This document shows, one piece after another, positions 1 to 64,000 of a stretch of 64,000 nucleotides of DNA. Positions within the stretch are counted from its first letter, which is position 1. Each line of letters begins with the position of its first letter. Made by a program: the position numbers and the translations under genes. A model generated the notes under the pieces. The model worked only from the letters and a program-made list of their open reading frames with translations, had not been told where the DNA came from and did not search any database. Source of the stretch: Halanaeroarchaeum sp. HSR-CO (GTDB lineage: Archaea; Halobacteriota; Halobacteria; Halobacteriales; Halobacteriaceae); the NCBI RefSeq assembly GCF_024972755.1, contig NZ_CP087724.1, positions 2,356,001-2,420,000 of the forward strand. The letters are read 5' to 3'.

Positions 1-1
1 C

Positions 2-1588
2 CTGTATCACTCGAACATCCGCCACATCTCGATGTCCCACGAGCAGGGTGCCGCACACGCCGCCGACGCGTACGGCATCGTCTCGGGGACGCCGGGCGTC
101 GCGATAGCGACCTCCGGCCCGGGTGCGACCAACCTGGTCACGGGGCTCGCGGACGCGAATATGGACTCCGACCCGGTCATCGCGCTCACCGGGCAGGTGG
201 CCAGCGACATGGTCGGAAACGACGCCTTCCAGGAGACCGACACCATCGGCATCACCGCCCCCGTGACGAAGGGCAACTACTTCGCAGGCGACGTCGAGAC
301 CGTCGGGAGCGACGTCGGCGAGGCCTTCGCCCTCGCCGCGGAGGGGCGACAGGGACCGACCCTGGTCGATCTACCGAAGGACGTGACCCAGTCACCGACC
401 GACCTGGAGCCGGTCGAACCGCGCGCGCCCGACACCCACGAGGTGCCGACCGGTGACGCCGACCCGAAGACCGTCGAGGCGGCTGCCGAGGCACTGGCGG
501 CTGCCGAGAAACCGGTCATCCTCTCGGGCGGAGGGGTCATCAAGGGCGACGCCTCCGAGGAGATCAGAACCTTCGCCACCGAGTACGGCATCCCGGTCGT
601 GACGACGATGCCCGGACTCGGGAGTTTCCCGGAAGATCACGAACTCGCCCTGGAGATGGGCGGGATGCACGGCACCGGCTACGCCAACCTGGCGTTGACT
701 CACGCCGACGTGCTCCTTGGCGTCGGGACCCGGTTCGACGACAGACTGACCGGCGACGTCAGAACGTTCGCGCCGGGCGCGGAGGTCATTCACGTCGACA
801 TCGACCCCGCCGAGATATCCAAGAACATCCACGCCGATTACCCGCTGGCGGGGGACGCGGCGACGGTCTTGCAACAGCTCACCGCCGCGATGCCGAGTGC
901 ACCAGACGCCACCGAGTGGCGCGAGCAGACCCGCCAGTGGAAGGCGGAGTACCCGATGGAGTACGAAGCGCCAGACGACCGGCCGATCAAACCGCAGTTC
1001 GTCGTGGAAGCACTCGACGAAGCGACCGAAGACGACGCCATCGTCGCGACCGGCGTCGGTCAGCACCAGATGTGGGCGGCCCAGTACTGGACCTACCGCG
1101 AACCCCGGACCTGGGTCTCCTCGAACGGCCTGGGAACCATGGGCTACGGCGTGCCTGCCGCCATCGGTGCGAAGGTCGCCGCCCCCGACCAGCAGGTCGT
1201 CGCCTTCGAGGGTGACGGCTCGTTCCTGATGACCGGCCAGGAGATCTCCGTGGCCGTTCGCGAGGACCTGGATATCACCGTCGCCATCCTGAACAACGAA
1301 TACGTCGGGATGATCCGCCAGTGGCAGGACGCCTTCTACGAGGAGCGCCGCTACGAGAGCGAGTGGTCGTGGGCGCCGGACTTCGCCAAACTGGCCGAGG
1401 CCTACGGCGCGCAGGGGCTCACCGCGATGTCGTACGAGGAGGCTCCCGAGGTCATCACGTCCGCACTGAACTACGATGGCCCCTCTGTCATCGACTTCCG
1501 GATCGACCCCGAAGAGGACGTCTATCCGATGGTCCCCAGTGGCGGGGCGAACGATCAGTTCGCGCTGGAGGAGGGACATCTCCAATGA
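2..1588 (+). CDS. ilvB: Acetolactate synthase large subunit (5' end outside window)
   Basis: Condenses two pyruvates, or pyruvate with 2-oxobutyrate, in the first shared step of Val/Leu/Ile synthesis, using ThDP, Mg and FAD. The open frame runs from the first bases of the window, so the start is missing; 528 residues are visible. The N-terminal ThDP-activating Glu is seen in [13 protein letters not shown] near the left edge. The C-terminal cofactor motif reads [11 protein letters not shown] and ends in NN about 27 residues later. The stop overlaps the ilvN start by 4 bp (ATGA), which suggests coupled translation. Assignment is secure from motifs and from the ilvN and ilvC neighbours. Confidence 0.96.
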
Positions 1589-2172
1589 CTGGCGAAATGA
1601 AAGGCCCCGCACCCGAAGAGCGTCCACCGGTCGAGGGCAAACGCAACGCCCAGGGAATCCGCATCGATCCCGACGCGGTCGCCGAACCCGAGGTTCGACG
1701 CGTGGTCATCTCGGCCCTCGTGGACCACGAACCGGGCGTGCTGGCGAAGGTCTCCGGACTGTTCGCCCGCCGCCAGTTCAACATCGAGAGCCTGACGGTC
1801 GGTCCGACGTCGAATTCAGACCTCGCCCGGATGACCATCGTGGCCGAGGAGCCGACCCCGGGCATCGAGCAGGTCAAACGCCAGCTCAGAAAGGAGGTGG
1901 CGACCCACTCGGTCCGCGAGATCGACGGCGCCACCGAACGCGAACTGGCGCTCATCAAGGTCAGGGGGGACGACCCCGCCGGCGTGGCCGCCGTCGCCGA
2001 GATGTACGGCGGAGAGGCGGTCCAGGCCGGCAGCGAGGTCGTTACGGTCGAACTGAGCGGCACGGAAGCACAGGTCGACGACGCGATAGACGCATTCGAA
2101 CGATTCGGCGTGCGAGAGGTCGCCCGGACGGGCACCGCCGCGCTCGCCGCCGGCACCGAACCTACAGCATGA
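1585..2172 (+). CDS. ilvN: Acetolactate synthase small (regulatory) subunit
   Basis: Regulatory partner of IlvB that normally confers feedback control by branched-chain amino acids. The product is 195 aa. An ACT domain starts near residue 33 with [21 protein letters not shown] followed by the typical FNIESL; a second ferredoxin-like half follows to the C-terminus. The chosen ATG overlaps the ilvB stop by 4 bp, and the roughly 30-residue N-terminal extension is acidic or charged and of unknown role. An in-frame ATG at 1597 is a possible alternative start. The stop overlaps the ilvC ATG by 4 bp. Confidence 0.93.
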
Positions 2173-3212
2173 CTGACGACGCATTCACCCAACCGGTATA
2201 TCACGAAGACGACGTGGACAGCTCGCACATCGACGACAAGACCGTGGCCGTCCTCGGCTACGGCAGCCAGGGCCACGCCCACGCACAGAACCTCGCGGAC
2301 AGCGGGGTCGACGTGGTCGTTGGCCTCAAGGAGGACTCCACCTCGCGCGCGGCCGTCGAGGAGGACGGCCTCCGCGTGGCGACCCCCGCCGACGCCGCGG
2401 CCGAGGCCGACGTGGTCTCGATGCTGGTCCCCGACACGGTCCAGCCCACCGTCTACGAGGAGATCGAACCGCATCTGGACCCCGGTGACACCCTCCAGTT
2501 CGCGCACGGATTCAACATCCACTACGGCCAGATCGAACCGCCCGAAGACGTCGACGTGACCATGGTGGCACCCAAGAGCCCGGGGCACCTCGTCCGACGG
2601 AACTACGTCGCCGGCGAGGGGACGCCGGCTCTCCTGGCGGTCTACCGCGACGCGACCGGCGAAGCGACCGACGAGGCCCTCGCGTACGCCCAGGGCATCG
2701 GCTGTGCCCGAGCCGGCGTCATCGAGACGTCCTTCCGCGAGGAGACCGAATCCGACCTCTTCGGCGAGCAGGCCGTCCTCTGTGGCGGCGTGACGAGCCT
2801 GGTGAAGACCGGCTACGAGACCCTCGTCGACAACGGCTACAGCCCGGAGATGGCCTACTTCGAGGTCCTGAACGAACTCAAACTCATCGTGGACCTGATG
2901 TACGAGGGCGGACTCGAGGAGATGTGGAACTCCGTCTCCGACACCGCCGAGTACGGTGGTCTCACGAAGGGCGACGTCGTGGTCGACGAGCAGGTGCGCG
3001 AGAACATGGAGGAGACCCTCGAACAGATCCAGAACGGCGAGTTCGCCCGCGAGTGGATCGCGGAGAACCAGGCCGGGCGTCCCTCCTACCGGCAGCGCCG
3101 CCAGGCCGAACAGGACCACGACATCGAGGACGTAGGCGCGCGCCTGCGCGACCTCTTCGCGTGGGCGGACGAGGACGCTAACGAACCGCCGGAGGTGCCC
3201 GCCGATGACTAA
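2169..3212 (+). CDS. ilvC: Ketol-acid reductoisomerase
   Basis: Isomerises and reduces acetolactate or acetohydroxybutyrate, the second step of Val/Ile synthesis. The 347-aa length fits class I enzymes. The N-terminal Rossmann motif is [13 protein letters not shown] at about residues 26-38. The C-terminal all-helical domain carries the metal ligands around [12 protein letters not shown] and the later E-rich [13 protein letters not shown] segment. It starts on the ATGA shared with ilvN and its TAA lies inside the next small gene, giving an 8-bp overlap. Confidence 0.96.
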
Positions 3213-3423
3213 GACCATGGGCGAGGTGAACCACTCCCATCGTGACGACCCGCGGAACGTCTTCGGCGAGATGTTCCGCCGGGGTGCGAGCACCACCACC
3301 GACGGTGGCCGCCGGACCACCGACGCAGAGAGCATGGCCGACGTCGCCCACGAAGCGCCCGACGGAACCGACGCGAACGGCGTCTGGACCCGTGGCCGGA
3401 AGGTAGGTAGCCCCGACCGATGA
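3205..3423 (+). CDS. Small basic/polar protein between ilvC and leuC, unknown function
   Basis: Seventy-two residues with no domain I recognise. The N-terminus reads [20 protein letters not shown], and the rest is rich in Thr, Asp, Gly and Arg and looks disordered. It overlaps ilvC by 8 bp and its TGA overlaps the leuC ATG by 4 bp, so it sits inside the coupled translation chain and is unlikely to be a chance frame. It has no Leu- or Val-rich stretch that would suggest an attenuator peptide. A short accessory protein of the leucine pathway is possible, but nothing in the sequence proves it. Confidence 0.7.
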
Positions 3424-4838
3424 GCGAGGGGACGCTCTACGACAACGTGTGGGACCGCCACCGCGTGACCCAGCTACCGACGGGCCAGGACCAGCTGTTC
3501 GTGGGGCTCCACCTCATCCACGAGGTGACCAGCCCGCAGGCGTTCGGGATGCTCAACGAGCGCGACATCGACGTCGCGTTCCCGGACCGCACTCACGCAA
3601 CGGTCGACCACATCGTGCCGACCGAGGACCGAACCCGGCCCTTCGACGACGAGGCCGCAGAGGAGATGCTCGAGGCCCTGGAGATCAACGTCCAGCGGGC
3701 GGGCATCGACTTCGCGGACCCGGAGAGTGGCAACCAGGGCATCGTCCACGTCATCGGCCCGGAGCAGGGACTCACCCAGCCCGGCATGACCGTCGTCTGT
3801 GGCGACAGCCACACCGCCACCCACGGCGCGTTCGGCGCCATCGCTTTCGGCATCGGGACGAGTCAGATTCGCGACGTCCTCGCGACCGGCTCCATCGCCA
3901 TGGCGAAACAGGCCGTCCGCAAGGTCGAGGTCACCGGCGAACTCGGCCCGGCCGTCACCGCCAAGGACGTCGTGTTGACCATCATTCGGGAACTCGGGAC
4001 CGACGGCGGCGTCGGCTACGTCTACGAGTACGGCGGCGAGGTCGTCGAGAACATGGAAATGCACGAGCGGATGACGCTGTGCAACATGTCCATCGAGGGC
4101 GGCGCCCGCGCGGGCTACGTCAACCCAGACGAGACCACCTACGACTACCTCGAAGGACGCGAGGCGGTACCAGAAGGCGAGGAGTTCGAGGAGCTGAAAG
4201 CCTACTGGGAGTCCATCCGCTCCGATTCGGACGCCACATACGACGACGTGGTCACGATCGACGGGTCGGCCATCGAACCGACCGTCACCTGGGGGACCAC
4301 CCCGGGGCAGGCCATGGGCATCAGCGAGACGGTGCCGGCACTCGAGGACCTGCCAGAAGACAAACGCGAGCCCGCAGAGCGAGCCATGGAGCACATGGGC
4401 GTCGAACCCGGGGACTCGATGGTGGGCTATCCCATCGACGTCGCCTTCCTCGGCTCCTGTACGAACGGTCGATTGCCCGACCTCCGCGAGGCCGCCGCAA
4501 TCGTCGAAGGCAACGAGCTCCACCCTGACGTCCGTGGGCTGGTCGTCCCCGGCAGCCAGCGTGTGAAGGCCGCAGCAGAGGCCGAAGGCCTCGACGAGGT
4601 GTTCCGCGACGCCGGTTTCGAGTGGCGCGGTGCCGGCTGTTCGATGTGTCTGGGCATGAACGACGACCAGCTGGTCGGCGACGAGGTCTCCGCTTCTTCG
4701 TCGAACCGCAACTTCGTTGGACGGCAGGGCAGTCCAGACGGGAAGACGGTCCTGATGAACCCACAGATGGTCGCCGCCGCCGGCATCGTCGGCGAGGTAA
4801 CCGACGTCCGTACCCTGGAGGAGGTGGTGGAGGTATGA
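3420..4838 (+). CDS. leuC: 3-isopropylmalate dehydratase large subunit
   Basis: Aconitase-superfamily subunit that isomerises 2-isopropylmalate to 3-isopropylmalate with LeuD. It is 472 aa. The active-site motif GDSHTATHG lies near residue 128. The 4Fe-4S ligands are in GSCTNGR near residue 345 and in CSMCLG near residue 405. The gene is coupled at both ends by ATGA overlaps, with the small ORF upstream and leuD downstream. Homoaconitase or another aconitase paralogue is made unlikely by the leu/ilv context. Confidence 0.95.
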
Positions 4839-5482
4839 GTGCCGACGCCACTCCCGACGAACCGCCGGCAGAACGGATCGAATCGGTCTCGGGCACCGGC
4901 GTCCCCGTCCGCGGGAACGACGTCGACACCGACCAGATCATCCCGGCCCGGTTCATGAAGGTCGTGACCTTCGAGGGGCTTGGCCAGTACGCCTTCTTCG
5001 ACCAGCGCTTCGACGACGAAGGCAATTCGACCGACCATCCGTTCAACGAGACGCAGTACAAGGACGCGTCCGTCCTCGTCGTCAACAGTAACTTCGGCAG
5101 TGGGTCCTCCCGCGAGCACGCCCCACAGGCACTCCAGCGGTGGGGCATCGACGCCGTCGTCGGCGAGTCCTTCGCCGAGATCTTCGCGGGCAACTGCCTG
5201 GCCCTCGGGATGCCGACAGTCACCGCCGATCACGAGACCATCGAGACCCTCCAGGCGTGGGTCGAGGCCAACCCCGACCAGGAGATCACGGTCGACGTTG
5301 CCGACGGGACCGTGACCTACGGGGAGACCACCGTCGACGTCACAGTCTCCGACGCCCAGCAACAGGCCCTCGTCGAGGGGGTCTGGGACACCACGGCGGT
5401 CATGCGTCACAACCTCGAGCAGGTGCGCGAGACGGCCCGGAGTCTCCCGTACGTGAGCGAAGGGGAGGTACCGAACCGATGA
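4835..5482 (+). CDS. leuD: 3-isopropylmalate dehydratase small subunit
   Basis: Swivelling-domain partner of LeuC. The 215-aa length matches the bacterial-type LeuD rather than the shorter archaeal HacB-like form. The substrate-loop region reads [13 protein letters not shown] near residue 29, and the [15 protein letters not shown] motif follows near residue 88. An N-terminal extension of about 15 residues ([16 protein letters not shown]) is polar. The start shares ATGA with leuC and the stop shares ATGA with leuB. Confidence 0.94.
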
Positions 5483-6462
5483 GCGAGGAGATCGCCGTCA
5501 TCCCCGGCGATGGCATCGGCCAGGAGGTCGTCCCGGCCGCCGTCGCCATCCTCGAGACACTCGATCTCGGCTTCTCCTTTACCGAGGCCGAGGCGGGCGA
5601 TCACGTCGTCGAGGCCGGGGGCGAACCGCTCCCGTCCGAGACCCGGGAACTCGCCGAGCGCGCGGACGCGACACTGTTCGGCGCGGCGGGCGAGAGCGCC
5701 GCCGACGTCATCCTCCCGCTGCGCGCGGCCGTCGACTCCTTCGTGAACGTGCGGCCCGCGCGAACCTACCCGGGCATCGACGCCGTCCGCCCGGAGACGG
5801 ACATCGTTTTCCTCCGGGAGAACACGGAGGGGGTCTACTCGGGACACGAGGACCGTCTCACCGAGGACGTGAGCACGCTGACCCGCGTGGTCACCGACTC
5901 CGCCTCGCGCCGCCTCGCCGAGTACGCCTGCGAGTTCGTCGGCGACCGGAACGAAGACGGCTTCACGGTGGCCCACAAGGCGAACGTGATGCGGGAGACC
6001 GACGGTCGGTTCCGCGACGCCGTCATCGACGTCGCCGACGAACGGGGCGTCCAGACCGAGGAGGTCCTCATGGACGCACTGGCGATGCACCTCGTGTTGC
6101 GCCCCGAGGAGTACGACGTCGTCGTGACGCCGAACCTCGCGGGCGACGTGCTCTCGGACCTGGCGGCGGGTCTCGTGGGCGGTCTGGGACTGCTCCCGAG
6201 CGCGAACGTCGGCCCCGAGCGGGCCGTCTTCGAACCCGTCCACGGTACCGCGCCGGACATCGCCGGCGAGGGGATCGCCAACCCGAGCGCGACGGTCCTC
6301 TCCGCCGCAATGATGCTAGAATACCTCGGCTACGACGACGAGGGTGCGGTCGTTCGCGACGCGGTCGAATCGGTCCTGGCCGACGGACCGCGCACGCCGG
6401 ACCTCGGCGGTACGGCGACGACCGAGGACGTCACTGCGGCCCTGGTCGACGCCATCGAGTGA
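5479..6462 (+). CDS. leuB: 3-isopropylmalate dehydrogenase
   Basis: Oxidatively decarboxylates 3-isopropylmalate to 2-oxoisocaproate with NAD, the last gene of this operon. The 327-aa product begins with the family signature [14 protein letters not shown]. The substrate and metal motifs follow as [21 protein letters not shown] and [19 protein letters not shown]. The adenine-binding segment is [13 protein letters not shown]. The isocitrate dehydrogenase later in the window (59358) is a distinct, longer relative, and the leu context decides the substrate here. The gene converges on thrB with only 10 bp between stops. Confidence 0.94.
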
Positions 6463-6472
6463 CCGATTCCTG

Positions 6473-7348
6473 CTAAAATACCGTCGCGCCGTTCCCGATC
6501 GTCGACGTGTACGCGCGCGCGTCGATCCCCTCTGCCTCGAAGGCGTCGAGCATCGCGCCGGCCACGTCGCGCTGGTCGCCACGGTGGGTGACGGCGAGGA
6601 TGGCGGGGCCGGCACCGGAGACGGTGGCCCCGGTGGCACCGGCAGCACACGCGGCATCCACCGCCCGGTCGTAGCCCTGGATGAGTGCAGCTCTGGCGGG
6701 CGTCACGACTGATTCTCGCATCCCCTGGCCCACCAGTTCCGGGTCGTTCCGATGCATGCCGATGGTGAGCGTCGCCGCGCTCCCGACCGTCTCGACCATG
6801 TCGTCCATGGAGAGCGTCTCTGGAACGACGCGGCGTGCGTCCCGGGTTGATACCACGATGTCGGGGAGGACCGCGACGAGTGGGATCGAGGCGTCGACGG
6901 ACTCGACGCCGCCATCCCTGACGACGGTGAACCCACCGAGGATAGCGGGCGCGACGTTGTCCGCGTGGGCGGTCCCGGAGACCGCTGCCTCGCCCTCCGC
7001 GGCGACCCGGACCAGTTCGTGATCTGAGAGGTTGCGGTCGTAGAGTTCGTTCAGCGCGACCGCCGTCGCGGCGGCACTGGCGGCCGACGACCCGAGGCCG
7101 GAGGAGGGACGAACGCCCTTGTCGATGGCGATATGAGCGGGCGCGTCGAGCGCCGACGCGACCACGCCGGCAGTGTTCTTCGCCGGGTCGCTCGGGATGT
7201 ACTCGCTGCCCACGCCCGTAACCTCGATGGTCGTCTCGCGGGCGCGCTCGACCGTGACCACGTCCGCCGGCCTGTCGAAGGCGACGCCGAACACGTCGAA
7301 GCCGCTGCCGAGATTCGCACTCGTCGCCGGCGCGCGGACGGTTACCAT
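6473..7348 (-). CDS. thrB: Homoserine kinase
   Basis: Phosphorylates homoserine for threonine synthesis. The product is 291 aa, a GHMP kinase. It opens with VTVRAPATSANLGSGFDVFG, has the ATP-binding motif PSSGLGSSAASAAA near residue 85, and has the C-terminal GHMP motif GATVSGAGPAILAV near residue 250. The open frame continues far upstream, but the start is placed at the ATG preceding VTVRAP because that is where homology begins. It is divergent from the flavoprotein at 7439. Confidence 0.95.
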   Translation of the reverse strand: MVTVRAPATSANLGSGFDVFGVAFDRPADVVTVERARETTIEVTGVGSEYIPSDPAKNTAGVVASALDAPAHIAIDKGVRPSSGLGSSAASAAATAVALNELYDRNLSDHELVRVAAEGEAAVSGTAHADNVAPAILGGFTVVRDGGVESVDASIPLVAVLPDIVVSTRDARRVVPETLSMDDMVETVGSAATLTIGMHRNDPELVGQGMRESVVTPARAALIQGYDRAVDAACAAGATGATVSGAGPAILAVTHRGDQRDVAGAMLDAFEAEGIDARAYTSTIGNGATVF

Positions 7349-7438
7349 GACCGCGAGTAGCGGGTGAGGGGGCAAAAAGGGTAGCGAAGCCGACCCGTCA
7401 CCGTAACCGTAAACCGCGGGGCAATCGGAGTCATTGCC

Positions 7439-8749
7439 ATGATCGCCATCGTCGGTGGCGGACTCGCTGGACTGGCGACCGCCTACCGACTCCAGGAGCA
7501 CGGCGAGTCGGTCCAGGTCTACGAGAGCACCGACCAGGTCGGCGGCCTCGCCGCGACCTACGAGACCACCGGCGACCGGATCGAGAAGTACTATCACCAC
7601 CTCTCGAAGACGGAGGAGACCATCGTCGAACTCATCGAGGAACTCGGCCTCGGTGACGACCTCCACTGGCCGATCGGCGGGGACGCCTACTACGTCGACG
7701 GGGTAGTCTATCCGCTCGACACGGCCTGGGAGATCGCGGCGTACCCCCACCTGAGCCTCTACGACAAGTTCCGCCTTGGAATGCTCGTTCTGGGCGTGGA
7801 CGTGCGGGGCGGCATACCAACCACCGGCTCCTACGATCGCCTGGAGGACTACGAGGCGGTCCCGATCCGCGAGTTCGTCGTCGAGCACACCACCCGAAGC
7901 GTCTACGAGAACTTCTTCGAACCGCTCCTCGAGGCGAAGTTCGGCTCCCGCAAGGAGGACGTGAGCGCGGCCTGGCTCCTGGGGAGGGTTCGCTTCCGCG
8001 GCGAGCGCGACCTGCTCCGGGGCGAACCCCTCGGCTACCTCGACGGGGGGTTCGGTCGCCTGCTCGACGCGACGGTGGACGCGGTCGGCGAGGAGAACGT
8101 CACCCTGAATGCGAGGGTGACCGACGTCGACATCGTGGAGGGGTCGGTAGCCGGCATCACCGTCAACACCGTCGACGAGGGGATACGCCAGGTCGAGGTC
8201 GACGGGGTCGTCGTGGCGGCGATGCCCGACGTCCTCGAGGACCTCACCGGGTACGAGTGCGACATCGACTTCCAGGGAACGGTCTGTTCGGTCGTGAGCA
8301 TGGACGAACCGTTGACCGACACCTACTGGCTCAACATCGCCGACGACGCACCCTTCGGCGCGCTCATCGAGCACACGAACTACGTCGACGAGTCCCACTA
8401 CGGTGGCGAGCACCTCCTCTACGTCCCGAAATACATCCAGTCCCCGGACGACGAGGTCTGGCAGATGGACGACGAGGCCGTCGAATCACTGTGGCTCGAC
8501 GGCATCGAGGACCTCTTTCCCGAGTTCGACCGCGAATCGGTCAACTGGATCGAGACGGCGCGCAATCCCCGGACGGCCCCGGTCTACGAGCGTGGCTACC
8601 TCGAGATGGTCGTCCCCTACGACCTCGGCGAGGCAGTCGCCGACGGCGTGTACTACGCCGGAATGGCATCGCGGGCCCAGTATCCAGAACGGAGCCTCGA
8701 CGGGGCCATCGAGGCGGGGTACGCCGCGGCGGACCGGATCGTCGAGTGA
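7439..8749 (+). CDS. FAD-dependent amine-oxidase-like flavoprotein
   Basis: A 436-aa flavoprotein with an N-terminal FAD-binding motif IVGGGLAGLATAYRLQEHG followed by GGLAATYETTGDRIEKYYHH, typical of the protoporphyrinogen oxidase, phytoene desaturase and UDP-galactopyranose mutase-like group. The C-terminus carries the second FAD contact, YYAGMASRAQYPERSLDGAIEAG in spirit of the family (GD/GM-SLDGAI). Haloarchaeal relatives are usually left as generic FAD oxidoreductases, sometimes near polysaccharide genes, and the neighbours here do not set the substrate. It stands alone between thrB and the CDGSH gene. Confidence 0.8.
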   Translation: MIAIVGGGLAGLATAYRLQEHGESVQVYESTDQVGGLAATYETTGDRIEKYYHHLSKTEETIVELIEELGLGDDLHWPIGGDAYYVDGVVYPLDTAWEIAAYPHLSLYDKFRLGMLVLGVDVRGGIPTTGSYDRLEDYEAVPIREFVVEHTTRSVYENFFEPLLEAKFGSRKEDVSAAWLLGRVRFRGERDLLRGEPLGYLDGGFGRLLDATVDAVGEENVTLNARVTDVDIVEGSVAGITVNTVDEGIRQVEVDGVVVAAMPDVLEDLTGYECDIDFQGTVCSVVSMDEPLTDTYWLNIADDAPFGALIEHTNYVDESHYGGEHLLYVPKYIQSPDDEVWQMDDEAVESLWLDGIEDLFPEFDRESVNWIETARNPRTAPVYERGYLEMVVPYDLGEAVADGVYYAGMASRAQYPERSLDGAIEAGYAAADRIVE

Positions 8750-8772
8750 CTGACCGCTCTCCACGAGAACAC

Positions 8773-8778
8773 TTTTAT
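8773..8778 (+). promoter_or_regulatory. TATA box for the CDGSH gene
   Basis: TTTTAT lies 24-29 bp upstream of the ATG at 8802, which is the spacing expected for a leaderless haloarchaeal transcript. Confidence 0.55.
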
Positions 8779-8801
8779 CGACCACTGAGAACCGTGACAC
8801 C

Positions 8802-9041
8802 ATGCCACGGGAGATCACCCACGACGCCCACGGGCCGAAGATCCTGGACGAGGACGACATCGACGAGCAGAAAGGGAATATCGCCATCTGCATGTGTGGA
8901 CTGTCCGCGAACTATCCATTCTGCGACGGTTCGCACGACGCGACGGCCGACGAAGACCCGAATACGCTGTACAAGTACGAAGGCGACGATGGCGATACTC
9001 CCCGCCACGAGATCGCGGAGATCGTCTACGCCGACGACTGA
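8802..9041 (+). CDS. CDGSH iron-sulfur domain protein
   Basis: A 79-residue single-domain CDGSH protein of the mitoNEET/NAF-1 fold that binds a 2Fe-2S cluster through three Cys and one His. The ligands are C30, C32, C41 and H45 in the pattern CMCGLS...PFCDGSH. The role in archaea is not settled; redox sensing or cluster transfer is likely. It follows one flavoprotein and precedes another, so a shared redox function is possible. It has its own TATA box. Confidence 0.9.
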   Translation: MPREITHDAHGPKILDEDDIDEQKGNIAICMCGLSANYPFCDGSHDATADEDPNTLYKYEGDDGDTPRHEIAEIVYADD

Positions 9042-9160
9042 TTGCGGGGCCAGCCGACCACTGGAACCGGCAACCGCTGCCGGGTGCCCGAGCGGTCCCG
9101 TGCAGCTCGCTCTGCCGGTTTTCGGGTCGAACGCGGCGGCTAACACAGATAGCAATCCAC

Positions 9161-9166
9161 TTTAGG
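9161..9166 (+). promoter_or_regulatory. TATA-like element deciding the start of the oxidoreductase
   Basis: TTTAGG is centred about 26 bp upstream of the ATG at 9189 and only 13 bp upstream of the ATG at 9177. It therefore favours the downstream start (MSASYV) on a leaderless mRNA. Confidence 0.45.
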
Positions 9167-9188
9167 GCCGACTGCTATGATTGTGAAT

Positions 9189-10475
9189 ATGAGCGCATCG
9201 TACGTGATAGTTGGCGACGGGGTGGCGGGCAGTTCTGCGGCGGAGACACTCAGGGAAGCGGACCCCGAGGCCGACATCACCGTCATCACCGACGAGGGCG
9301 AACCGCTGTACAACCGCATCCTGATCAAGGAATACGCGAAGGGGAAACTCCCCGAAGCACCCGTCGCCATCCACGAGGAATCGTGGTACGATGACCGTAA
9401 CATCGACCTGCGACTCAACACCCTCGTCACGGACGTGCGTGCCGACGACCACTCCGTCCTCACCCACGACGGCGAGGAGATCGCGTACGACAAACTGCTC
9501 GTCGCGACCGGCGGCACACCGATCCAGCTCCCGGTCCCCAACAGCGACGCGAAGAACATCGACCACTTCTGGACGTTCCAGGACGCCAGGAGCATCAAAG
9601 AGAACGTCGAGGACGCCGACGACGCGGTCATCGTCGGTGCGGGCCTGCTCGGTATCGACCTGGCCGCCATCGTGGGCCACCAGGACGTCGAGAACGCATC
9701 CTACGTCATGCGGGGTGACCGGTGGTGGCGCTACGGACTGACCGCCGACGGTGCCGAGATCATGCACGATGCGATGCGCGATCTGGGCGTCGACCTGGTC
9801 TTCGACAGCGGCGTCTCCGAGTTCCGCGTCGACGACGATGGCAATGCAACGGAAGCCGTCGACGCGAACGGCGACGTCTATCCGATGGACTGGGGCGCTA
9901 TCGCAATCGGTCTCAACTTCAACGTCGAACTGCTCCAGGGCACCGACGTCACCCTCGATTGGGGTATCCAGGTGGACGAGACCATGCGGACCGAAGAAGA
10001 CGACATCTACGCGGCCGGCGACATCACGCAGTTCTACGACGAGGTCATCGGCGATCGGGCCCAGAACGGCTCCTGGGGCTCCGCGAAGGAGCAGGGGACC
10101 GTCGCGGCGAAGGCGATGCTGGAAGACCAGGGCCTGGACGTGACGGTCGAACCGTTCCGCTGGGTCTCCACGTACTCCATCACGCACTTCGACTTCCCCT
10201 TCCTCTCCTTCGGCCATCCGACGCGGAACGAGGGCGACGGGTACGCCGGCGCCCCCAACGACGCCGAGCGGAAGTACGGCGAGAACGAGTGGCGCCGGCT
10301 TGTCTTCGAGGATGGCCAGCTCGTCGGTGGCGTGCTCATCGGCGACCTCTCACAGCAGGGCAAATACAAGAAACTCATCCTCGAGGAGGCCCAGGTGGCC
10401 GATCAGAAGGACATCCTCCTCCAGGAGAGCTTCGAACTCGACGAACTCGACCTGGCCGAACCGATCGAGCAGTAA
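9189..10475 (+). CDS. NAD(P)/FAD-dependent pyridine nucleotide-disulfide-type oxidoreductase
   Basis: A 428-aa two-dinucleotide-domain flavoprotein resembling rubredoxin/ferredoxin reductases and the N-terminal half of nitrite reductase NirB. The FAD motif is YVIVGDGVAGSSAAE near residue 5, ATGGTP marks the FAD hinge, IVGAGLLGIDLA near residue 147 binds NAD(P)H, and EDDIYAAGDI closes the FAD site. No redox-active CxxC disulfide is visible, so it is not a glutathione/lipoyl reductase. Its electron acceptor is unknown; the CDGSH protein just upstream is a plausible partner. A start 12 bp upstream (MIVN) is possible. Confidence 0.82.
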   Translation: MSASYVIVGDGVAGSSAAETLREADPEADITVITDEGEPLYNRILIKEYAKGKLPEAPVAIHEESWYDDRNIDLRLNTLVTDVRADDHSVLTHDGEEIAYDKLLVATGGTPIQLPVPNSDAKNIDHFWTFQDARSIKENVEDADDAVIVGAGLLGIDLAAIVGHQDVENASYVMRGDRWWRYGLTADGAEIMHDAMRDLGVDLVFDSGVSEFRVDDDGNATEAVDANGDVYPMDWGAIAIGLNFNVELLQGTDVTLDWGIQVDETMRTEEDDIYAAGDITQFYDEVIGDRAQNGSWGSAKEQGTVAAKAMLEDQGLDVTVEPFRWVSTYSITHFDFPFLSFGHPTRNEGDGYAGAPNDAERKYGENEWRRLVFEDGQLVGGVLIGDLSQQGKYKKLILEEAQVADQKDILLQESFELDELDLAEPIEQ

Positions 10476-10542
10476 CGACCGGGGAGCCGTCCGATCGCCC
10501 GCTGACCCGATTCTTCCAGCCGCCATCGCCGAGGACGATGCC

Positions 10543-10550
10543 TTTATATT
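10543..10550 (+). promoter_or_regulatory. Strong TATA box
   Basis: TTTATATT followed by a T-run is the most canonical TATA element in this stretch of the window. It would start transcription around 10570-10575 and give the next small gene (10596) a leader of about 20-25 nt. Confidence 0.5.
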
Positions 10551-10595
10551 TTTGTGTGGTATAAGGTAGCATAGCCCACACGGGCCGAGGCATAG

Positions 10596-10841
10596 ATGAC
10601 ACCGACAATCCGCGCGCATCCCGTCGATGACCCGTCGATGGCGACACGCGTACGACATTACGACGAACTGCCCGAGGACGCAAAGGAGCGACTACCGAAG
10701 CTTCTCGAAGGAGGGAACCCGGTCGTCCCGGCCGAGACCGCCGCCGGTTTCCGCCACGGGGAACTCGTGAAGTTCACACGCTATTACCGGATCGAGATTC
10801 TGGACGACCCGGTCGGGGTTCGCGCGGACTCGAGTTCCTGA
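10596..10841 (+). CDS. Small conserved-looking protein, unknown function
   Basis: Eighty-one residues. A hydrophilic N-terminus is followed by VRHYDELPEDAKERLPKLLE and HGELVKFTRYYRIEI, a mixed helix/strand composition that looks like a folded small domain. I do not recognise the family with certainty. An in-frame ATG at 10638 (MATRVRHYDE) is an alternative start that would leave a longer leader after the strong upstream TATA box. Confidence 0.6.
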   Translation: MTPTIRAHPVDDPSMATRVRHYDELPEDAKERLPKLLEGGNPVVPAETAAGFRHGELVKFTRYYRIEILDDPVGVRADSSS

Positions 10842-10895
10842 ACCGGCCCATCCCCGACCGAAGCCGTTTTCCACGAACCGCACCGACCAGCCTGC

Positions 10896-11309
10896 ATGAA
10901 CGAAGCAGGCGGCAGCGAGGACATGACCCTCGCGTTCGAACTCTCGGCGCTACGGGCCCTCGCCAAGCCGAGCACCGTCTTCGCGAACACCCGCCAGTGG
11001 ACGACCTACACCGGTGTCGTCTCCGACGAGCCGACGTACGTCGTGACCAATTACACCCGGAAGCGACGCATCCGCCAGGACTTCTTCTCGGGCCCGACCG
11101 GCAAGCGGGGGACCCTCGAGAGCGTCAAAGAGCAGTTCGAGTCGGAGCGGTACGTCTTCATCGGAACCGACGAGGCCGACGAGGCGTTGGCCGAGACGGT
11201 CGGCTGGGAGTACCTCGACGTCGCCGAAGCGGCTCGGGCCGCAGACTGGGAACTCGCCGACGAAGCCGCGGTCGACGACGAGGAGCCGGTTCGGGACGAC
11301 TGGCCGTAG
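10896..11309 (+). CDS. Haloarchaeal conserved protein (DUF7124-like)
   Basis: A 137-aa soluble protein with a recognisable haloarchaeal core: MTLAFELSALRALAKP, then DEPTYVVTNYTRKRRIRQDF and FSGPTGKRGTL, then a very acidic tail. I recall similar proteins under a haloarchaeal DUF (7124), but that link is from memory. The basic TRKRRIRQDF strip in an otherwise acidic protein suggests nucleic-acid or RNA contact, which is inference. A second Met at codon 10 fits the usual start of relatives. Confidence 0.65.
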   Translation: MNEAGGSEDMTLAFELSALRALAKPSTVFANTRQWTTYTGVVSDEPTYVVTNYTRKRRIRQDFFSGPTGKRGTLESVKEQFESERYVFIGTDEADEALAETVGWEYLDVAEAARAADWELADEAAVDDEEPVRDDWP

Positions 11310-11422
11310 GATTTTTCGGTGAGAGCGCGGACCACCGGTCCGCGAGAAATCCGAACGGGCCAGCGGCCCGTGAGGAATGGGAGCCGCGAACCTTTTCCCC
11401 GCAGACCCGATACGGTCATTCG

Positions 11423-11965
11423 ATGGCGCAGCCAGGCGTACCCGGCGAGGATGACGATTCGTCCGTCGACCTGCCCTGCGGCCGGACCGTTCCGGTCGCC
11501 GACTTCCACCTCGGGATGCGCGAGTACCAGTGTGCTTGCGGCGACAGTCACGCGGTCGTCCTCGACCCGCACCCGCTCTCCCGGTTCGTCCCGGAGGACA
11601 CCGTCGAGGTGTTGAAGACGGCCATCGGGACGAGCCCCGACGACGAGTTCGAGGAGTTCGGCATCGCCCACCTGCTCGGGGCGGTGATGGAAGAACACCC
11701 CCAGGAGATGGTCGTCCACGACGCCTCCCGAAACGGCAGCGTCGGCTACGCGCTCCTCTGGGTCGCCAGCTTCGACGCCCGCGAACTCCACCGCCGGGTC
11801 GTCGAACTCGTGGTGAATCTGATGGAGCACGCGCTCGGACACGCGGAGGACGACGCGGCGCTCCAGGCGTTCGAGACGCAACTCGCGGACTTCGACGTCG
11901 ACGCGTTCGTCGACGAGTACCGAGAGGTGCGGGACTTCGAGGACGAATGGGACGAACCGACCTGA
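11423..11965 (+). CDS. Haloarchaeal conserved protein (DUF5815-like)
   Basis: A 180-aa acidic protein. A short Cys-containing strand YQCACGDSHAVVLDPHP lies near residue 35, followed by helical regions ending in a highly acidic C-terminus. It resembles proteins that I recall as DUF5815, with no known role. The ATG is supported by a TTTT box at 11393-11396, 27-30 bp upstream. No conserved catalytic pattern is apparent. It is monocistronic in appearance. Confidence 0.65.
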   Translation: MAQPGVPGEDDDSSVDLPCGRTVPVADFHLGMREYQCACGDSHAVVLDPHPLSRFVPEDTVEVLKTAIGTSPDDEFEEFGIAHLLGAVMEEHPQEMVVHDASRNGSVGYALLWVASFDARELHRRVVELVVNLMEHALGHAEDDAALQAFETQLADFDVDAFVDEYREVRDFEDEWDEPT

Positions 11966-12053
11966 CCGCAACGCAGCGACCGTACTCCGCAGACGCCGTC
12001 CGCCCGCCGCACCGACCGAACGTTCTTGTCGATCCAGGTTTCCTGTCCAGATA

Positions 12054-12299
12054 ATGGCCGAACTCGACGTGACCGGCGGCTTCGACGTCCACGAACAGCG
12101 GTCGAAGTTCAAACTGCTCAGACAGGACGCCGAGTCGATGCACCTCGAGAACCGCGGCGGCCTGGAGTGTCCCGCCTGCGGGGCGGTCTTCGACCGGCTG
12201 TTCGTGACCGACGAGGAGACGGTGACCTTCTCCAGTTCACCGAACGGACCGATATGTCTGGTTCGGGCGCCCGATCAGCTGCTCGTGCTGACCCACTAG
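12054..12299 (+). CDS. Small CxxC protein, 'flagella cluster protein'-like
   Basis: Eighty-one residues with a single CPACGAVFDRLFV knuckle at about residues 42-54 and a conserved HEQRSKFKLLRQD start. Similar short proteins are annotated in haloarchaea as flagella cluster protein (DUF7385), as I recall. Only one CxxC is present, so metal binding would need a dimer or the lone downstream Cys. It lies next to a chemoreceptor gene on the opposite strand, a suggestive but weak link to taxis. Confidence 0.65.
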   Translation: MAELDVTGGFDVHEQRSKFKLLRQDAESMHLENRGGLECPACGAVFDRLFVTDEETVTFSSSPNGPICLVRAPDQLLVLTH

Positions 12300-12336
12300 T
12301 GGGGGTACGTGGTCACGGTCGGAGACGGGGGACAGC

Positions 12337-13662
12337 TCACTCCGCGTTCATCTTCGCCGAAACGGCTGCGACGCGCTCTTCGATCTCCTCGAGCTCCTCC
12401 TTCTGCCCGTCCGTGGCGTCCGCGACTTCCTCGACTTCCTCGGCGACCTGCTCGGCTCGGTCTGCGGTCTCGTCGATCATCGAAGCGATCTCCTCGGCGC
12501 TGGCCGCCTGATCGTCGGTCGCATCGGCGATCTCCTCGATCCCGACCGAGACCTCGCGAATTGCCTCGGCGATCTCGGCCTGATTGTCGACGAGCCCCTC
12601 GACGTCCTCGATGGACGCCTCGAGGTTCTCCGTGGTCCGCTCGACGTTTTCGTTCATCTCGGCGGCGGTCGACTGGATCTCCTCGACGATGGCCTCGATC
12701 TCGTCGACCTCGTCTTTGGACTGCTCGGCGAGTCCCTTGATCTCGTTGGCGACGACGGCAAAGCCCTCCCCGCCGTTCGCCGATCGCGCGGCCTCGATGT
12801 TGGCGTTGAGCGCCAGCATGTTGGTCTGATCGGCGATGTCGTTGATCACCTCGACGATCGAATCGACGTCCGCGATCTTCTCGTCGAGGTCGGCCGTCGC
12901 CGCGGAGAGGGCACTCGCCTGCTCGCCGACCCGATCCATCCGCTCCCGGACCGTCTGTCCCGTCTCGGCCGAGCGCTCGGCGACGTCCTCGGCCTGGGTA
13001 GCCTCGGCGTTGACCTCCTCGGCGTTCGCCGCGATCTCTTCGACCGTCGAGGAGAACGTGCCGACCTCGCGGCTCGCCTGATCGAGATTGCTCGCTTGCG
13101 TCGAGACCATGTCGGTCATGCGCTGGGACGCGTCCGCGACCCGGCTCGCGGACTCGACCAGGTCCTCGACGCCCGCTTCCACGTCTTCGGCGAGCTCGCG
13201 TTGCAGACGCTCGACCTGCTCGCGCTGTTCGACGAGTTCGGTCTCCCGGGCGTTGATCTGGAACGCACCGACGACGGCACCGTGCTGATCGTGTAGCGGG
13301 ACCGATTTCGCGCGGACGTGGAACTGATTGCCGTCCGAGTCGTACGCCGTGCGAATCTTCTCCTCCCGGATAGCCTCGTCCGTGCGGACGACGGTCTCCG
13401 AGAGGACCTCGTCTTCACCCTCGGTCCCCAGGAGGTCCATCGCGGCCATCCCCTCGGCCTTCGCCGCATCGTGGCCGGTGAACTCGGCGTTGGTCTCGTT
13501 CCAGAACGTGATGACACCCTCGGTGTCGATCGTGTAGATCGGTTCCGGAAACCCGGTCGCGACCGACTCGAACATCGCCTTCCAGAAGTCACGTTCCGCC
13601 TCGACCGATCCAATGCGCTCGTCGTCCCCCGCGAAGGAGGCAGCGAAGTCCTCGATACCCAT
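12337..13662 (-). CDS. Soluble PAS-containing methyl-accepting chemotaxis transducer
   Basis: A 441-aa chemoreceptor without any membrane segment, hence a cytoplasmic sensor like the soluble Htr proteins. A PAS domain covers about residues 25-140 (FPEPIYTIDTEGVITFWN). A coiled-coil linker follows and then the MCP signalling hairpin, whose tip, contacting CheA and CheW, reads INDIADQTNMLALNANIEAA near residues 273-292. Glu/Gln-rich heptads on both arms offer methylation sites. The ligand is unknown; PAS suggests a bound cofactor or small ligand. It is divergent from carB. Confidence 0.9.
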   Translation of the reverse strand: MGIEDFAASFAGDDERIGSVEAERDFWKAMFESVATGFPEPIYTIDTEGVITFWNETNAEFTGHDAAKAEGMAAMDLLGTEGEDEVLSETVVRTDEAIREEKIRTAYDSDGNQFHVRAKSVPLHDQHGAVVGAFQINARETELVEQREQVERLQRELAEDVEAGVEDLVESASRVADASQRMTDMVSTQASNLDQASREVGTFSSTVEEIAANAEEVNAEATQAEDVAERSAETGQTVRERMDRVGEQASALSAATADLDEKIADVDSIVEVINDIADQTNMLALNANIEAARSANGGEGFAVVANEIKGLAEQSKDEVDEIEAIVEEIQSTAAEMNENVERTTENLEASIEDVEGLVDNQAEIAEAIREVSVGIEEIADATDDQAASAEEIASMIDETADRAEQVAEEVEEVADATDGQKEELEEIEERVAAVSAKMNAE

Positions 13663-13750
13663 ATGATACCAGTATCGAAATGCTTTGAAGTATCGTATTT
13701 ATGTCCTCGGACCCGACTCTCAGTGATGAAAACGCGATGGGTCGGGTAAC

Positions 13751-13765
13751 TTACGATATTCGAAA
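13751..13765. promoter_or_regulatory. Putative Lrp-type operator upstream of carB
   Basis: TTACGATATTCG (13751-13762) is identical over 12 bp to the core of the perfect inverted repeat between carA and the Lrp-type gene (18926-18937). Here the right arm is imperfect (TTACGA-TAT-TCGAAA). It lies 34 bp upstream of the carB TATA box. Confidence 0.5.
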
Positions 13766-13798
13766 TTCGATTGCGATAACTGCAACGTTTCGTCGGAC

Positions 13799-13804
13799 TT
13801 ATTA
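13799..13804 (+). promoter_or_regulatory. TATA box of carB
   Basis: TTATTA lies 27-32 bp upstream of the ATG at 13831. It is too close to the ATG at 13807 to serve that start, so it supports MSDDRTV as the N-terminus. Confidence 0.5.
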
Positions 13805-13830
13805 CGATGTACGGATTGGACTCCGATAGA

Positions 13831-16800
13831 ATGTCTGACGACCGGACCGTCCTCCTCATCGGTAGTGGCCCGATTCAGATCGGACAGGCAGCCGAGTTCG
13901 ATTACTCCGGTGCGCAGGCCTGTCGAGCGCTGCAGGAGGAGGGGGCCCGAGTCGTCCTCGTCAACTCCAATCCGGCGACCATCATGACGGACCCGGAGAT
14001 GGCCGACGAGGTCTACATCGAGCCCATCACCACGGAGGCCATCAGGGAAATCATCGAGAAAGAACGCCCCGACGGCGTCATCGCCGGCCTCGGCGGGCAG
14101 ACGGGACTCAACGTCACCGCCGAACTGGCGGAGAAAGGTGTCCTCGACGAGTACGACGTGGAGATTATGGGAACCCCGCTGGACACCATCTACGCGACCG
14201 AGGACCGCGACCTGTTCCGCGAGCGGATGAAAGAACTGGGCCAACCGGTCGCGCGCTCGACGACTATCACGCTGGACGACGACGAGTCGGTCGGCGATAT
14301 GACCGCCGAAAATCTGCGTCAACGGGTCGACGATGCCGTCGAGACCGTCGGCGGACTCCCCGTCATCGCCCGGACGACCTACACGCTCGGGGGCTCAGGA
14401 TCGGGCATCGTCTACGAGATGGACGAGCTGGTCGACAGGGTCCGCAAGGGCCTTCGGCTCTCCCGCAACGACGAGGTCCTCGTTACCGAGTCCATCGCTG
14501 GGTGGGTCGAACTCGAATACGAGGTCATGCGCGACGCCGGCGATTCGACGGTCATCATCTGCAACATGGAGAACATCGACCCGATGGGCATCCACACGGG
14601 CGAGTCGACGGTCGTGACGCCCAGTCAGGTCATCCCCGACGAGGGGCATCAGGAGATGCGCGACGCGGCCCTGGAGGTCATCCGCGACCTGGGCATCGAA
14701 GGGGGCTGTAACATCCAGTTCGCCTGGCAGGACGACGGGACCCCGGGCGGCGAGTACCGCGTCGTCGAGGTCAACCCGCGCGTCTCCCGTTCGTCCGCGC
14801 TGGCGTCGAAGGCCACTGGCTATCCCATCGCGCGCGTCACCGCGAAGGTCGCCCTGGGCAAACGCCTCCACGAGATCGAAAACGAGATCACCGGCGAGAC
14901 GACCGCGGCCTTCGAGCCAGCCATCGACTACGTCGTAACGAAGGTCCCACGCTGGCCCATCGACAAGTTCCCCGAGGTCGACTTCGAACTCTCGACGGCG
15001 ATGAAGTCCACTGGCGAGGCGATGGCCATCGGACGGACCTTCCCGGAGAGTCTCCTCAAGGCGCTTCGCTCCTCCGAGTACGTCCCCTCGGTCGACTGGG
15101 AGACGGTAGACGACGAGGAACTCGAGACGACGTACCTAAAACGCCCCTCGCCCGACCGGCCCTATGCCATCTTCGAGGCCTTCGACCGCGGCTACACGGT
15201 CGCGGAGATCCGCGATCTCACCGACATCCGCGAGTGGTACCTCGAGCGCTTCGAACGGGTGGCCGACGCCGCGGTCGCCGCGGCCGAAGGCGACCTCGAG
15301 ACGCCCGCCGAGACGGGCTTCACGAACGTCGAGATCGCGGAGATGGCGACGACTGGCGAACCGGATACCAGCGCCCGGGGCGGCGTCCGCGAGGGGTCGT
15401 CCGAACCCACGCCAGGCGAACCCCTGCCGGACGGAACCGGGACGTCAGTCACCGTCGACGACGTCGAGGCGACGGCGCCAGGCCGGACGTACAAGCAGGT
15501 CGACACCTGTGCCGGCGAGTTCGCCGCCTCCACGCCGTACTACTACTCCTCGCGGTCGCTCGGCGCCACTCACGACGAGGTGCAGGCCGACCGGAACGCG
15601 GAGAGTGTCGTCATCGTCGGGGCGGGCCCCATCCGCATCGGACAGGGCGTCGAGTTCGATTACTGTACCGTCCACGCCGTCCGCGCCCTTCGCGAAGACG
15701 GTATCGACGCACACATCGTCAACAACAATCCCGAGACCGTCTCGACGGACTACGACACCTCCGACGGCCTCTTCTTCGAGCCCATCACGGCCGAGGAGGT
15801 CGCGGACGCCATCGAAGCGACGAATGCGGACGGCGTGATGGTTCAGTTCGGCGGCCAGACGTCGGTCAACGTGGGCGAACCCCTCGAAGACGAGATCGAA
15901 CGCCGCGGTCTGGACTGCGAGCTCCTCGGGACGACCGTCGACGCCATGGACCTCGCCGAGGATCGCGATCGGTTCAATCAGTTGATGACCGAGAAGGGCA
16001 TCGCCCAGCCCCAGGGTGGCTCAGCGACGAGCGAGGCGGAGGCCATCGAACTGGCGCACGACATCGGCTACCCGGTCCTCGTCCGCCCCAGTTACGTCCT
16101 GGGCGGGCGCGCGATGGAGGTCGTCTACAGCGACGAGGACTTAGAGCAGTACATCGAGGAGGCCGTCCGGGTCTCCCCGGACAAGCCGATCCTCGTGGAC
16201 GACTTCCTCGAGGGCGCCGCGGAGGTCGACGTGGATGCCGTCTCCGACGGTGAAACGGTGCTCATCGGTGGCATCATGGAGCACGTGGAGACCGCCGGCG
16301 TCCACTCGGGCGACTCCTCGGTGGCAATCCCGCCCCAGACCCTCGGTCGGGACGTCAACCGTCGTATCCGCGAGGTCGTCGAGGACATCGCCGACGCCCT
16401 CGACACGGTCGGCCTCCTGAACGTCCAGCTAGCCGTCAAAGAGGACACGGTCTACGTGCTCGAGGCGAACCCCCGCTCCTCGCGGACCGTTCCGTTCGTC
16501 TCGAAGGCGACGGGCGTTCCGATCGCCAAAATCGCGGCGAAGGTCATGGCCGGTTCGACGCTGGCCGAACTGGACGTGACGGAGACGGTTCCCGAATCGG
16601 TGAGCATCAAGGAGGTCGTCCTGCCGTTCGACCGCCTTCCTGACTCCGATCCCCGTCTCGGCCCCGAGATGAAGTCCACCGGCGAGGTGATGGGCACGGC
16701 GGCCACGTTCGGCAAGGCCTATCAGAAGGCCCAGATGGCGGTCGGCAAGCCGATCCCCCTGGAGGGGACCGCACTCGTCGACCTCTCGGACGAGGAGTTC

Positions 16801-17103
16801 CCCGACCCCGAGAGCGAGGCGGGCAAGGAGCTTCTCGAAGGGTTCGCTGGCCACTTCGCCCTCATGGACTTCTCGGACACGGAGCGGTTCATGGAGGCCA
16901 TCCAGGCCGGCGACATCGACCTCATCATCTCCCGCAACGAGGAGCCACTCCAGGTGGCCGTCGAGGAGGAGATCACGTACTTCTCGACGTACCCCTCCGC
17001 GAAGGCGGCGCTCTCGGCCATCGAGGCCCAGGACGAACCGCTCGACGTCGAGTCCGTACAGCGCCGGACGAAACGCGAGGAGTACTGGGGCCAGCCAAAA
17101 TAA
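13831..17103 (+). CDS. carB: Carbamoyl-phosphate synthase large subunit
   Basis: Makes carbamoyl phosphate from bicarbonate, ATP and ammonia channelled from CarA, for pyrimidines and arginine. The 1090-aa product has two homologous ATP-grasp halves, each opening with a shared signature (GSGPIQIGQAAEFDYSGAQA and GAGPIRIGQGVEFDY near residue 600). The lysine/arginine ATP sites and the EVNPR and EANPR motifs are present, and an MGS-type allosteric domain forms the C-terminus. Between the halves lies a polar Thr/Pro/Gly insertion near residues 510-550, longer than in E. coli, perhaps a haloarchaeal linker. carA is 700 bp further on and on the other strand, so the subunits are not co-transcribed. 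Confidence 0.95.
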   Translation: MSDDRTVLLIGSGPIQIGQAAEFDYSGAQACRALQEEGARVVLVNSNPATIMTDPEMADEVYIEPITTEAIREIIEKERPDGVIAGLGGQTGLNVTAELAEKGVLDEYDVEIMGTPLDTIYATEDRDLFRERMKELGQPVARSTTITLDDDESVGDMTAENLRQRVDDAVETVGGLPVIARTTYTLGGSGSGIVYEMDELVDRVRKGLRLSRNDEVLVTESIAGWVELEYEVMRDAGDSTVIICNMENIDPMGIHTGESTVVTPSQVIPDEGHQEMRDAALEVIRDLGIEGGCNIQFAWQDDGTPGGEYRVVEVNPRVSRSSALASKATGYPIARVTAKVALGKRLHEIENEITGETTAAFEPAIDYVVTKVPRWPIDKFPEVDFELSTAMKSTGEAMAIGRTFPESLLKALRSSEYVPSVDWETVDDEELETTYLKRPSPDRPYAIFEAFDRGYTVAEIRDLTDIREWYLERFERVADAAVAAAEGDLETPAETGFTNVEIAEMATTGEPDTSARGGVREGSSEPTPGEPLPDGTGTSVTVDDVEATAPGRTYKQVDTCAGEFAASTPYYYSSRSLGATHDEVQADRNAESVVIVGAGPIRIGQGVEFDYCTVHAVRALREDGIDAHIVNNNPETVSTDYDTSDGLFFEPITAEEVADAIEATNADGVMVQFGGQTSVNVGEPLEDEIERRGLDCELLGTTVDAMDLAEDRDRFNQLMTEKGIAQPQGGSATSEAEAIELAHDIGYPVLVRPSYVLGGRAMEVVYSDEDLEQYIEEAVRVSPDKPILVDDFLEGAAEVDVDAVSDGETVLIGGIMEHVETAGVHSGDSSVAIPPQTLGRDVNRRIREVVEDIADALDTVGLLNVQLAVKEDTVYVLEANPRSSRTVPFVSKATGVPIAKIAAKVMAGSTLAELDVTETVPESVSIKEVVLPFDRLPDSDPRLGPEMKSTGEVMGTAATFGKAYQKAQMAVGKPIPLEGTALVDLSDEEFPDPESEAGKELLEGFAGHFALMDFSDTERFMEAIQAGDIDLIISRNEEPLQVAVEEEITYFSTYPSAKAALSAIEAQDEPLDVESVQRRTKREEYWGQPK

Positions 17104-17186
17104 CCGACGCCGCACGCTTCTGTCCCACTCCGTCGGGACGACGGCGTTGGCAAAGACGGATGTCGACGACCTGAGAAACACCTAAC

Positions 17187-17756
17187 TCAGTGTTCGTAGC
17201 CCTGCGTCTCGCCGGGATACGCCTTCTCACCGGCCTCGATGCGGACGTCGAGCCAGTTCTCCGTCGGGATGAGGGGGCACTCGTAGGCCTCGTTGTACGC
17301 ACAGGTCGGGTTGTACGCCTCGTTGAAGTCGAGGATCCATCGGTCGTCGACCTGGTCCTCGCCGTAGTGGAGGTCGAGGTACCGCCCCGCACCGTAGGTC
17401 TCCTCGCTGTTGGTGTCATCCCGGAACGGCACCCAGAGATACTCCTCGTGAGGGTCGGCCTTGTACGCCTGGAGCGTGACTGCCTCGCCATCGATTTCGA
17501 AGCGGAACTCGCCCCATCGCAAGTACTCTCGCTGGCTCCCCGTCGTGGTCTCGACGATCAGTTCCTCTTTGTCGTCGTGTTCGTGTAGCGGGAGTTCGAA
17601 ACGCAGGTCCTCGTCGACGGGGAAGTACGCCAGCCCCTCGAAGTCCTCGCGCTCTTCGGGCGGAATCGGCGACCGCGGGTTGTTTCCGAAGTACTGCTCT
17701 TTTTGCTCGCGCTCCTCACGCATCCGCGCTACGTAGTCACTGGGCATACGAGCCAT
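17187..17756 (-). CDS. DUF1684 family protein
   Basis: A 189-aa soluble protein. The diagnostic features are the N-terminal helix with FGNNPRSPIPPEER, the FEGLAYFPVD strand, VPFRDDTNSEETYGAGRYLDL, and the C-terminal DFNEAYNPTCAYNEAYECPLIP with conserved Asn, Pro and Cys. Family members are widespread, have a beta-barrel-like core and no proven activity. It converges on carB, and lies just downstream of carA in the same direction with about 47 bp between, so co-transcription with carA is possible. MPSDYVARM nine bases downstream is an alternative start. Confidence 0.8.
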   Translation of the reverse strand: MARMPSDYVARMREEREQKEQYFGNNPRSPIPPEEREDFEGLAYFPVDEDLRFELPLHEHDDKEELIVETTTGSQREYLRWGEFRFEIDGEAVTLQAYKADPHEEYLWVPFRDDTNSEETYGAGRYLDLHYGEDQVDDRWILDFNEAYNPTCAYNEAYECPLIPTENWLDVRIEAGEKAYPGETQGYEH

Positions 17757-17803
17757 TCATTCGTGAAGCGCCAAGAATGGTGAGGTAGCGGACAGCGATG
17801 GGG

Positions 17804-18874
17804 TCAATCTGCCCTGGACGGATGGCGACCGTCCTCGGCCATTTCGAGGACGTCGTCGAAGAACCCGAGCGTGTCGTGGGGCCCTGGATGCGCCTCGGGG
17901 TGGTACTGGCGGGTGATGATATCCCGATCTGCGGACTCGAGGCCCTCGGAGGTGTCGTCGTTGACGTTGATCTGCGTGACCTCGAGTTCGCCCGGGTCGG
18001 CGACGCTGTAACCGTGGTTCTGGGTCGTCATCACGACCTTCTCCGTCCGCACGTCGAGCACTGGCTGGTTGACCCCGCGATGGCCGAAGTCCATCTTCTC
18101 GGTCTCTCCACCGGCCGCGCGAGCCACGATCTGCTGGCCGAGGCAGATGCCCGCGATGGGCACCTCGTCTATCGAATCGACGACGAGTTCCTCGGTCCGT
18201 TCGAAGTTGGCCGGATCGCCCGGGCCGTTCGAGACGAACAGGAGGTCGGGGTCCACTGCGTCGACGTCCTCCCGGGTGGCGTCGTGGGGAAAGACGTGCA
18301 CGTCCGCGCCGCGCTCGTTGAGCGAGTCGACGATGCTCTTTTTCGTGCCGCAGTCGATGAGCGCCGTGGTCAGCGGGTCGTCGGCACCACTCGGGTGGAA
18401 CTCGGCGTCGTCGACGGAGACCCGATCGCCGATGTCCGTGACGTCGCTCATGTGTGGACACTGCTCGAGTTGCGCTTTCGCGTCTGCCGGGGTCGCATCC
18501 GGCCCGGCGGCGATGCCACATTTCATCGCACCCCGTTCCCGGATGTCGAGTACCAGGTCGCGGGTGTCGATCCGATCGATGGCGGGAACGGCCTCCTCGG
18601 TCAGCCAGTCGGCGACGTCGTCGGTGAGTTCCCGAGCGACGACGGCGGATGGGTGGACGCGGTCGGACTCGAATCGATCCTCTCGGACGCCGTAGTTCCC
18701 GATGAGGGGGTACGCGAAGGTGAGCACCTGCGCTTCGTAGGAGGGATCGGTCAGACTCTCCTCGTAGCCCGTGTAGGGAGTGGTGAACACCAGCTCGCCG
18801 TAGGCCTCGCCGGGCGCCCGGGAGCGAGCGGTCACCACGTCACCCGTCTCCAGGGCAATGTAGGCATCCGTCAT
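17804..18874 (-). CDS. carA: Carbamoyl-phosphate synthase small (glutaminase) subunit
   Basis: Hydrolyses glutamine and passes ammonia to CarB. The 356-aa product has the CarA-specific N-terminal domain (LVFTTPYTGYEESLTDPSY) and a C-terminal class I glutamine amidotransferase domain. The nucleophile elbow is GICLGQQIVARA near residue 248, and the His-Glu pair is in QYHPEAHPGPHDT near residue 325. It is divergent from the Lrp-type regulator. A CTTTAG box on the minus strand (18901-18906) sits 27-32 bp upstream of the ATG, indicating a leaderless transcript. Confidence 0.95.
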   Translation of the reverse strand: MTDAYIALETGDVVTARSRAPGEAYGELVFTTPYTGYEESLTDPSYEAQVLTFAYPLIGNYGVREDRFESDRVHPSAVVARELTDDVADWLTEEAVPAIDRIDTRDLVLDIRERGAMKCGIAAGPDATPADAKAQLEQCPHMSDVTDIGDRVSVDDAEFHPSGADDPLTTALIDCGTKKSIVDSLNERGADVHVFPHDATREDVDAVDPDLLFVSNGPGDPANFERTEELVVDSIDEVPIAGICLGQQIVARAAGGETEKMDFGHRGVNQPVLDVRTEKVVMTTQNHGYSVADPGELEVTQINVNDDTSEGLESADRDIITRQYHPEAHPGPHDTLGFFDDVLEMAEDGRHPSRAD

Positions 18875-18900
18875 TATGAGATTCGAAAGTATGCAGCGTA

Positions 18901-18906
18901 CTAAAG
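18901..18906 (-). promoter_or_regulatory. TATA-like box of carA
   Basis: Read on the minus strand this is CTTTAG, 27-32 bp upstream of the carA ATG at 18874. The operator arms begin only about 8-10 bp further upstream, where TFB/BRE contacts would be. Confidence 0.45.
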
Positions 18907-18913
18907 CCTTGCT

Positions 18914-18942
18914 TTCGTAACGAAGTTACGATATTCGTAACG
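18914..18942. promoter_or_regulatory. Compound operator between carA and the Lrp-type regulator gene
   Basis: Two interlocked perfect inverted repeats are visible: CGTAAC-GAA-GTTACG (18916-18930) and TTACGA-TAT-TCGTAA (18926-18940). Equivalently, TTCGTAACG occurs twice in direct orientation exactly 20 bp apart (18914 and 18934), with an inverted copy between. Spacing of about 10 bp per half-site puts all three on related helix faces, as expected for a multimeric Lrp/AsnC protein. The array abuts the TATA boxes of both divergent genes. Confidence 0.7.
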
Positions 18943-18947
18943 TTTAG
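18943..18947 (+). promoter_or_regulatory. TATA-like box of the Lrp-type gene
   Basis: TTTAG is 25-29 bp upstream of the ATG at 18972 and directly follows the operator half-site, so a bound regulator would block its own promoter. Confidence 0.45.
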
Positions 18948-18971
18948 GAGACGCGAGCACCTGGGCCCGCC

Positions 18972-19385
18972 ATGGACGACCTCGACCGAGAGATACTCGA
19001 CTTCCTGCGACGGGACGCGCGGACGCCGTACACCGAGATCGCCGACGCGATCGGCGTCTCGGAGGGCACGGTTCGCAATCGCGTGGACCGACTCGTCGCG
19101 GATGGCGTCATCGAGCGATTCACCGTCGCCACCCACACGGGGAACGTCAAGGCGATGATCGAGGTCAGCGTCGCCGTCGACGTGAACACCGAAGCCGTCG
19201 GCGAGCGGATGACCGCGTGGGACGAAGTCGACTTCGTCTGGCAGGTCAGCGGCGAGGAGGACATCGTGGTGGTCGTGGACGCCGCCGACACCCAGCGGGT
19301 CAACGACCTCATCACGAAGGCCAGAGAGCAAGACGAGGTCGTGAGCACCAAGACCCGGCTCATCCTCGACGAGACGCTCGGGTGA
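18972..19385 (+). CDS. Lrp/AsnC-family transcriptional regulator
   Basis: A 137-aa regulator. The N-terminal winged HTH (MDDLDREILDFLRRDARTPY, then IADAIGVSEGTVRNRVDRL) spans residues 1-55. The C-terminal ligand-binding RAM/ACT-like domain follows (VAVDVNTEAVGERM, WQVSGEEDIVVVVD). It is divergent from carA across a compound inverted repeat, a pattern of auto-regulation plus control of the neighbour. I recall the same carA-Lrp arrangement in Halobacterium (Trh3). The likely effector is an amino acid such as glutamine or arginine, which is inference. Confidence 0.9.
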   Translation: MDDLDREILDFLRRDARTPYTEIADAIGVSEGTVRNRVDRLVADGVIERFTVATHTGNVKAMIEVSVAVDVNTEAVGERMTAWDEVDFVWQVSGEEDIVVVVDAADTQRVNDLITKAREQDEVVSTKTRLILDETLG

Positions 19386-19414
19386 CACCCTCGCCGGGAC
19401 CGGCGCAGACCGCA

Positions 19415-19427
19415 GGATAAATTATCC
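19415..19427. promoter_or_regulatory. Palindromic TATA element upstream of the Nudix/IDI gene
   Basis: GGATAA-A-TTATCC is a perfect 13-bp palindrome, 20-32 bp upstream of the ATG at 19447. Its AT core can act as the TATA box; its symmetry could let a dimeric regulator occlude it. Confidence 0.45.
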
Positions 19428-19446
19428 GGGTTCGCCTTGAATCGGT

Positions 19447-20049
19447 ATGGCCGATACACCCAGCGCGGGCCCGGACCGCGAGGACGAGACCGCAGAGAAC
19501 GCCAGCCAGGACGTGATCGCGGTCGATGCCGACGACACCCCACAGGGGACGGTCAACCGTCTCGACGCCCACACGGGCGAGGGCGTCCGCCATCGCGCCT
19601 TTACCTGCATGCTCTTCGACGAAGAGGGACGAGTGTTGCTCGCCCAGCGGGCCCCCCGGAAACGGCTCTGGGACACCTACTGGGACGGCACCGTCGCCTC
19701 CCACCCGGTGGAAGGACAGACCCAGGTCGAGGCCACCGAGGAACGCCTGGAGGAGGAACTCGGACTCACCCCGGACCAGTACGACGACCTGGCGGTGACC
19801 GACCGCTTCGAGTACAAGCGCTACTACCTCGACGAGGGACTCGAATGGGAGGTCTGTTCGGTACTGACCGCGACCGTCACCGACATGGACTTCGAACCGG
19901 ACGAGGCCGAGGTCGGCGGCCTGCTCTGGGTCGACTACGAAGACCTCTACGAGAACGCTCGCTACTACCGGCAACTCCGTCTCTGCCCGTGGTTCGAGAT
20001 CGCGATGCGCCGCGACCTCGATCCCTCGGTCGACACGACCGATCTCTGA
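19447..20049 (+). CDS. idi: Type 1 isopentenyl-diphosphate isomerase-like Nudix protein
   Basis: A 200-aa protein of the IDI-1/Nudix fold, which interconverts IPP and DMAPP for isoprenoid lipids. Matches to the family include VRHRAFTCMLFDEEGRVLLAQRA, the Nudix-like EATEERLEEELGL helix, the acidic EWEVCSVL strand (E133, E135) that corresponds to the catalytic Glu region, and LCPWFEIAM near the end. The canonical active-site Cys (E. coli VCGHP) is replaced: the segment reads TVASHP with Ala84. An acidic N-terminal extension of about 20 residues is halophilic padding. Whether it is an active IDI or a Nudix hydrolase is not settled by sequence. Confidence 0.75.
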   Translation: MADTPSAGPDREDETAENASQDVIAVDADDTPQGTVNRLDAHTGEGVRHRAFTCMLFDEEGRVLLAQRAPRKRLWDTYWDGTVASHPVEGQTQVEATEERLEEELGLTPDQYDDLAVTDRFEYKRYYLDEGLEWEVCSVLTATVTDMDFEPDEAEVGGLLWVDYEDLYENARYYRQLRLCPWFEIAMRRDLDPSVDTTDL

Positions 20050-20081
20050 ACGCTCGGTGATCCCGGCCCGAGCGTGAGGAC

Positions 20082-20087
20082 TTTTCT
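20082..20087 (+). promoter_or_regulatory. TATA-like box supporting a GTG start
   Basis: TTTTCT lies 24-29 bp upstream of the GTG at 20111, so the JAMM gene is likely leaderless and starts with GTG. Confidence 0.4.
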
Positions 20088-20110
20088 TCCAGGCCGCCGA
20101 AACGTCGATC

Positions 20111-20536
20111 GTGCTCGTCCTGACTGCCGACGCCTACGAAGACGTCCTCGACCATGCCCAGGAGGACGTGCCCCGGGAGGCCTGTGGTATCCTCGCCGGT
20201 CGGAAGCTGGACGACCGGTGGGTGGTCCAGCGAGCCCTTCGCCTGGAGAACGTCGCCGCCGCGCCACGGATCACCTACGAGATGGACCCCGAAGAACAGT
20301 TCGCGGTGATGGAGACCATCGAGGAACATGGCCAGTCGGTCGTGGGGTTCTATCACTCCCATCCGGCCGGTCCAGAGCGCCCGAGCGAGACCGACCACGA
20401 GCGTGCCACGTGGCAGGATCACTACTACCTGATCGTTTCGCTCGCCCGCCGGCCGCCGGTAATGGACGCGTGGCGGTGGACCGGGAGCGAATTCGAACTC
20501 GCTGCCCTGTCGGTCAGGTCGGCGGACGGGACCTGA
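20111..20536 (+). CDS. JAMM/MPN+ metalloprotease (desampylase HvJAMM1-like)
   Basis: A 141-aa single-domain JAB1/MPN protease. The complete JAMM zinc motif is present: E23, then H82-S-H84, seven residues, S92, two residues, D95. In Haloferax the related HvJAMM1 cleaves SAMP ubiquitin-like modifiers from their targets and trims their ends. The window also encodes a SAMP-like protein at 44522-44821 that carries a C-terminal tail after diglycine, a possible substrate. The start is GTG, chosen by length and by the upstream TATA-like box. Confidence 0.88.
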   Translation: MLVLTADAYEDVLDHAQEDVPREACGILAGRKLDDRWVVQRALRLENVAAAPRITYEMDPEEQFAVMETIEEHGQSVVGFYHSHPAGPERPSETDHERATWQDHYYLIVSLARRPPVMDAWRWTGSEFELAALSVRSADGT

Positions 20537-20539
20537 CGA

Positions 20540-20752
20540 TCAGACAGCGTCCCGGTGGCGCAGCGCCGTCCAGACGCCGATGGCCCCGAACAGCAGTGCC
20601 GGCAGCATGGCGAGAGCGACGTAGACGCCGTATCCAGCCTGAAGACCGATGGTCAGATACCACACCGCCGCCGGGACGACGACCAGCGTCAGGGCGATGA
20701 GCCCGACCAGCAGCCAGCCCCGTGACCCCGAGAGGTCCGTCGAATCCGCCAT
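20540..20752 (-). CDS. Small two-helix membrane protein
   Basis: A 70-residue protein with two predicted membrane helices (WLLVGLIALTLVVVPAAVWYL and VYVALAMLPALLFGAIGVWTA) and a short polar N-terminus. No family is recognised. Its ATG overlaps the stop of the alcohol dehydrogenase-type gene by one base (TGATG), so it is translated from the same mRNA. It converges on the JAMM gene with 3 bp between stops. Confidence 0.65.
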   Translation of the reverse strand: MADSTDLSGSRGWLLVGLIALTLVVVPAAVWYLTIGLQAGYGVYVALAMLPALLFGAIGVWTALRHRDAV

Positions 20753-21792
20753 CAGTACTCCCCGTCCGGGACGACGACCACCTTGCCGAAGCCCTCGCGG
20801 TTCTCGATCATGTCGTGGGCGGTTGCCGTCTCGCTCATCGGAAGGACGTCGCGGACCCGGACGTCGAAGGTGCCGTCCCAGACGAGTGAGAGCACGTCGT
20901 CGACCTCCCCGGGCGTCCCCATGGTCGACCCGATGACCGACAACTGATTCCAGAAGATGCGGCGGATGTCGGTCTCCGGGTTCGGGCCGGTCGTCGCGCC
21001 GCAGGTGACCAGTCGGCCACCCTTCGCCAGCGACCGGAGCGAGTCCTGCCAGGTCGCCGCGCCGATGTGATCGACCACCACGTCCACGCCCCGCTTCCCG
21101 GTCAGTTCGCGAACGGCGCTCGCGAAGTTCTCCGATTCGTAGTCGATAGCGTGGTCGGCACCGATCTCCGCGGCGTAGGCGAGTTTCTCCTCGCTGCTCG
21201 CCGTGGCGATCACCTCGGCTCCGGCGTAGTCGGCGATCTGGACCGCGGCGTGGCCGACCCCGCCGCTCGCGCCCAGGACGAGGACCGTTTCCCCCGGCGA
21301 GAGATCCGCCCGCGTGACGAGCATCCGCCAGGCCGTCTGGAAGACGAGCGGGGCGGCCGCAGCGGTCTCCCAGTCGACGTGGTCGGGGACGAGGACCAGA
21401 TTGTCCTCGGGGATCGACGCGAGTTCGCTGTGGACGCCCGAAACGTGTTCGCCGATGATGTGGTAGTTCGTACACATCGATTCCTCGCCGTCGCGACAGA
21501 ACTCGCACTCGCCACACGAGACGCCAGCGCTGAGCGCGACGTGATCGCCCGGTTCGAACCGGGAGACGCCGTCGCCGACCTCGAGGACGACGCCCGCCCC
21601 GTCGCTCCCCGGAACGTGGGGCATCTCGAGGTCGAGGCCCGGGAGCCCCCGGCGCGTCCAGATATCGAGATGGTTCAGTGCCCCCGCCTCGATGTCCACC
21701 AGGACGTCGTTTCGCCCGACAGCCGGGTCGGGCGCCTCCTCGTACGCGATGACGTCGGTCTCACCGTGTCCGTGGAACTGGACTGCCTTCAT
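20752..21792 (-). CDS. Zinc-type/quinone-type alcohol dehydrogenase (MDR family)
   Basis: A 346-aa medium-chain dehydrogenase/reductase. It opens with MKAVQFHGHGETDVIAYEE, has the structural-zinc lobe with Cys ligands in CGECEFCRDGEESMC near residues 90-104, the NAD(P)-binding VLVLGASGGVGHAAVQIA near residue 160, and LVTCGATTGPNPETD downstream. Catalytic-zinc ligands are present (HVPGSDGAG region). The substrate is unknown. It is followed by a coupled small membrane protein. Confidence 0.88.
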   Translation of the reverse strand: MKAVQFHGHGETDVIAYEEAPDPAVGRNDVLVDIEAGALNHLDIWTRRGLPGLDLEMPHVPGSDGAGVVLEVGDGVSRFEPGDHVALSAGVSCGECEFCRDGEESMCTNYHIIGEHVSGVHSELASIPEDNLVLVPDHVDWETAAAAPLVFQTAWRMLVTRADLSPGETVLVLGASGGVGHAAVQIADYAGAEVIATASSEEKLAYAAEIGADHAIDYESENFASAVRELTGKRGVDVVVDHIGAATWQDSLRSLAKGGRLVTCGATTGPNPETDIRRIFWNQLSVIGSTMGTPGEVDDVLSLVWDGTFDVRVRDVLPMSETATAHDMIENREGFGKVVVVPDGEY

Positions 21793-21921
21793 GTCCCAGT
21801 CCTTGCGGGTCGAGACCTTTACTGTATGGCCGACGGTGTTCGTCCGCGGCCCCGGGCGACCGTCCCGCGGACGAACCCGACGGCGTCGAAGGTTTAGGTA
21901 GTCCGCGGGCAAAGGGACGCC

Positions 21922-22647
21922 ATGGTCGATTACCAGTCGCGGGACACCAGGATCGACGGCGATGGCGAGGCGGCGAGCGACGAGCAATCACCCGACCAGG
22001 ACGACGGAGGCGAGTCGGACCACGACGCGGGCGAACGAGCCCAGCAGCCCGAATCACACGAGGAACGTGCCCACGACCACGGAACCAGCGACGAACGGGC
22101 ACACGACCATGGAGCTCACGAAGAACACGGGCACGAACATCACGCCCACGACAAGACTGAACTCGGCGTCGGCGTCGTGACCATCACCAGCACACGGTCA
22201 CTCGACGACGACCCCAGCGGTGACGCCATCGAGGAGATCCTCGAATCCCCGGGCAACACGATCGTCACCCGTGAACTCGTCCGCGACTCCCGGGACGTCA
22301 TCCAGTCAACCGTGGACAACCTGGTCCAGCGAGATGACGTGGACCTCGTCGTGACGACGGGCGGAACGGGTGTCTCACCCGACGACGTCACCGTCGAGGC
22401 GGTTCGCCCACTCTTCGAGAAGGACCTGCCGGGCTTCGGCGAGGTGTTCCGGGCGGAGTCCTACGACGAAATCGGGACGAAGGTCGTCGGGACGCGGGCC
22501 ACCGCCGGCATCGCGAACGGCGTCCCGGTGTTCGTCCTCCCCGGAAGCAAGAACGCAGTCACCCTCGCGACGGCCGAGATCATCCTGCCCGAAGCGGGGC
22601 ACCTGGCTGGTCTGGCGACTCGCGACCGGAACGAAGACGAGGAGTGA
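21922..22647 (+). CDS. moaB: MoaB/Mog-family molybdopterin protein with His-rich N-terminal extension
   Basis: A 241-aa protein whose residues 79-236 form the MoCF-binding domain that adenylylates molybdopterin (LGVGVVTITSTRS, then TTGGTGVSPDDVTVEAV, and the C-terminal LPGSKNAVTLA). Residues 1-77 are an extension with 12 His between positions 34 and 76, including two copies of ERAHDHG and the cluster EEHGHEHHAHD. The extension could buffer or deliver a divalent metal. It is 130 bp from the divergent alcohol dehydrogenase gene and is followed by the cold-shock gene. Confidence 0.88.
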   Translation: MVDYQSRDTRIDGDGEAASDEQSPDQDDGGESDHDAGERAQQPESHEERAHDHGTSDERAHDHGAHEEHGHEHHAHDKTELGVGVVTITSTRSLDDDPSGDAIEEILESPGNTIVTRELVRDSRDVIQSTVDNLVQRDDVDLVVTTGGTGVSPDDVTVEAVRPLFEKDLPGFGEVFRAESYDEIGTKVVGTRATAGIANGVPVFVLPGSKNAVTLATAEIILPEAGHLAGLATRDRNEDEE

Positions 22648-22712
22648 TCTCGTCGCGGTACGGCATCGGCAGGCATATACGTCGAAGCGCGCTACTGCAA
22701 AGCGGAGTTACA

Positions 22713-22907
22713 ATGGCAACAGGTACGGTCTCGTTCTTCCATGATCGGAAGGGCTACGGTTTCATCGAAACGGACGATTCTGACGACGACGTGTTCTTCC
22801 ACATGGAGGATGTCGGCGGCCCGGACCTCGAAGAGGGTCAGGAAGTCGAATTCGACATCGGCCAGGGCGACAAGGGCCCGCGCGCCGAGAATCTCGAACG
22901 TCTGTAA
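22713..22907 (+). CDS. cspA: Cold-shock protein
   Basis: A 64-aa single CSD domain. The RNP1 motif KGYGFIE and RNP2-like DDVFFHMEDV bind single-stranded RNA or DNA. The ATG is chosen because MATGTVSFFHDRKGYGF is the canonical N-terminus; the open frame upstream is not homologous. An ATA-rich box (CATATAC, 22676-22682) lies about 35 bp upstream. Short acidic CSPs are typical of haloarchaea, several per genome. Confidence 0.93.
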   Translation: MATGTVSFFHDRKGYGFIETDDSDDDVFFHMEDVGGPDLEEGQEVEFDIGQGDKGPRAENLERL

Positions 22908-23058
22908 CCAGGCGCTATCGTCAGCGAACAACCGGTCTGGTGCGTTCGGCCCACCGCCAAACCGCAACTATCGGGCCGTCATCTTTCACACCGAGGAGCG
23001 ACGGCCGTCTCCGCCGGCGGGTTCGAATTTATCAGTGATACCAGCCAACAATGACACG

Positions 23059-23313
23059 ATGGCCCGGCCAGGAGAACACGCCGAGGAGGCGCGCGAGCGA
23101 GCGGACGACGCCCTCACGGCCGCCCTGGCCAATCGGACGACCGAACCCGAGTGCGAGGCGTGTTCCAGCCCCGCCGACTTCTTTCTCTACGAACCGGAGC
23201 GCGTGGCTACCTTCGTCTGCTGGGAGCACGTCAGCCCGGTCGCTGCCGTCGTCGATGCGGACCGGCCGACCGACAGACCGCTCGCCGTCCCCCTCTCGGA
23301 GGAGTTCAGTTGA
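23059..23313 (+). CDS. Small CxxC/CxxH protein, unknown function
   Basis: Eighty-four residues with a helical N-terminus and a metal-binding pattern CEACSSPADFFLYEP...FVCWEH, that is C36-x2-C39 and a CxxH knuckle. Such short Zn-knuckle proteins are abundant in haloarchaea; some work as adaptor or DNA-binding proteins. It sits immediately before the folate enzyme with one base between the stop and the next ATG, so the two are probably co-transcribed. Confidence 0.7.
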   Translation: MARPGEHAEEARERADDALTAALANRTTEPECEACSSPADFFLYEPERVATFVCWEHVSPVAAVVDADRPTDRPLAVPLSEEFS

Positions 23314-23314
23314 G

Positions 23315-24043
23315 ATGAGCGAAGACAAACAGACCCTCCGCGAGCGGGTCTGGGACGCCCTCGAGGCCGAGAGAGTGGCGCGCTTTCCGTTCCCGCCCCA
23401 CGACCGCATCCCCAACTTCGCGGGGGCCGAGGAGGCGGCAGCCCGGCTGTTCGACCGATCCGAGTGGCGGGCCGCCGGGACCGTGAAGTCCAATCCCGAC
23501 GCGCCCCAGCTTCCGGTCAGGCGCGGAGCACTACGAGCAGGCAAGCGGGTGTCCATGGCTGTACCGCGACTCCGTGACGAACGATGTTTCCTGACACTCG
23601 ATCCGGCCACCATCGACGACACCGAGGCCGCCGCGACCATCTCCCACGTCGACGAGTACGCCACCCGGGTCGGTCCCGACGGGATGGGGCCGGTCGACCT
23701 CATCGTCGCCGGCAGCGTCGCGGTCACGCCAGCGGGCGACCGAATTGGCAAAGGCGAGGGCTACAGCGACCTGGAGTTCGCCATCCTTCGCGAGGCCGAA
23801 CTGGTGGGTCCGGAGACGACCATCGTCACGACCGTCCACGAGATGCAGGTGCTCGACCGAACGGTCGAGACCGAACCTCACGACGTCCCGATCGACCTGA
23901 TCGTGACGCCAGAGCGAACCATCGAGACCGACCGCCGGGACGATCGACCGGCGGGTATCGAGTGGGAACGCCTGGACGAGGCGACCATCGAGGCCATTCC
24001 GATCCTCCAGCGACTCCGTCCCTCGCGGCGCGGGCGCGGTTAG
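23315..24043 (+). CDS. 5-formyltetrahydrofolate cyclo-ligase family protein
   Basis: A 242-aa MTHFS-domain protein that would convert 5-formyl-THF to 5,10-methenyl-THF with ATP. Seen are the N-terminal helix LRERVWDALE, the nucleotide-binding region near RAGKRVSMAVPRLRDE, and the phosphate loop GDRIGKGEGYSDLEFAIL near residue 140, which is typical of the family. The later residues HDVPIDLIVTPERTIET match as well. Many haloarchaea use folate, which is consistent. It may act with the small upstream Zn protein. The stop overlaps the cupin gene's stop by 4 bp. Confidence 0.85.
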   Translation: MSEDKQTLRERVWDALEAERVARFPFPPHDRIPNFAGAEEAAARLFDRSEWRAAGTVKSNPDAPQLPVRRGALRAGKRVSMAVPRLRDERCFLTLDPATIDDTEAAATISHVDEYATRVGPDGMGPVDLIVAGSVAVTPAGDRIGKGEGYSDLEFAILREAELVGPETTIVTTVHEMQVLDRTVETEPHDVPIDLIVTPERTIETDRRDDRPAGIEWERLDEATIEAIPILQRLRPSRRGRG

Positions 24044-24357
24044 CCCGGCGACGGAGCGAACGTCGCGGTGAGGACCGCCCGCTGGTCTGTCTCGTTCCGC
24101 GCGCCGTGGACTGCGCCTGGCTCGTGGACCACGACCCCAGGAGCGGTCACCCGTTCTTCGACGTCGTCTTGCACCACGACGACCTCGCCCTCGACGACGT
24201 GGAAGACGTTCGTGGAGCCCTCGTGAGCGTGGGGTTCCAGTGTCGCGTTCGGCCCGAACGCGAAGACCTTCACGAGGACGTCCTCGAAGTACGCGAGTTC
24301 TTCGTCGATGACGGTTCCCTCGTCGGGATCGAGATCCGGGAGACGGTCGAGTGCCAT
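24040..24357 (-). CDS. Cupin domain protein
   Basis: A 105-aa single-cupin barrel. The first cupin motif EPHAHEGSTNVFHVVEGE supplies metal-binding His and Glu; the second, EPGAVHGARNET, supplies another His. Function and substrate are not predictable. It converges on the folate enzyme. A second, unrelated cupin is at 60757-61095. Confidence 0.82.
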   Translation of the reverse strand: MALDRLPDLDPDEGTVIDEELAYFEDVLVKVFAFGPNATLEPHAHEGSTNVFHVVEGEVVVVQDDVEERVTAPGVVVHEPGAVHGARNETDQRAVLTATFAPSPG

Positions 24358-24402
24358 ATCCGGTCTACGTCGGCCCGGAGGAAAACGATTGGCACCCCGG
24401 CG

Positions 24403-24732
24403 TTACGCGCTGATCGAGGCGACGAGTTCCTCGGCGACGACGTCGGGCGAGAGCAGGTCCGGGTCGACGGCGAGGTCGAGTTGTCCGGTGACGAACTCGG
24501 GGACGGAGTCGGTGGTGTAGAAGACGATACGGATCGATGGGTGACGGTCCTTGGCGACGGGGACGGCGGTCGCCTCCGCGGCGTCGGTGATGACGAGGAG
24601 GTCGGCGTCCGCGAGGCCCGCGTCGTCGAGTGACTCGCCGGTCGCGAGGCCCTCGACGCGGGTGGTTTCGACGTCGTGGTCCGCGAGCGCCGCTTCGATG
24701 CCGCGGTCCGGGCCGACGATGACTGCCTGCAT
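24403..24732 (-). CDS. Haloarchaeal conserved protein (DUF7126-like)
   Basis: A 109-aa protein with a Rossmann-like start MQAVIVGPDRGIEAALADHD and a DADLLVITDAAEATAVPVA core, then FVTGQLDLAVDPDLLSPDVV. I recall haloarchaeal relatives under DUF7126, sometimes mislabelled as CTP synthetase. No catalytic residues are evident. It resembles a receiver-like or nucleotide-binding half fold. It abuts the 70-bp tandem repeat array on its upstream side. Confidence 0.65.
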   Translation of the reverse strand: MQAVIVGPDRGIEAALADHDVETTRVEGLATGESLDDAGLADADLLVITDAAEATAVPVAKDRHPSIRIVFYTTDSVPEFVTGQLDLAVDPDLLSPDVVAEELVASISA

Positions 24733-24772
24733 GGTCGTCTCTCGGTGGGGAGTAGGTATGAATTTGGTGTAT

Positions 24773-25150
24773 GCGAGGTTCGAGCGATAGCGAGAACCTC
24801 GATATGGCGAACGCGGAGCGAGGGACGAGCGATGCGTGAGCTGCGAGGTTCGAGCGACAGCGAGAACCTCGATATGGCGAACGCGGAGCGAGGGACGAGC
24901 GATGCGTGAGCTGCGAGGTTCGAGCGACAGCGAGAACCTCGATATGGCGAACGCGGAGCGAGGGACGAGCGATGCGTGAGCTGCGAGGTTCGAGCGACAG
25001 CGAGAACCTCGATATGGCGAACGCGGAGCGAGGGACGAGCGATGCGTGAGCTGCGAGGTTCGAGCGACAGCGAGAACCTCGATATGGCGAACGCGGAGCG
25101 AGGGACGAGCGATGCGTGAGCTGCGAGGCTCGAGCGATAGCGAGAACCTC
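24773..25150. repeat. Five tandem 70-bp repeats plus a 28-bp partial copy
   Basis: Copies start at 24773, 24843, 24913, 24983 and 25053, and a partial copy spans 25123-25150. Copies 2-5 are identical; copy 1 and the partial differ by single bases (gcgata for gcgaca, and ggctc for ggttc). Each unit holds an 8-bp perfect inverted repeat, CGAGGTTC and GAACCTCG, around a 12-base loop. Seventy is not a multiple of 3, so the array cannot be a coding repeat. There is no variable spacer, which excludes CRISPR. It fills the upstream flank of the gene at 24403. Confidence 0.95.
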
Positions 25151-25245
25151 CCCTATTGTGAATGCGCAGCGACGGACAGATCATCCCGATCTCCGCGGAA
25201 GTCCCCATCGACGAATGCGGTCCACAGTTCGGAGGGTCCACTCGT

Positions 25246-25258
25246 CCCCCCCCCCCCC
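25246..25258. repeat. Poly-C tract, 13 bases
   Basis: A run of 13 C lies 17 bp beyond the 3' end of the minus-strand gene at 25275-25484. On that strand it is a G-run just after the stop. Such tracts are rare here and are prone to length change or assembly error. Confidence 0.9.
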
Positions 25259-25274
25259 GTCATCCACCCGAAAT

Positions 25275-25484
25275 CTATCCCTCGATCTGCCCGATGCTGC
25301 GTTCGGCCGGGACGTCCCCAGCGTCCACTGGCGCGAGGTGGAGCAGTCGCCCCTCGCCGGACGCCATCCACTCCTCGCCCGTCGCTTCGTCCCAGCAACA
25401 GACTTCCCAGACGCCGGCCTCCAGTCGCTCCCATATCTCCTCGTCGGAGTAGAACGATCCGTTCGAGCACCGGTAGTATCTCAT
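25275..25484 (-). CDS. Small Cys/Trp-rich protein, unknown function
   Basis: Sixty-nine residues with MRYYRCSNGSFYSDEEIWER, then VWEVCCWDEATGEEWMASGE and an acidic C-terminus. The content of Trp, Tyr and Cys (three Cys) is high for a haloarchaeon. No family is recognised. It lies between the 70-bp repeats and a second small Zn-finger gene on the same strand, and it may be co-transcribed with that gene. Start chosen as MRYYRC; MVSM nine bases upstream is an alternative. Confidence 0.5.
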   Translation of the reverse strand: MRYYRCSNGSFYSDEEIWERLEAGVWEVCCWDEATGEEWMASGEGRLLHLAPVDAGDVPAERSIGQIEG

Positions 25485-25553
25485 AGAGACCACCCTCGCT
25501 CGACCGACTCCCGTCTCGACACGGTAGCCATGACAGTGGCTGCGAGTGAATCG

Positions 25554-25697
25554 TTATGGACCACGCGCAGCGACACCCCCATAGAGGGCCGTATTCGGGA
25601 CGCAATCGGGACAGCCGTATATCTCTCCCTCCTCGGATCCGAAGACGCGAACGAAATCGGGCGTGACGAATCCACCACACGAGTTGCACGTTTTCAT
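25554..25697 (-). CDS. Small CxxC zinc-finger protein (DUF7563-like)
   Basis: Forty-seven residues carrying two CxxC knuckles, CNSCGGFV at residues 4-7 and CPDCVP near residue 32, separated by VRVFGSEEGEIYG. The spacing fits a single zinc ribbon. I recall haloarchaeal relatives as DUF7563, of unknown role. An in-frame frame extends further upstream but without homology, so the internal ATG at 25697 is chosen. Confidence 0.7.
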   Translation of the reverse strand: MKTCNSCGGFVTPDFVRVFGSEEGEIYGCPDCVPNTALYGGVAARGP

Positions 25698-25867
25698 GCG
25701 TCGTAGCTCCCCATTTCGCCGGTATCGTGGATGCACTGGCGAACGAGTGCCGCGGGAACGCGGCGATGGGAGTTCCCGCTCCCACCGGTCCGGGTCGCAC
25801 CGTTCTCTCCCCCACGCACCTTCGACCGGCCTATTGACAGTCGATGGCAAGGGGTAGAAAGCTACGT

Positions 25868-25881
25868 GCTAGTCAGCTAGC
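25868..25881. other. Short inverted repeat upstream of the small-protein cluster
   Basis: GCTAG-TCAG-CTAGC is a perfect 5-bp stem with a 4-base loop in the 267-bp stretch between the zinc-finger gene and the bat-type gene. Role unknown; no gene is seen in that stretch. Confidence 0.3.
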
Positions 25882-25939
25882 CATACGGTATCCGATGGCT
25901 GATACGATGTCGGGAGACCGACTGGACACGGGTGGCTGA

Positions 25940-25950
25940 CCCCCCCCCCC
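25940..25950. repeat. Poly-C tract, 11 bases, G-rich on the minus strand
   Basis: Eleven C lie 14 bp beyond the stop of the bat-type gene. On its transcript the segment becomes GGGG, GGTGGGTGGG and then the G-run, a sequence able to form a G-quadruplex. Confidence 0.85.
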
Positions 25951-25964
25951 ACCCACCGCTTCCC

Positions 25965-27959
25965 CTAATCGAGAATGCCGAACTCCTCGAGTTGCTCGAG
26001 GACGTTCACCGTTCCGCGGCGGACGTGGAGGTAGAAGGTCGGTGCTGCGATGCCGAGCACGTCGGCGAGTTCGTCCCCGGTCGAGCGCCGGGGTGACTCG
26101 AAAAAGCCCGCGTGGTAGGCGAGCGAGAGGACTTCGCGCTGACGGTCGGTCAACATGTCTACGATCGCGGTCTTTACGCCCTCAGTCGTCCGGAACGGCC
26201 GGTCCACGGTTCGTTTGGCCACCAGCTGCAGGTCCGAGTACGCCGATTGCATACCGGCGATGATGGACTTCGTCGAGGCTTTCGGTGTGACCTGGCCGTG
26301 GACAGTCTCGACGCCGTCTTCGATAACCGCCGACGAGACCGACGCGTCGTACTCGAGCAGTTTCGTCACTGGCGAGTCACAGACCCGATATTCGATGGTT
26401 CCCGTCGTGCCGTCCGCCGACACGACCCGAGGCGAGGAGACGCCTTCGGCGTCCTCGAAGAGAGATGCCACCCGCTCTGGTTCGGTGCCTTCGACGTCTA
26501 GATAACAGACGTAGGCGTTGTCGTCGGCCGGGATGACTGCCTGAAGTTCCAGCCGACAGTCGAATCGATCGCTGGCCGCGACGAACGGGGAGCGTTCGTC
26601 TTCCGTGCGAAAGACCAGCTCCTCGACCGCATCGGAATGTAACAATCGTCGCTGTTCGGCGGCGTGCAGCGCGTGGCCGACCCGTTCGCCGAGCTCGCCG
26701 AGTAACCCACGCTCGTATTCGTCGAAGGCGTTGGGCCGGTCCGCGTACACCCCCACGACGCCGTGGACGTTGCCCTCGATGACCACTGGAATCGCGGCCC
26801 CGGAGCGAAAACCGCGGGCGAGGGCCTCCTCCCGCCAGGGCTCGAACGTCCGGTCCGAGACGATCTTTCGGGACGCGTGTACCTCCCCGGTTCGGGCGGC
26901 CCGGCCGGCCGGTCCCAGCGCGGTGTTCCCCGCACCGACCGCGATCTCGACCGAATCGAGATACCCATCGTCGAACCCGGCGGACGCACGGGGTACGATC
27001 CGTTCGGAGAGCGGCTCGTACTCACCGTACCAGGCGAGCCGGTAGGAATCGGTCGCCGCCAGTTGCTCGCAGACCAGCGACTGGATCTCCTCGCGAGTCG
27101 ACGCCCTGGCCAGTGACCGATTCAGCGGGCGAAGGCTCTCGGTTATCTGCTGGATCCGCTGCAACGATGTACGCTGTCGTTCGAGCTTCTGTTCTCGCTC
27201 TCGCTGGTCGGATACGTCTCGGCCGAGTGCCAGGAACAGCGCCTCGTCGTCCAGCCCCAGTTTCGTCACCCAGACCTCCACCGGGAACGTGGTTCCGTCC
27301 TTCCGGCGGTGCTCGGATCTGGCTTTCACCCGGTCACCGGTCTCCATTTCGGCCCACATCTCCCGGAGTTCCGCCCGGTCGTGAGCGACGTCGTACTCGG
27401 CGACGTTCATCGAGCGGAGGGCATCACGAGAGTGCCCGAGGTCCCGGACGATCTGCTCGTTCACCGCCTGGATTCGACCGACGTCGTCGTGAACGGCAAT
27501 CGCGTGGGGGGACTCGTCGAAGAGGATCTGCAGCCATCGTCGGTTCCAGGAGAACGCTCGGTTCGTGGCTGTCCCAGCTGCCGCCACCTCGATGGAGCAG
27601 AGATATCCCGTTCGCTCGCCGTCCCCGCCCCGACCGAGGGCGATAGTGACCGTGGCCGTGAATCGTCCGCCACCCTTCCGCTGGAGGCGAATCCGGTCGA
27701 CGAACTGTTCGCCATCGGCCACTCGTTCCAGCGCTCGGGTCACGCGGTCCAGGCCGTCGTCCTCGGCGACGAGAACGTCGAGTTCGTCGCCAACGACGTC
27801 CGACGCCGCGAATCCAGTCAGTTCCTCCGCTGGTCGGTTCCACGATCGAATCCGGCCGTCGGTACCGAGGCCGATGAGTGTGCGGGCTTCGTCCCGCTCG
27901 GGGGCTGAAGCGTCGTCCTCGCCGACCGATGCCACGGCCTCGGATCGCTCTTCGGGCAC
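25965..27959 (-). CDS. PAS-PAS-GAF bat-type HTH-10 transcriptional regulator
   Basis: A 664-aa sensor-regulator of the bacterioopsin-activator (Bat) type. PAS 1 covers about 25-125 (LIGLGTDGRIRSWNRPAEELTG), PAS 2 about 145-265 (HAIAVHDDVGRIQAVN), and GAF about 285-430 (GFRSGAAIPVVIEGNVHGVVGVY). A Bat-specific domain covers about 440-600. The C-terminal HTH-10 (MLTDRQREVLSLAYHAGFFESPR) occupies 605-664. It senses a signal in one polypeptide and binds DNA. It is divergent from a GAF-PAS histidine kinase. Confidence 0.9.
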   Translation of the reverse strand: MPEERSEAVASVGEDDASAPERDEARTLIGLGTDGRIRSWNRPAEELTGFAASDVVGDELDVLVAEDDGLDRVTRALERVADGEQFVDRIRLQRKGGGRFTATVTIALGRGGDGERTGYLCSIEVAAAGTATNRAFSWNRRWLQILFDESPHAIAVHDDVGRIQAVNEQIVRDLGHSRDALRSMNVAEYDVAHDRAELREMWAEMETGDRVKARSEHRRKDGTTFPVEVWVTKLGLDDEALFLALGRDVSDQREREQKLERQRTSLQRIQQITESLRPLNRSLARASTREEIQSLVCEQLAATDSYRLAWYGEYEPLSERIVPRASAGFDDGYLDSVEIAVGAGNTALGPAGRAARTGEVHASRKIVSDRTFEPWREEALARGFRSGAAIPVVIEGNVHGVVGVYADRPNAFDEYERGLLGELGERVGHALHAAEQRRLLHSDAVEELVFRTEDERSPFVAASDRFDCRLELQAVIPADDNAYVCYLDVEGTEPERVASLFEDAEGVSSPRVVSADGTTGTIEYRVCDSPVTKLLEYDASVSSAVIEDGVETVHGQVTPKASTKSIIAGMQSAYSDLQLVAKRTVDRPFRTTEGVKTAIVDMLTDRQREVLSLAYHAGFFESPRRSTGDELADVLGIAAPTFYLHVRRGTVNVLEQLEEFGILD

Positions 27960-28130
27960 CGTTACGTGCCTCCTCGGTGCATGGAACAGAGAACACGAAC
28001 AACCATGAAACTCTTTGGGGTGATTCTCGGGGCGACGAACGTCACAGCGGTGAGACGATGGGGTCCGATCCGCTCAGTTGCATCTGCTCGGAAGCTAAAA
28101 GGCCATCGAACGGAATGTAGTAGCCATTCG

Positions 28131-29780
28131 ATGAATTCGACTGACGGCGAAGACGGACCGGGAGACGCGAGTCGACCAGACGAATCAGTGGAACCCGGTG
28201 ACGTGCTATCGGCTTTCCAATCGATCCACGACGTCACCACGAACTCGGCGCTCTCCTTCGAGGAGAAAATCGATCGACTCCTGACGATCGGCGTCGACGC
28301 GACGGGGCTCCCCTACGGCTTTCTGTCCCGGATTACGGTCGACGAGAGGGGCAAGGAGTCCGGCGTCCAGCAAATATACCGATCGCAGGGCGACCACGAG
28401 CGGTTACAACCCGGCGAATCGGCCCCGCTCTCGAAGGCGTACTGCCGGAAGACGATCCAGTCGGACAGTCTCCTGACGATCCAAAACGCCGTCGACGACG
28501 GGTGGGAGGGGGATCCGGCGTACGAAACGTTCGATCTCGGGAGTTACATCGGCGGGCGGGTGGACGTCGACGACGAGCTCTACGGGACGTTCTGTTTCGC
28601 TGCGACGGAACCGCGGGAACGAGCGTTCTCCGAGGCAGAGCGCACCCTGGTGCAGGTCCTCGCGAAGTGGGCGAGTTACGAACTCGAACAGGAACGGGCG
28701 AAACGAGGGATCGAAGCCCAACGCGACGGCCTGGCGAGAGCCCAGGACGAGCTCCGACAGGTCATCGATCTCGTCCCCGACCTGCTCTTCGCGAAGAACC
28801 GCGAGGGGAGGTACCTGCTGGCGAACGAGGCGACTGCGAATGCCTATGGAAAGACCATCGACGAGATCGAAGGATCGACTGAGGACGAGCTGCTACCGGA
28901 GCGCAGCGAGTCCGAGGACTTCCGGGAGGACGACATCGCGGTGATCGAATCCGGGGAGCCGAAGTTCATCCCAGCGGAGGAGTTGACGACGGCCGACGGC
29001 GAGACGCGAATCCTGGACACGACGAAGATACCGTTCGAGGTCGCGGGCAGCGGCGAGGATGCCGTACTCGGCTACGCTCGCGACGTGACCGAACTCAAAG
29101 AGTACGAGCGCGAACTCGAGACCCAGCGAGACAATCTCGAAGTGTTGAGCCAGGTCGTGCGACACGACATCCGCAACGATCTGCAACTCGTACTGGCCTA
29201 CGGAGAGATGCTGCAATCCCAGGTGGAAGGTGACGGAGCGCAGTACGTCGACCAGGTTCTCGCAGCGGCCCGTGACGCCGTCGATATCACCACGACGGCC
29301 CGGGAGGTCGCCGACGTCGTCCTGCAGTCCGGCGTCGACCAGCACCCGAAACGCCTCCGCCACGTGATCGAAGAAGCGGTCGACAACGTTCGAGAGAGCA
29401 ATCGGAGTGGGCTGGTCACGGTCGATGGCCCAATTCCGGAGGTGGCAGTCCGGGCCGACGACATGCTGGAGTCGGTGTTCCGAAACCTGTTGAAAAACGC
29501 CATCATCCACAACGACAAGACGGTTCCAGAAGTCGAGGTCGGCGCGGCTGTCGACGACGATACCGCCGTCGTGCGCGTTGCCGATAACGGCCCTGGGATT
29601 CCAGAGGATCGCAAGGAGACCATCTTCGAGGAAGGGGAGATGGGCCTCGATAGCGACGGGACCGGTCTCGGACTCTATCTCGTCGACACTCTCGTGGACC
29701 GCTACGATGGCGACGTGTACGTCGAGGACAACGACCCCGTCGGGTCGGTGTTCGTCGTGGAGTTATCCATCGCCGAGTAG
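28131..29780 (+). CDS. GAF-PAS sensor histidine kinase
   Basis: A 549-aa soluble kinase. GAF covers about residues 30-185, PAS about 205-325 (LVPDLLFAKNREGRYLLANE), and HisKA follows with the phospho-acceptor in VVRHDIRNDL (H345). The HATPase domain shows NLLKNAIIHND, VADNGPGIPED and GTGLGLYLVDTL. No receiver domain or transmembrane helix is present. The open frame extends upstream to 27966, but MNSTDGEDGPG at 28131 is preferred since the upstream part is non-homologous and a CTAAAAG box (28094-28100) lies about 31-37 bp upstream. It is divergent from the bat-type gene with no receiver gene nearby. Confidence 0.9.
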   Translation: MNSTDGEDGPGDASRPDESVEPGDVLSAFQSIHDVTTNSALSFEEKIDRLLTIGVDATGLPYGFLSRITVDERGKESGVQQIYRSQGDHERLQPGESAPLSKAYCRKTIQSDSLLTIQNAVDDGWEGDPAYETFDLGSYIGGRVDVDDELYGTFCFAATEPRERAFSEAERTLVQVLAKWASYELEQERAKRGIEAQRDGLARAQDELRQVIDLVPDLLFAKNREGRYLLANEATANAYGKTIDEIEGSTEDELLPERSESEDFREDDIAVIESGEPKFIPAEELTTADGETRILDTTKIPFEVAGSGEDAVLGYARDVTELKEYERELETQRDNLEVLSQVVRHDIRNDLQLVLAYGEMLQSQVEGDGAQYVDQVLAAARDAVDITTTAREVADVVLQSGVDQHPKRLRHVIEEAVDNVRESNRSGLVTVDGPIPEVAVRADDMLESVFRNLLKNAIIHNDKTVPEVEVGAAVDDDTAVVRVADNGPGIPEDRKETIFEEGEMGLDSDGTGLGLYLVDTLVDRYDGDVYVEDNDPVGSVFVVELSIAE

Positions 29781-29901
29781 CGGGGACGTGGTTCGGGTCC
29801 GCGACGGTTCGGGTCGCCCGGTCCGACGGCCCTAACGCAGCGGCATCAGCATCGCCGATGCTGTCCGACCGGCCGTCACCCTCCAGCGGTGCCGCGATGG
29901 G

Positions 29902-31062
29902 TTACAGCGGAATCACCGCCACCAGGAGTTTCGCGTAGATCACCATCGCGAGGAGGGCGAAGGGGTACGTGTTCCCGTAGCCGGCGGCCACCTCGTCGGA
30001 GTCGGTCGCGTCGATGGCCGCGGCCAGGCCCTTCGTGTCCGTGTGCCCACCGACGATCCCGCCGGCCGCGTGGATCCAGTCCATCTTCCAGACGAACCGG
30101 GTGATCAGTAGGCCGCCGACGATGGCGAGGATACTGTTCAGCCCGGAGGCGATCACGATCTGAACGCCGTACTCCTGAATCGTCTCGACCAGGCCCGCAC
30201 CCGCGTCGATACCGACCACGGCCAGGAACATCGCGAGGGTGAACGCCCGGATCTCGGAGAGCACCGTCGTCTCCATGCGCATCGTGACCGGACCGATCGT
30301 ACCGATGTACCCCAGGACCAGGGCCGCGATGAGCACGCCGCCGGTCGTCCCGAGGGAGATGACCCCGATCGGCCCCAGCGGGATCGGGATACTGCCCAGG
30401 ATCGACCCCGCGACGAGCACGATCGCGAATCCGAGGACGCTGAAGGTTACCTCTTCGATTCCGGGACCGTCTTCCCCGGCAATCTGGCTCACCGTTTCCG
30501 TGAATCGCTGTTTCTCGTGAGCGACGTCCATCTGGATGGCCTTCGGGTACAACTGCTGGAACATCACGATGATCAACACCCCGATGACGTACCCGACCGA
30601 GTGGCCGATCTGGTACTGCTGAGCGGCAGCCTCGGGGAGTGCCTCCATGGCCGATCCAAGGCCCGGACTGCTCGTCAGCGCCCCGGAAAAGGACCCCATG
30701 ATCAGCCCCGTCGAGGCGTCAGCGAAGACGAACTGCGTCCAGATGTACGTAAAGATCACCGCGATCGTCGGCATCAGGACCGCGATCACGAGGAAGTTCA
30801 GCCCGTAGGTCTTCACCGTCCCTTCGATCTCGTGAGCCGCGATGAGGCCGACCGCGGCAACGAACAGCGCGAGGGTCAGCCCCGAGTACGCCCCCGGGAC
30901 GGTGAATCCGACGTGGCCGAGGACCAGGCCAGCGAACAGCGGACCGGCGACGCCGAATTTGATGCCCCGGCCGAGGTTGATTCTGCCGAAGGCCATCCCG
31001 ATGAGGACGGCCAGGAACATCACGAAGACGCCACTACCCACCAGTGATTCGACGAATGCCAT
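29902..31062 (-). CDS. AspT/YidE-type membrane carrier
   Basis: A 386-aa integral membrane protein with about ten helices, of the aspartate:alanine exchanger (AspT/AAEx) superfamily. Two pseudo-symmetric halves each carry the family signature: GSFSGALTSSPGLGSAMEAL near residue 123 and GGIVGGHTDTKGLAAAIDAT near residue 338. The TrkA-C (RCK_C) domains that separate the halves in bacterial AspT or YidE are absent; the linker is only a short cytosolic segment (about 185-205). Substrate is unknown; a dicarboxylate or amino acid is likely. It is monocistronic. Confidence 0.82.
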   Translation of the reverse strand: MAFVESLVGSGVFVMFLAVLIGMAFGRINLGRGIKFGVAGPLFAGLVLGHVGFTVPGAYSGLTLALFVAAVGLIAAHEIEGTVKTYGLNFLVIAVLMPTIAVIFTYIWTQFVFADASTGLIMGSFSGALTSSPGLGSAMEALPEAAAQQYQIGHSVGYVIGVLIIVMFQQLYPKAIQMDVAHEKQRFTETVSQIAGEDGPGIEEVTFSVLGFAIVLVAGSILGSIPIPLGPIGVISLGTTGGVLIAALVLGYIGTIGPVTMRMETTVLSEIRAFTLAMFLAVVGIDAGAGLVETIQEYGVQIVIASGLNSILAIVGGLLITRFVWKMDWIHAAGGIVGGHTDTKGLAAAIDATDSDEVAAGYGNTYPFALLAMVIYAKLLVAVIPL

Positions 31063-31399
31063 TACGAGAACACCTCCGAAGGCCGATCGACACGCCAGCT
31101 ACGGGTACTTCCACCGTTCCGGTGCGATCCGAGCGCCGGCCGAAGCCGTAATTTGAACATCGTGGTCGAGTTCGAGTTTAGTTTTTGTTTGTAACGTATA
31201 TTCGGACTCTATTCCACAATCATCTACAATTTGAGGTTCAAATCGGCATAGCTTAAAGACGGGGCGCGTTCCAGCACTCCGAAAATGGAGTTCGACAGAT
31301 GGCGTAAAATTTGCCGTGGCAGTGGGGAATCGTGGCCGCCGGGAGGGGGTGTGTCGCTGGCCGCGAGCGAGCGAAGCGAGCGAGCGGGACGTTTTTAGT
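31063..31399. other. Gene-free, partly AT-rich stretch between the carrier and guaA
   Basis: I see no gene here. About 31150-31310 is unusually AT-rich for this genome (runs such as TTTAGTTTTTGTTT). A minus-strand frame through it has no start codon and no recognisable product. From about 31357 there is a purine mirror repeat (GCGAGCGAGCGAAGCGAGCG type), a common haloarchaeal intergenic sequence. Confidence 0.6.
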
Positions 31400-31467
31400 C
31401 CAGGTTTTTGGTCGAGGGGTTCCCGCAGTGCCGAAGGCACGAGGAAATACCTCGAGTAAAAAAGTGG
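31400..31467 (-). terminator. Long multi-stem hairpin at the 3' end of guaA
   Basis: Nested complementary segments fold this 68-base stretch back on itself: CC with GG at the ends, TTTTT (31405-31409) with AAAAA (within 31458-31463), CGAGG (31413) with CCTCG (31450), TTCC (31420) with GGAA (31443), and GTGCC (31428) with GGCAC (31436) around a GAA loop. It begins 3 bp after the guaA stop, so it is probably a transcription terminator or RNA-protecting structure for the pyrG-guaA mRNA. Similar T-run/A-run hairpins recur between haloarchaeal genes, as I recall. Confidence 0.55.
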
Positions 31468-31469
31468 GG

Positions 31470-34691
<3,222 letters not shown>

Positions 34692-34739
34692 ATCGGCCAG
34701 AACGCCGTCCCGCGTCAAAAACCGCGCGGCCGGGGAGAG

Positions 34740-34747
34740 TATTTTAT
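34740..34747 (+). promoter_or_regulatory. TATA box of the pspA-like gene
   Basis: TATTTTAT lies 24-31 bp upstream of the ATG at 34771, so the mRNA is leaderless. Confidence 0.6.
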
Positions 34748-34770
34748 GGCACCGAACCCTTTGACCGGGT

Positions 34771-35580
34771 ATGGGCATCCTCTCACGCATCTCCTTCATC
34801 ATCCGCTCGAAGATCAACGCGATCCTCGGGCGGGTCGAGGATCCGAGCGAGACACTGGATTACTCCTACGAACAGATGCGCGACGAACTCAAGGACGTCG
34901 AACGGGGTATCGCCGACGTAACCGCCCAGCGAAAGCGCCTGGAGGTCCAGCGCAATCGCCTCCAGGAGAACGTCGAGAAACACAACGAACAGGCCCGCGA
35001 GGCGATGGCCCAGGACCGAGAGGATCTGGCCAAACGGGCGCTCGAGAAAAAGCAGGCCAAGCTGTCCCAGATCGAGGAACTCGAAGAACAGATCGGCTCG
35101 TTACAGACCACCCAGTCCAACCTCGAATCGCAGAAGTCCGAGTTGAAGAGCCAGATCGACGAGTTCAAGACCAAAAAGGAGACCGTGAAGGCCCGCTACG
35201 AGGCCGCCGAAGCCCAGACACGGGTCTCCGAGGCCATGACCGGCGTCGGGGACGAGATGGAAGACGTGGGCCGCGCCATCGAGCGCGCCAACGAACGGAC
35301 CGAGGACATGGAGGCGCGGGCGGCCGCGATGGACGAACTGCAGGATCGCGGCGTCCTCGAAGACCCACTCTCCGACGAGGACGCAATCGACAAGGAACTC
35401 GAGGCGGGCCGCACCGAACGCACCATCGAGAGCGAACTCGAAACGCTTCGAGGGGAGAGTGGCGGCGAGGAGACAACCGCAGACGAAGCGGAAGCCGAGG
35501 CAGCTATCGATGAGTCGGTCGACGAGGAGGCCGTCGAAGCCGAACTCGAGGAGTTGCGGGACGAACAGACCCGAGAGTGA
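34771..35580 (+). CDS. pspA: PspA/IM30/Vipp1-family membrane-stress protein
   Basis: A 269-aa coiled-coil protein of the ESCRT-III-like PspA family that assembles on membranes under stress. The amphipathic N-terminal helix MGILSRISFIIRSKINAILG precedes YEQMRDELKDVERGIADVTAQ and long heptads to about residue 180. The C-terminus (200-269) is very acidic and probably disordered. No psp partner genes (pspB, pspC or pspF) are near. Archaeal homologues are known; the haloarchaeal ones are induced by salt or membrane stress as I recall. Confidence 0.9.
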   Translation: MGILSRISFIIRSKINAILGRVEDPSETLDYSYEQMRDELKDVERGIADVTAQRKRLEVQRNRLQENVEKHNEQAREAMAQDREDLAKRALEKKQAKLSQIEELEEQIGSLQTTQSNLESQKSELKSQIDEFKTKKETVKARYEAAEAQTRVSEAMTGVGDEMEDVGRAIERANERTEDMEARAAAMDELQDRGVLEDPLSDEDAIDKELEAGRTERTIESELETLRGESGGEETTADEAEAEAAIDESVDEEAVEAELEELRDEQTRE

Positions 35581-35956
35581 GCACCCGAATCGAGGGGACG
35601 TGTGCCGACCCCGATCACACGATCGTTTTCGCCGGACCCTGCCTCCGAGCGACGCCCGTACGGCGACCAGGCGACCGGGGCACGTCGGTTCTGTTCGCCG
35701 TTCTGTTCCGTGGAAACGCTTCGCACACGTCGTCGTTATTGGAGACATTGTTCAATACACATCGACAGGCCGCGTACAGACCGACGACGCCAGCGGTGAC
35801 GTGATCGGACAGCCGGTTTCCGAACGTGTCCCACCGCAGTACTCGAATGTCACGGCCCCTGGAATGTGATGGAGTACGCTCGCTGAGCGAACGTGTCACC
35901 CCTATTCAGCGGGAAAATTCGCATTCCGTTCTTGGTAGTATTGTACACAACCCAAA
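35581..35956. other. Gene-free stretch between pspA and the DUF302 gene
   Basis: No gene is seen in this roughly 375-bp stretch. It loses the local codon bias and becomes more AT-rich towards 35930. TTGTTCAATACA (35753-35764) and GTATTGTACACAAC (35938-35951) are roughly inverted relatives of each other and could be protein-binding sites, though only weakly supported. Confidence 0.5.
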
Positions 35957-35963
35957 ATATAAT
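35957..35963 (+). promoter_or_regulatory. TATA box of the DUF302 gene
   Basis: ATATAAT lies 27-33 bp upstream of the ATG at 35990, consistent with a leaderless mRNA. Confidence 0.55.
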
Positions 35964-35989
35964 GAGCGGGGCGGTCCCTTGCTCGATCG

Positions 35990-36523
35990 ATGGATCGTAA
36001 CGTCATCATCGTCGGTATCGCCGGAGTTCTCGTCGGGAGCCTGTTGACTGGAGCAATCGGGTTCTACGCCATGCCCTCGCTCATGATTCAGGAAGACCGG
36101 AGTCCCCACGACTTCGAAACGACCGTGGAACTGTTCGAAGAGGAAGTATCGGGTACCGAGTGGTCGCTCGTGACGACCCACGACCTCGCGGCCACCATGG
36201 ACAAACACGGCCACGACGTCGAGCAGGTCAAGGTCTTCGAACTCTGTAACGCCGGTCACGCATCGGAGATCCTCGCGGGCAGCGAAGAACGCATCGTCAC
36301 CCCGATGATGCCGTGCCGTGTGGCGATTTACGAGAAGGCCGACGGCAACACCTACATCGCCCGGATGAACAGCGGTCTCGTCGCCAAACCGTTCGGCGGC
36401 ACGGTGACCGACGTCATGGAGGACGCGGCCGCCGAGACCGAGGTCGTCATCGACGCCGTCCTCGAGACGCCACCAGACGAAGCCTCCGCGTCACTCGCCG
36501 TCGCTCGGCCAGCCACGGTCTGA
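35990..36523 (+). CDS. Membrane-anchored DUF302 domain protein
   Basis: A 177-aa protein. One N-terminal transmembrane helix (VIIVGIAGVLVGSLLTGAIGF) is followed by the DUF302 domain from about residue 40. The domain shows the characteristic TTHDLAATMDKHGHDVEQVKVFELCNAGHASEIL and the PCRVAIYEKADGNTYIARMN strand pair. DUF302 proteins are of unknown function, often periplasmic or membrane-facing and linked to metal or sulfur metabolism. Cys in ELCNAG and PCRV could bind a ligand. It is monocistronic, between pspA and thrS. Confidence 0.85.
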   Translation: MDRNVIIVGIAGVLVGSLLTGAIGFYAMPSLMIQEDRSPHDFETTVELFEEEVSGTEWSLVTTHDLAATMDKHGHDVEQVKVFELCNAGHASEILAGSEERIVTPMMPCRVAIYEKADGNTYIARMNSGLVAKPFGGTVTDVMEDAAAETEVVIDAVLETPPDEASASLAVARPATV

Positions 36524-36722
36524 TCTGCCGGCGAGACTGCACCGGCAGCCTGCGGACACGACAGTTTCGATCGAGAGGGATTCCGGCGGACCAGCGCCGC
36601 CAGCTGGACCGTCGCCTCGTGAGAAATCACGACCGTGCACCAGAATGATCGGGCGTCGGTGCGTGACGGCGGCTCCGTTCCGACGAGACGCCGTCGATCG
36701 GGTCGCCCGTCCCGGTGGCCAG

Positions 36723-38648
<1,926 letters not shown>

Positions 38649-38673
38649 GCAGGCCACTAACTTGGGTGCCCGC

Positions 38674-38679
38674 TATAAG
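38674..38679 (-). promoter_or_regulatory. TATA box of thrS
   Basis: Read on the minus strand as CTTATA, 26-31 bp upstream of the thrS ATG at 38648; indicates a leaderless mRNA. Confidence 0.5.
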
Positions 38680-38720
38680 CCTGTTGAGAACGTGCCGAAC
38701 CGCTCCCGGTTCGTCGGCGC

Positions 38721-39758
38721 TCAGATTCGGGCGCCGGTTCCGGGCCGCTCGATCGCGGCGAGGTCGACGGACCCGTCGTCGATCGGGACGCCCTCGAAGT
38801 CGTCCTCGGCGAGGAGGATCGACCCGTCGAGATCGACGTAATCGAGAAGGGGTGTGAGGTGTGCGGCGCCAGCGATCGAGGCGTTCGATTCGATCATGCA
38901 GCCGGCCATGATCTCCATCCCGTGGGCGCGGGCGGCGTGGATCAGCCGGATCGCCTCCCGGATACCGCCCGTCTTCATGAGTTTGAGGTTCGCGATGTCG
39001 GCCCGGTCCGCCACGTCGGGCACGTCGGTCGCCCGGACGAGACTCTCGTCGACGGCGATGGGTAGTGGCGAGCGCTCGTAGACGTATCGTAGTCCCTCGG
39101 GGTGTTCGGCCGGGACCGGCTGTTCGACGAACTCTACGTCGAACTCGGCGATGGCTTCGATGTTGCGAACCGCCTCGCGAGGCGTCCAGCCTTCGTTCGC
39201 GTCGACGCGGATGATGGCGTCGGGGGCGGCACCCCGCACGGTCTCGAGGATCTCGCGGTCGCGGTCGGTCCCCACCTTCACCTTGAGCGTGGAGAAGCCA
39301 CGCGCTCGTGCCTCGAGGGTCTTCTCGCGCATCGTTTCCCGGTCGTCGATGCCGATGGTGTAGGAGGTCTCCAGGCTCGCCGCGGGATCCAGACCGAGAT
39401 ACCGGTAGAGGGGGAGGTCGACCCGTTTGGCCGCGAGGTCGTGGAGCGCGATGTCCACAGCGGCCTTCGCCGACGGATTGTCGGTGACGACGCGGTCCAT
39501 GCTGGCTTCGATGCGGTCCAGCTGGTGGGGGTCACCGACCGACTCGACGACCTCGAAGAGGGCGGGCAGGACAGCCTCGACGGTATCGGGCGTCTCGCCG
39601 TAGTGGGTCGACGGCGCGGCCCCGCCGACGCCGACAGTCCCTTCGTCGTCCTCGATGCGAACGATGACGTTCTCGGCGGTGTCCTGGGTGCCTCGGGCGA
39701 TGGTGAACGGGTGCTCGAGTGCGTACTCGACCCGTTCGAACGACGCGGTCAGACTCAT
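38721..39758 (-). CDS. dgcA: Enolase-superfamily racemase/epimerase (DgcA-like)
   Basis: A 345-aa muconate-lactonizing/dipeptide-epimerase-type enzyme. Two catalytic lysines are in LKVKVG (residue about 160) and LKLMKTGG (about 265). The three Mg ligands are in RVDANEGW, FVEQPV and AVDESL. By homology alone it is a dipeptide (L-Ala-D/L-Glu) epimerase. Its ATG overlaps the upstream DUF1611 gene by 4 bp. That pair is the signature of DgcA/DgcN, in which DgcA racemises N-acetyl-D-glutamate, so N-acetyl-glutamate is the preferred substrate guess. Confidence 0.82.
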   Translation of the reverse strand: MSLTASFERVEYALEHPFTIARGTQDTAENVIVRIEDDEGTVGVGGAAPSTHYGETPDTVEAVLPALFEVVESVGDPHQLDRIEASMDRVVTDNPSAKAAVDIALHDLAAKRVDLPLYRYLGLDPAASLETSYTIGIDDRETMREKTLEARARGFSTLKVKVGTDRDREILETVRGAAPDAIIRVDANEGWTPREAVRNIEAIAEFDVEFVEQPVPAEHPEGLRYVYERSPLPIAVDESLVRATDVPDVADRADIANLKLMKTGGIREAIRLIHAARAHGMEIMAGCMIESNASIAGAAHLTPLLDYVDLDGSILLAEDDFEGVPIDDGSVDLAAIERPGTGARI

Positions 39759-40771
39759 AGGACCGCGTCCAGTATCTCCTCGGCGCCGAACCGAACCGGG
39801 TCGGTCGCGGGAGCACCGATGGCGTCCGAGTACGTCTCGACTGCCTCACGGGCTGCCTCGTCCGACTCGATGGCGGAGGTATTGAGCATCCCCGCGACGA
39901 CCTCGGCCTCGTGGACCGGCGCCGCGAGGTCCTCGTAGAGGTCGACGTAGGTCTCCAGGTCGGCCAGTTCGAAGTCCTCGTAGCCGTGGACGACCTCCTG
40001 GCCCGCGTTGTGCGTGAGCACGAGTTTGTCGGGCATCGACCCGTGGAGGATACCCAGGGTCACCGCCGAGTAGGCGGGATGGGTGATGGCACCCTGTCCC
40101 TCGACGAAGAGGTAGTCGTGCTCGTCGCCTTTCTCGACGATCATGTCCTCGACCGCGCCCGCGGTGAAGTCGCTGATGACCCGGTCGATGGGATGGCCCC
40201 AGTTCGCGATCATGATTCCGGTCTGGCCGGTCGGGACGAAGGCGGCGTCCTCACCCCGGTCCGTCGCAGCGTCGGTCATCTCCACGGAGGCCGTCATCTT
40301 CCCGGTCGAGCAGTCGGTCCCGACCGTGAGCACTACGTCTGCGGCGACGTCACCCGAGACCCCCTGGGCGACTGTGAGGTCCGCGTCGGGCTTGCGGACG
40401 TCCCAGAGGTCCACACCGTTCTCGGCCGCGAGACTGGCGAACTCGTCGTCCTCCGAGAGAAAATAGTGGAGGCCAGCGATGACGTCCGCACCGCTCTCGA
40501 TGGCTGCCCTGACGTCCGGGCGCCAGGAGTCGTCGAAGCCACCGCCGATGGGGGCGATGCCGATAAGCAGGGCGTCGACCGGTTCGTCGAGGTCGTCCAT
40601 CCCCGCGACGATGGGCGCGTCCGGAACGCCCTCCAGGTGGTCGTTGACCCGGTCGCCGGCGAGATCCCTGTCGAGGACCGCGGTCACGTCGTAATCCGCG
40701 TACCGGAGCACGCCGACCGCGGTCTTGGCGTCGTCCGGAAATTTCTCGTGTGCGAGGAGTGCGACACGCAT
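39755..40771 (-). CDS. dgcN: DUF1611 P-loop protein, D-glutamate N-acetyltransferase (DgcN-like)
   Basis: A 338-aa DUF1611 protein. A Rossmann-like N-terminal domain covers about 1-130, and a C-terminal P-loop domain has the Walker A variant GTDCSTGKMTASVEM near residue 147 and FVEGQGAITHPAYSAV near residue 218. It is coupled to the racemase by a 4-bp overlap. DUF1611 proteins were reported to acetylate D-glutamate in marine bacteria and halophilic archaea (DgcN), the first step of a D-glutamate catabolic pathway with DgcA. The assignment rests on family and gene pairing. Confidence 0.8.
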   Translation of the reverse strand: MRVALLAHEKFPDDAKTAVGVLRYADYDVTAVLDRDLAGDRVNDHLEGVPDAPIVAGMDDLDEPVDALLIGIAPIGGGFDDSWRPDVRAAIESGADVIAGLHYFLSEDDEFASLAAENGVDLWDVRKPDADLTVAQGVSGDVAADVVLTVGTDCSTGKMTASVEMTDAATDRGEDAAFVPTGQTGIMIANWGHPIDRVISDFTAGAVEDMIVEKGDEHDYLFVEGQGAITHPAYSAVTLGILHGSMPDKLVLTHNAGQEVVHGYEDFELADLETYVDLYEDLAAPVHEAEVVAGMLNTSAIESDEAAREAVETYSDAIGAPATDPVRFGAEEILDAVL

Positions 40772-40862
40772 GTCGGGGAAATCGCGCGGCGGATGCTTAA
40801 CGCTGCTGAACCAGCTGTCGAGAGCGGTGCGGTGTCGTACGGTCTCGCACCCGCCACCCCCT

Positions 40863-41750
40863 CTACAGGAGGGTCAGCTGGACCGACCAGAAATCGGCGA
40901 ACGCCTCCTCCAGGGCGGCCGTCGGCTTCCCGGTGGCGTCGCTGGGATGGGTGACGGTCGCCACGTCGGCGAACTCCGGGAGCAGCGTGGATTCGCCGAC
41001 GACGTAGAGCCGGTCGGTATCTCGGTCCTCGATGGCGTCCCGGGCGGCCTCGAGGTGGTCGTCGATCTGGGCGTCGCGTCGCCGTTCGAACCGGGCCTGC
41101 GAGAACCCGCCCTTCGAGTGGGCACCTTTTACGTCGCTCTCGAACCCGGTCACGGAGCGCCGTTCGCGCCCGTCGTACTCGCCGATGGCGAAGCGATCGG
41201 CCCGGATCAGTGTCAGAGCGTACTCGCCCGACGGTTCGAACCACTCGCGGTCGATCTCGAACGAGTCGTCCCATCGCACGAACGGGTCCGGCGCGACCGG
41301 CGGTCTGAGGGCGACGTTCACGAGGTGGGCGTCGTCGGCGTACACCAGCGCAGGGGCCGCGTGCTCTACGAGCGGTGTGCGCTCGCCGAACGCCTCGCGG
41401 ACCGCATCTGGCAGCATCCCGTCGACCATCGCGGAGAGCGCCCCTTCCGGGCCAGTGCTAACGCTTTCGAGACGAGAGAGAACCGCGTCGAGGCGGTCGC
41501 CGCGAAGGATCTCCTCGCCCCTGACGGCCGTGTCGCTCTCCGTCGCTTCGGCGCGCTCCACGCGGTCCTCGAGTTCCTCGATGCGGTCCTCGAGGTGATT
41601 GACGCGCGCCTCGGCCTCCTGTCGCTTGCGCGCAGCCTCGCTTCGGCGGTCGGATTCGGCCTCGAGTTGGGACTCGAGACTGTCGCGTTCGGCCTCGAGC
41701 GTCTCGATGCGCTCCTTGAGCGACGCGCGACCGAGCAACCGATCCAGCAT
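40863..41750 (-). CDS. Vms1/ANKZF1-type peptidyl-tRNA hydrolase (VLRF1-like)
   Basis: A 295-aa protein of the eRF1-like VLRF1 family that releases nascent chains from peptidyl-tRNA in stalled 60S/50S complexes. Residues 1-70 are a coiled coil. The eRF1-like fold follows, with the diagnostic loop KGAHSKGGFSQARFERRRD at residues 208-226 and the catalytic-like Gln at 218. It ends at residue 295 without the ankyrin and Zn modules of eukaryotic Vms1. This supports an archaeal ribosome-associated quality-control role. It stands alone between dgcN and the DUF5802-like gene. Confidence 0.82.
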   Translation of the reverse strand: MLDRLLGRASLKERIETLEAERDSLESQLEAESDRRSEAARKRQEAEARVNHLEDRIEELEDRVERAEATESDTAVRGEEILRGDRLDAVLSRLESVSTGPEGALSAMVDGMLPDAVREAFGERTPLVEHAAPALVYADDAHLVNVALRPPVAPDPFVRWDDSFEIDREWFEPSGEYALTLIRADRFAIGEYDGRERRSVTGFESDVKGAHSKGGFSQARFERRRDAQIDDHLEAARDAIEDRDTDRLYVVGESTLLPEFADVATVTHPSDATGKPTAALEEAFADFWSVQLTLL

Positions 41751-41834
41751 CGTCCGGAGGAGGGACCCGTGGCCGCTTAATGGCTCCGGAGACCCACGCC
41801 AGGAGGGAGGTCCCGAACCGCCATCGTCGACCGA

Positions 41835-42173
41835 TCAGACCGCACCATAGGAGACCAGTCGCTCGGCGTGCTCGGCTTTCGCGAGGAGGACGTCGCTGAG
41901 GGTCGGCGGATTCTCGATGCGGATGGATTCGAGGGTCTCCTCGGGGACCGCGAGGGTCCCTTCGGGGACCTCCGGCGATCCGTGTACCGCGAGGTGTGTC
42001 TCCCCGAGTTTCATCACGAGCGGGGCGTCGAGTCGCTCGACGCCGTCCCCACTGGCGTACAGTTGCCGGTTGACGCGCTCGTGTTGATTCTGCTGCATCG
42101 TGGCCGATTCGTCGTGGCTCGGTTCCACGAACAGCCGTCCCAGGTAGTATCCGCTCGAGAACGGCTCGAACAT
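41835..42173 (-). CDS. Haloarchaeal conserved protein (DUF5802-like)
   Basis: A 112-aa acidic soluble protein. The start MFEPFSSGYYLGRLFVEP and QHERVNRQLYASGDGVERLD, with a KLGETHLAVHG core, are features that I recall in haloarchaeal DUF5802 proteins of unknown role. The internal ATG at 42173 is chosen; the upstream frame is Arg/Pro-rich and non-homologous. It is divergent from an ArsR-type regulator gene, 134 bp apart. Confidence 0.65.
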   Translation of the reverse strand: MFEPFSSGYYLGRLFVEPSHDESATMQQNQHERVNRQLYASGDGVERLDAPLVMKLGETHLAVHGSPEVPEGTLAVPEETLESIRIENPPTLSDVLLAKAEHAERLVSYGAV

Positions 42174-42307
42174 GCGTGTGTATGTCAGGCACGGCCAGTG
42201 AAAAGGGTGCCGGTGGGTGGAAACCGCCCTCGGGCGGCCGGCCGGTCGGGGCGGGGGCCGACGAGCAGACATGCTTTTCCCCGCGGATGGCTTACCCCTC
42301 GCTGAAA

Positions 42308-42958
42308 ATGGACTCCGGGGCGCTGCTCGACCTGCTCGGCAACGAGAACCGCCGACGCATCCTGCGGCTGCTCGCGCGGAAACCGAGTTACGTCACCGAG
42401 ATCTCGGAGTACATCGGCGTGAGTCCGAAGGCGGTCATCGACCACTTGCGGCGACTCGAGGAGGCCGGGCTGGTCGAGAGTCACGTGGACGAAAAGCGGC
42501 GGAAGTACTTCCACATCGCCCAGAACCTCCGCCTCGAGGTCCGCGTCTCGCCCTACGACTTCGGGGCCAAGAGTGCGTATCCGGCCTCCGCGGACCTGGA
42601 CCTCGGTCGGTGTTCGCACCTCGCCATCACGACGGCCTTCGACGACGAGAACGACGTCGCCACCCTCGCGTCGCGACTCGACGACCTGCGGGACCTGGAA
42701 CGCGAACTCTCGATGGCCCAGCGCTGGGTCCAGGGACGCCTCACGGAGGTCCAGACGGAGCTGAACCAGTACGCCGACGGCAACGGGAGCCAACTCACGG
42801 CGGAGGTCCTCGGTGCGCTCGCGGGGGACGAACGGACAATCGACTCCCTCGCGCGCGAGGTGGAGGTCCCCGACACGCTAATCGAACGTGTCCTCGCGGA
42901 CCTCGCGGAGCAGGACGTCGTCGATCAGACCGACGTCGGCTGGACGATCACCGGCTGA
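42308..42958 (+). CDS. ArsR-type HTH transcriptional regulator
   Basis: A 216-aa regulator with an N-terminal winged HTH (LLDLLGNENRRRILRLLARKPSYV, then EISEYIGVSPKAVIDHLRRLEEAGL) spanning about residues 1-75, a middle region of uncertain fold, and a C-terminal second helix-rich region ending in a possible wHTH (IDSLAREVEVPDTLIERVL). No metal-binding Cys pair typical of ArsR/SmtB is visible, so the ligand is unknown. A CTTTTC box (42274-42279) lies 29-34 bp upstream of the ATG. It precedes gatD by 64 bp. Confidence 0.82.
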   Translation: MDSGALLDLLGNENRRRILRLLARKPSYVTEISEYIGVSPKAVIDHLRRLEEAGLVESHVDEKRRKYFHIAQNLRLEVRVSPYDFGAKSAYPASADLDLGRCSHLAITTAFDDENDVATLASRLDDLRDLERELSMAQRWVQGRLTEVQTELNQYADGNGSQLTAEVLGALAGDERTIDSLAREVEVPDTLIERVLADLAEQDVVDQTDVGWTITG

Positions 42959-43022
42959 GTCCGAGCCGCTCCGACGGGCCGCCATAGATGGTTTCAAGGC
43001 TCCCGCCCGGGTAGGCCGTTCC

Positions 43023-44264
43023 ATGAACCCAGGGGACCGCATCCGTGTCGACGACGGCGGAACGACCCACGAGGGCATCTTGTTGCCCTCCTCGTCCGCT
43101 CGCTCGCTCGTCGTCAAACTCGACAGCGGGTACAACGTCGGGATCGATCGCGAGGACGCCACCGTCGAGGTGCTCGAATCTGACGTCTACGACGTCGACT
43201 CGGGGACGACCGACGAGACGTCCGCCGTCGAGTTCGACGACGACCTGCCGACCATCGCGCTCATCTCGACCGGCGGGACCATCGCCTCCACCGTCGATTA
43301 CCGGACGGGCGCCGTGACCGCCCAGTTCGACGCCGAGGACGTCCTCCGGGCGGTCCCGGACCTCGCCGGTCGCGCGAACTACCGCGGTCGGGTCGTCGCC
43401 AACATCCTCTCCGAGAACATGGACCCGTCGGTCTGGCAGGACCTCGCGGCCGTCGTCCACGAGGAGGTCGAGAACGGCGCCGACGGCGTCGTGGTCATGC
43501 ACGGGACCGACACGATGCAGTACACCGCGAGCACGCTCGCGTTCATGCTCGACACGCCGGTGCCGATCGTCTTCACCGGGAGTCAGCGCTCCGCGGATCG
43601 GCCTTCGTCGGACAACGTGATGAACGCGGTCTGTGCCGTCGAGGCCGCGAAAGCCGACGCCGCCGAGGTCATGGTCGCCATGCACGCGACCCAGAGCGAC
43701 GACCGGGTGGCGCTCCACCGCGGTACCCGGGTCCGGAAGAACCACACCTCGCGACGTGACGCCTTCGAGACGGTCGGTGCGAAGCCGCTCGGCGAGGTCG
43801 ACTACGACACCGGCGAGGTCACCTTCCGGCGCGAGTACCGCGAACGGGACGAGGTCGAACTGGACGTCGCCCCGGCCCTGGCGACCGACGTCGAACTGGT
43901 GAAGTTCACGCCCGGAATGGACCTGTCCGTCTTCGAGATGATGACGGGGAAGTCGGGGCTCGTCGTCGAGGGAACCGGCCTCGGACACGTCAACACCGAC
44001 GCCATCGATACCATCGAATCGCTCGTCGACGACGGGACCCACGTCGTCATGACGAGTCAGTGCCTCGAAGGGCGCGTCTGCGACCGTGTCTACGACACGG
44101 GACGGGACCTCCTCGACGCGGGCGTCATCGAGGGCGAGGACATGCTCCCGGGGACCGCGCTGGTCAAACTCATGTGGGCCGTCGAGAACGTCGAGGACGT
44201 TCGCGAAGCGATGGGGCGCCCGCTCGCCGGGGAGATCCAGGAGCGGTCCGTCCCCTGGCGATGA
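43023..44264 (+). CDS. gatD: Glu-tRNA(Gln) amidotransferase subunit D
   Basis: Archaeal GatDE glutaminase, which supplies ammonia for converting Glu-tRNA(Gln) to Gln-tRNA(Gln). The 413-aa product has an N-terminal barrel (MNPGDRIRVDDGGTTHEGIL) and an L-asparaginase-like core. The catalytic threonines lie in LISTGGTIAS near residue 90 and in HGTDTMQYTAS near residue 165. gatE is not in the window. The stop overlaps the start of a decayed GNAT gene by 4 bp (ATGA). Confidence 0.95.
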   Translation: MNPGDRIRVDDGGTTHEGILLPSSSARSLVVKLDSGYNVGIDREDATVEVLESDVYDVDSGTTDETSAVEFDDDLPTIALISTGGTIASTVDYRTGAVTAQFDAEDVLRAVPDLAGRANYRGRVVANILSENMDPSVWQDLAAVVHEEVENGADGVVVMHGTDTMQYTASTLAFMLDTPVPIVFTGSQRSADRPSSDNVMNAVCAVEAAKADAAEVMVAMHATQSDDRVALHRGTRVRKNHTSRRDAFETVGAKPLGEVDYDTGEVTFRREYRERDEVELDVAPALATDVELVKFTPGMDLSVFEMMTGKSGLVVEGTGLGHVNTDAIDTIESLVDDGTHVVMTSQCLEGRVCDRVYDTGRDLLDAGVIEGEDMLPGTALVKLMWAVENVEDVREAMGRPLAGEIQERSVPWR

Positions 44265-44556
44265 ACATTCGGCAGGCACGCCACGAGGACGGGGACGCTA
44301 TCGGCGCGTTCACCCGTGACACCTGGGCGGAGTACGGCGCGGCCGCGTGGACAGACGCCGTCGCGGCGGCGGCCCTCCTGGCTGCCGTCGCCCGGGACGT
44401 CGCCATCGTCGGCGCAAAGCGTATTCGCGTGTTGATTCCCGAGACGACCGGACGGTCAGCGACGTCGCGGCGAACCGCGTCGACGTGAGCGGCGACCCGG
44501 ATTTCGTCTTCCGAGCGGCCCTCACGCGTCCGTATCGGGACGAGCACCGCCGCTGA
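44261..44556 (+). pseudogene. Decayed GNAT acetyltransferase gene downstream of gatD
   Basis: Starts on the gatD ATGA overlap. The first 22 residues (MNIRQARHEDGDAIGAFTRDTW) are the N-terminus of a GNAT acetyltransferase, but the acetyl-CoA-binding core (the R/Q-x2-G-x-G/A loop) is missing. A C-terminal-like tail resumes almost at once (VGAKRIRVLIPETT), and the next stretch DRTVSDVAANRVDVSGDPDFVFRAAL is readable only in another frame. The gene thus has an internal deletion plus a frameshift near 44450. It reads into the SAMP-like gene's 3' end on the other strand. Confidence 0.7.
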
Positions 44557-44821
44557 CTGGCGGGAACAGGGCGAGTTCGTCGTCGGCCTCGACGGGGGTC
44601 TCCATGCCGTCGCCGGTCGCGAAGACGTTCGCGCCGTTCTGGAGGACGTTGAACTGCTCCGCCAGATCCCCGTCCTCGTCCAGGATCTGTTCCCCGAGAC
44701 CGGGGTGTGTGTCGACGAGCGCGTCGACGACGTCAGTCACCGTCGCCCCCGCTTCGAGGTCGAGGTCGACGTGCTTCTCGCCGGCGACCTCCGCCAGGTC
44801 GGCGAACAGCTTCACCTGCAT
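44522..44821 (-). CDS. SAMP/MoaD-type ubiquitin-like small modifier with C-terminal tail
   Basis: A 99-aa beta-grasp protein. The sequence MQVKLFADLAEVAGEKHV at the start and ELALFPPVSGG at the end are typical of the haloarchaeal SAMP1/MoaD group. In those proteins the C-terminal diglycine is the last pair. Here seven residues, ARPDTDA, follow GG (91-92), so it would need trimming before conjugation or thiocarboxylation. The start is the ATG whose product fits SAMP length. It lies 34 bp downstream of the membrane TrkA-C gene on the same strand and convergent with the decayed GNAT gene, which overlaps its 3' end by 35 bp. Confidence 0.82.
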   Translation of the reverse strand: MQVKLFADLAEVAGEKHVDLDLEAGATVTDVVDALVDTHPGLGEQILDEDGDLAEQFNVLQNGANVFATGDGMETPVEADDELALFPPVSGGARPDTDA

Positions 44822-44855
44822 GGAACGGGGTACGCACTCCCCGACCAAGAGGGTT

Positions 44856-45980
44856 TCAGGTCGCGGCGGCCCGCTCTTCTAGCTGGCGTATCGTCGCCGG
44901 CGACGCGACCACGTACACCAGGTCGCCGGCCGCCAGCGGTCGCGACATAGGTGGGACCGGGTCGACGGCGTCCTCGGTCGGTTTAACGGCGACGACCGTG
45001 GCTCCGAGGTCGCCGACCGTCGCGTCGACCAGTTGGCTCCCTGGGTCGACGTTGATCGCGGCCATCGTCTCCTCGGCCGCCCTGAGGAGCGCGGCGAACT
45101 CCCGGTCCGCCGTCGGCTCGCTCGGGAGCGTGAGCAGTCGGTACCGGTTGCCCGCCAGCGTCCGGGCCTCCGTCTCGTCGAGGGCGAGTGTGACCACGTC
45201 GCCGGCCACACCGCGCACTTCGCCGGTCGCGACGCGCCGCTTCTCCGCACCGGTCTTCCAGACCTGGACGACGTCGCCCGCGCTCGCGGCGTTCGGTGGG
45301 TCGGCCTCGACGGCCACCGCGGCGCCACCGGGTCCGAGAGTGGGGCCGATGCCCGCGACGCGGCGACCGAGCGCGAGGTACTCCACGGTCCCGTCCGGGG
45401 CGACGTCGAGGTCCACGTAGCCCACGTCGTAGTCGTCCTTGATGCGTGCGCGAAGGCGGTTTTCGAGTTCCGGCCGGCCACCGCGACGGGGGAACAGGAG
45501 GGTCTTTCCGGCGAGTGCGTCCTTCACCCCCTCGCTGGCCGGATCGTAGCCGTCGATGTCGTGGATGGTCTCCGGGAGCGACAGCGAGACCAGGCGACCG
45601 ACGGTCCCGACCAGAGTGCTCACCTCTCCCTCCACGATCTGGGACCCCGCCATCGCCATCACGCTCACCGCAAGTCGATCCCCGCCGCGTCGGCCGAGTG
45701 GCGTGACGAGGGCACCAAGCAGGAAGGACAGCGAGTTGAAGACCACGGCCTCCCAGGTGAGATAGCCCGTCTGCCCGGCGACGACCTGGCCGAGCGCCCC
45801 GCGCGTGTTGAGGTAGAGCGCGACGGCGGAAACGCCCGCGAGCAGGGCGACACCGCCGGGGACCCGGACCCGGACGTACCAGCGATACGCGACCGCGACC
45901 AGCGCGGCCGTCAGGAAGGATAGCACGATCAGTCCGGCGACGCGCAGGACTGGTTCGAGGCTCACCACCTCCGCGACCAT
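44856..45980 (-). CDS. Membrane protein with TrkA-C (RCK_C) domains, second of pair
   Basis: A 374-aa membrane protein. Three to four N-terminal helices (LRVAGLIVLSFLTAALVAVAY and following to about residue 100) precede a cytosolic region of about 250 residues, where a TrkA-C-like fold is visible (VKDALAGKTLLFPRRGG, LVDATVGDLGATVVAVK). No RCK_N nucleotide-binding fold and no K+ channel/carrier helices of TrkH type are present. Its start overlaps the previous gene's stop by one base (TGATG). Function unknown; a ligand-gated membrane sensor or channel subunit is possible. Confidence 0.75.
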   Translation of the reverse strand: MVAEVVSLEPVLRVAGLIVLSFLTAALVAVAYRWYVRVRVPGGVALLAGVSAVALYLNTRGALGQVVAGQTGYLTWEAVVFNSLSFLLGALVTPLGRRGGDRLAVSVMAMAGSQIVEGEVSTLVGTVGRLVSLSLPETIHDIDGYDPASEGVKDALAGKTLLFPRRGGRPELENRLRARIKDDYDVGYVDLDVAPDGTVEYLALGRRVAGIGPTLGPGGAAVAVEADPPNAASAGDVVQVWKTGAEKRRVATGEVRGVAGDVVTLALDETEARTLAGNRYRLLTLPSEPTADREFAALLRAAEETMAAINVDPGSQLVDATVGDLGATVVAVKPTEDAVDPVPPMSRPLAAGDLVYVVASPATIRQLEERAAAT

Positions 45981-47257
45981 CAGGCGACCGCCTCCCTGAA
46001 CCCCTCGACCCCATCGTGTGTCCCCACGACGTACACCTCCGTGCCATCCTGGAGGGGTGTGTCGCCACGCGGCGCCACGCGCCAGCCGGTATCGGTCCGG
46101 ATCGCCAGTATCGCGACGCCGAACTGCGCTCTGGGCGCCAGTTCGCCGAGGGTCGTTCCGTCGAACGCGCCACCGGACCGAAGGGTGACCCGGCGGAGTC
46201 GCTGGCCCGCCCGGTGGAGCAGCGACACGAGTTCGAACTCGCGGCGGGACCCACGGGAGGTGACGACGACCCGCGCGTCGGTCGCGTCGAGGAGGTCCCT
46301 GGCCTCGCCGGGCCTGACGGCGACCGTCACCCGTCCACGGCCCCCGGTCGTGGTCGGTGCCCGCGTTTCCGGCACCGGCGTCGAAATGGCCTGTTCGTCT
46401 GCGCTGGCCTCGATATCGGCCGCATCGTCAGTGCCCTCGGCGGCGGGGTCGGCATCCTGTTCGACCGGCGCTTCAGCCGCCGCCTCTCCGGAGCGGGCGC
46501 TCACGACCCTGCCCTCCACGGCCCCGTCCTCGGTGAGGACCGTGACCGCCTCGCCACGAGCCACCCCGGTTGGCACCAACGCGTCGAAGGAGACCGCCCG
46601 GCGACCGCTCTCGAGACGGCGGGAGACGCCCGAGCGCGGCGGGGCGGCGCTCACGGTCGCTCGACCGCGGGCGTCCATCGTCACCTCCACCGCCTGGAGA
46701 TCGAACTCGGTTCGGTACCGCTCGCCCATTCTGGCCTCGAGTTCCTCGATGGGCAGGTCGGCAGGGAAGCGCCACTCGACGGCGCCGAGGCCCGCCCGGA
46801 GCGGTTCCGGGAGCGGCGGGTAGCCCTCCATGTCCCGCACCTCCCCGACGACCGACACCTGAACCTCGCCGCGACCACCCACGAAGTCGATCACGTCAGT
46901 CGAGATGGTGGTCGCACGGATGGTCTCGAGCGAGAAATGATGCGGGACGGTCGTCGCCAGCCGATCGCCGAGCGAGTGGGTGTACAGCGAGAGCATCAAC
47001 ACGACCACGACCGCGGTCATCAGTGCGATGCTGTTCGCTGATTCGGTGATAGACGGGTCCACGAACGCGAGCAGACCGCCGTTCACGCCCGCGAGCGCGA
47101 GGCCGAGGACGATGACCGCGAACGCCGGGATAGACACGCCGGTGACGTACCGGAAGAGGAACCCGAATCCGAACGCGAGGAGTGCGGGCAACACCCCAGT
47201 CAGGATGCCGAGGTAGAGTCCCCGCAGGACCTCCAGGGGGATCGACGGTGTCGCCAT
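45980..47257 (-). CDS. Membrane protein with TrkA-C domains, first of pair
   Basis: A 425-aa protein with about three N-terminal helices (LYLGILTGVLPALLAFGFGFLF onward to about residue 95) and a long cytosolic part holding a TrkA-C-like domain (RVTLRSGGAFDGTTLGELAP) near residue 355. An acidic, Ala/Glu-rich linker at about 255-300 separates two halves. It is coupled by a one-base overlap to the 374-aa relative. The pair resembles haloarchaeal proteins labelled as TrkA-type potassium proteins, but no K+ transporter is fused. Confidence 0.75.
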   Translation of the reverse strand: MATPSIPLEVLRGLYLGILTGVLPALLAFGFGFLFRYVTGVSIPAFAVIVLGLALAGVNGGLLAFVDPSITESANSIALMTAVVVVLMLSLYTHSLGDRLATTVPHHFSLETIRATTISTDVIDFVGGRGEVQVSVVGEVRDMEGYPPLPEPLRAGLGAVEWRFPADLPIEELEARMGERYRTEFDLQAVEVTMDARGRATVSAAPPRSGVSRRLESGRRAVSFDALVPTGVARGEAVTVLTEDGAVEGRVVSARSGEAAAEAPVEQDADPAAEGTDDAADIEASADEQAISTPVPETRAPTTTGGRGRVTVAVRPGEARDLLDATDARVVVTSRGSRREFELVSLLHRAGQRLRRVTLRSGGAFDGTTLGELAPRAQFGVAILAIRTDTGWRVAPRGDTPLQDGTEVYVVGTHDGVEGFREAVA

Positions 47258-47308
47258 ACCGAGACCCTGGGCCAGACGCTCATAAAGGTCAGCCGCTGCC
47301 CGGCCCGA

Positions 47309-48763
47309 CTACCCGCGATGGACGATGGCGACGTCCGTCTCGACGCCCGAGACCTGCTCGAAGGCGGGACGCTTGATGATGCGCGAGGGTTTCGACCGGT
47401 CGGTGCTCGCCCCCATCAACAGCAGGTCGTACTGGGCGCCGTTGCGCTCGACGAACGATCGGAAGGTGGTCTGAGAGACGCGAGTCTCCGCGTGGATATC
47501 CACGACCTCGACGAGGTTCGCGAGCATCCGCTCGGTGGGCCGGCGGTCGCGCTCGCTCGCGATGACCGAGCAGACCGACACCGTCCCGGTCTGGCCCGCG
47601 AGGCGCTGGGCGTACTCGACCATCGCGTTCGCGACGTCTCCCGCACTCCGCACCGTCACCATCACCCGTTTCCAGCGGGGCTCCTCCCGGTTCGACTTGA
47701 ACGCGACGACGTCGAATCGGGCCTGGAAGAGATCACGGATGTAATCGATCAGTTCGCCGTCGCGTTCCTCGTACGGCGCAACGACGAGGTCGCAATCCGT
47801 CGCTTCCGCCGTCTGCAGGACGGTCCCGGCGACGGAACGTCCCACGTGGCTAACGACGACGTCCGTCGGGACACCGACCGTCGCCTGCAGGCTGGCGGCG
47901 TGCTGTTCGAGACGGCGGGCGACGACGTCGGCGGCTCGTCGTTCCGCCGGTGTCGCTTCCTCGTGGATGTACTCGCCGACCGGTTCGACCGTCCCGGACG
48001 CGATGTCGGATTCGGCCGCTGCGACGTCCTCGTCGGTGATCATCCCGAACAGGACGACCTTGCTCGCGTCGTGGGCCGCGGCGAGGCGGGCGCCGAACGC
48101 GGCCGTCCGTTCGGCCGCCTCGGTCCGCATGGGTACCAGCACCCGGTCGTCCGCGTCGGTCGTCCCGTAGAGGTAGGTCGCGCGCTCCTCGTAGAATTTC
48201 GAGCGCCAGACGACGAAGACCAGCGCGACGAACGACGAGGAGAGCATCACGCCCACGATGTACGCGAGTTGTGACGTCCCCGTGATGAGAACGAGCAGCG
48301 CCGTCGAGAAGGCCGTCGGCTCTTCGAGGTCGAGCAGCCAGGTCAGCACACCGGTGAGCAAGATGCCGAACGCCGCCCCCACCGGGTGAACCTCCATCGC
48401 GCCGACCGGAAGCCCGTAGAGGAATCGCGCGGACACGAGCAGGGCGGCCCAGCCACTGAGCGCCCCCAGCGTCATCCCACCCACGAATTTCACGGGCGAA
48501 GAGTACGCTCCCTCGGGGTCGGCGAACAGCGTGTACGTGCCCGAGGCCAGCGGCGGGAACAGGAGAAAAGAGACGGCGCCAATCAGATTCGACAGCAATG
48601 TGACGACCGCGATGAGCAGCGGGGCGAACACGAGCACCGAAACCCGCTCCAGGTGGCTCGTCTGCCCCAGCCACCGCCGGGCTTGCACGAGTTTGCGTCT
48701 CGCGTATCGCCGAGCACTTCCTAGCAGGTCGTCGACCTGCCCCCGTCTGCGGTCCATTACCAC
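47309..48763 (-). CDS. HPP-family membrane protein fused to universal stress (Usp) domains
   Basis: A 484-aa fusion. Residues 35-190 are four to five helices of the HPP family (PPLASGTYTLFADPEGAYSSPVKF, with the family's conserved membrane region). Residues 200-350 and 370-484 are two Usp-like domains (RVLVPMRTEAAERTAAFG and RVMVTVRSAGDVANAMVE) that may bind ATP. Such HPP-Usp fusions suggest stress-controlled transport. It is upstream of, and in the same direction as, the two TrkA-C genes, 51 bp apart, so the three probably form one operon. Confidence 0.8.
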   Translation of the reverse strand: MVMDRRRGQVDDLLGSARRYARRKLVQARRWLGQTSHLERVSVLVFAPLLIAVVTLLSNLIGAVSFLLFPPLASGTYTLFADPEGAYSSPVKFVGGMTLGALSGWAALLVSARFLYGLPVGAMEVHPVGAAFGILLTGVLTWLLDLEEPTAFSTALLVLITGTSQLAYIVGVMLSSSFVALVFVVWRSKFYEERATYLYGTTDADDRVLVPMRTEAAERTAAFGARLAAAHDASKVVLFGMITDEDVAAAESDIASGTVEPVGEYIHEEATPAERRAADVVARRLEQHAASLQATVGVPTDVVVSHVGRSVAGTVLQTAEATDCDLVVAPYEERDGELIDYIRDLFQARFDVVAFKSNREEPRWKRVMVTVRSAGDVANAMVEYAQRLAGQTGTVSVCSVIASERDRRPTERMLANLVEVVDIHAETRVSQTTFRSFVERNGAQYDLLLMGASTDRSKPSRIIKRPAFEQVSGVETDVAIVHRG

Positions 48764-48831
48764 CCCGTGTGGGTGAAAGGTAGTTGGCTCTTGTGTTCAG
48801 GTCGACCGCCAGGGCCGGCGCCAGCACCGAC

Positions 48832-49563
48832 TCAGTCGGCGAGGGCCACGACCGCGTCGAGCGCCAGGCCGATGGCCCGTTCGACGTTGTCCCGAGCCTT
48901 CGGCGGGAGTTCGTCCTCGCCCTCGGCCCCCTTCTGGGTCCCCTTCACGAGGTTCCCGTCGACCGTGCAGATGGCGGCCGCGGCGAGTCCCTTGCGGCGT
49001 GCGAGCGTGAAGACCGAGGCCGCCTCCATCTCGACGGACAGGATGCCGGCGTCCTCCCACTCCGCGACGTACTCCTCCGTCTCGGCGTAGTAGGCGTCGT
49101 CGCTGGCGATGGGACCGACGTGGACCGCCTCGTCGTTCGCCTCGGCGGCCTCGACCAGTGCGGTCGTGACCGCGAAGTCGGGGACGGCAGGGAACTCGAC
49201 GGGTTCGTACCGCTTCGTCGTCCCCTCGTTCTTCGCGGCACCGGTCGCGACCACCATGTCGCCGATCTCGACGTCGCGCTGGAGGGCCCCGGTCGTCCCG
49301 ACGCGGATGAACGTCTCCACGCCCACCCGGGCGAGTTCCTCGACGGCGATGGACGCCGACGGACAGCCGATCCCCGTCGAGACGATGGTCAGGGGAACGC
49401 CCTCGTAGGTGGCGTTGACGACCTTGTACTCGCGGTTCTCGGCGACGGTGGTCGATTCGTCGCACTGGGCGGCGATCCGGTCGACCCGGCCCGGGTCACC
49501 GGGGATGAGCGCGACCTCGTGGACGTCGCCGGCCTCGATCTGGAGATGTGGCTGTTTTCCCAT
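48832..49563 (-). CDS. udp: Uridine/nucleoside phosphorylase
   Basis: Phosphorolyses a nucleoside to base plus ribose 1-phosphate. The 243-aa protein is a nucleoside phosphorylase type I: VALIPGDPGRVDRIA near residue 20, GTTGALQRDVEIGDMVVATGA near residue 85, and SVEMEAASVFTLA near residue 178. The start is at MGKQPHLQIEAGDV. The last gene of the nucleoside operon (R15P isomerase, DUF63, PfkB kinase, then this gene). Confidence 0.88.
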   Translation of the reverse strand: MGKQPHLQIEAGDVHEVALIPGDPGRVDRIAAQCDESTTVAENREYKVVNATYEGVPLTIVSTGIGCPSASIAVEELARVGVETFIRVGTTGALQRDVEIGDMVVATGAAKNEGTTKRYEPVEFPAVPDFAVTTALVEAAEANDEAVHVGPIASDDAYYAETEEYVAEWEDAGILSVEMEAASVFTLARRKGLAAAAICTVDGNLVKGTQKGAEGEDELPPKARDNVERAIGLALDAVVALAD

Positions 49564-49642
49564 AGCGGGCGTTTCTCGCCTTCGGTGAAAAAGCGCGACG
49601 ATTGGTCGGCGTTGCGGGTCGGTCAGGCGGGCAGGGATGCGA

Positions 49643-50572
49643 TCAGTCGACGCTCCGGCGGTCGACGAGGAACTCCTCGGCGTCGGCGCGCGTGGGTGCG
49701 GTCCGCGCCCCCTCCTCGCAGGCTGCCATCGCACCACAGGCGTTCGCGATCCGGAGGGCACGGTCGAAGTCACCGGCCCGGATCGTCTCGCGCGCCACCC
49801 CGTCCCAGGCTCCGAGGACGACCGCGAGGAAGCCGGCGGCGAAGGCGTCGCCCGCGCCGGTGGTGTCGACCGGATCCACGTCGAATCCCGGGGACTCGAC
49901 CACCGCCTCGTCGCTGTAGACGGTCGCCCCGTTCGCACCGTGTTTGACGACGAGAACGCGGTCGGTTCCCGCAACTGCCTCCCTCGGGGCGGTACTGGCC
50001 AGTGCGACGGCTGCCTCCCGCTGGTTCAAAAAGAGGAGGTCGACGCGATCCGGGAGGTCGCCGTAGTCCCGTTCCGAGAGTCGGCGGCCGGGATCGAAGG
50101 AGACCGTCACCCCCGCGTCTCGTGCGATCCCCGCCAGTCGCTCGGCGGTCTCCGGCCGCTGGCTGGTCAGGTGGAGGTGGTCGGCGTCCCGGACGACCGT
50201 CGGGTCGAGGTCGGCGACCGAGAACGCCTCGTTCGCGCCCTCGTTGCCCAGGACCATCACCTCCCCCTCGGCGTCGACGATGAGGTACTTCACGGTCGTC
50301 TCGGCGGAGCGGACCGTTCGAAGCGCGGAGACGTCGACGCCGTCGCGGTCGAGTTCGCGGCGCGCGAGAAAGCCCGGTTCGTCGTCGCCGACGCTGCCGA
50401 TAACGCCCGCTTCGGCCCCGTATCCCGCGATGGCGGCGGCGACGTTCGCCGCACTGCCCCCACCGGACCGACGCTGGGAGGAGATGCGTGCCTCGCCGTC
50501 CGGCGCCGGCAACGCCGCCACGCGGAGCGTGACGTCCCAGTTGACGTGGCCGGCGGTGACCACCCGAACCAT
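49643..50572 (-). CDS. PfkB-family sugar/nucleoside kinase (candidate ribose-1-phosphate kinase)
   Basis: A 309-aa ribokinase-fold kinase with GGGSAANVAAAIA near residue 36 (substrate side) and the DTTGAGDAFAAGF anion-hole motif near residue 236. Classical ribokinase and adenosine kinase are alternatives. The gene lies 79 bp upstream of uridine phosphorylase and downstream of a ribose-1,5-bisphosphate isomerase in one operon, which fits a kinase converting ribose 1-phosphate to ribose 1,5-bisphosphate as reported for halophilic archaea. That role is inference from context. Confidence 0.78.
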   Translation of the reverse strand: MVRVVTAGHVNWDVTLRVAALPAPDGEARISSQRRSGGGSAANVAAAIAGYGAEAGVIGSVGDDEPGFLARRELDRDGVDVSALRTVRSAETTVKYLIVDAEGEVMVLGNEGANEAFSVADLDPTVVRDADHLHLTSQRPETAERLAGIARDAGVTVSFDPGRRLSERDYGDLPDRVDLLFLNQREAAVALASTAPREAVAGTDRVLVVKHGANGATVYSDEAVVESPGFDVDPVDTTGAGDAFAAGFLAVVLGAWDGVARETIRAGDFDRALRIANACGAMAACEEGARTAPTRADAEEFLVDRRSVD

Positions 50573-50595
50573 ACGTCGACCTGTGCGGGCCCGGA

Positions 50596-51414
50596 TTAAA
50601 ACAGTGAGGGACCCAGGACGATGAACAGCAGGACGTTGTGGGCGCCGGGGCCGAGCCCGACGGCGATGACGAGCCCCAGCAGTCCGAATCCCTCGGCGGG
50701 CTCCTCTCGAACGTACCCCGCCAGCAGCCAGAGTACGACCGACGCCATTCCGAGTTTCACCAGCACGAACAGCCAGCCGACGCCCAGCAGGTCCGCGGTC
50801 GGGAGCGCCCCGGCGGCCTCCATGATGAGTCGGGACAGCGGCGACTGCTCCCCGAAGCCCAGGAGGTCGATGCCCACCGCCGTCGAGACGCCGTCGAGAG
50901 CGTGGGCGAAGAAGACGAGCGGGCCGGCGAGGCCCACGGTCGTCGCGTCGGCGGGCCTGACGGTCTCGAACAGTTTCCAGACGACACCGGCCAGGATGGC
51001 TCCGCCTGCGACGCCCAGCAGTGGCACGACCGGCGTGAGTCTCCCGGAGGCCATTCCCACCCAGAGCGCGACGGCAGTCGGAACGACGGCTGCGATGACG
51101 CCGACGCCCCCAAGGGATGCCAGCGGCCGTGGCGTACGGCGAACGACGAGCCAGGTCGTCCCAGCAAACACGAACGTCGTCCCGTAGACCGCCGGCGACC
51201 CGAAAAACGGAGCCACGATAGCCGGTACCACGTCAAGTTTCGACACGACGTAGGCCGTCGCACCGGCCACCATCCAGGGCGAGAGGGCAAGTATCGTCCG
51301 GTCGGAGATCGTCACGCCAGCCCGTCGGAGCGCCCAGACGACCGCCGCGAGAGCGGCGAGAAGAAGGACTGTCTGGGGGAGCGGCGGTATCGTCGATCCG
51401 GCAGGCAGCACCAT
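50596..51414 (-). CDS. DUF63 membrane protein
   Basis: A 272-aa integral membrane protein with about eight helices. The DUF63 signature is visible as FFAHALDGVSTAVGID and GEQSPLSR, then GLGPGAHN near the C-terminus. The function of DUF63 is unknown. It lies 23 bp upstream of the PfkB kinase and 34 bp downstream of the R15P isomerase gene, all on the minus strand, so it belongs to the nucleoside-breakdown operon. A nucleoside or ribose transporter, or a membrane partner of the pathway, is possible. Confidence 0.78.
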   Translation of the reverse strand: MVLPAGSTIPPLPQTVLLLAALAAVVWALRRAGVTISDRTILALSPWMVAGATAYVVSKLDVVPAIVAPFFGSPAVYGTTFVFAGTTWLVVRRTPRPLASLGGVGVIAAVVPTAVALWVGMASGRLTPVVPLLGVAGGAILAGVVWKLFETVRPADATTVGLAGPLVFFAHALDGVSTAVGIDLLGFGEQSPLSRLIMEAAGALPTADLLGVGWLFVLVKLGMASVVLWLLAGYVREEPAEGFGLLGLVIAVGLGPGAHNVLLFIVLGPSLF

Positions 51415-51448
51415 AGCTGAAGACCTCGTCGGGGACGTGAAAGCGTTG

Positions 51449-52426
51449 CTATCGATCGTCGGCGCTGACGGCGTCTCGGTTCGATGGCTCCGTCCACGGC
51501 TGATCGTCGACGTCGCCGTAGAGTTCGCGCATGAGCGTCACGATGCTCTCGGGCGGGAACTGGCCCCGTTCGGTCACGATAGCGTCGACGTAGCGGGGCG
51601 GCGTCACGTCGAACGCGGGGTTGCGCACCTCGATGTCCCCGATCTCCTCGCGGTCGGCGGAGGAGATGACCTCGTCCTCGTCGCGCATCTCGATCTCGAC
51701 CGTGTGGCCGGTGAGCGTGTCGGGATGGAGTTTGAGGGTCTGTGCGGCGACCATGATCGGGGTACCGCGGTCCCTGGCGCTCACGGCGAGGCCGCTCGTC
51801 CCGATCTTGTTGATGACCGATCCGTCCGCCGCGATGGAGTCGGCGCCGACGACCACGTGGTCGACGTCGTTGAGGTAACGGTGGGCGGCGTTGTCCACCA
51901 CGAGCGTGACCGGGACGTCCATCTCGCGGAGTTGCCGAGCGGTGATGTGGCCCTGTTTGCGCGGTCGCGTCTCTTTGACGTATGCCTCGACGTGCTTGCC
52001 GGCCTCGACCGCTTTCTCGACCGTCGCGAGGGCGTCGGTCGAGTGGCAGTGAGTCATGATGACGTCGCCGTCCCGCAGACGGTTCGCCCCGATCCGACCC
52101 AGTCGGTCCTGGGCCGACTCGAGGTCGGCGACGAAGGTCTCGACGGTCCGCTCGACCGACGACCGGAGCGCCTCGACGGATTCGCCGGCCATGCCATTGA
52201 GCACGAACCGCAACGAATTGGGGAGGCTGACGGCAGTCGGCCGGGTGTCGAGGAGGACGCGGGCGGCCCCCCGCATCTCGGCGCGGAACGCCTCGGGATC
52301 CGCGGCGTCGCTCTCCTCGGCCTGCACGGCCAGGGCCTCGGCGGCGGCACGGGCGATGGTCGCGGCCCCCCTGATCTCCATCGACGCGATGTCCTCGGCC
52401 GTTGCATCGACCGTCTGTGTCGCCAT
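51449..52426 (-). CDS. Ribose-1,5-bisphosphate isomerase
   Basis: A 325-aa eIF2B-like (aIF2B/MtnA superfamily) protein. The catalytic Cys is in MTHCHSTDALAT near residue 135 and the Asp in VVGADSIAADGSVINKIGT near residue 210. It would isomerise ribose 1,5-bisphosphate to ribulose 1,5-bisphosphate. The upstream frame is not homologous, so MATQTVDATAED is taken as the start. An aIF2B subunit or methylthioribose-1-phosphate isomerase is the alternative, but the kinase and phosphorylase in the same operon support R15P isomerase. Confidence 0.85.
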   Translation of the reverse strand: MATQTVDATAEDIASMEIRGAATIARAAAEALAVQAEESDAADPEAFRAEMRGAARVLLDTRPTAVSLPNSLRFVLNGMAGESVEALRSSVERTVETFVADLESAQDRLGRIGANRLRDGDVIMTHCHSTDALATVEKAVEAGKHVEAYVKETRPRKQGHITARQLREMDVPVTLVVDNAAHRYLNDVDHVVVGADSIAADGSVINKIGTSGLAVSARDRGTPIMVAAQTLKLHPDTLTGHTVEIEMRDEDEVISSADREEIGDIEVRNPAFDVTPPRYVDAIVTERGQFPPESIVTLMRELYGDVDDQPWTEPSNRDAVSADDR

Positions 52427-52508
52427 ACGGTGGGATAGGTGGCCGGCGGGCAAAAACGTCCGGGCCTGGCCGACACCTTGACTATCGAACAAGTACTCAG
52501 CGGGAAGT

Positions 52509-53114
52509 ATGCACGCAGAACGGCGGTCTCTCTACGCCCTCCTCGTCGTCACCATCGTCGGTGCGGGTATCGTCGGCTTCGGATTCGTCGACGCGAGTAT
52601 CCTCGAGAGCGAGACCACCATCGACTCCTCGGTCGGTACCAGTCAGGTGAACAACGCCAGGGCCTCACTCGACGGACCCGTGACCCTCTACGTGGCCGGC
52701 GACGGGTGGCTCGAAGCGGGGATGGCCGACCGCATCGCCGACGATCTCGCGCAGCGTGGAGCCACCGTGACCCGTGTCGAATCACTAGAAAAGGACAGCG
52801 AGGGCCCGATACTCGCTATCCTGGTCACCGAATCGTCGATTTCCTACTCGCCGCTCTCCCCCTCGTCGACGGTCGAAACGTCCTTCGCGTACGTTCACTC
52901 GGGCAATGCGACGCTCGCCAGCGCGATAGTCGACGATGCGCCGATCGTCATCGACAATCGCGACGCCTACGTCGTGGATGGCGACGTTACCGTCGCCGAT
53001 CGCAGCAGTGGGCTCGCGACCTGGCCGGCCTATCAGCGACGGGTCGCCACGGCGAATGCGAGGGCGGTGACGGACGCGCTCGCGAGTGCGCCGGGGATGG
53101 ACCAGCCGAATTAA
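52509..53114 (+). CDS. Membrane-anchored protein, unknown function
   Basis: A 201-aa protein with one N-terminal helix ([20 protein letters not shown]) and a soluble domain thereafter that looks extracytoplasmic ([39 protein letters not shown]). The alternation of beta-strands and Ser/Thr is suggestive of an exported, possibly solute-binding, fold, but no family is recognised. It is divergent from the R15P isomerase gene, 82 bp away, and upstream of deoC in the same direction. Confidence 0.6.
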
Positions 53115-53116
53115 TA
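53111..53116 (+). promoter_or_regulatory. TATA box of deoC
   Basis: TTAATA overlaps the previous stop codon and lies 24-29 bp upstream of the deoC ATG at 53140. Confidence 0.5.
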
Positions 53117-53139
53117 CCATCGCTCGAGACGGCCCGTCC

Positions 53140-53787
53140 ATGGACCGAGCCGAACTCGCCAGCACCATCGATCACACCGTGCTGGGCCCCGAGACGACGT
53201 TCGCCGACGTCACCAGGGTCGTCGACGAGGCCGTCGAGTACGGGATGAACGTCTGCATCCCGCCGTGTTACGTGGCCGAGGCCAGGGAGTACGCCCCCGA
53301 GGACTGCACCGTCGCCACCGTCATCGGCTTCCCGCACGGACAGAACGCGCCGGCGGTCAAGCGGGCGGAAGCCGAGAGCGCCAGGGACGACGGAGCCGAC
53401 GAACTGGACGTCGTCATCAATGTGGGGCGGCTGAAAGCGGGTGACAGAGACGCCGTACGCGCCGAAATTGCCGCCATCGTCGAGGCGGTTCCGCTCCCCG
53501 TGAAGGTCATCATCGAGACCGCGTTGCTCACCGACGCGGCAAAACACGCCGCCTGCGAGGTCGCCGTCGAGGCCGGAGCGGACTTCGTGAAGACCTCGAC
53601 CGGGTTCGCGGACGGCGGCGCGGCGGTCGAGGACGTCGAACTCATGGCCGAGTACCTGCCGGTCAAGGCCAGCGGCGGTATCGGCGACTGGAAGGCCGCC
53701 AGAGCGATGCTGGCCGCCGGCGCGGAGCGAATCGGCGCGAGCAGCGGCGTCGCTATCGTCGAGGACTTCGAGGCGTCCCGCAGTTAG
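53140..53787 (+). CDS. deoC: Deoxyribose-phosphate aldolase
   Basis: Cleaves 2-deoxyribose 5-phosphate to glyceraldehyde 3-phosphate and acetaldehyde. The 215-aa TIM-barrel enzyme has the Schiff-base lysine in DFVKTSTGF near residue 147, a second Lys in [16 protein letters not shown], and the Asp of DVVINVGRL. The start [19 protein letters not shown] is canonical. It completes a nucleoside-degradation set with the phosphorylase and isomerase. The stop overlaps that of the membrane aminopropyltransferase-like gene by 4 bp. Confidence 0.93.
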
Positions 53788-55424
53788 CGCGCCACGGACG
53801 CCGTCTCGTTCGTCTCCGAGACGACGTACCGGCGGTCGAGTTGCGAGTCGAGGAGTTCGTCGACCGGCGCCTTGTCGTCGCGGAGGACGGGCACGTCGTC
53901 GGTCCGGATGGTGTCGGAATCCATCATGCGGGAGACCGCCGTCTCGAGCGGGACGCCGACGTCGCGCTCCTCGGCCCGTGTTTGCAGTTGCCCTCGTGTC
54001 AACTGCTGTTTCGACGCCACGACCTCGATGTTCTGGAGGAACACCGTCTCGGAGGTCGGGAACGCGTAGACGTACGGGAAGGCCTCCTTCATCGTCTTGT
54101 ACTCGGCCCTGAAGAACGCCGAGCCCGAACCCGAGGGCCGGGAGATGATGTTCGCGACCAGCATCCCGTCCTCGTCGAGGCGGTCGGCGGCGAGGTGCAT
54201 GAACTCGACCGTCGTCAGGTGGAAGGGGACCTGATCTGACTTGTAGGCGTCGAGGACGATGACGTCGTACTCCGTGTCCGTCTCGTCGAGGAACGCGCGC
54301 CCGTCGCCCTCGTGGACCTGTAACCGGTCTGACTCCGCCAGTCCGAAGTAGTCCTCGGCTGTCTGGATGACGACCGGGTCGATCTCGACGACGTCGACGT
54401 TCACGTCGGGATACTCCTCGACGAACCGCTGTGGCGCCGTGAACCCACCCCCGCCGATGAACAACACGTTGTCGACGTCGTCTTGCACCAGCATCGGGAT
54501 GTGTAAGTACCGCAGGTACTCGAAGACGTAGCCTTCGCGGTCGTCGACGTAGGTCGCGCTGTGGGGAGTTCCGTCGAGGTAGAGCGTCCGGACGCCGTCG
54601 TCGTCTGCCACTTCGAGTTGCTGGTAGGGCGTCTGGGTCTGGTAGACGATCGAATCGCCCGTGGAGATGCTGGCGCCCCCGAAGGCGAACGCGCCCACGA
54701 CGAGTGACGCGATGACCACCACGCGCACCATCTCCAGAGAGCGGGGAGCGCGGCGAAGGACGATGACTGCTGCCGCCCCGACGAGGAGGACACCGAAGAA
54801 CAACTCGATGATCGGGACGGACAGCGACGGGATGAGGACGAAGGTCGTCCCGAACGTTCCGGCGATGCTCCCGATGGTCCCGAGCGCGTACACCCGACCG
54901 GACGCGCCGCCGGTGCTCTGCTCCCGGGAGAGCTGGGCGGCGTAGGGGCTGATAAACCCGAGCAAGTAGACCGGCGGCCCGAAGAGCACCGCTATCGGCA
55001 GGATCACTGCATAGCGGTTCGGGAGCGGCAGCGTGTCAGTGAACTGCAACAGTAGATCGCCAGCCGCGAGCAAGAACGCGACGAACAGCGCGGATTGCGC
55101 GAGGATACCGGCGAGGGCGAGTGGACTCGCCTTCGCTGCCGCACGCTTGCCACCGTACCAGTATCCAAGGCTCAATGCGACCAGGAACACCCCGATGATG
55201 CTCCCCCAGGTGTAGATGCTACTCCCGAACTCGGGGGCGATGATCCGGCCCGCGAGAATCTCGAGGCCCATGCTCGAGAAGCCGGAGACCAGGACCGCAC
55301 CTTCGGCGGTCTGGATGGGGACCGAGAACCGGGCGGTGTCGGCGTTCGACTGCACGACGGTTCGTTGGTCACGCGGTCGGAAATACGTGTCCCGTCCGGA
55401 GGGCGACGAATCCGCCCGAAACAC
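53784..55424 (-). CDS. Membrane-embedded spermidine-synthase-like protein
   Basis: A 546-aa fusion. About seven helices (residues 40-255, [20 protein letters not shown] and onward) precede a cytosolic SpeE/SAM-methyltransferase-like domain (about 270-520). The second domain has the SAM/dcSAM glycine motif [12 protein letters not shown], the [18 protein letters not shown] acidic contact and the [18 protein letters not shown] loop. Such fusions exist in archaea and bacteria; whether they make polyamine is not shown. No decarboxylase gene is adjacent. It is monocistronic. Confidence 0.8.
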
Positions 55425-55459
55425 CGTGCTTTTGCCCGCGCGGGCGATACCGAGGGTAG

Positions 55460-56713
55460 ATGGCTCGGTACACCATCGAGACCTACGGATGCACGTCGAA
55501 CCGCGGCGAGAGCCGCGCCATCGAGCGACGGCTCCGCGACGCGGGCCACCACCCAGTTCCGGACGCCGAGTCGGCCGACGTGGCCATCCTCAACACGTGT
55601 ACCGTAGTCGAGAAGACCGAACGCAACATGCTCCGCCGGGCCGAGGAACTCGAGGCGGAGACCGCCGATCTGATCGTCACTGGCTGTATGGCACTCGCAC
55701 AGGAGACCGCATTCGAGGACGCCGACGTCGACGCCCAGATTCTGCACTGGGACGAGGTGCCCGAGGCAGTCACGAACGGCGAATGTCCGACGACCACCCC
55801 CGACACGGAACCGGTCCTCGACGGGGTCGTCGGCATCCTGCCCATCGCCCGTGGCTGCATGAGCGACTGCTCGTACTGCATCACCAAGTTTGCGACCGGT
55901 CGGATCGACTCGCCGTCCGTCGAGGCGAACGTCGAGCGTGCCCACGACCTCGTCGACGCCGGTGCAAGCGAGATACGGATCACCGGCCAGGACACCGGCG
56001 TCTATGGAATGGACCAGGGTGAGCGGTGGCTCCCCGAGTTGCTTCGCGGCATCTGTGCCATCGAGGGCGACTTCCGTGTCCGCCTCGGGATGGCCAACCC
56101 CTGGGGCGTCCACGCGGTCCGCGAAGAACTCGCCGAGGTGTACGCCGACTGTGAGAAACTCTACAACTTCCTCCACATCCCGGTGCAGTCGGGCGCCGAT
56201 ACGGTCCTCGAGGCAATGGGCCGCCAGCACACCGTCGAGGAGTTCCGCGAGGTCGTCGCGACCTTCGACGACGCCCTCGAGGACTGGACGCTCTCGACGG
56301 ACTTCATCGTCGGCTTCCCCACCGAGACCGACGCCGACTTCCAGGCGAGCATGGACCTCCTCCAGGACGTGGAACCGGAGAAGATCAACGTCACGCGATT
56401 CTCGAAGCGCCCCGGGACCGACGCCGCCGGGATGAAAGGGCTCGGTGGGACCCTCAAGAAGGAGCGCTCGTCCGCGATGACGGACCTGAAGATGGACGTC
56501 GTGGGGGCCGCCTACGAGGACATCGTCGGGACGACCCGGCGGGTCCTCGCCGTCGAGTCTGGCCGCCGCGACTCGGTCCAGGCCTTCGACGACGCCTACC
56601 ACCAGATCGTCGTGCAGAACGCGTCCGAGTACGGCATCGACCCGGGCGATTTCGTGGACGTGACCGTCACCACGCACAACACGGTCTACGCGATGGGCGA
56701 ACCGGTCGAGTGA
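55460..56713 (+). CDS. tRNA t6A37 methylthiotransferase (MtaB/CDKAL1-type)
   Basis: Radical-SAM enzyme that adds a methylthio group to threonylcarbamoyladenosine at tRNA position 37. The 417-aa product shows the N-terminal UPF0004 domain with cysteines in YGCTSNRGE, NTCTVVEK and VTGCMA, the radical-SAM CxxxCxxC in CMSDCSYCITK near residue 134, and a C-terminal TRAM domain. Cysteines for two 4Fe-4S clusters are complete. The alternative is the MiaB type; archaea have the e-MtaB type. It is monocistronic and follows the membrane aminopropyltransferase-like gene divergently. Confidence 0.88.
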   Translation: MARYTIETYGCTSNRGESRAIERRLRDAGHHPVPDAESADVAILNTCTVVEKTERNMLRRAEELEAETADLIVTGCMALAQETAFEDADVDAQILHWDEVPEAVTNGECPTTTPDTEPVLDGVVGILPIARGCMSDCSYCITKFATGRIDSPSVEANVERAHDLVDAGASEIRITGQDTGVYGMDQGERWLPELLRGICAIEGDFRVRLGMANPWGVHAVREELAEVYADCEKLYNFLHIPVQSGADTVLEAMGRQHTVEEFREVVATFDDALEDWTLSTDFIVGFPTETDADFQASMDLLQDVEPEKINVTRFSKRPGTDAAGMKGLGGTLKKERSSAMTDLKMDVVGAAYEDIVGTTRRVLAVESGRRDSVQAFDDAYHQIVVQNASEYGIDPGDFVDVTVTTHNTVYAMGEPVE

Positions 56714-56853
56714 CTGCGCGAAGCGGTCACGATCCGCTCGTCATGGCGAACAGGCGACGTCCCTCCTCGTGACGGCGTCCGTCGCACTCCCGCTCCCACC
56801 GCCACGCTGTCTGTCACAGCACGGACAGGGGTGGCCGTGGCTTCGTATTTGAA

Positions 56854-57390
56854 CTAGAGGTGGACCGCCCGTGAGGCGTCTTCGACGGTGGTGCCCTCGA
56901 GGTTGGCGAACGCGTCGTACAGTCGGTCGTAGGTGTCTTCGACGGCCTCCACGATGACCTTCGTCTCGGAGATGACAGGCATGAAGTTCGTATCGCCCTG
57001 CCAGCGCGGGACGACGTGCGTGTGGAGGTGATCGTCGATGGAACCGCCGGCCGCCGACCCCCCGAGGTTGAGCCCCGTGTTGATGCCGTCTGGATTCATC
57101 GCCGCCTTCAGCGCCGTGATGGTTTGCTGGACGAGACGGCTGTGGGCGAGCAGAACCGGCTCGGAGAGGTCCTCGTAATCGCGTTCGTGGGCAAACGGAA
57201 TGACCATCGCGTGCCCGGGGTTGTACGGGTAGTTGTTGAGCATCACGAAGGCGTGCTCGTTTCTGGCGACGACGAGGTACTCCCTGTCGGCCCCCATCTC
57301 GGGTACCTCGCAGAAGACGCAGTCCTCGAATTCCTCGTTCCCGTCGCGTTCCACCCACTCGATGCGCCACGGGGCGAAGACGGAATCCAT
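56854..57390 (-). CDS. HIT-family nucleotide hydrolase/phosphorylase-like protein
   Basis: A 178-aa HIT protein. The catalytic triad motif HLHTHVVPRW (HxHxH) is near residue 120. A CVFCEVPE CxxC near residue 24 may bind zinc, as in Ap4A phosphorylase and APRATAXIN-like HIT proteins. GHAMVIPFAHERD and GGSAAGGSIDDHLHTH are consistent. Substrates are probably dinucleoside polyphosphates or nucleotidyl-sulfates. It lies downstream of map in the same direction, 63 bp apart. Confidence 0.87.
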   Translation of the reverse strand: MDSVFAPWRIEWVERDGNEEFEDCVFCEVPEMGADREYLVVARNEHAFVMLNNYPYNPGHAMVIPFAHERDYEDLSEPVLLAHSRLVQQTITALKAAMNPDGINTGLNLGGSAAGGSIDDHLHTHVVPRWQGDTNFMPVISETKVIVEAVEDTYDRLYDAFANLEGTTVEDASRAVHL

Positions 57391-57453
57391 GACCGATCGT
57401 GCGAGCGGCGTGCCAGTAATGGTTCCGGCTCGGTCGACGGTCGCTCTCGTTTG

Positions 57454-58344
57454 CTATCCGGTCGTGACCTCGGCCCCGTCCTCGGTGACGATGATCGTGT
57501 GCTCGGCCTGACTGACGAGTGCGCCGTCCTGCTCTTTGAGCACCGGATAGCTCCGAAGGACGTCGTTCATCGTCAGGCGACGCAGCGACATCTCCGCACG
57601 TGCGTCGTCGAGCCACCGGGCAGCGAACGGGAGTTCCCGGTACGCTTCGGCGACCGTCTCCATCACCTGGCGTGCCTGTCGGTTGCGGACGCGACCCTCC
57701 GAGACCAGCGAGTAGATCTCCGTCTTGGAGCCCTCGCCGACCTTCCCACTCCCATCCGTGACGAACGGTTCGATGGCGACCACGTCGCCGACCTGCAACT
57801 CGACGCCGGTGTCCAGTCCGCGATTGGGGACGTTCGGCCCGGTGTGGGCGTCCCACTGCGCGAGGCCGTGACCCGTGAGGTTGACGACCGGGTTCAGGTC
57901 GTAGCTGTCGATGGCGGCCTCGATCTCCGCGCCGATCTCGCCGGTATGAACACCGGGTTCGACGGCGTCGATCGCCGCCGCGAGGGCGTCCTCTGCGGCC
58001 TCGACCATCTCGGGATTCCCGCTCAGGTCCACGGTCGTCGCCGCGTCGGCGATCCAGCCATCGACGTGGACGCCGATGTCCAGACAGACCATCTCCTCGC
58101 CGAAGACGGACTCGTCGTCGCGGGCTGGTGTCGCGTGGGATGCCTCCTCGTCGATGGAGATGTTGACCGGGAAGGCGGGCGCTCCCCCCAGTTCTTCGAT
58201 ACGATCTTCGGCGAACTCGGCTACCTCGAGATGGCTCGCGCCCACCTCGACGCGATCGGCGGCTTCCGCGAGGACGGTCTCGAGGATCTCGCCCGCCTCT
58301 CGATACTGCTCGTACTGCTCGGCGGACAGGTCGACGTCGCTCAT
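57454..58344 (-). CDS. map: Methionine aminopeptidase (type II)
   Basis: Removes the initiator Met from nascent proteins. The 296-aa enzyme is archaeal type II: HGLAQWDAHTGPNVPN near residue 150 gives a metal His, DIGVHVDGWIADAATTVDLSG the two Asp ligands, and PFVTDGSGKVGEGSKTEIYSL the later contacts. The start MSDVDLSAEQY is placed at the first Met of the fold. It precedes the HIT gene on the same strand. Confidence 0.95.
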   Translation of the reverse strand: MSDVDLSAEQYEQYREAGEILETVLAEAADRVEVGASHLEVAEFAEDRIEELGGAPAFPVNISIDEEASHATPARDDESVFGEEMVCLDIGVHVDGWIADAATTVDLSGNPEMVEAAEDALAAAIDAVEPGVHTGEIGAEIEAAIDSYDLNPVVNLTGHGLAQWDAHTGPNVPNRGLDTGVELQVGDVVAIEPFVTDGSGKVGEGSKTEIYSLVSEGRVRNRQARQVMETVAEAYRELPFAARWLDDARAEMSLRRLTMNDVLRSYPVLKEQDGALVSQAEHTIIVTEDGAEVTTG

Positions 58345-58386
58345 GCACCCCACTTCAGCCGACCGGCAGAAAGCGCTTGCGGGTCC

Positions 58387-59240
58387 TCACCGCGTGGCCG
58401 TCGCCGTCTGCATCGCCGCCGTGTTGAACGCGCTCCCCACGGTCCCATCGACGTCGGCGACGATGACGGCGGCGCCCGATTCTGTGACGTCGGTGAACTC
58501 CTCGATGGCCAGGTCGGCCGCGATCTGGGCTTCGTGGCCCGATTCCAGATGGTCGACCGCGCGACGGGTAAGCGTCACCCGGGCGATGTCCTCGCCCACC
58601 CCGGTCGCACTCGCGCCCCCGGCCGGTGCGGCGTAGAATCCGCTCCCGACCTGGGGGACGTCACCCACCCGACCCGCGAGCGCCAGCCAGCGACCCCCGG
58701 TCGAAGTCGCCGCAGCGACGCGATCCCCGTCGACGGCGACGGCGCCGACCGTGTCGTGGCCGCCGAACCGTCCCTGGAGCCATTCGAGGTGGTCCGCGGG
58801 CCCCCGGTCGGAGTCCCCTCGAGTTCGTTCCACCGGGTTCGCGTCCGCTCGCTCTGGAGGTCGACCGCGGTCTCGATCCCGAAATCCGCTGCGAGGTCCA
58901 CCGCGTGCACACCACTCACCAGCACGTGTGGCGTCTCCTCTAAAACGACGCGAGCCACGGAGACGGCGTGCTCGACGCCGGGCATCGAGCACGCGGCGCC
59001 GACCTCCCGATCGTCGGTCATCAGCCCGGCGTCGGTACGGGCGATGCCATCGCTCTGAGGCCAGCTTCCGAAGCCGGCATTGAACCGCGGATCGGATTCG
59101 AGGAGGTGTATCGTCGCGACGACCGCATCGAGGGGTTCGGACTCGGACACGCCCGTCTCGACGGCCGACGCGAGGGCCGAGTGGCGGGCGTCTGGCGCAG
59201 CTGGAACGTCGCCGGCCCCGCCGTGTGCGATAACGCGCAT
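58387..59240 (-). pseudogene. Isoaspartyl peptidase/L-asparaginase (type 2), frameshifted
   Basis: An Ntn-hydrolase gene split between two frames. The N-terminal half (MRVIAHGGAGDVPAAPDA, then FNAGFGSWPQSDG and PHVLVSGVHAVDLAADFG) is in one frame, and the catalytic half (HDTVGAVAVDGDRVAAATST, GSGFYAAPAGGAS, then the C-terminus) is in another. Joining needs one extra G in the run of four on the minus strand at 58815-58818; with five, the peptide reads continuously (LEGDSDRGPADHLEW). The catalytic Thr (T of HDTVG) and autoprocessing site are intact. It is either a true loss of function or a one-base sequencing/assembly error. Confidence 0.85.
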
Positions 59241-59357
59241 ATCCGTCGCTCGCAGTGGGGGGAGAAAAATCCCCGACACGGAGGTCGGCCGTCGCATGTT
59301 AACACAATGGACGCAAACAGCAGGTTTCTTGCCTGGTCCTTCAGAGTTTTAGATGAT

Positions 59358-60610
<1,253 letters not shown>

Positions 60611-60626
<16 letters not shown>

Positions 60627-60658
60627 ACAGGTCTTCGGCCAGTCGAGCTTCGCTCGAC
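60611..60658 (+). terminator. Two stem-loops at the 3' end of icd
   Basis: CGAAGACCTG (60611-60620) and CAGGTCTTCG (60628-60637) form a perfect 10-bp stem whose 7-base loop holds the stop codon TAG (60624-60626). A second perfect stem GTCGAGC-TTC-GCTCGAC (60642-60658) follows. They may terminate or protect the icd mRNA; no T-run follows. Confidence 0.6.
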
Positions 60659-60756
60659 GCAATCCAAGAACCGCCACAATCACCCCGATCTCCACATTCT
60701 TTCGACCGATCGCAGCGCTCAGCGACTGCTATCAGGAGTCGCTGGCAGTCGGGCCG

Positions 60757-61095
60757 TCACTCCTGCCAGCTCGGGTTCTCGCGCGGGGGGCTGAAGATGT
60801 CCACGCCGACGATTGGCTCGTCGCCGCGATTCTCCAGTGCGTGCGGTTCGCCGCCAGGAATCGAGTAGGAGTCGCCCGGCCCGACGGGAATCTCCTCCCC
60901 GTCGACGAGGAAGACCGCCTCCCCGCTCTCGATGTACCCCGCCTGTTCGTGCGGGTGGCTGTGTTCGGGAACGGTCGCCCCCGGTTCGATCTCGAAGTGC
61001 TGGACGTTCATCGCCTCGCCGCCAGCGAGGAGTTTGAGGTGGGCGCCGTCGACCGGTTCCGCCGATTCGATCTCGGATTCGTTGACGCGTTCCAT
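60757..61095 (-). CDS. Cupin domain protein
   Basis: A 112-aa cupin. The first motif PEHSHPHEQAGYIESGE and the second PGGEPHALENRGDEP each give metal-binding His residues. The start at MERVNESEIESAE is chosen; the upstream frame is not homologous. Substrate unknown. It is unrelated in sequence to the other cupin at 24040. It is divergent from the Zn-ribbon gene. Confidence 0.82.
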   Translation of the reverse strand: MERVNESEIESAEPVDGAHLKLLAGGEAMNVQHFEIEPGATVPEHSHPHEQAGYIESGEAVFLVDGEEIPVGPGDSYSIPGGEPHALENRGDEPIVGVDIFSPPRENPSWQE

Positions 61096-61157
61096 ACGGA
61101 CAGCACGCGGCCCCGGCACCTAAAGGTTCAACTGCGATGGGGTGCGAAGGGTGTAGC

Positions 61158-61679
61158 GTGTACGCCGTCGTCGGCTGCTCGGACTGCGAGGCACTGTGGA
61201 TCGTCGAGGGACGGCCGGAGACGACCGGCTGTCCCCGCTGTGGGTCGCGCCACCGCTTCGAGGCCCTCAAGAAGTTCGTGACGACCGACGACGAGGACCA
61301 TGCCCGGGACGTGCGGTCGGCCCTTCTGGCGAAGCGGCGGGGCGAAGAGGACGCCTTCGCGAGGGTCGATTCGTTCGCCGAACTGGAGCCCGCCCTCGAG
61401 GACGTCGGAACGACCGACGAGGAGTACCTTGCGGCGAGCGGTATCGATACCGAGGAAGTCGCAGCGGCAGGCGAGCGAGCGATGGCGGGCAACCAGTCGC
61501 GGAGTCGAAAGGACGTCGTCCTCGACGCCCTCGCGGCACTCGACCACCCGGACGAGGCCGCCGTCGTCGAGTTCGCCGGCGAGCGGGGGGTTCCCGCGGA
61601 CTACGTGCGGTCGGCGCTGGAGAAGCTGGAGCGGATGGGGAGAGTCTCGCGCGGGCGAGACGGCTATCGATTGCTCTGA
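61158..61679 (+). CDS. Zn-ribbon plus winged-helix-like haloarchaeal protein (DUF5817-like)
   Basis: A 173-aa protein. An N-terminal zinc ribbon has CSDCEALWIVEG and TTGCPRCGSRHRF, i.e. two CxxC pairs within 30 residues. A helical linker follows, and the C-terminus (VVLDALAALDHPDEAAVVEF to YRLL) looks like a winged-helix DNA- or protein-binding domain. I recall similar proteins as DUF5817. GTG at 61158 is chosen as start because a CTAAAGG box (61120-61126) puts the transcript start near 61146-61150, downstream of the ATG at 61137. With the ATG start, the CEGC pair would add a third CxxC. Confidence 0.72.
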   Translation: MYAVVGCSDCEALWIVEGRPETTGCPRCGSRHRFEALKKFVTTDDEDHARDVRSALLAKRRGEEDAFARVDSFAELEPALEDVGTTDEEYLAASGIDTEEVAAAGERAMAGNQSRSRKDVVLDALAALDHPDEAAVVEFAGERGVPADYVRSALEKLERMGRVSRGRDGYRLL

Positions 61680-61717
61680 GGACTGCGGAGAGACCCGACC
61701 GGCTGCCAGGCGGGAGC

Positions 61718-62929
61718 CTAACGCCCCAGGTCCTCGTGTGCACTCGCGAGGTGACGCGAGGCGAGCGCGGCGAGCAACGAGAGTTCGCCCGCGAGCGCGG
61801 CCGCAGCGATGATCTCGGCGAGGGCGTCGGCGTTGCTCCCCGGCGGATCGCCACCGCCGTCGAGGCCGAGCAGTTCGAGAGCGTCGGCCTGGGTCGGCAG
61901 GCCCGTCCCCCCGCCGACGGTGCCCAGTTCCAGACTGGCGAAGGAGACGCTCGCGTAGAGTTCCGCTTCCCTGGCTTCGACGGTCGTGATGGCGTTGGCG
62001 CCCTCGACGACCTGCGCGGGGTCCTGGCCCGTCGCGAGGAACATCGCGGCGACGACGTTGCTCGCGTGCGCGTTGAACCCCAGACTCCCCGCCTTCGCGC
62101 TCCCGACGAGGTTCTTCCGGGTGTTGACCTCGGCGATGGCCTCGGGAGTCGTGTCGAAGCGGTCGGCGACGACGTCACGGGGGATGCGCACGTCGGCGGT
62201 CACCGAGCGACCGCGGCCCTCGACGGCGTTGATCGCGGCCGGTTTCTTGTCCGTACACAGATTCCCCGAGAGGGAGACCAGTTCCGCGGGCGTCTCGTCC
62301 TCGAGGAGTTCGGCGGCCGCCGCAGTGGCGATGGTGGCCATGTTCATCCCCATGGCGTCCTTCGTATCGTAGCTGAACCGAACGAAGACCGAGTCGCCGA
62401 CGACGTAGGGTCTGGCCCACTGCAGTTCGCCGTGGTCGGTGGTCGCCTCGGCCGCCGCGGCCAACCGCTCCTGGTTATCGCGCACCCACTCGGTCACGGC
62501 CTGCCCCTCTGCGACGTCGTAGACCCGGAACACCGGCGCCCGCGTCATCCCGTGCTTCGTGACCCGAACCGTCGCCCCGCCGGCCGCATCGAGCGCCGAG
62601 CAGCCGCGGTTGACGCTGGCGACGAGCGCGCCCTCGGTTGTGGCGAGCGGCAGGTGGTATTCGCCCTCGGCCGCCGAGCCGTGAACCGGGATCGGGCCGG
62701 CCAACCCCATCGGGATCTGGGCCGCTCCGAGCATGTTCTCCACGTTCGGCTCCGCGTCCGCCGGGTCGAAGGAGAAGGTTCCGACGGCGTCGAGGTCCGC
62801 GCCGGTCTCGCGGCGAAGGTACTCGCGTCGGGCGTCGGCCGCGGTCCGTGGGTCCGTGTGAGATTCCAGGTCGTGGATGGGGATTTCGCCGGCCTGGACG
62901 CGGTCGGCGAGGGCGTCTGCGTCGGTCAT
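61718..62929 (-). CDS. hmgA: 3-hydroxy-3-methylglutaryl-CoA reductase
   Basis: Makes mevalonate for archaeal isoprenoid lipids, the target of mevinolin and statins in haloarchaea. The 403-aa class I enzyme has ENMLGAAQIPMG near residue 64, the catalytic Glu in TTEGALVASVNRG, the Lys/Asp region DAMGMNM, and GTVGGGTGLPTQADA near residue 345. The start is at MTDADALADRVQ; the long frame upstream is unrelated. It is divergent from the amidohydrolase gene. Confidence 0.96.
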   Translation of the reverse strand: MTDADALADRVQAGEIPIHDLESHTDPRTAADARREYLRRETGADLDAVGTFSFDPADAEPNVENMLGAAQIPMGLAGPIPVHGSAAEGEYHLPLATTEGALVASVNRGCSALDAAGGATVRVTKHGMTRAPVFRVYDVAEGQAVTEWVRDNQERLAAAAEATTDHGELQWARPYVVGDSVFVRFSYDTKDAMGMNMATIATAAAAELLEDETPAELVSLSGNLCTDKKPAAINAVEGRGRSVTADVRIPRDVVADRFDTTPEAIAEVNTRKNLVGSAKAGSLGFNAHASNVVAAMFLATGQDPAQVVEGANAITTVEAREAELYASVSFASLELGTVGGGTGLPTQADALELLGLDGGGDPPGSNADALAEIIAAAALAGELSLLAALASRHLASAHEDLGR

Positions 62930-63028
62930 GGTCCAGTGCACGAGTGGGTCGATGTAACCGTTATCGCATCGAGAGTGCGAGCGTCGCCCATCCCAACCGT
63001 TTTGACGGCGCCAGTCGGTTCTCCGGTA

Positions 63029-64000
63029 ATGGCCGAACCCGCAGCTGTCGTCTTCGTCGGTGGCGAGGTCCACACCATGACGACACCGGACGAGACCGCC
63101 GAGGCGGTGGCCGTCAGGGACGGACGGATCACCCGGGTTACCTCGGCGTACGAGTCCCAGTTCGTCACGGGCGCGGAGACCACCGTCATCGACCTCGAGG
63201 GTCGCGTCCTGCTCCCAGGGTTCATCGACGCCCACACCCACATGCAACAGCACGGACAGTCGCTCGTCCACGCCGATCTCACAGCAGCCGAGAGCCTCGA
63301 GGCGGCGCTGGAACGACTGGCTGAGGACGCGGCACCGAATCACGAGTGGCTGCTCGGCTTCGGCTGGGACGAGAGCGAGTGGGGCGAGGACCCAGCGCCG
63401 ACCCGCGACGACCTCGACGCCGTCTCGACGGACCGGCCGGTCGCCGCCTTCCGCGTCGATCTCCACTCCGTCGCGCTCAACTCGGTCGCCCTGGAACGAC
63501 TACGGGCCGACCTCCCCGAGGAGGAGGTCCAGATGGACGACGGTGAGCCGACAGGACGAGTGGTCGAGTCGGGGGTCGACGTGGTCTGGGATGCCGTCGC
63601 GCCTGACGTGGCGGAGACACGCCGACTGCTACGGGCCGCCATCGAGGACGTTCACGCCAAGGGGGTGACCGGCGTCCACGACATGGTTCGCCAGTCGCAT
63701 GCGCCGAGAGCCTACCGGGATCTGGACGCCGCAGGCGACCTCGACCTCCGGGTTCGGATCAACTACTGGTCGGACCACCTCGACGCGGTCGAGGAACTCG
63801 GCCTCCGTCCGAATCACGGAAGCGAGTTCGTCCGCGTCGGCGCCATCAAGACGTTCACCGACGGGAGCATCGGCAGCCAGACCGCGAAGCTCTCCGAGCC
63901 GTTCGCCGACGCGCCCGACGAGACGGGGACCTGGGTCGTTGCGCCTGCAGAGCTCCGGGAACTCGCGAGGCGAGTGAGCGAGGGCGATCGCCAGTTGACC
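63029..64000 (+). CDS. Amidohydrolase (YtcJ-like), 3' end outside window
   Basis: At least 324 residues; no stop before the window ends. The amidohydrolase fold is shown by GRVLLPGFIDAHTHMQQHG near residue 62, with HxH metal ligands. FGWDESEWGEDPAPTRDDL near residue 112 and VGAIKTFTDGSIGSQTA near residue 270 are typical of the YtcJ-like branch (predicted N-formimino or imidazolone-type amidases). A TTTTGA box at 62999-63004 lies about 26-30 bp upstream of the ATG. Confidence 0.88.
   Translation, partial: MAEPAAVVFVGGEVHTMTTPDETAEAVAVRDGRITRVTSAYESQFVTGAETTVIDLEGRVLLPGFIDAHTHMQQHGQSLVHADLTAAESLEAALERLAEDAAPNHEWLLGFGWDESEWGEDPAPTRDDLDAVSTDRPVAAFRVDLHSVALNSVALERLRADLPEEEVQMDDGEPTGRVVESGVDVVWDAVAPDVAETRRLLRAAIEDVHAKGVTGVHDMVRQSHAPRAYRDLDAAGDLDLRVRINYWSDHLDAVEELGLRPNHGSEFVRVGAIKTFTDGSIGSQTAKLSEPFADAPDETGTWVVAPAELRELARRVSEGDRQLT

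Follow-up and report, generated by a model that had tools for sequence, protein, structure and literature searches.

The window, a 64,000-nucleotide stretch of the Halanaeroarchaeum sp. HSR-CO genome (contig NZ_CP087724.1, positions 2,356,001 to 2,420,000), contains a tandem array of 70-bp units next to the gene for a small protein (Table 1). Genes were called using a codon-usage-based caller made for this analysis, and the calls are separate from the published annotation. An earlier note on this DNA had placed the array upstream of a DUF7126-like gene, and the Pfam match to PF23443 (E = 8.7e-40) confirmed this identity. The same note had the array adjoined by two small Cys-rich genes; one of these is a zinc-ribbon gene (DUF7563 in Pfam), but the neighboring 72-aa ORF has three Cys, and "Cys-rich" is a generous description of it. 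The poly-C tract said to lie nearby is present as a run of 13 C at 25246-25258; together with a run of 11 C at 25940-25950, also on the + strand, it flanks two small genes upstream of the array. Nothing except the juxtaposition of these features favors the suggestion that the region is a hot spot.

Table 1. Features of the array and its surroundings (positions are those of the window)
Feature	Position	Strand	Basis
DUF7126 gene, 109 aa, downstream of array	24403..24732	-	Pfam PF23443
Putative core promoter region of DUF7126 gene, 41 bp	24733..24773	-	putative assignment
AT-rich TATA-like AAATTCATA in putative DUF7126 promoter	24765-24757	-	putative assignment
Tandem array, 70-bp unit, 5.4 copies, 99% match	24772..25150	+ (purine-rich strand)	TRF, unit alignment
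Hairpin A of unit 1, CGAGGTTC-GA-GC(GATA)GC-GA-GAACCTCG	24774..24801	+	
Spacer ATATG between hairpins A and B, unit 1; recurs every 70 bp	24802..24806	+	
Hairpin B, unit 1; recurs every 70 bp	24807..24841	+	sequence, DNA fold
Unit 6, degenerate distal, 82% over unit positions 1-55	25122..25177	+	unit alignment
72-aa ORF, 3' end toward distal side of array, no Pfam family	25275..25493	-	

TRF recovered the array at a period of 70, and TRF together with the unit alignment supports that the units tile back to back, as the earlier note had stated. Because they do so without unique spacers, a CRISPR array was ruled out. The units had been called virtually identical, which holds for units 2 to 5, whereas unit 1 departs from these at a single base, unit position 17, where it has T instead of C. 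The degenerate unit 6 is partial, with a C in the stem and the same T as unit 1 at position 17, and then decays. The gene caller predicted no gene in the array, in agreement with the claim that it is non-coding, although the argument originally given, the unit length of 70, is no proof by itself.

The 8-bp perfect inverted repeat CGAGGTTC/GAACCTCG was found in units 1 to 5. Rather than being the hairpin of the unit, however, it is the outer stem of a longer hairpin (hairpin A), which contains GA/GA mismatches and is tipped by C(GACA)G; hairpin A reads CGAGGTTC-GA-GC(GACA)GC-GA-GAACCTCG in units 2 to 5, with starts at 24844, 24914, 24984, and 25054. The DNA fold also revealed a second, imperfect hairpin that had been missed when one hairpin per unit was counted, and the unit on the + strand therefore consists of hairpin A, the spacer, and hairpin B. 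Hairpin B reads GC-GA-ACGCG-GA-GC-GA-G(GGA)C-GA-GC-GA-TGCGT-GA-GC, with one G.T pair, three GA/GA layers, and a G(GGA)C tip; its innermost layer is our own reading and is absent from the predicted fold. When one unit was folded as DNA, the + strand formed both hairpins (-14.5 kcal/mol, z -1.87), and the - strand formed hairpin A but lacked hairpin B (-11.1, z -1.20); folding of the whole array did not stand out from that of shuffled sequences (z -0.89 and -0.10). We note that the weak z-scores of the unit and the array (-1.87 and -0.89) count against the idea that a DNA fold is what matters here. Tandem GA/GA pairs are confined to one strand; the opposite strand would carry TC/TC.

In extraordinarily stable DNA mini-hairpins, G-C pairs carry a loop of the form GNA or GNNA as the cap, with a Tm of 78 C for GCGAAGC (PMC4686876, excerpt; sources marked in this way are represented by part of their text). 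The array units have such a GNA/GNNA loop, closed by C-G on a G-C-rich stem. The module shares with d(GCGAAGC) the GNA/GNNA loop on at least two G-C pairs, but differs in being a genome-wide repeat with GA/GA layers, whereas the mini-hairpins are short DNA fragments for aptamer design (PMC4686876, excerpt). The GNNA tetraloop of hairpin A in the window is found in 4 of 110 perfect tips, and this also counts against a DNA fold; GA/GA combined with tetraloops was not enriched in general (2 of 44 at a stem of at least 6), and the GNNA form of the window is thus a minority form. Using a strict motif, defined as GA-xCGN(N)AGx'-GA with x pairing with x' and at least three outer pairs, we found the five array units and no other site in the 64-kb window. 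A chance origin of the repeated hairpin in the array is excluded.

Elsewhere in this genome, the 35-mer of hairpin B recurs identically at G000:C1:594788 and with a 94% match at 2513282, and at these two sites, its neighboring hairpins are different ones. Similarly, hairpins A and B alternate in the matches in relatives, with stems of other sequence. Based on an alignment of 32 modules, the module comprises hairpin A, an AT-rich spacer of ~5 nt, and hairpin B on the purine strand, and has a length of 59-68 nt. These 32 modules (31 out of a set of 40 and one from locus L045) were used to train the covariance model R1, which identified modules in 24 of 26 genomes with 1-109 matches each, part of these by construction as the training modules come from the same genomes. 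There were 38 matches in this genome, among which may be the units of the array itself. Of the eleven Halobacterium genomes, ten had 32-109 matches each and G014 had a single one, and the two genomes from outside the order had none; E-values were rough, and at most 150 candidates were scored per genome. A short pattern, with counts summed by hand, had 124 matches in 24 genomes of the order, where its reversed controls had 17; for 124 genomes from outside the order, the corresponding counts were 47 and 28. The named exact matches of the hairpin-B pattern (10 stretches) are all from Halobacterium or Halarchaeum. Outside the order, genome G153 has nine GACCGNAGGGAGC matches, at 4090 and 4130 of contig C3 among other places, and no control match. 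Genome G029, which belongs to another haloarchaeal family, has a different repeat, GCGGCGACCGAAGGGAGCCGCGAGGCTGGGGAGGCGTGAGG, with the same hairpin tip (loci L154 and L156). We conclude that the array unit is one module of a dispersed bipartite palindromic family that is defined by its fold. The term "satellite" in the earlier note describes the tandem array, but is too narrow for a unit that belongs to a family with these 38 matches in the genome.

The hairpin tip also stands out in unselected sequence. In 40 stretches of 20 kb (800 kb; L081-L120), we counted hairpins built of 5 or more outer pairs, then a 2x2 mismatch, then 2 bp closing a loop of 3 nt. The largest mismatch class among these triloop hairpins was GA/GA (27 of 101), the next class having 3 members, while one shuffled set had no GA/GA among 67. 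C(GNA)G tips were present in 16 of the 27 GA/GA hairpins and in 1 of the 74 hairpins in other mismatch classes. At triloops with a stem of at least 7, C(GNA)G caps made up 19 of 53 between genes and 6 of 187 inside genes; for C(GNNA)G caps, the excess between genes was slight (4 of 36 tetraloops, compared to 11 of 177 in genes). Fifteen of the 17 strict elements in these stretches lie outside called genes.

Covariation was analyzed at an orthologous locus, where a hairpin occupies the same place in 10 of 11 readable Halobacterium genomes, 3' of a gene that, judging by our reading of its translation, is presumably isoaspartyl-peptidase-like. In the ten hairpins, 8 of 11 pairs change on both sides, involving 23 of 110 cells, and 99.1% of the cells are paired. 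Four of five covariation measures exceeded all 500 shuffles; the fifth (further pair types) showed no excess and was reached by 389 of 500. The GA/GA columns are invariant in all ten hairpins. This alignment (A1) was chosen by position, while the modules in a second alignment (A2) were chosen for pairing, and the pairing percentages in A2 are consequently inflated. Because palindrome correction by template switching would erase GA/GA, it appears to be the fold, or a process sparing the tip, that has been kept.

A distance of 41 bp separates the array from the DUF7126 start codon downstream of it, and the polarity of the array matches that of other promoter-abutting modules. In the first set of loci, from which a separate 3'-end class (9 of 55 clusters) was left out of the cluster counts, 10 of 18 multi-hairpin clusters, including that in the window, begin 38-44 bp upstream of a divergent start codon, while none of 15 with the opposite polarity lies within 50 bp (p 5e-4). 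A bracket of 35-50 bp, fixed after this first data set, was then applied to 60 newly fetched loci, of which 17 had no cluster of at least two hairpins and were dropped, leaving 47 clusters at 43 loci. In this new set, the purine-strand 5' end of the module was found in the 35-50 bp bracket upstream of a start codon in 18 of 35 cases, and in 1 of 33 with the opposite polarity (p 6e-6); some of these promoters are orthologs counted twice, and by eye six gene-start pairs recur among 29 loci. Using the earlier cut of at most 50 bp, the counts were 21 of 35 and 6 of 33, with four of those six overlapping gene calls. At stop codons of the new loci, it is likewise the 5' end of the module that abuts (7 of 11 versus 1 of 11 with opposite polarity; p 0.024). 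The 29 promoters between module and gene look canonical, with an AT fraction of 0.90 at -27 and AT-rich sequence at -10/-11.

The 44 clusters for which both flanking genes were known lie between divergent (23), tandem (20), and convergent (1) genes, compared to an expectation of 13-16, 22-23, and 5-9, respectively (p 0.0004-0.02); for the first set (n = 26), the numbers were 8, 16, and 2. Pairing declines away from the gene-abutting end in 27 of 40 intervals (p 0.04; comparing halves, p 0.005), as determined using newly fetched intervals because the rule for cluster starts biased the first set. An orientation bias relative to the replication strand was not supported (1 of 6 genomes at p 0.044) and thus lends no support to single-stranding at forks. 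An inverted-repeat survey described a general archaeal peak near -50 (PMC13155455, excerpt), and upstream enrichment is therefore not new in itself; what is new here is the fixed distance, the polarity, the tip, and the covariation. The spacing near -40 could be the closest position that spares the promoter, an explanation that leaves the polarity unaccounted for.

The 260 bp preceding the DUF7126 gene lacked the strict hairpin in all 29 other loci examined, including that of the one congeneric genome. Together with the identity of units 2 to 5, this absence supports the proposal in the earlier note of a recent amplification or a homogenization, and it also weakens the case for a function of the array itself. 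That note had set, as one half of its refuting condition, a unit that is single-copy or absent in all relatives; among the matches listed from 58 other genomes, those to the array are indeed partial (~69-83% identity over the array part), but the architecture of the unit is widespread. We read the array as a recent local amplification of a promoter-abutting palindromic element.

Our leading explanation, which we hold tentatively, is that a dispersed palindromic module was recently amplified in tandem and that its folded purine-strand DNA sits at the upstream promoter edge and serves there as a torsional element or as a boundary. The array would have arisen by slippage or by unequal recombination involving the 70-bp direct repeats. 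The selected form would be the DNA fold of the purine strand, negative supercoiling at promoters, above all between divergent ones, would promote extrusion of the hairpins, and an extruded hairpin would act just outside BRE/TATA. The amplification would then provide more of this element in front of the DUF7126 promoter. For the module in general, an element defined by its fold, located at gene boundaries and acting as DNA under negative supercoiling, is the most likely reading.

A serious, if more doubtful, alternative is that the module is a selfish palindromic element resembling Rickettsia palindromic elements (RPE) or REP, with no function for the host, and that some enzyme prefers DNA beside bound TFB/TBP or grows arrays there. 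In agreement with this, the element differs in presence at orthologous sites: at one promoter, it is found in 6 of 13 Halobacterium genomes, and an in-frame insert of a module (RVAERSEATERASG..., ~54 bp) in the isoaspartyl-peptidase-like gene occurs in 2 of 11 readable genomes (G023 and G019; loci L195 and L196). The decay of distal units and an array of the module that appears to lie inside a coding frame point in the same direction; the latter, in G023, has 5.5 copies of 63 bp (L140 2058-2404), which we read as 21-aa repeats opening a membrane-protein frame. By contrast, the long retention with compensatory change at the 3' end of one gene argues against a purely selfish element, as does the lack of a target duplication by eye at the single readable insert. 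The candidate enzyme, a Y1 transposase (PF01797), was found in 14 of the 18 genomes searched; it was not found in G016, G019, G020, and G022, which carry 60, 62, 48, and 32 module matches, respectively. Moreover, a GA-tip hairpin was present at only 2 of 30 tnpA loci (30 of 41 PF01797 matches were examined as loci), and on this basis, ends derived from IS200/IS605 elements (PATE) were ruled out.

Among known repeats, the PATEs and SMRs of Haloquadratum are likewise haloarchaeal, short, palindromic, and transposase-free without target duplication, and IS605-type elements have a single-stranded DNA intermediate (PMC3119063, excerpt). PATEs differ in having near-terminal palindromes around a core (PMC3119063, excerpt), and the GA-tip hairpin is missing from most of the tnpA loci examined. 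REP/BIME are multi-copy palindromes, short and intergenic, that frequently occur in pairs or in tandem and show complementary stem changes in subfamilies (PMC3733652, excerpt), and the module resembles them in this and in having many extragenic palindromic copies per genome. In contrast to REP, the stems of the module vary freely while tip and GA/GA are kept, the modules are often anchored at ~-40 of promoters, and they persist where no Y1 transposase was found. A terminal GTAG/CGTC tag was not seen by eye in the conserved columns of the 32 modules or at the edge of the 29 promoter-abutting copies; with this tag lacking and the RAYT (PF01797) missing in 4 of 18 genomes, REP membership was ruled out. 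The text on RepRanger contains no word beginning with "halo", and its genome table, as far as shown, includes no haloarchaeon (PMC12306157, excerpt). The palindromic elements of Rickettsia occur both between genes and in frame inside genes (PMC10969869, excerpt); the module is likewise found between genes, and two coding cases of it were seen. It differs from these ~150-bp bacterial families in being an archaeal module of ~60 bp defined by structure (PMC10969869, excerpt). RPE membership was ruled out based on the length of 59-68 nt and the variable stems, compared with conserved families of ~150 bp. The module thus resembles REP and the Rickettsia elements and is a member of neither. Among the open-licence PMC papers searched, none was recognized as describing it. 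Integron attC sites are folded hairpins of variable sequence and strand-specific form, in arrays that grow from one end. Their likeness to the module is one of analogy only; module arrays have no cassettes.

That the purine strand instead yields RNA hairpins, in the form of 3'-end, antisense, or leader structures, appears unlikely. It would fit with some sense-oriented copies located behind stop codons or tRNA genes, and with a related hairpin class that precedes poly-T. Also, of 24 GNA-capped hairpins that lack GA/GA, 19 lie downstream of a gene, 11 of them between convergent genes, which suits RNA 3' ends and speaks against a DNA reading. The purine strand folded better than its complement for 30 of 32 modules with RNA parameters, and for 28 of 32 with DNA parameters. 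In a wobble test, G.T exceeded A.C by 13 to 5 in 7-bp stems with one mismatch, but the two other counts were level (17 versus 18 and 18 versus 17), and the result is mixed between RNA and DNA. Against RNA, sense and antisense orientations are nearly balanced for clusters between tandem genes (10 versus 10 in the new loci; 7 versus 9 in the first set), clusters are rare between convergent genes, and the 36 intergenic tetraloops include few RNA-type caps (GNRA, 2; TTCG/CGAA, 1). Furthermore, no AT-rich box was placed in the 29 promoter-abutting copies so as to drive a purine-strand transcript from the element, and the three Rfam 15 matches at E of at most 10 in 9 loci were all far below gathering, so that a known structured RNA was ruled out. 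Based on the caps and the missing sense bias, we lean towards DNA over RNA.

Repeats of several kinds share this hairpin tip. Directly 3' of a tRNA-Gly gene, this genome has a second array of 7.1 copies of 111 bp (G000:C1:1878024-1878807; L061 1425-2208), the units of which repeat the 3' end of the tRNA and include a T-arm in inverted orientation; their hairpin, GA-ACGAAGT-GA, has a tip of the same type. GA-tip hairpins also follow other tRNA genes of this genome (L062, L064, L067, L069, L070, and L075); several include copies of the tRNA 3' end, and the purine strand is mostly that of the tRNA sense. A multi-copy Halobacterium 3'-end element, GGTTCACCGCGCGACCGNAGGGAGCGCGGGC and its variants, has the same tip, mostly followed by T-runs (L123, L125, L127, L131, L134, L136, L147, and L151). 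According to a survey of prokaryotic satellites, most repeats in Halobacteria seem to be parts of genes (PMC6749651, excerpt).

A self-templating repeat, in which the tip GA-xCGNAGx'-GA would fold back as a super-stable DNA primer from which a polymerase would copy the 5' arm into the 3' arm, is a mechanism to which we assign a small probability. Such copying would keep the arms paired despite free sequence change and retain the GA/GA mismatches, and it would duplicate neighboring sequence, e.g., tRNA ends, and add modules at the promoter-side end. The C-G to G-C pair swaps that we observed, which are impossible via a single wobble step, are consistent with it, although some G.T cells do occur; the polar decay and the inverted T-arm in the 111-bp array are also consistent with it.

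An ordinary slippage satellite with an incidental hairpin would explain the identical units and an array not found at the DUF7126 gene in relatives. We regard it as very unlikely, as it is contradicted by the dispersed family, in which architecture, covariation, and position recur across genomes, and as similar module arrays recur in G023 (7.5 copies of 77 bp and 3.1 copies of 80 bp, located 50 and 39 bp from start codons, respectively). Finally, an assembly duplication is highly improbable given the variant common to units 1 and 6 and absent from units 2 to 5, as well as the independent arrays in another genome (G023).

If the reading of the module as a folded DNA element holds, haloarchaea would have a class of repeats defined by DNA fold rather than by sequence, with coevolving arms, and often placed within a few bp of a fixed distance outside core promoters. 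GNA-capped DNA hairpins would thereby be found in nature at the scale of whole genomes, and any action of cruciform DNA at promoters of archaea could be tested directly in a genus that can be cultured. The array in the window would then represent a local change in copy number of one such element, ahead of a single gene.

Follow-up and report, generated by a model that had tools for sequence, protein, structure and literature searches.

The closest described system is the haloarchaeal pentose bisphosphate pathway (Sato 2022, PMC9700705). Activities have been demonstrated for orthologues of three of its enzymes, i.e., the Urdpase1-type nucleoside phosphorylase, the ribose 1-phosphate (R1P) kinase R1PK, and the ribose-1,5-bisphosphate (R15P) isomerase, and these three enzymes form a haloarchaeal operon. 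One assayed Urdpase1, Hlac_2318, preferred guanosine as substrate. In the operon of Halobacterium salinarum (VNG_1850G/1851G/1853G) a DUF63 gene is located between the genes for the isomerase and R1PK. Three downstream variants of the pathway were distinguished in the same study. H. salinarum has a ribulose-1,5-bisphosphate (RuBP) phosphatase and a Ru1P aldolase and lacks Rubisco; another variant, "Rubisco without NMP phosphorylase" (variant ii), is related to the pathway of the Thermococcales.

The locus studied here is from Halanaeroarchaeum sp. HSR-CO. The window, i.e., the whole stretch of DNA that was analyzed, comprises 64,000 nt (NZ_CP087724.1, positions 2,356,001-2,420,000), and the block of interest extends from position 48832 to 53787 of the window (Table 1). 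Six genes had been listed in a preliminary description of the block, and each of them was recovered as an intact ORF at its assigned position or close to it. The gaps of 79, 23, and 34 bp within the minus-strand operon were obtained again upon re-measurement, and the ORF positions confirmed that the gene starting at 52509 and deoC are divergent to it. The latter two genes are separated by 25 bp. Genes and gene order of the operon are the same as in H. salinarum, including the position of the DUF63 gene.

Table 1. Features of the block and of its flanking genes (positions in the window; bit scores from profile searches).
Feature	Position	Strand	Family match or remark
TrkA-C domain membrane protein	45980-47257	-	follows the HPP-Usp gene; recurs next to the cluster in many haloarchaea
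Fusion of HPP transmembrane and universal stress protein (HPP-Usp)	47309-48763	-	recurs next to the cluster in many haloarchaea
Urdpase1-type nucleoside phosphorylase, 243 aa	48832-49563	-	PNP_UDP_1, 156.5 bits (cut-off 25)
PfkB kinase, R1PK	49643-50572	-	NF053626, 422 bits (cut-off 330)
DUF63-B membrane protein, 272 aa, about 8 membrane helices	50596-51414	-	PF01889, 77.6 bits (cut-off 25)
Ribose-1,5-bisphosphate isomerase, 325 aa from the ATG at 52426	51449-52426	-	TIGR00511, 471.7 bits (cut-off 314)
Divergent intergenic region, 82 bp, between the minus-strand operon (isomerase gene) and the plus-strand 52509/deoC pair	52427-52508	.	
52509 protein, N-terminally anchored, 201 aa	52509-53114	+	no family; sporadic
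deoC, deoxyribose-phosphate aldolase, 215 aa	53140-53787	+	TIGR00126, 219 bits (cut-off 117.3)
Fused membrane/spermidine-synthase-like protein	53784-55424	-	NF037959; 3' end convergent with deoC, 4-bp overlap

The isomerase and R1PK both scored above the cut-offs of their families, and R1PK contains a DTTGAGD motif at residue 236. The phosphorylase is a clear member of PNP_UDP_1, and with 221 bits it stayed under the cut-off of 280 of the uridine phosphorylase equivalog. It shares 67% identity with the operon copy of H. salinarum and 46% with the second phosphorylase of its own genome (Urdpase2), and, thus, it was assigned to the Urdpase1 type. It had been described before as a uridine phosphorylase. 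The phosphorylase part of this name was retained, but the uridine label was replaced by "Urdpase1-type", because of the substrate preference of the assayed member (PMC9700705). As judged from these family assignments, the operon is predicted to encode the already described haloarchaeal route from nucleoside ribose to RuBP, and HSR-CO would be a further haloarchaeon with this known pathway. The minus-strand operon would represent the upper half of this pathway. The phosphorylase would free ribose 1-phosphate, probably with guanosine as the preferred substrate, R1PK would convert it with ATP to ribose 1,5-bisphosphate, and the isomerase would form RuBP. The sugars of deoxyribonucleosides would be handled by the deoC product. 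The order of reactions from nucleoside to RuBP that had been proposed for the block is thereby supported.

Next, the fate of RuBP was considered. The genome contains one form III Rubisco (TIGR03326, 615 bits, cut-off 497, profile search). Alignment to the solved form III enzymes 2cwx and 6hun revealed that the KPK, KDDEN, and HRAMHAAF segments as well as the GK of loop 6 are conserved, and the enzyme looks intact. Its gene is not linked to the operon; upstream of it are genes for an FBPase-family protein and a DeoC/LacD-type aldolase. In this region (C1:1288000-1298000) the Rubisco gene is also preceded by a gene for a DUF7409/HHH protein, and the Rubisco genes of two related genomes (L201, L204) have upstream genes of similar size. 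A profile search with Aldolase_II (PF00596) yielded no match in the genome of HSR-CO or in that of its congener. Matches were obtained with the same search in 19 further haloarchaeal genomes, among them that of H. salinarum, which served as positive controls, and therefore a Ru1P aldolase of known type is absent from the genome of HSR-CO. The best match to the NMP phosphorylase TIGR03327 in the genome of HSR-CO had 29 bits, compared to a cut-off of 535. Because a form III Rubisco is present, Aldolase_II is missing, and the NMP phosphorylase stays below its cut-off, the genome was assigned, on gene content, to the putative carriers of variant ii (Sato 2022). Phosphorylase, R1P kinase, R15P isomerase, and form III Rubisco are common to both. 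In contrast to the Thermococcus pathway, R1PK is ATP-dependent here and an NMP phosphorylase is lacking. Rubisco is encoded outside the operon. Most likely, RuBP would be converted by the Rubisco encoded elsewhere in the genome to 3-phosphoglycerate.

The preliminary description had placed the locus in the non-carboxylating pathway, i.e., the operon would supply a branch with RuBP phosphatase and Ru1P aldolase. The same upper operon indeed supplies this branch in H. salinarum and in further species without Rubisco (PMC9700705). However, H. salinarum lacks the Rubisco that HSR-CO possesses, and in HSR-CO Aldolase_II was missing, although the positive controls worked, and the form III Rubisco is complete, so that the non-carboxylating branch does not fit this genome and is very improbable. 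A survey of 145 haloarchaeal genomes gave the general picture. Isomerase and R1PK were both present in 51 of the 53 Rubisco-bearing genomes, and they were found without Rubisco in 41 of the 145 genomes. In several haloarchaeal genera the Rubisco gene is located beside the gene for R1PK or the isomerase. Both downstream routes can be supplied by one and the same upper operon, and the operon alone is no ground for calling the non-carboxylating branch.

A hydrophobic segment is located near the N-terminus of the 52509 protein, and its model contains an alpha/beta domain (pLDDT 83.9). No family match was found, and permissive Pfam scans of its family gave weak and inconsistent matches. Among the surveyed genomes clear orthologues at the same position were detected in only three others, all of its family, and it was absent from the surveyed congener. 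The 52509 protein is sporadically distributed and does not belong to the conserved block of pathway genes. The best Foldseek matches were PelC, TraT, and LptE-like lipoproteins, but their TM-scores below 0.6 were too weak to assign a function.

The DUF63 protein encoded in the operon belongs to one of the DUF63 paralogues, termed DUF63-B. It had been noted that DUF63 has no known function. Under the terms tried no functional study was found in the literature, but a published proposal exists: for arCOG02177 membrane remodelling and a possible enzymatic activity were predicted (Makarova 2015, PMC5898192), and the shared neighbours indicate that arCOG02177 and PF01889 are probably the same family. 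In the remainder of the phylum, outside of Halobacteria, nearly all genomes contain DUF63, almost always as a single copy. At 20 such loci its neighbours included SpoIIM (10 loci), a glycerol-1-phosphate-dehydrogenase-like Fe-ADH (11), prolyl-tRNA synthetase (11), and UPF0179 (9), which is the neighbour set underlying the published prediction. The neighbours of DUF63-B, in contrast, are nucleoside genes. In a phylogenetic tree DUF63-B formed one clade on a long branch with a support of 100/100. An alignment showed that it retains H171, D174, E189, and K220; common to PF01889/arCOG02177 and DUF63-B are, besides H171, D174, and K220, also G181 and the G253/P256 region. The residues R55, E58, D59, H191, R259, and R263, all of them conserved in the other DUF63 groups, were lost, and the invariant residues W47 and W88 were gained. 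In Haloferax volcanii a DUF63 gene, HVO_2859, is listed among the OxsR binding targets.

One explanation is that DUF63-B retains an ancestral-type role in the envelope or in membrane lipids, and that its position reflects inherited synteny. The neighbours of the methanogen-side DUF63 and the prediction based on them argue for such a role, but most of the charged residues common to the other groups are lost in DUF63-B, and an older-type DUF63 copy is also kept in all 29 haloarchaeal genomes checked. The distribution bears on this explanation as well. All 145 genomes contain DUF63-B, 119 contain R1PK, and 94 contain the isomerase; in 24 genomes DUF63-B is present and both enzymes are absent. Its universality in the class is in accord with the inherited role, as is the fact that the conserved synteny takes in unrelated genes: a K+ channel gene was found at 85 and MiaB at 57 of 141 loci (the window locus and 140 further haloarchaeal loci). 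The usual block consists of MiaB, deoC, and then divergently [isomerase] DUF63-B [R1PK] phosphorylase, HPP-Usp, and the K+ channel. However, DUF63-B is located directly upstream of R1PK on the same strand in 69 of the 145 genomes (32 genera, 7 families; median gap 69 bp), and the reversed order was never seen among adjacent pairs. Because adjacency, strand, and order are kept in so many genomes, the arrangement is not due to chance, and its invariance speaks against mere inheritance of position. Overall, the retained envelope or membrane-lipid role is quite conceivable, with a probability just short of even.

Alternatively, DUF63-B could be a functional membrane partner of nucleoside or deoxyribose breakdown, e.g., by transporting nucleosides, freed bases, or a product of the pathway through the membrane. 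The frequent location directly upstream of R1PK argues for a partner. In addition, at least one gene for phosphorylase, deoC, R1PK, or isomerase was found within 6.5 kb of DUF63-B at 115 of the 141 loci; this and the other neighbour counts are approximate and probably low, as they stem from a simple gene caller that left DUF63 uncalled at 8 loci. Thus, the paralogue tends to sit with the nucleoside module across haloarchaea, as had been suspected, and is not usually found away from it. A phosphorylase gene or deoC is still present within this distance in 20 of the 24 genomes that lack both R1PK and isomerase. The remodelled intramembrane residues would fit a changed substrate. However, in 33 genomes R1PK and isomerase are adjacent or close and DUF63-B is found elsewhere, and the conserved K+ channel and MiaB genes illustrate that synteny alone is no proof of joint function. 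In a tree of R1PK the DUF63-linked and unlinked copies were interleaved with low support, which says little about independent re-linking. In many genomes of one family (f3) a gene for a small HalOD1-domain protein lies between R1PK and the phosphorylase (L037:8524-8727; cluster of 31 loci).

A more specific version of the partner had been proposed before, namely that DUF63 is a candidate nucleoside transporter or partner. The linkage to nucleoside genes stood up, but the transporter proposal was weakened on three counts. First, DUF63-B occurs universally, also in genomes that lack R1PK and isomerase. Second, the AlphaFold2 model of DUF63-B (pLDDT 95.5, pTM 0.91) had no match among solved structures, known transporters included, at E<=0.001 in Foldseek (best listed TM-score 0.27), and a profile search against PDB sequences gave no match. 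Third, an operon elsewhere in the genome encodes a Bmp substrate-binding protein, an ATPase, and two permeases, followed by a cytidine deaminase and the second phosphorylase (Urdpase2). By its gene content this Bmp ABC importer is an ordinary candidate for nucleoside uptake, and, thus, a second importer in the operon would be unnecessary. A dedicated nucleoside transporter explains DUF63-B poorly, and the importer operon and the missing fold match also weigh against the wider role as a membrane partner, which is possible but doubtful. The Bmp importer operon (C1:1863000-1879000) adjoins a phosphoglucosamine-mutase-like gene, the product of which might be a phosphopentomutase.

The best explanation, which is held with high confidence, combines an upper-pathway operon, RuBP that would flow to Rubisco, deoC for deoxyribose, and a DUF63-B that is anchored to the region, but would be independent of the presence of the kinase and the isomerase. 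The persistent linkage to R1PK in 69 genomes is not accounted for by this explanation and hints at a functional tie. It is unlikely, although compatible with the data, that DUF63-B underwent neofunctionalisation to a haloarchaea-specific membrane partner in the breakdown of nucleosides or deoxyribose, with a repurposed polar site within the membrane and a fold that is absent from the PDB. In any case, the role of DUF63-B is directly testable: this membrane protein is universal in haloarchaea, its model is confident, no solved structure shares its fold, and its location next to genes of nucleoside degradation is conserved. Three further DUF63 proteins (L308, L309, L334) from three haloarchaeal genomes grouped on a long branch with the non-haloarchaeal proteins, which suggests a third type of DUF63 in some haloarchaea.
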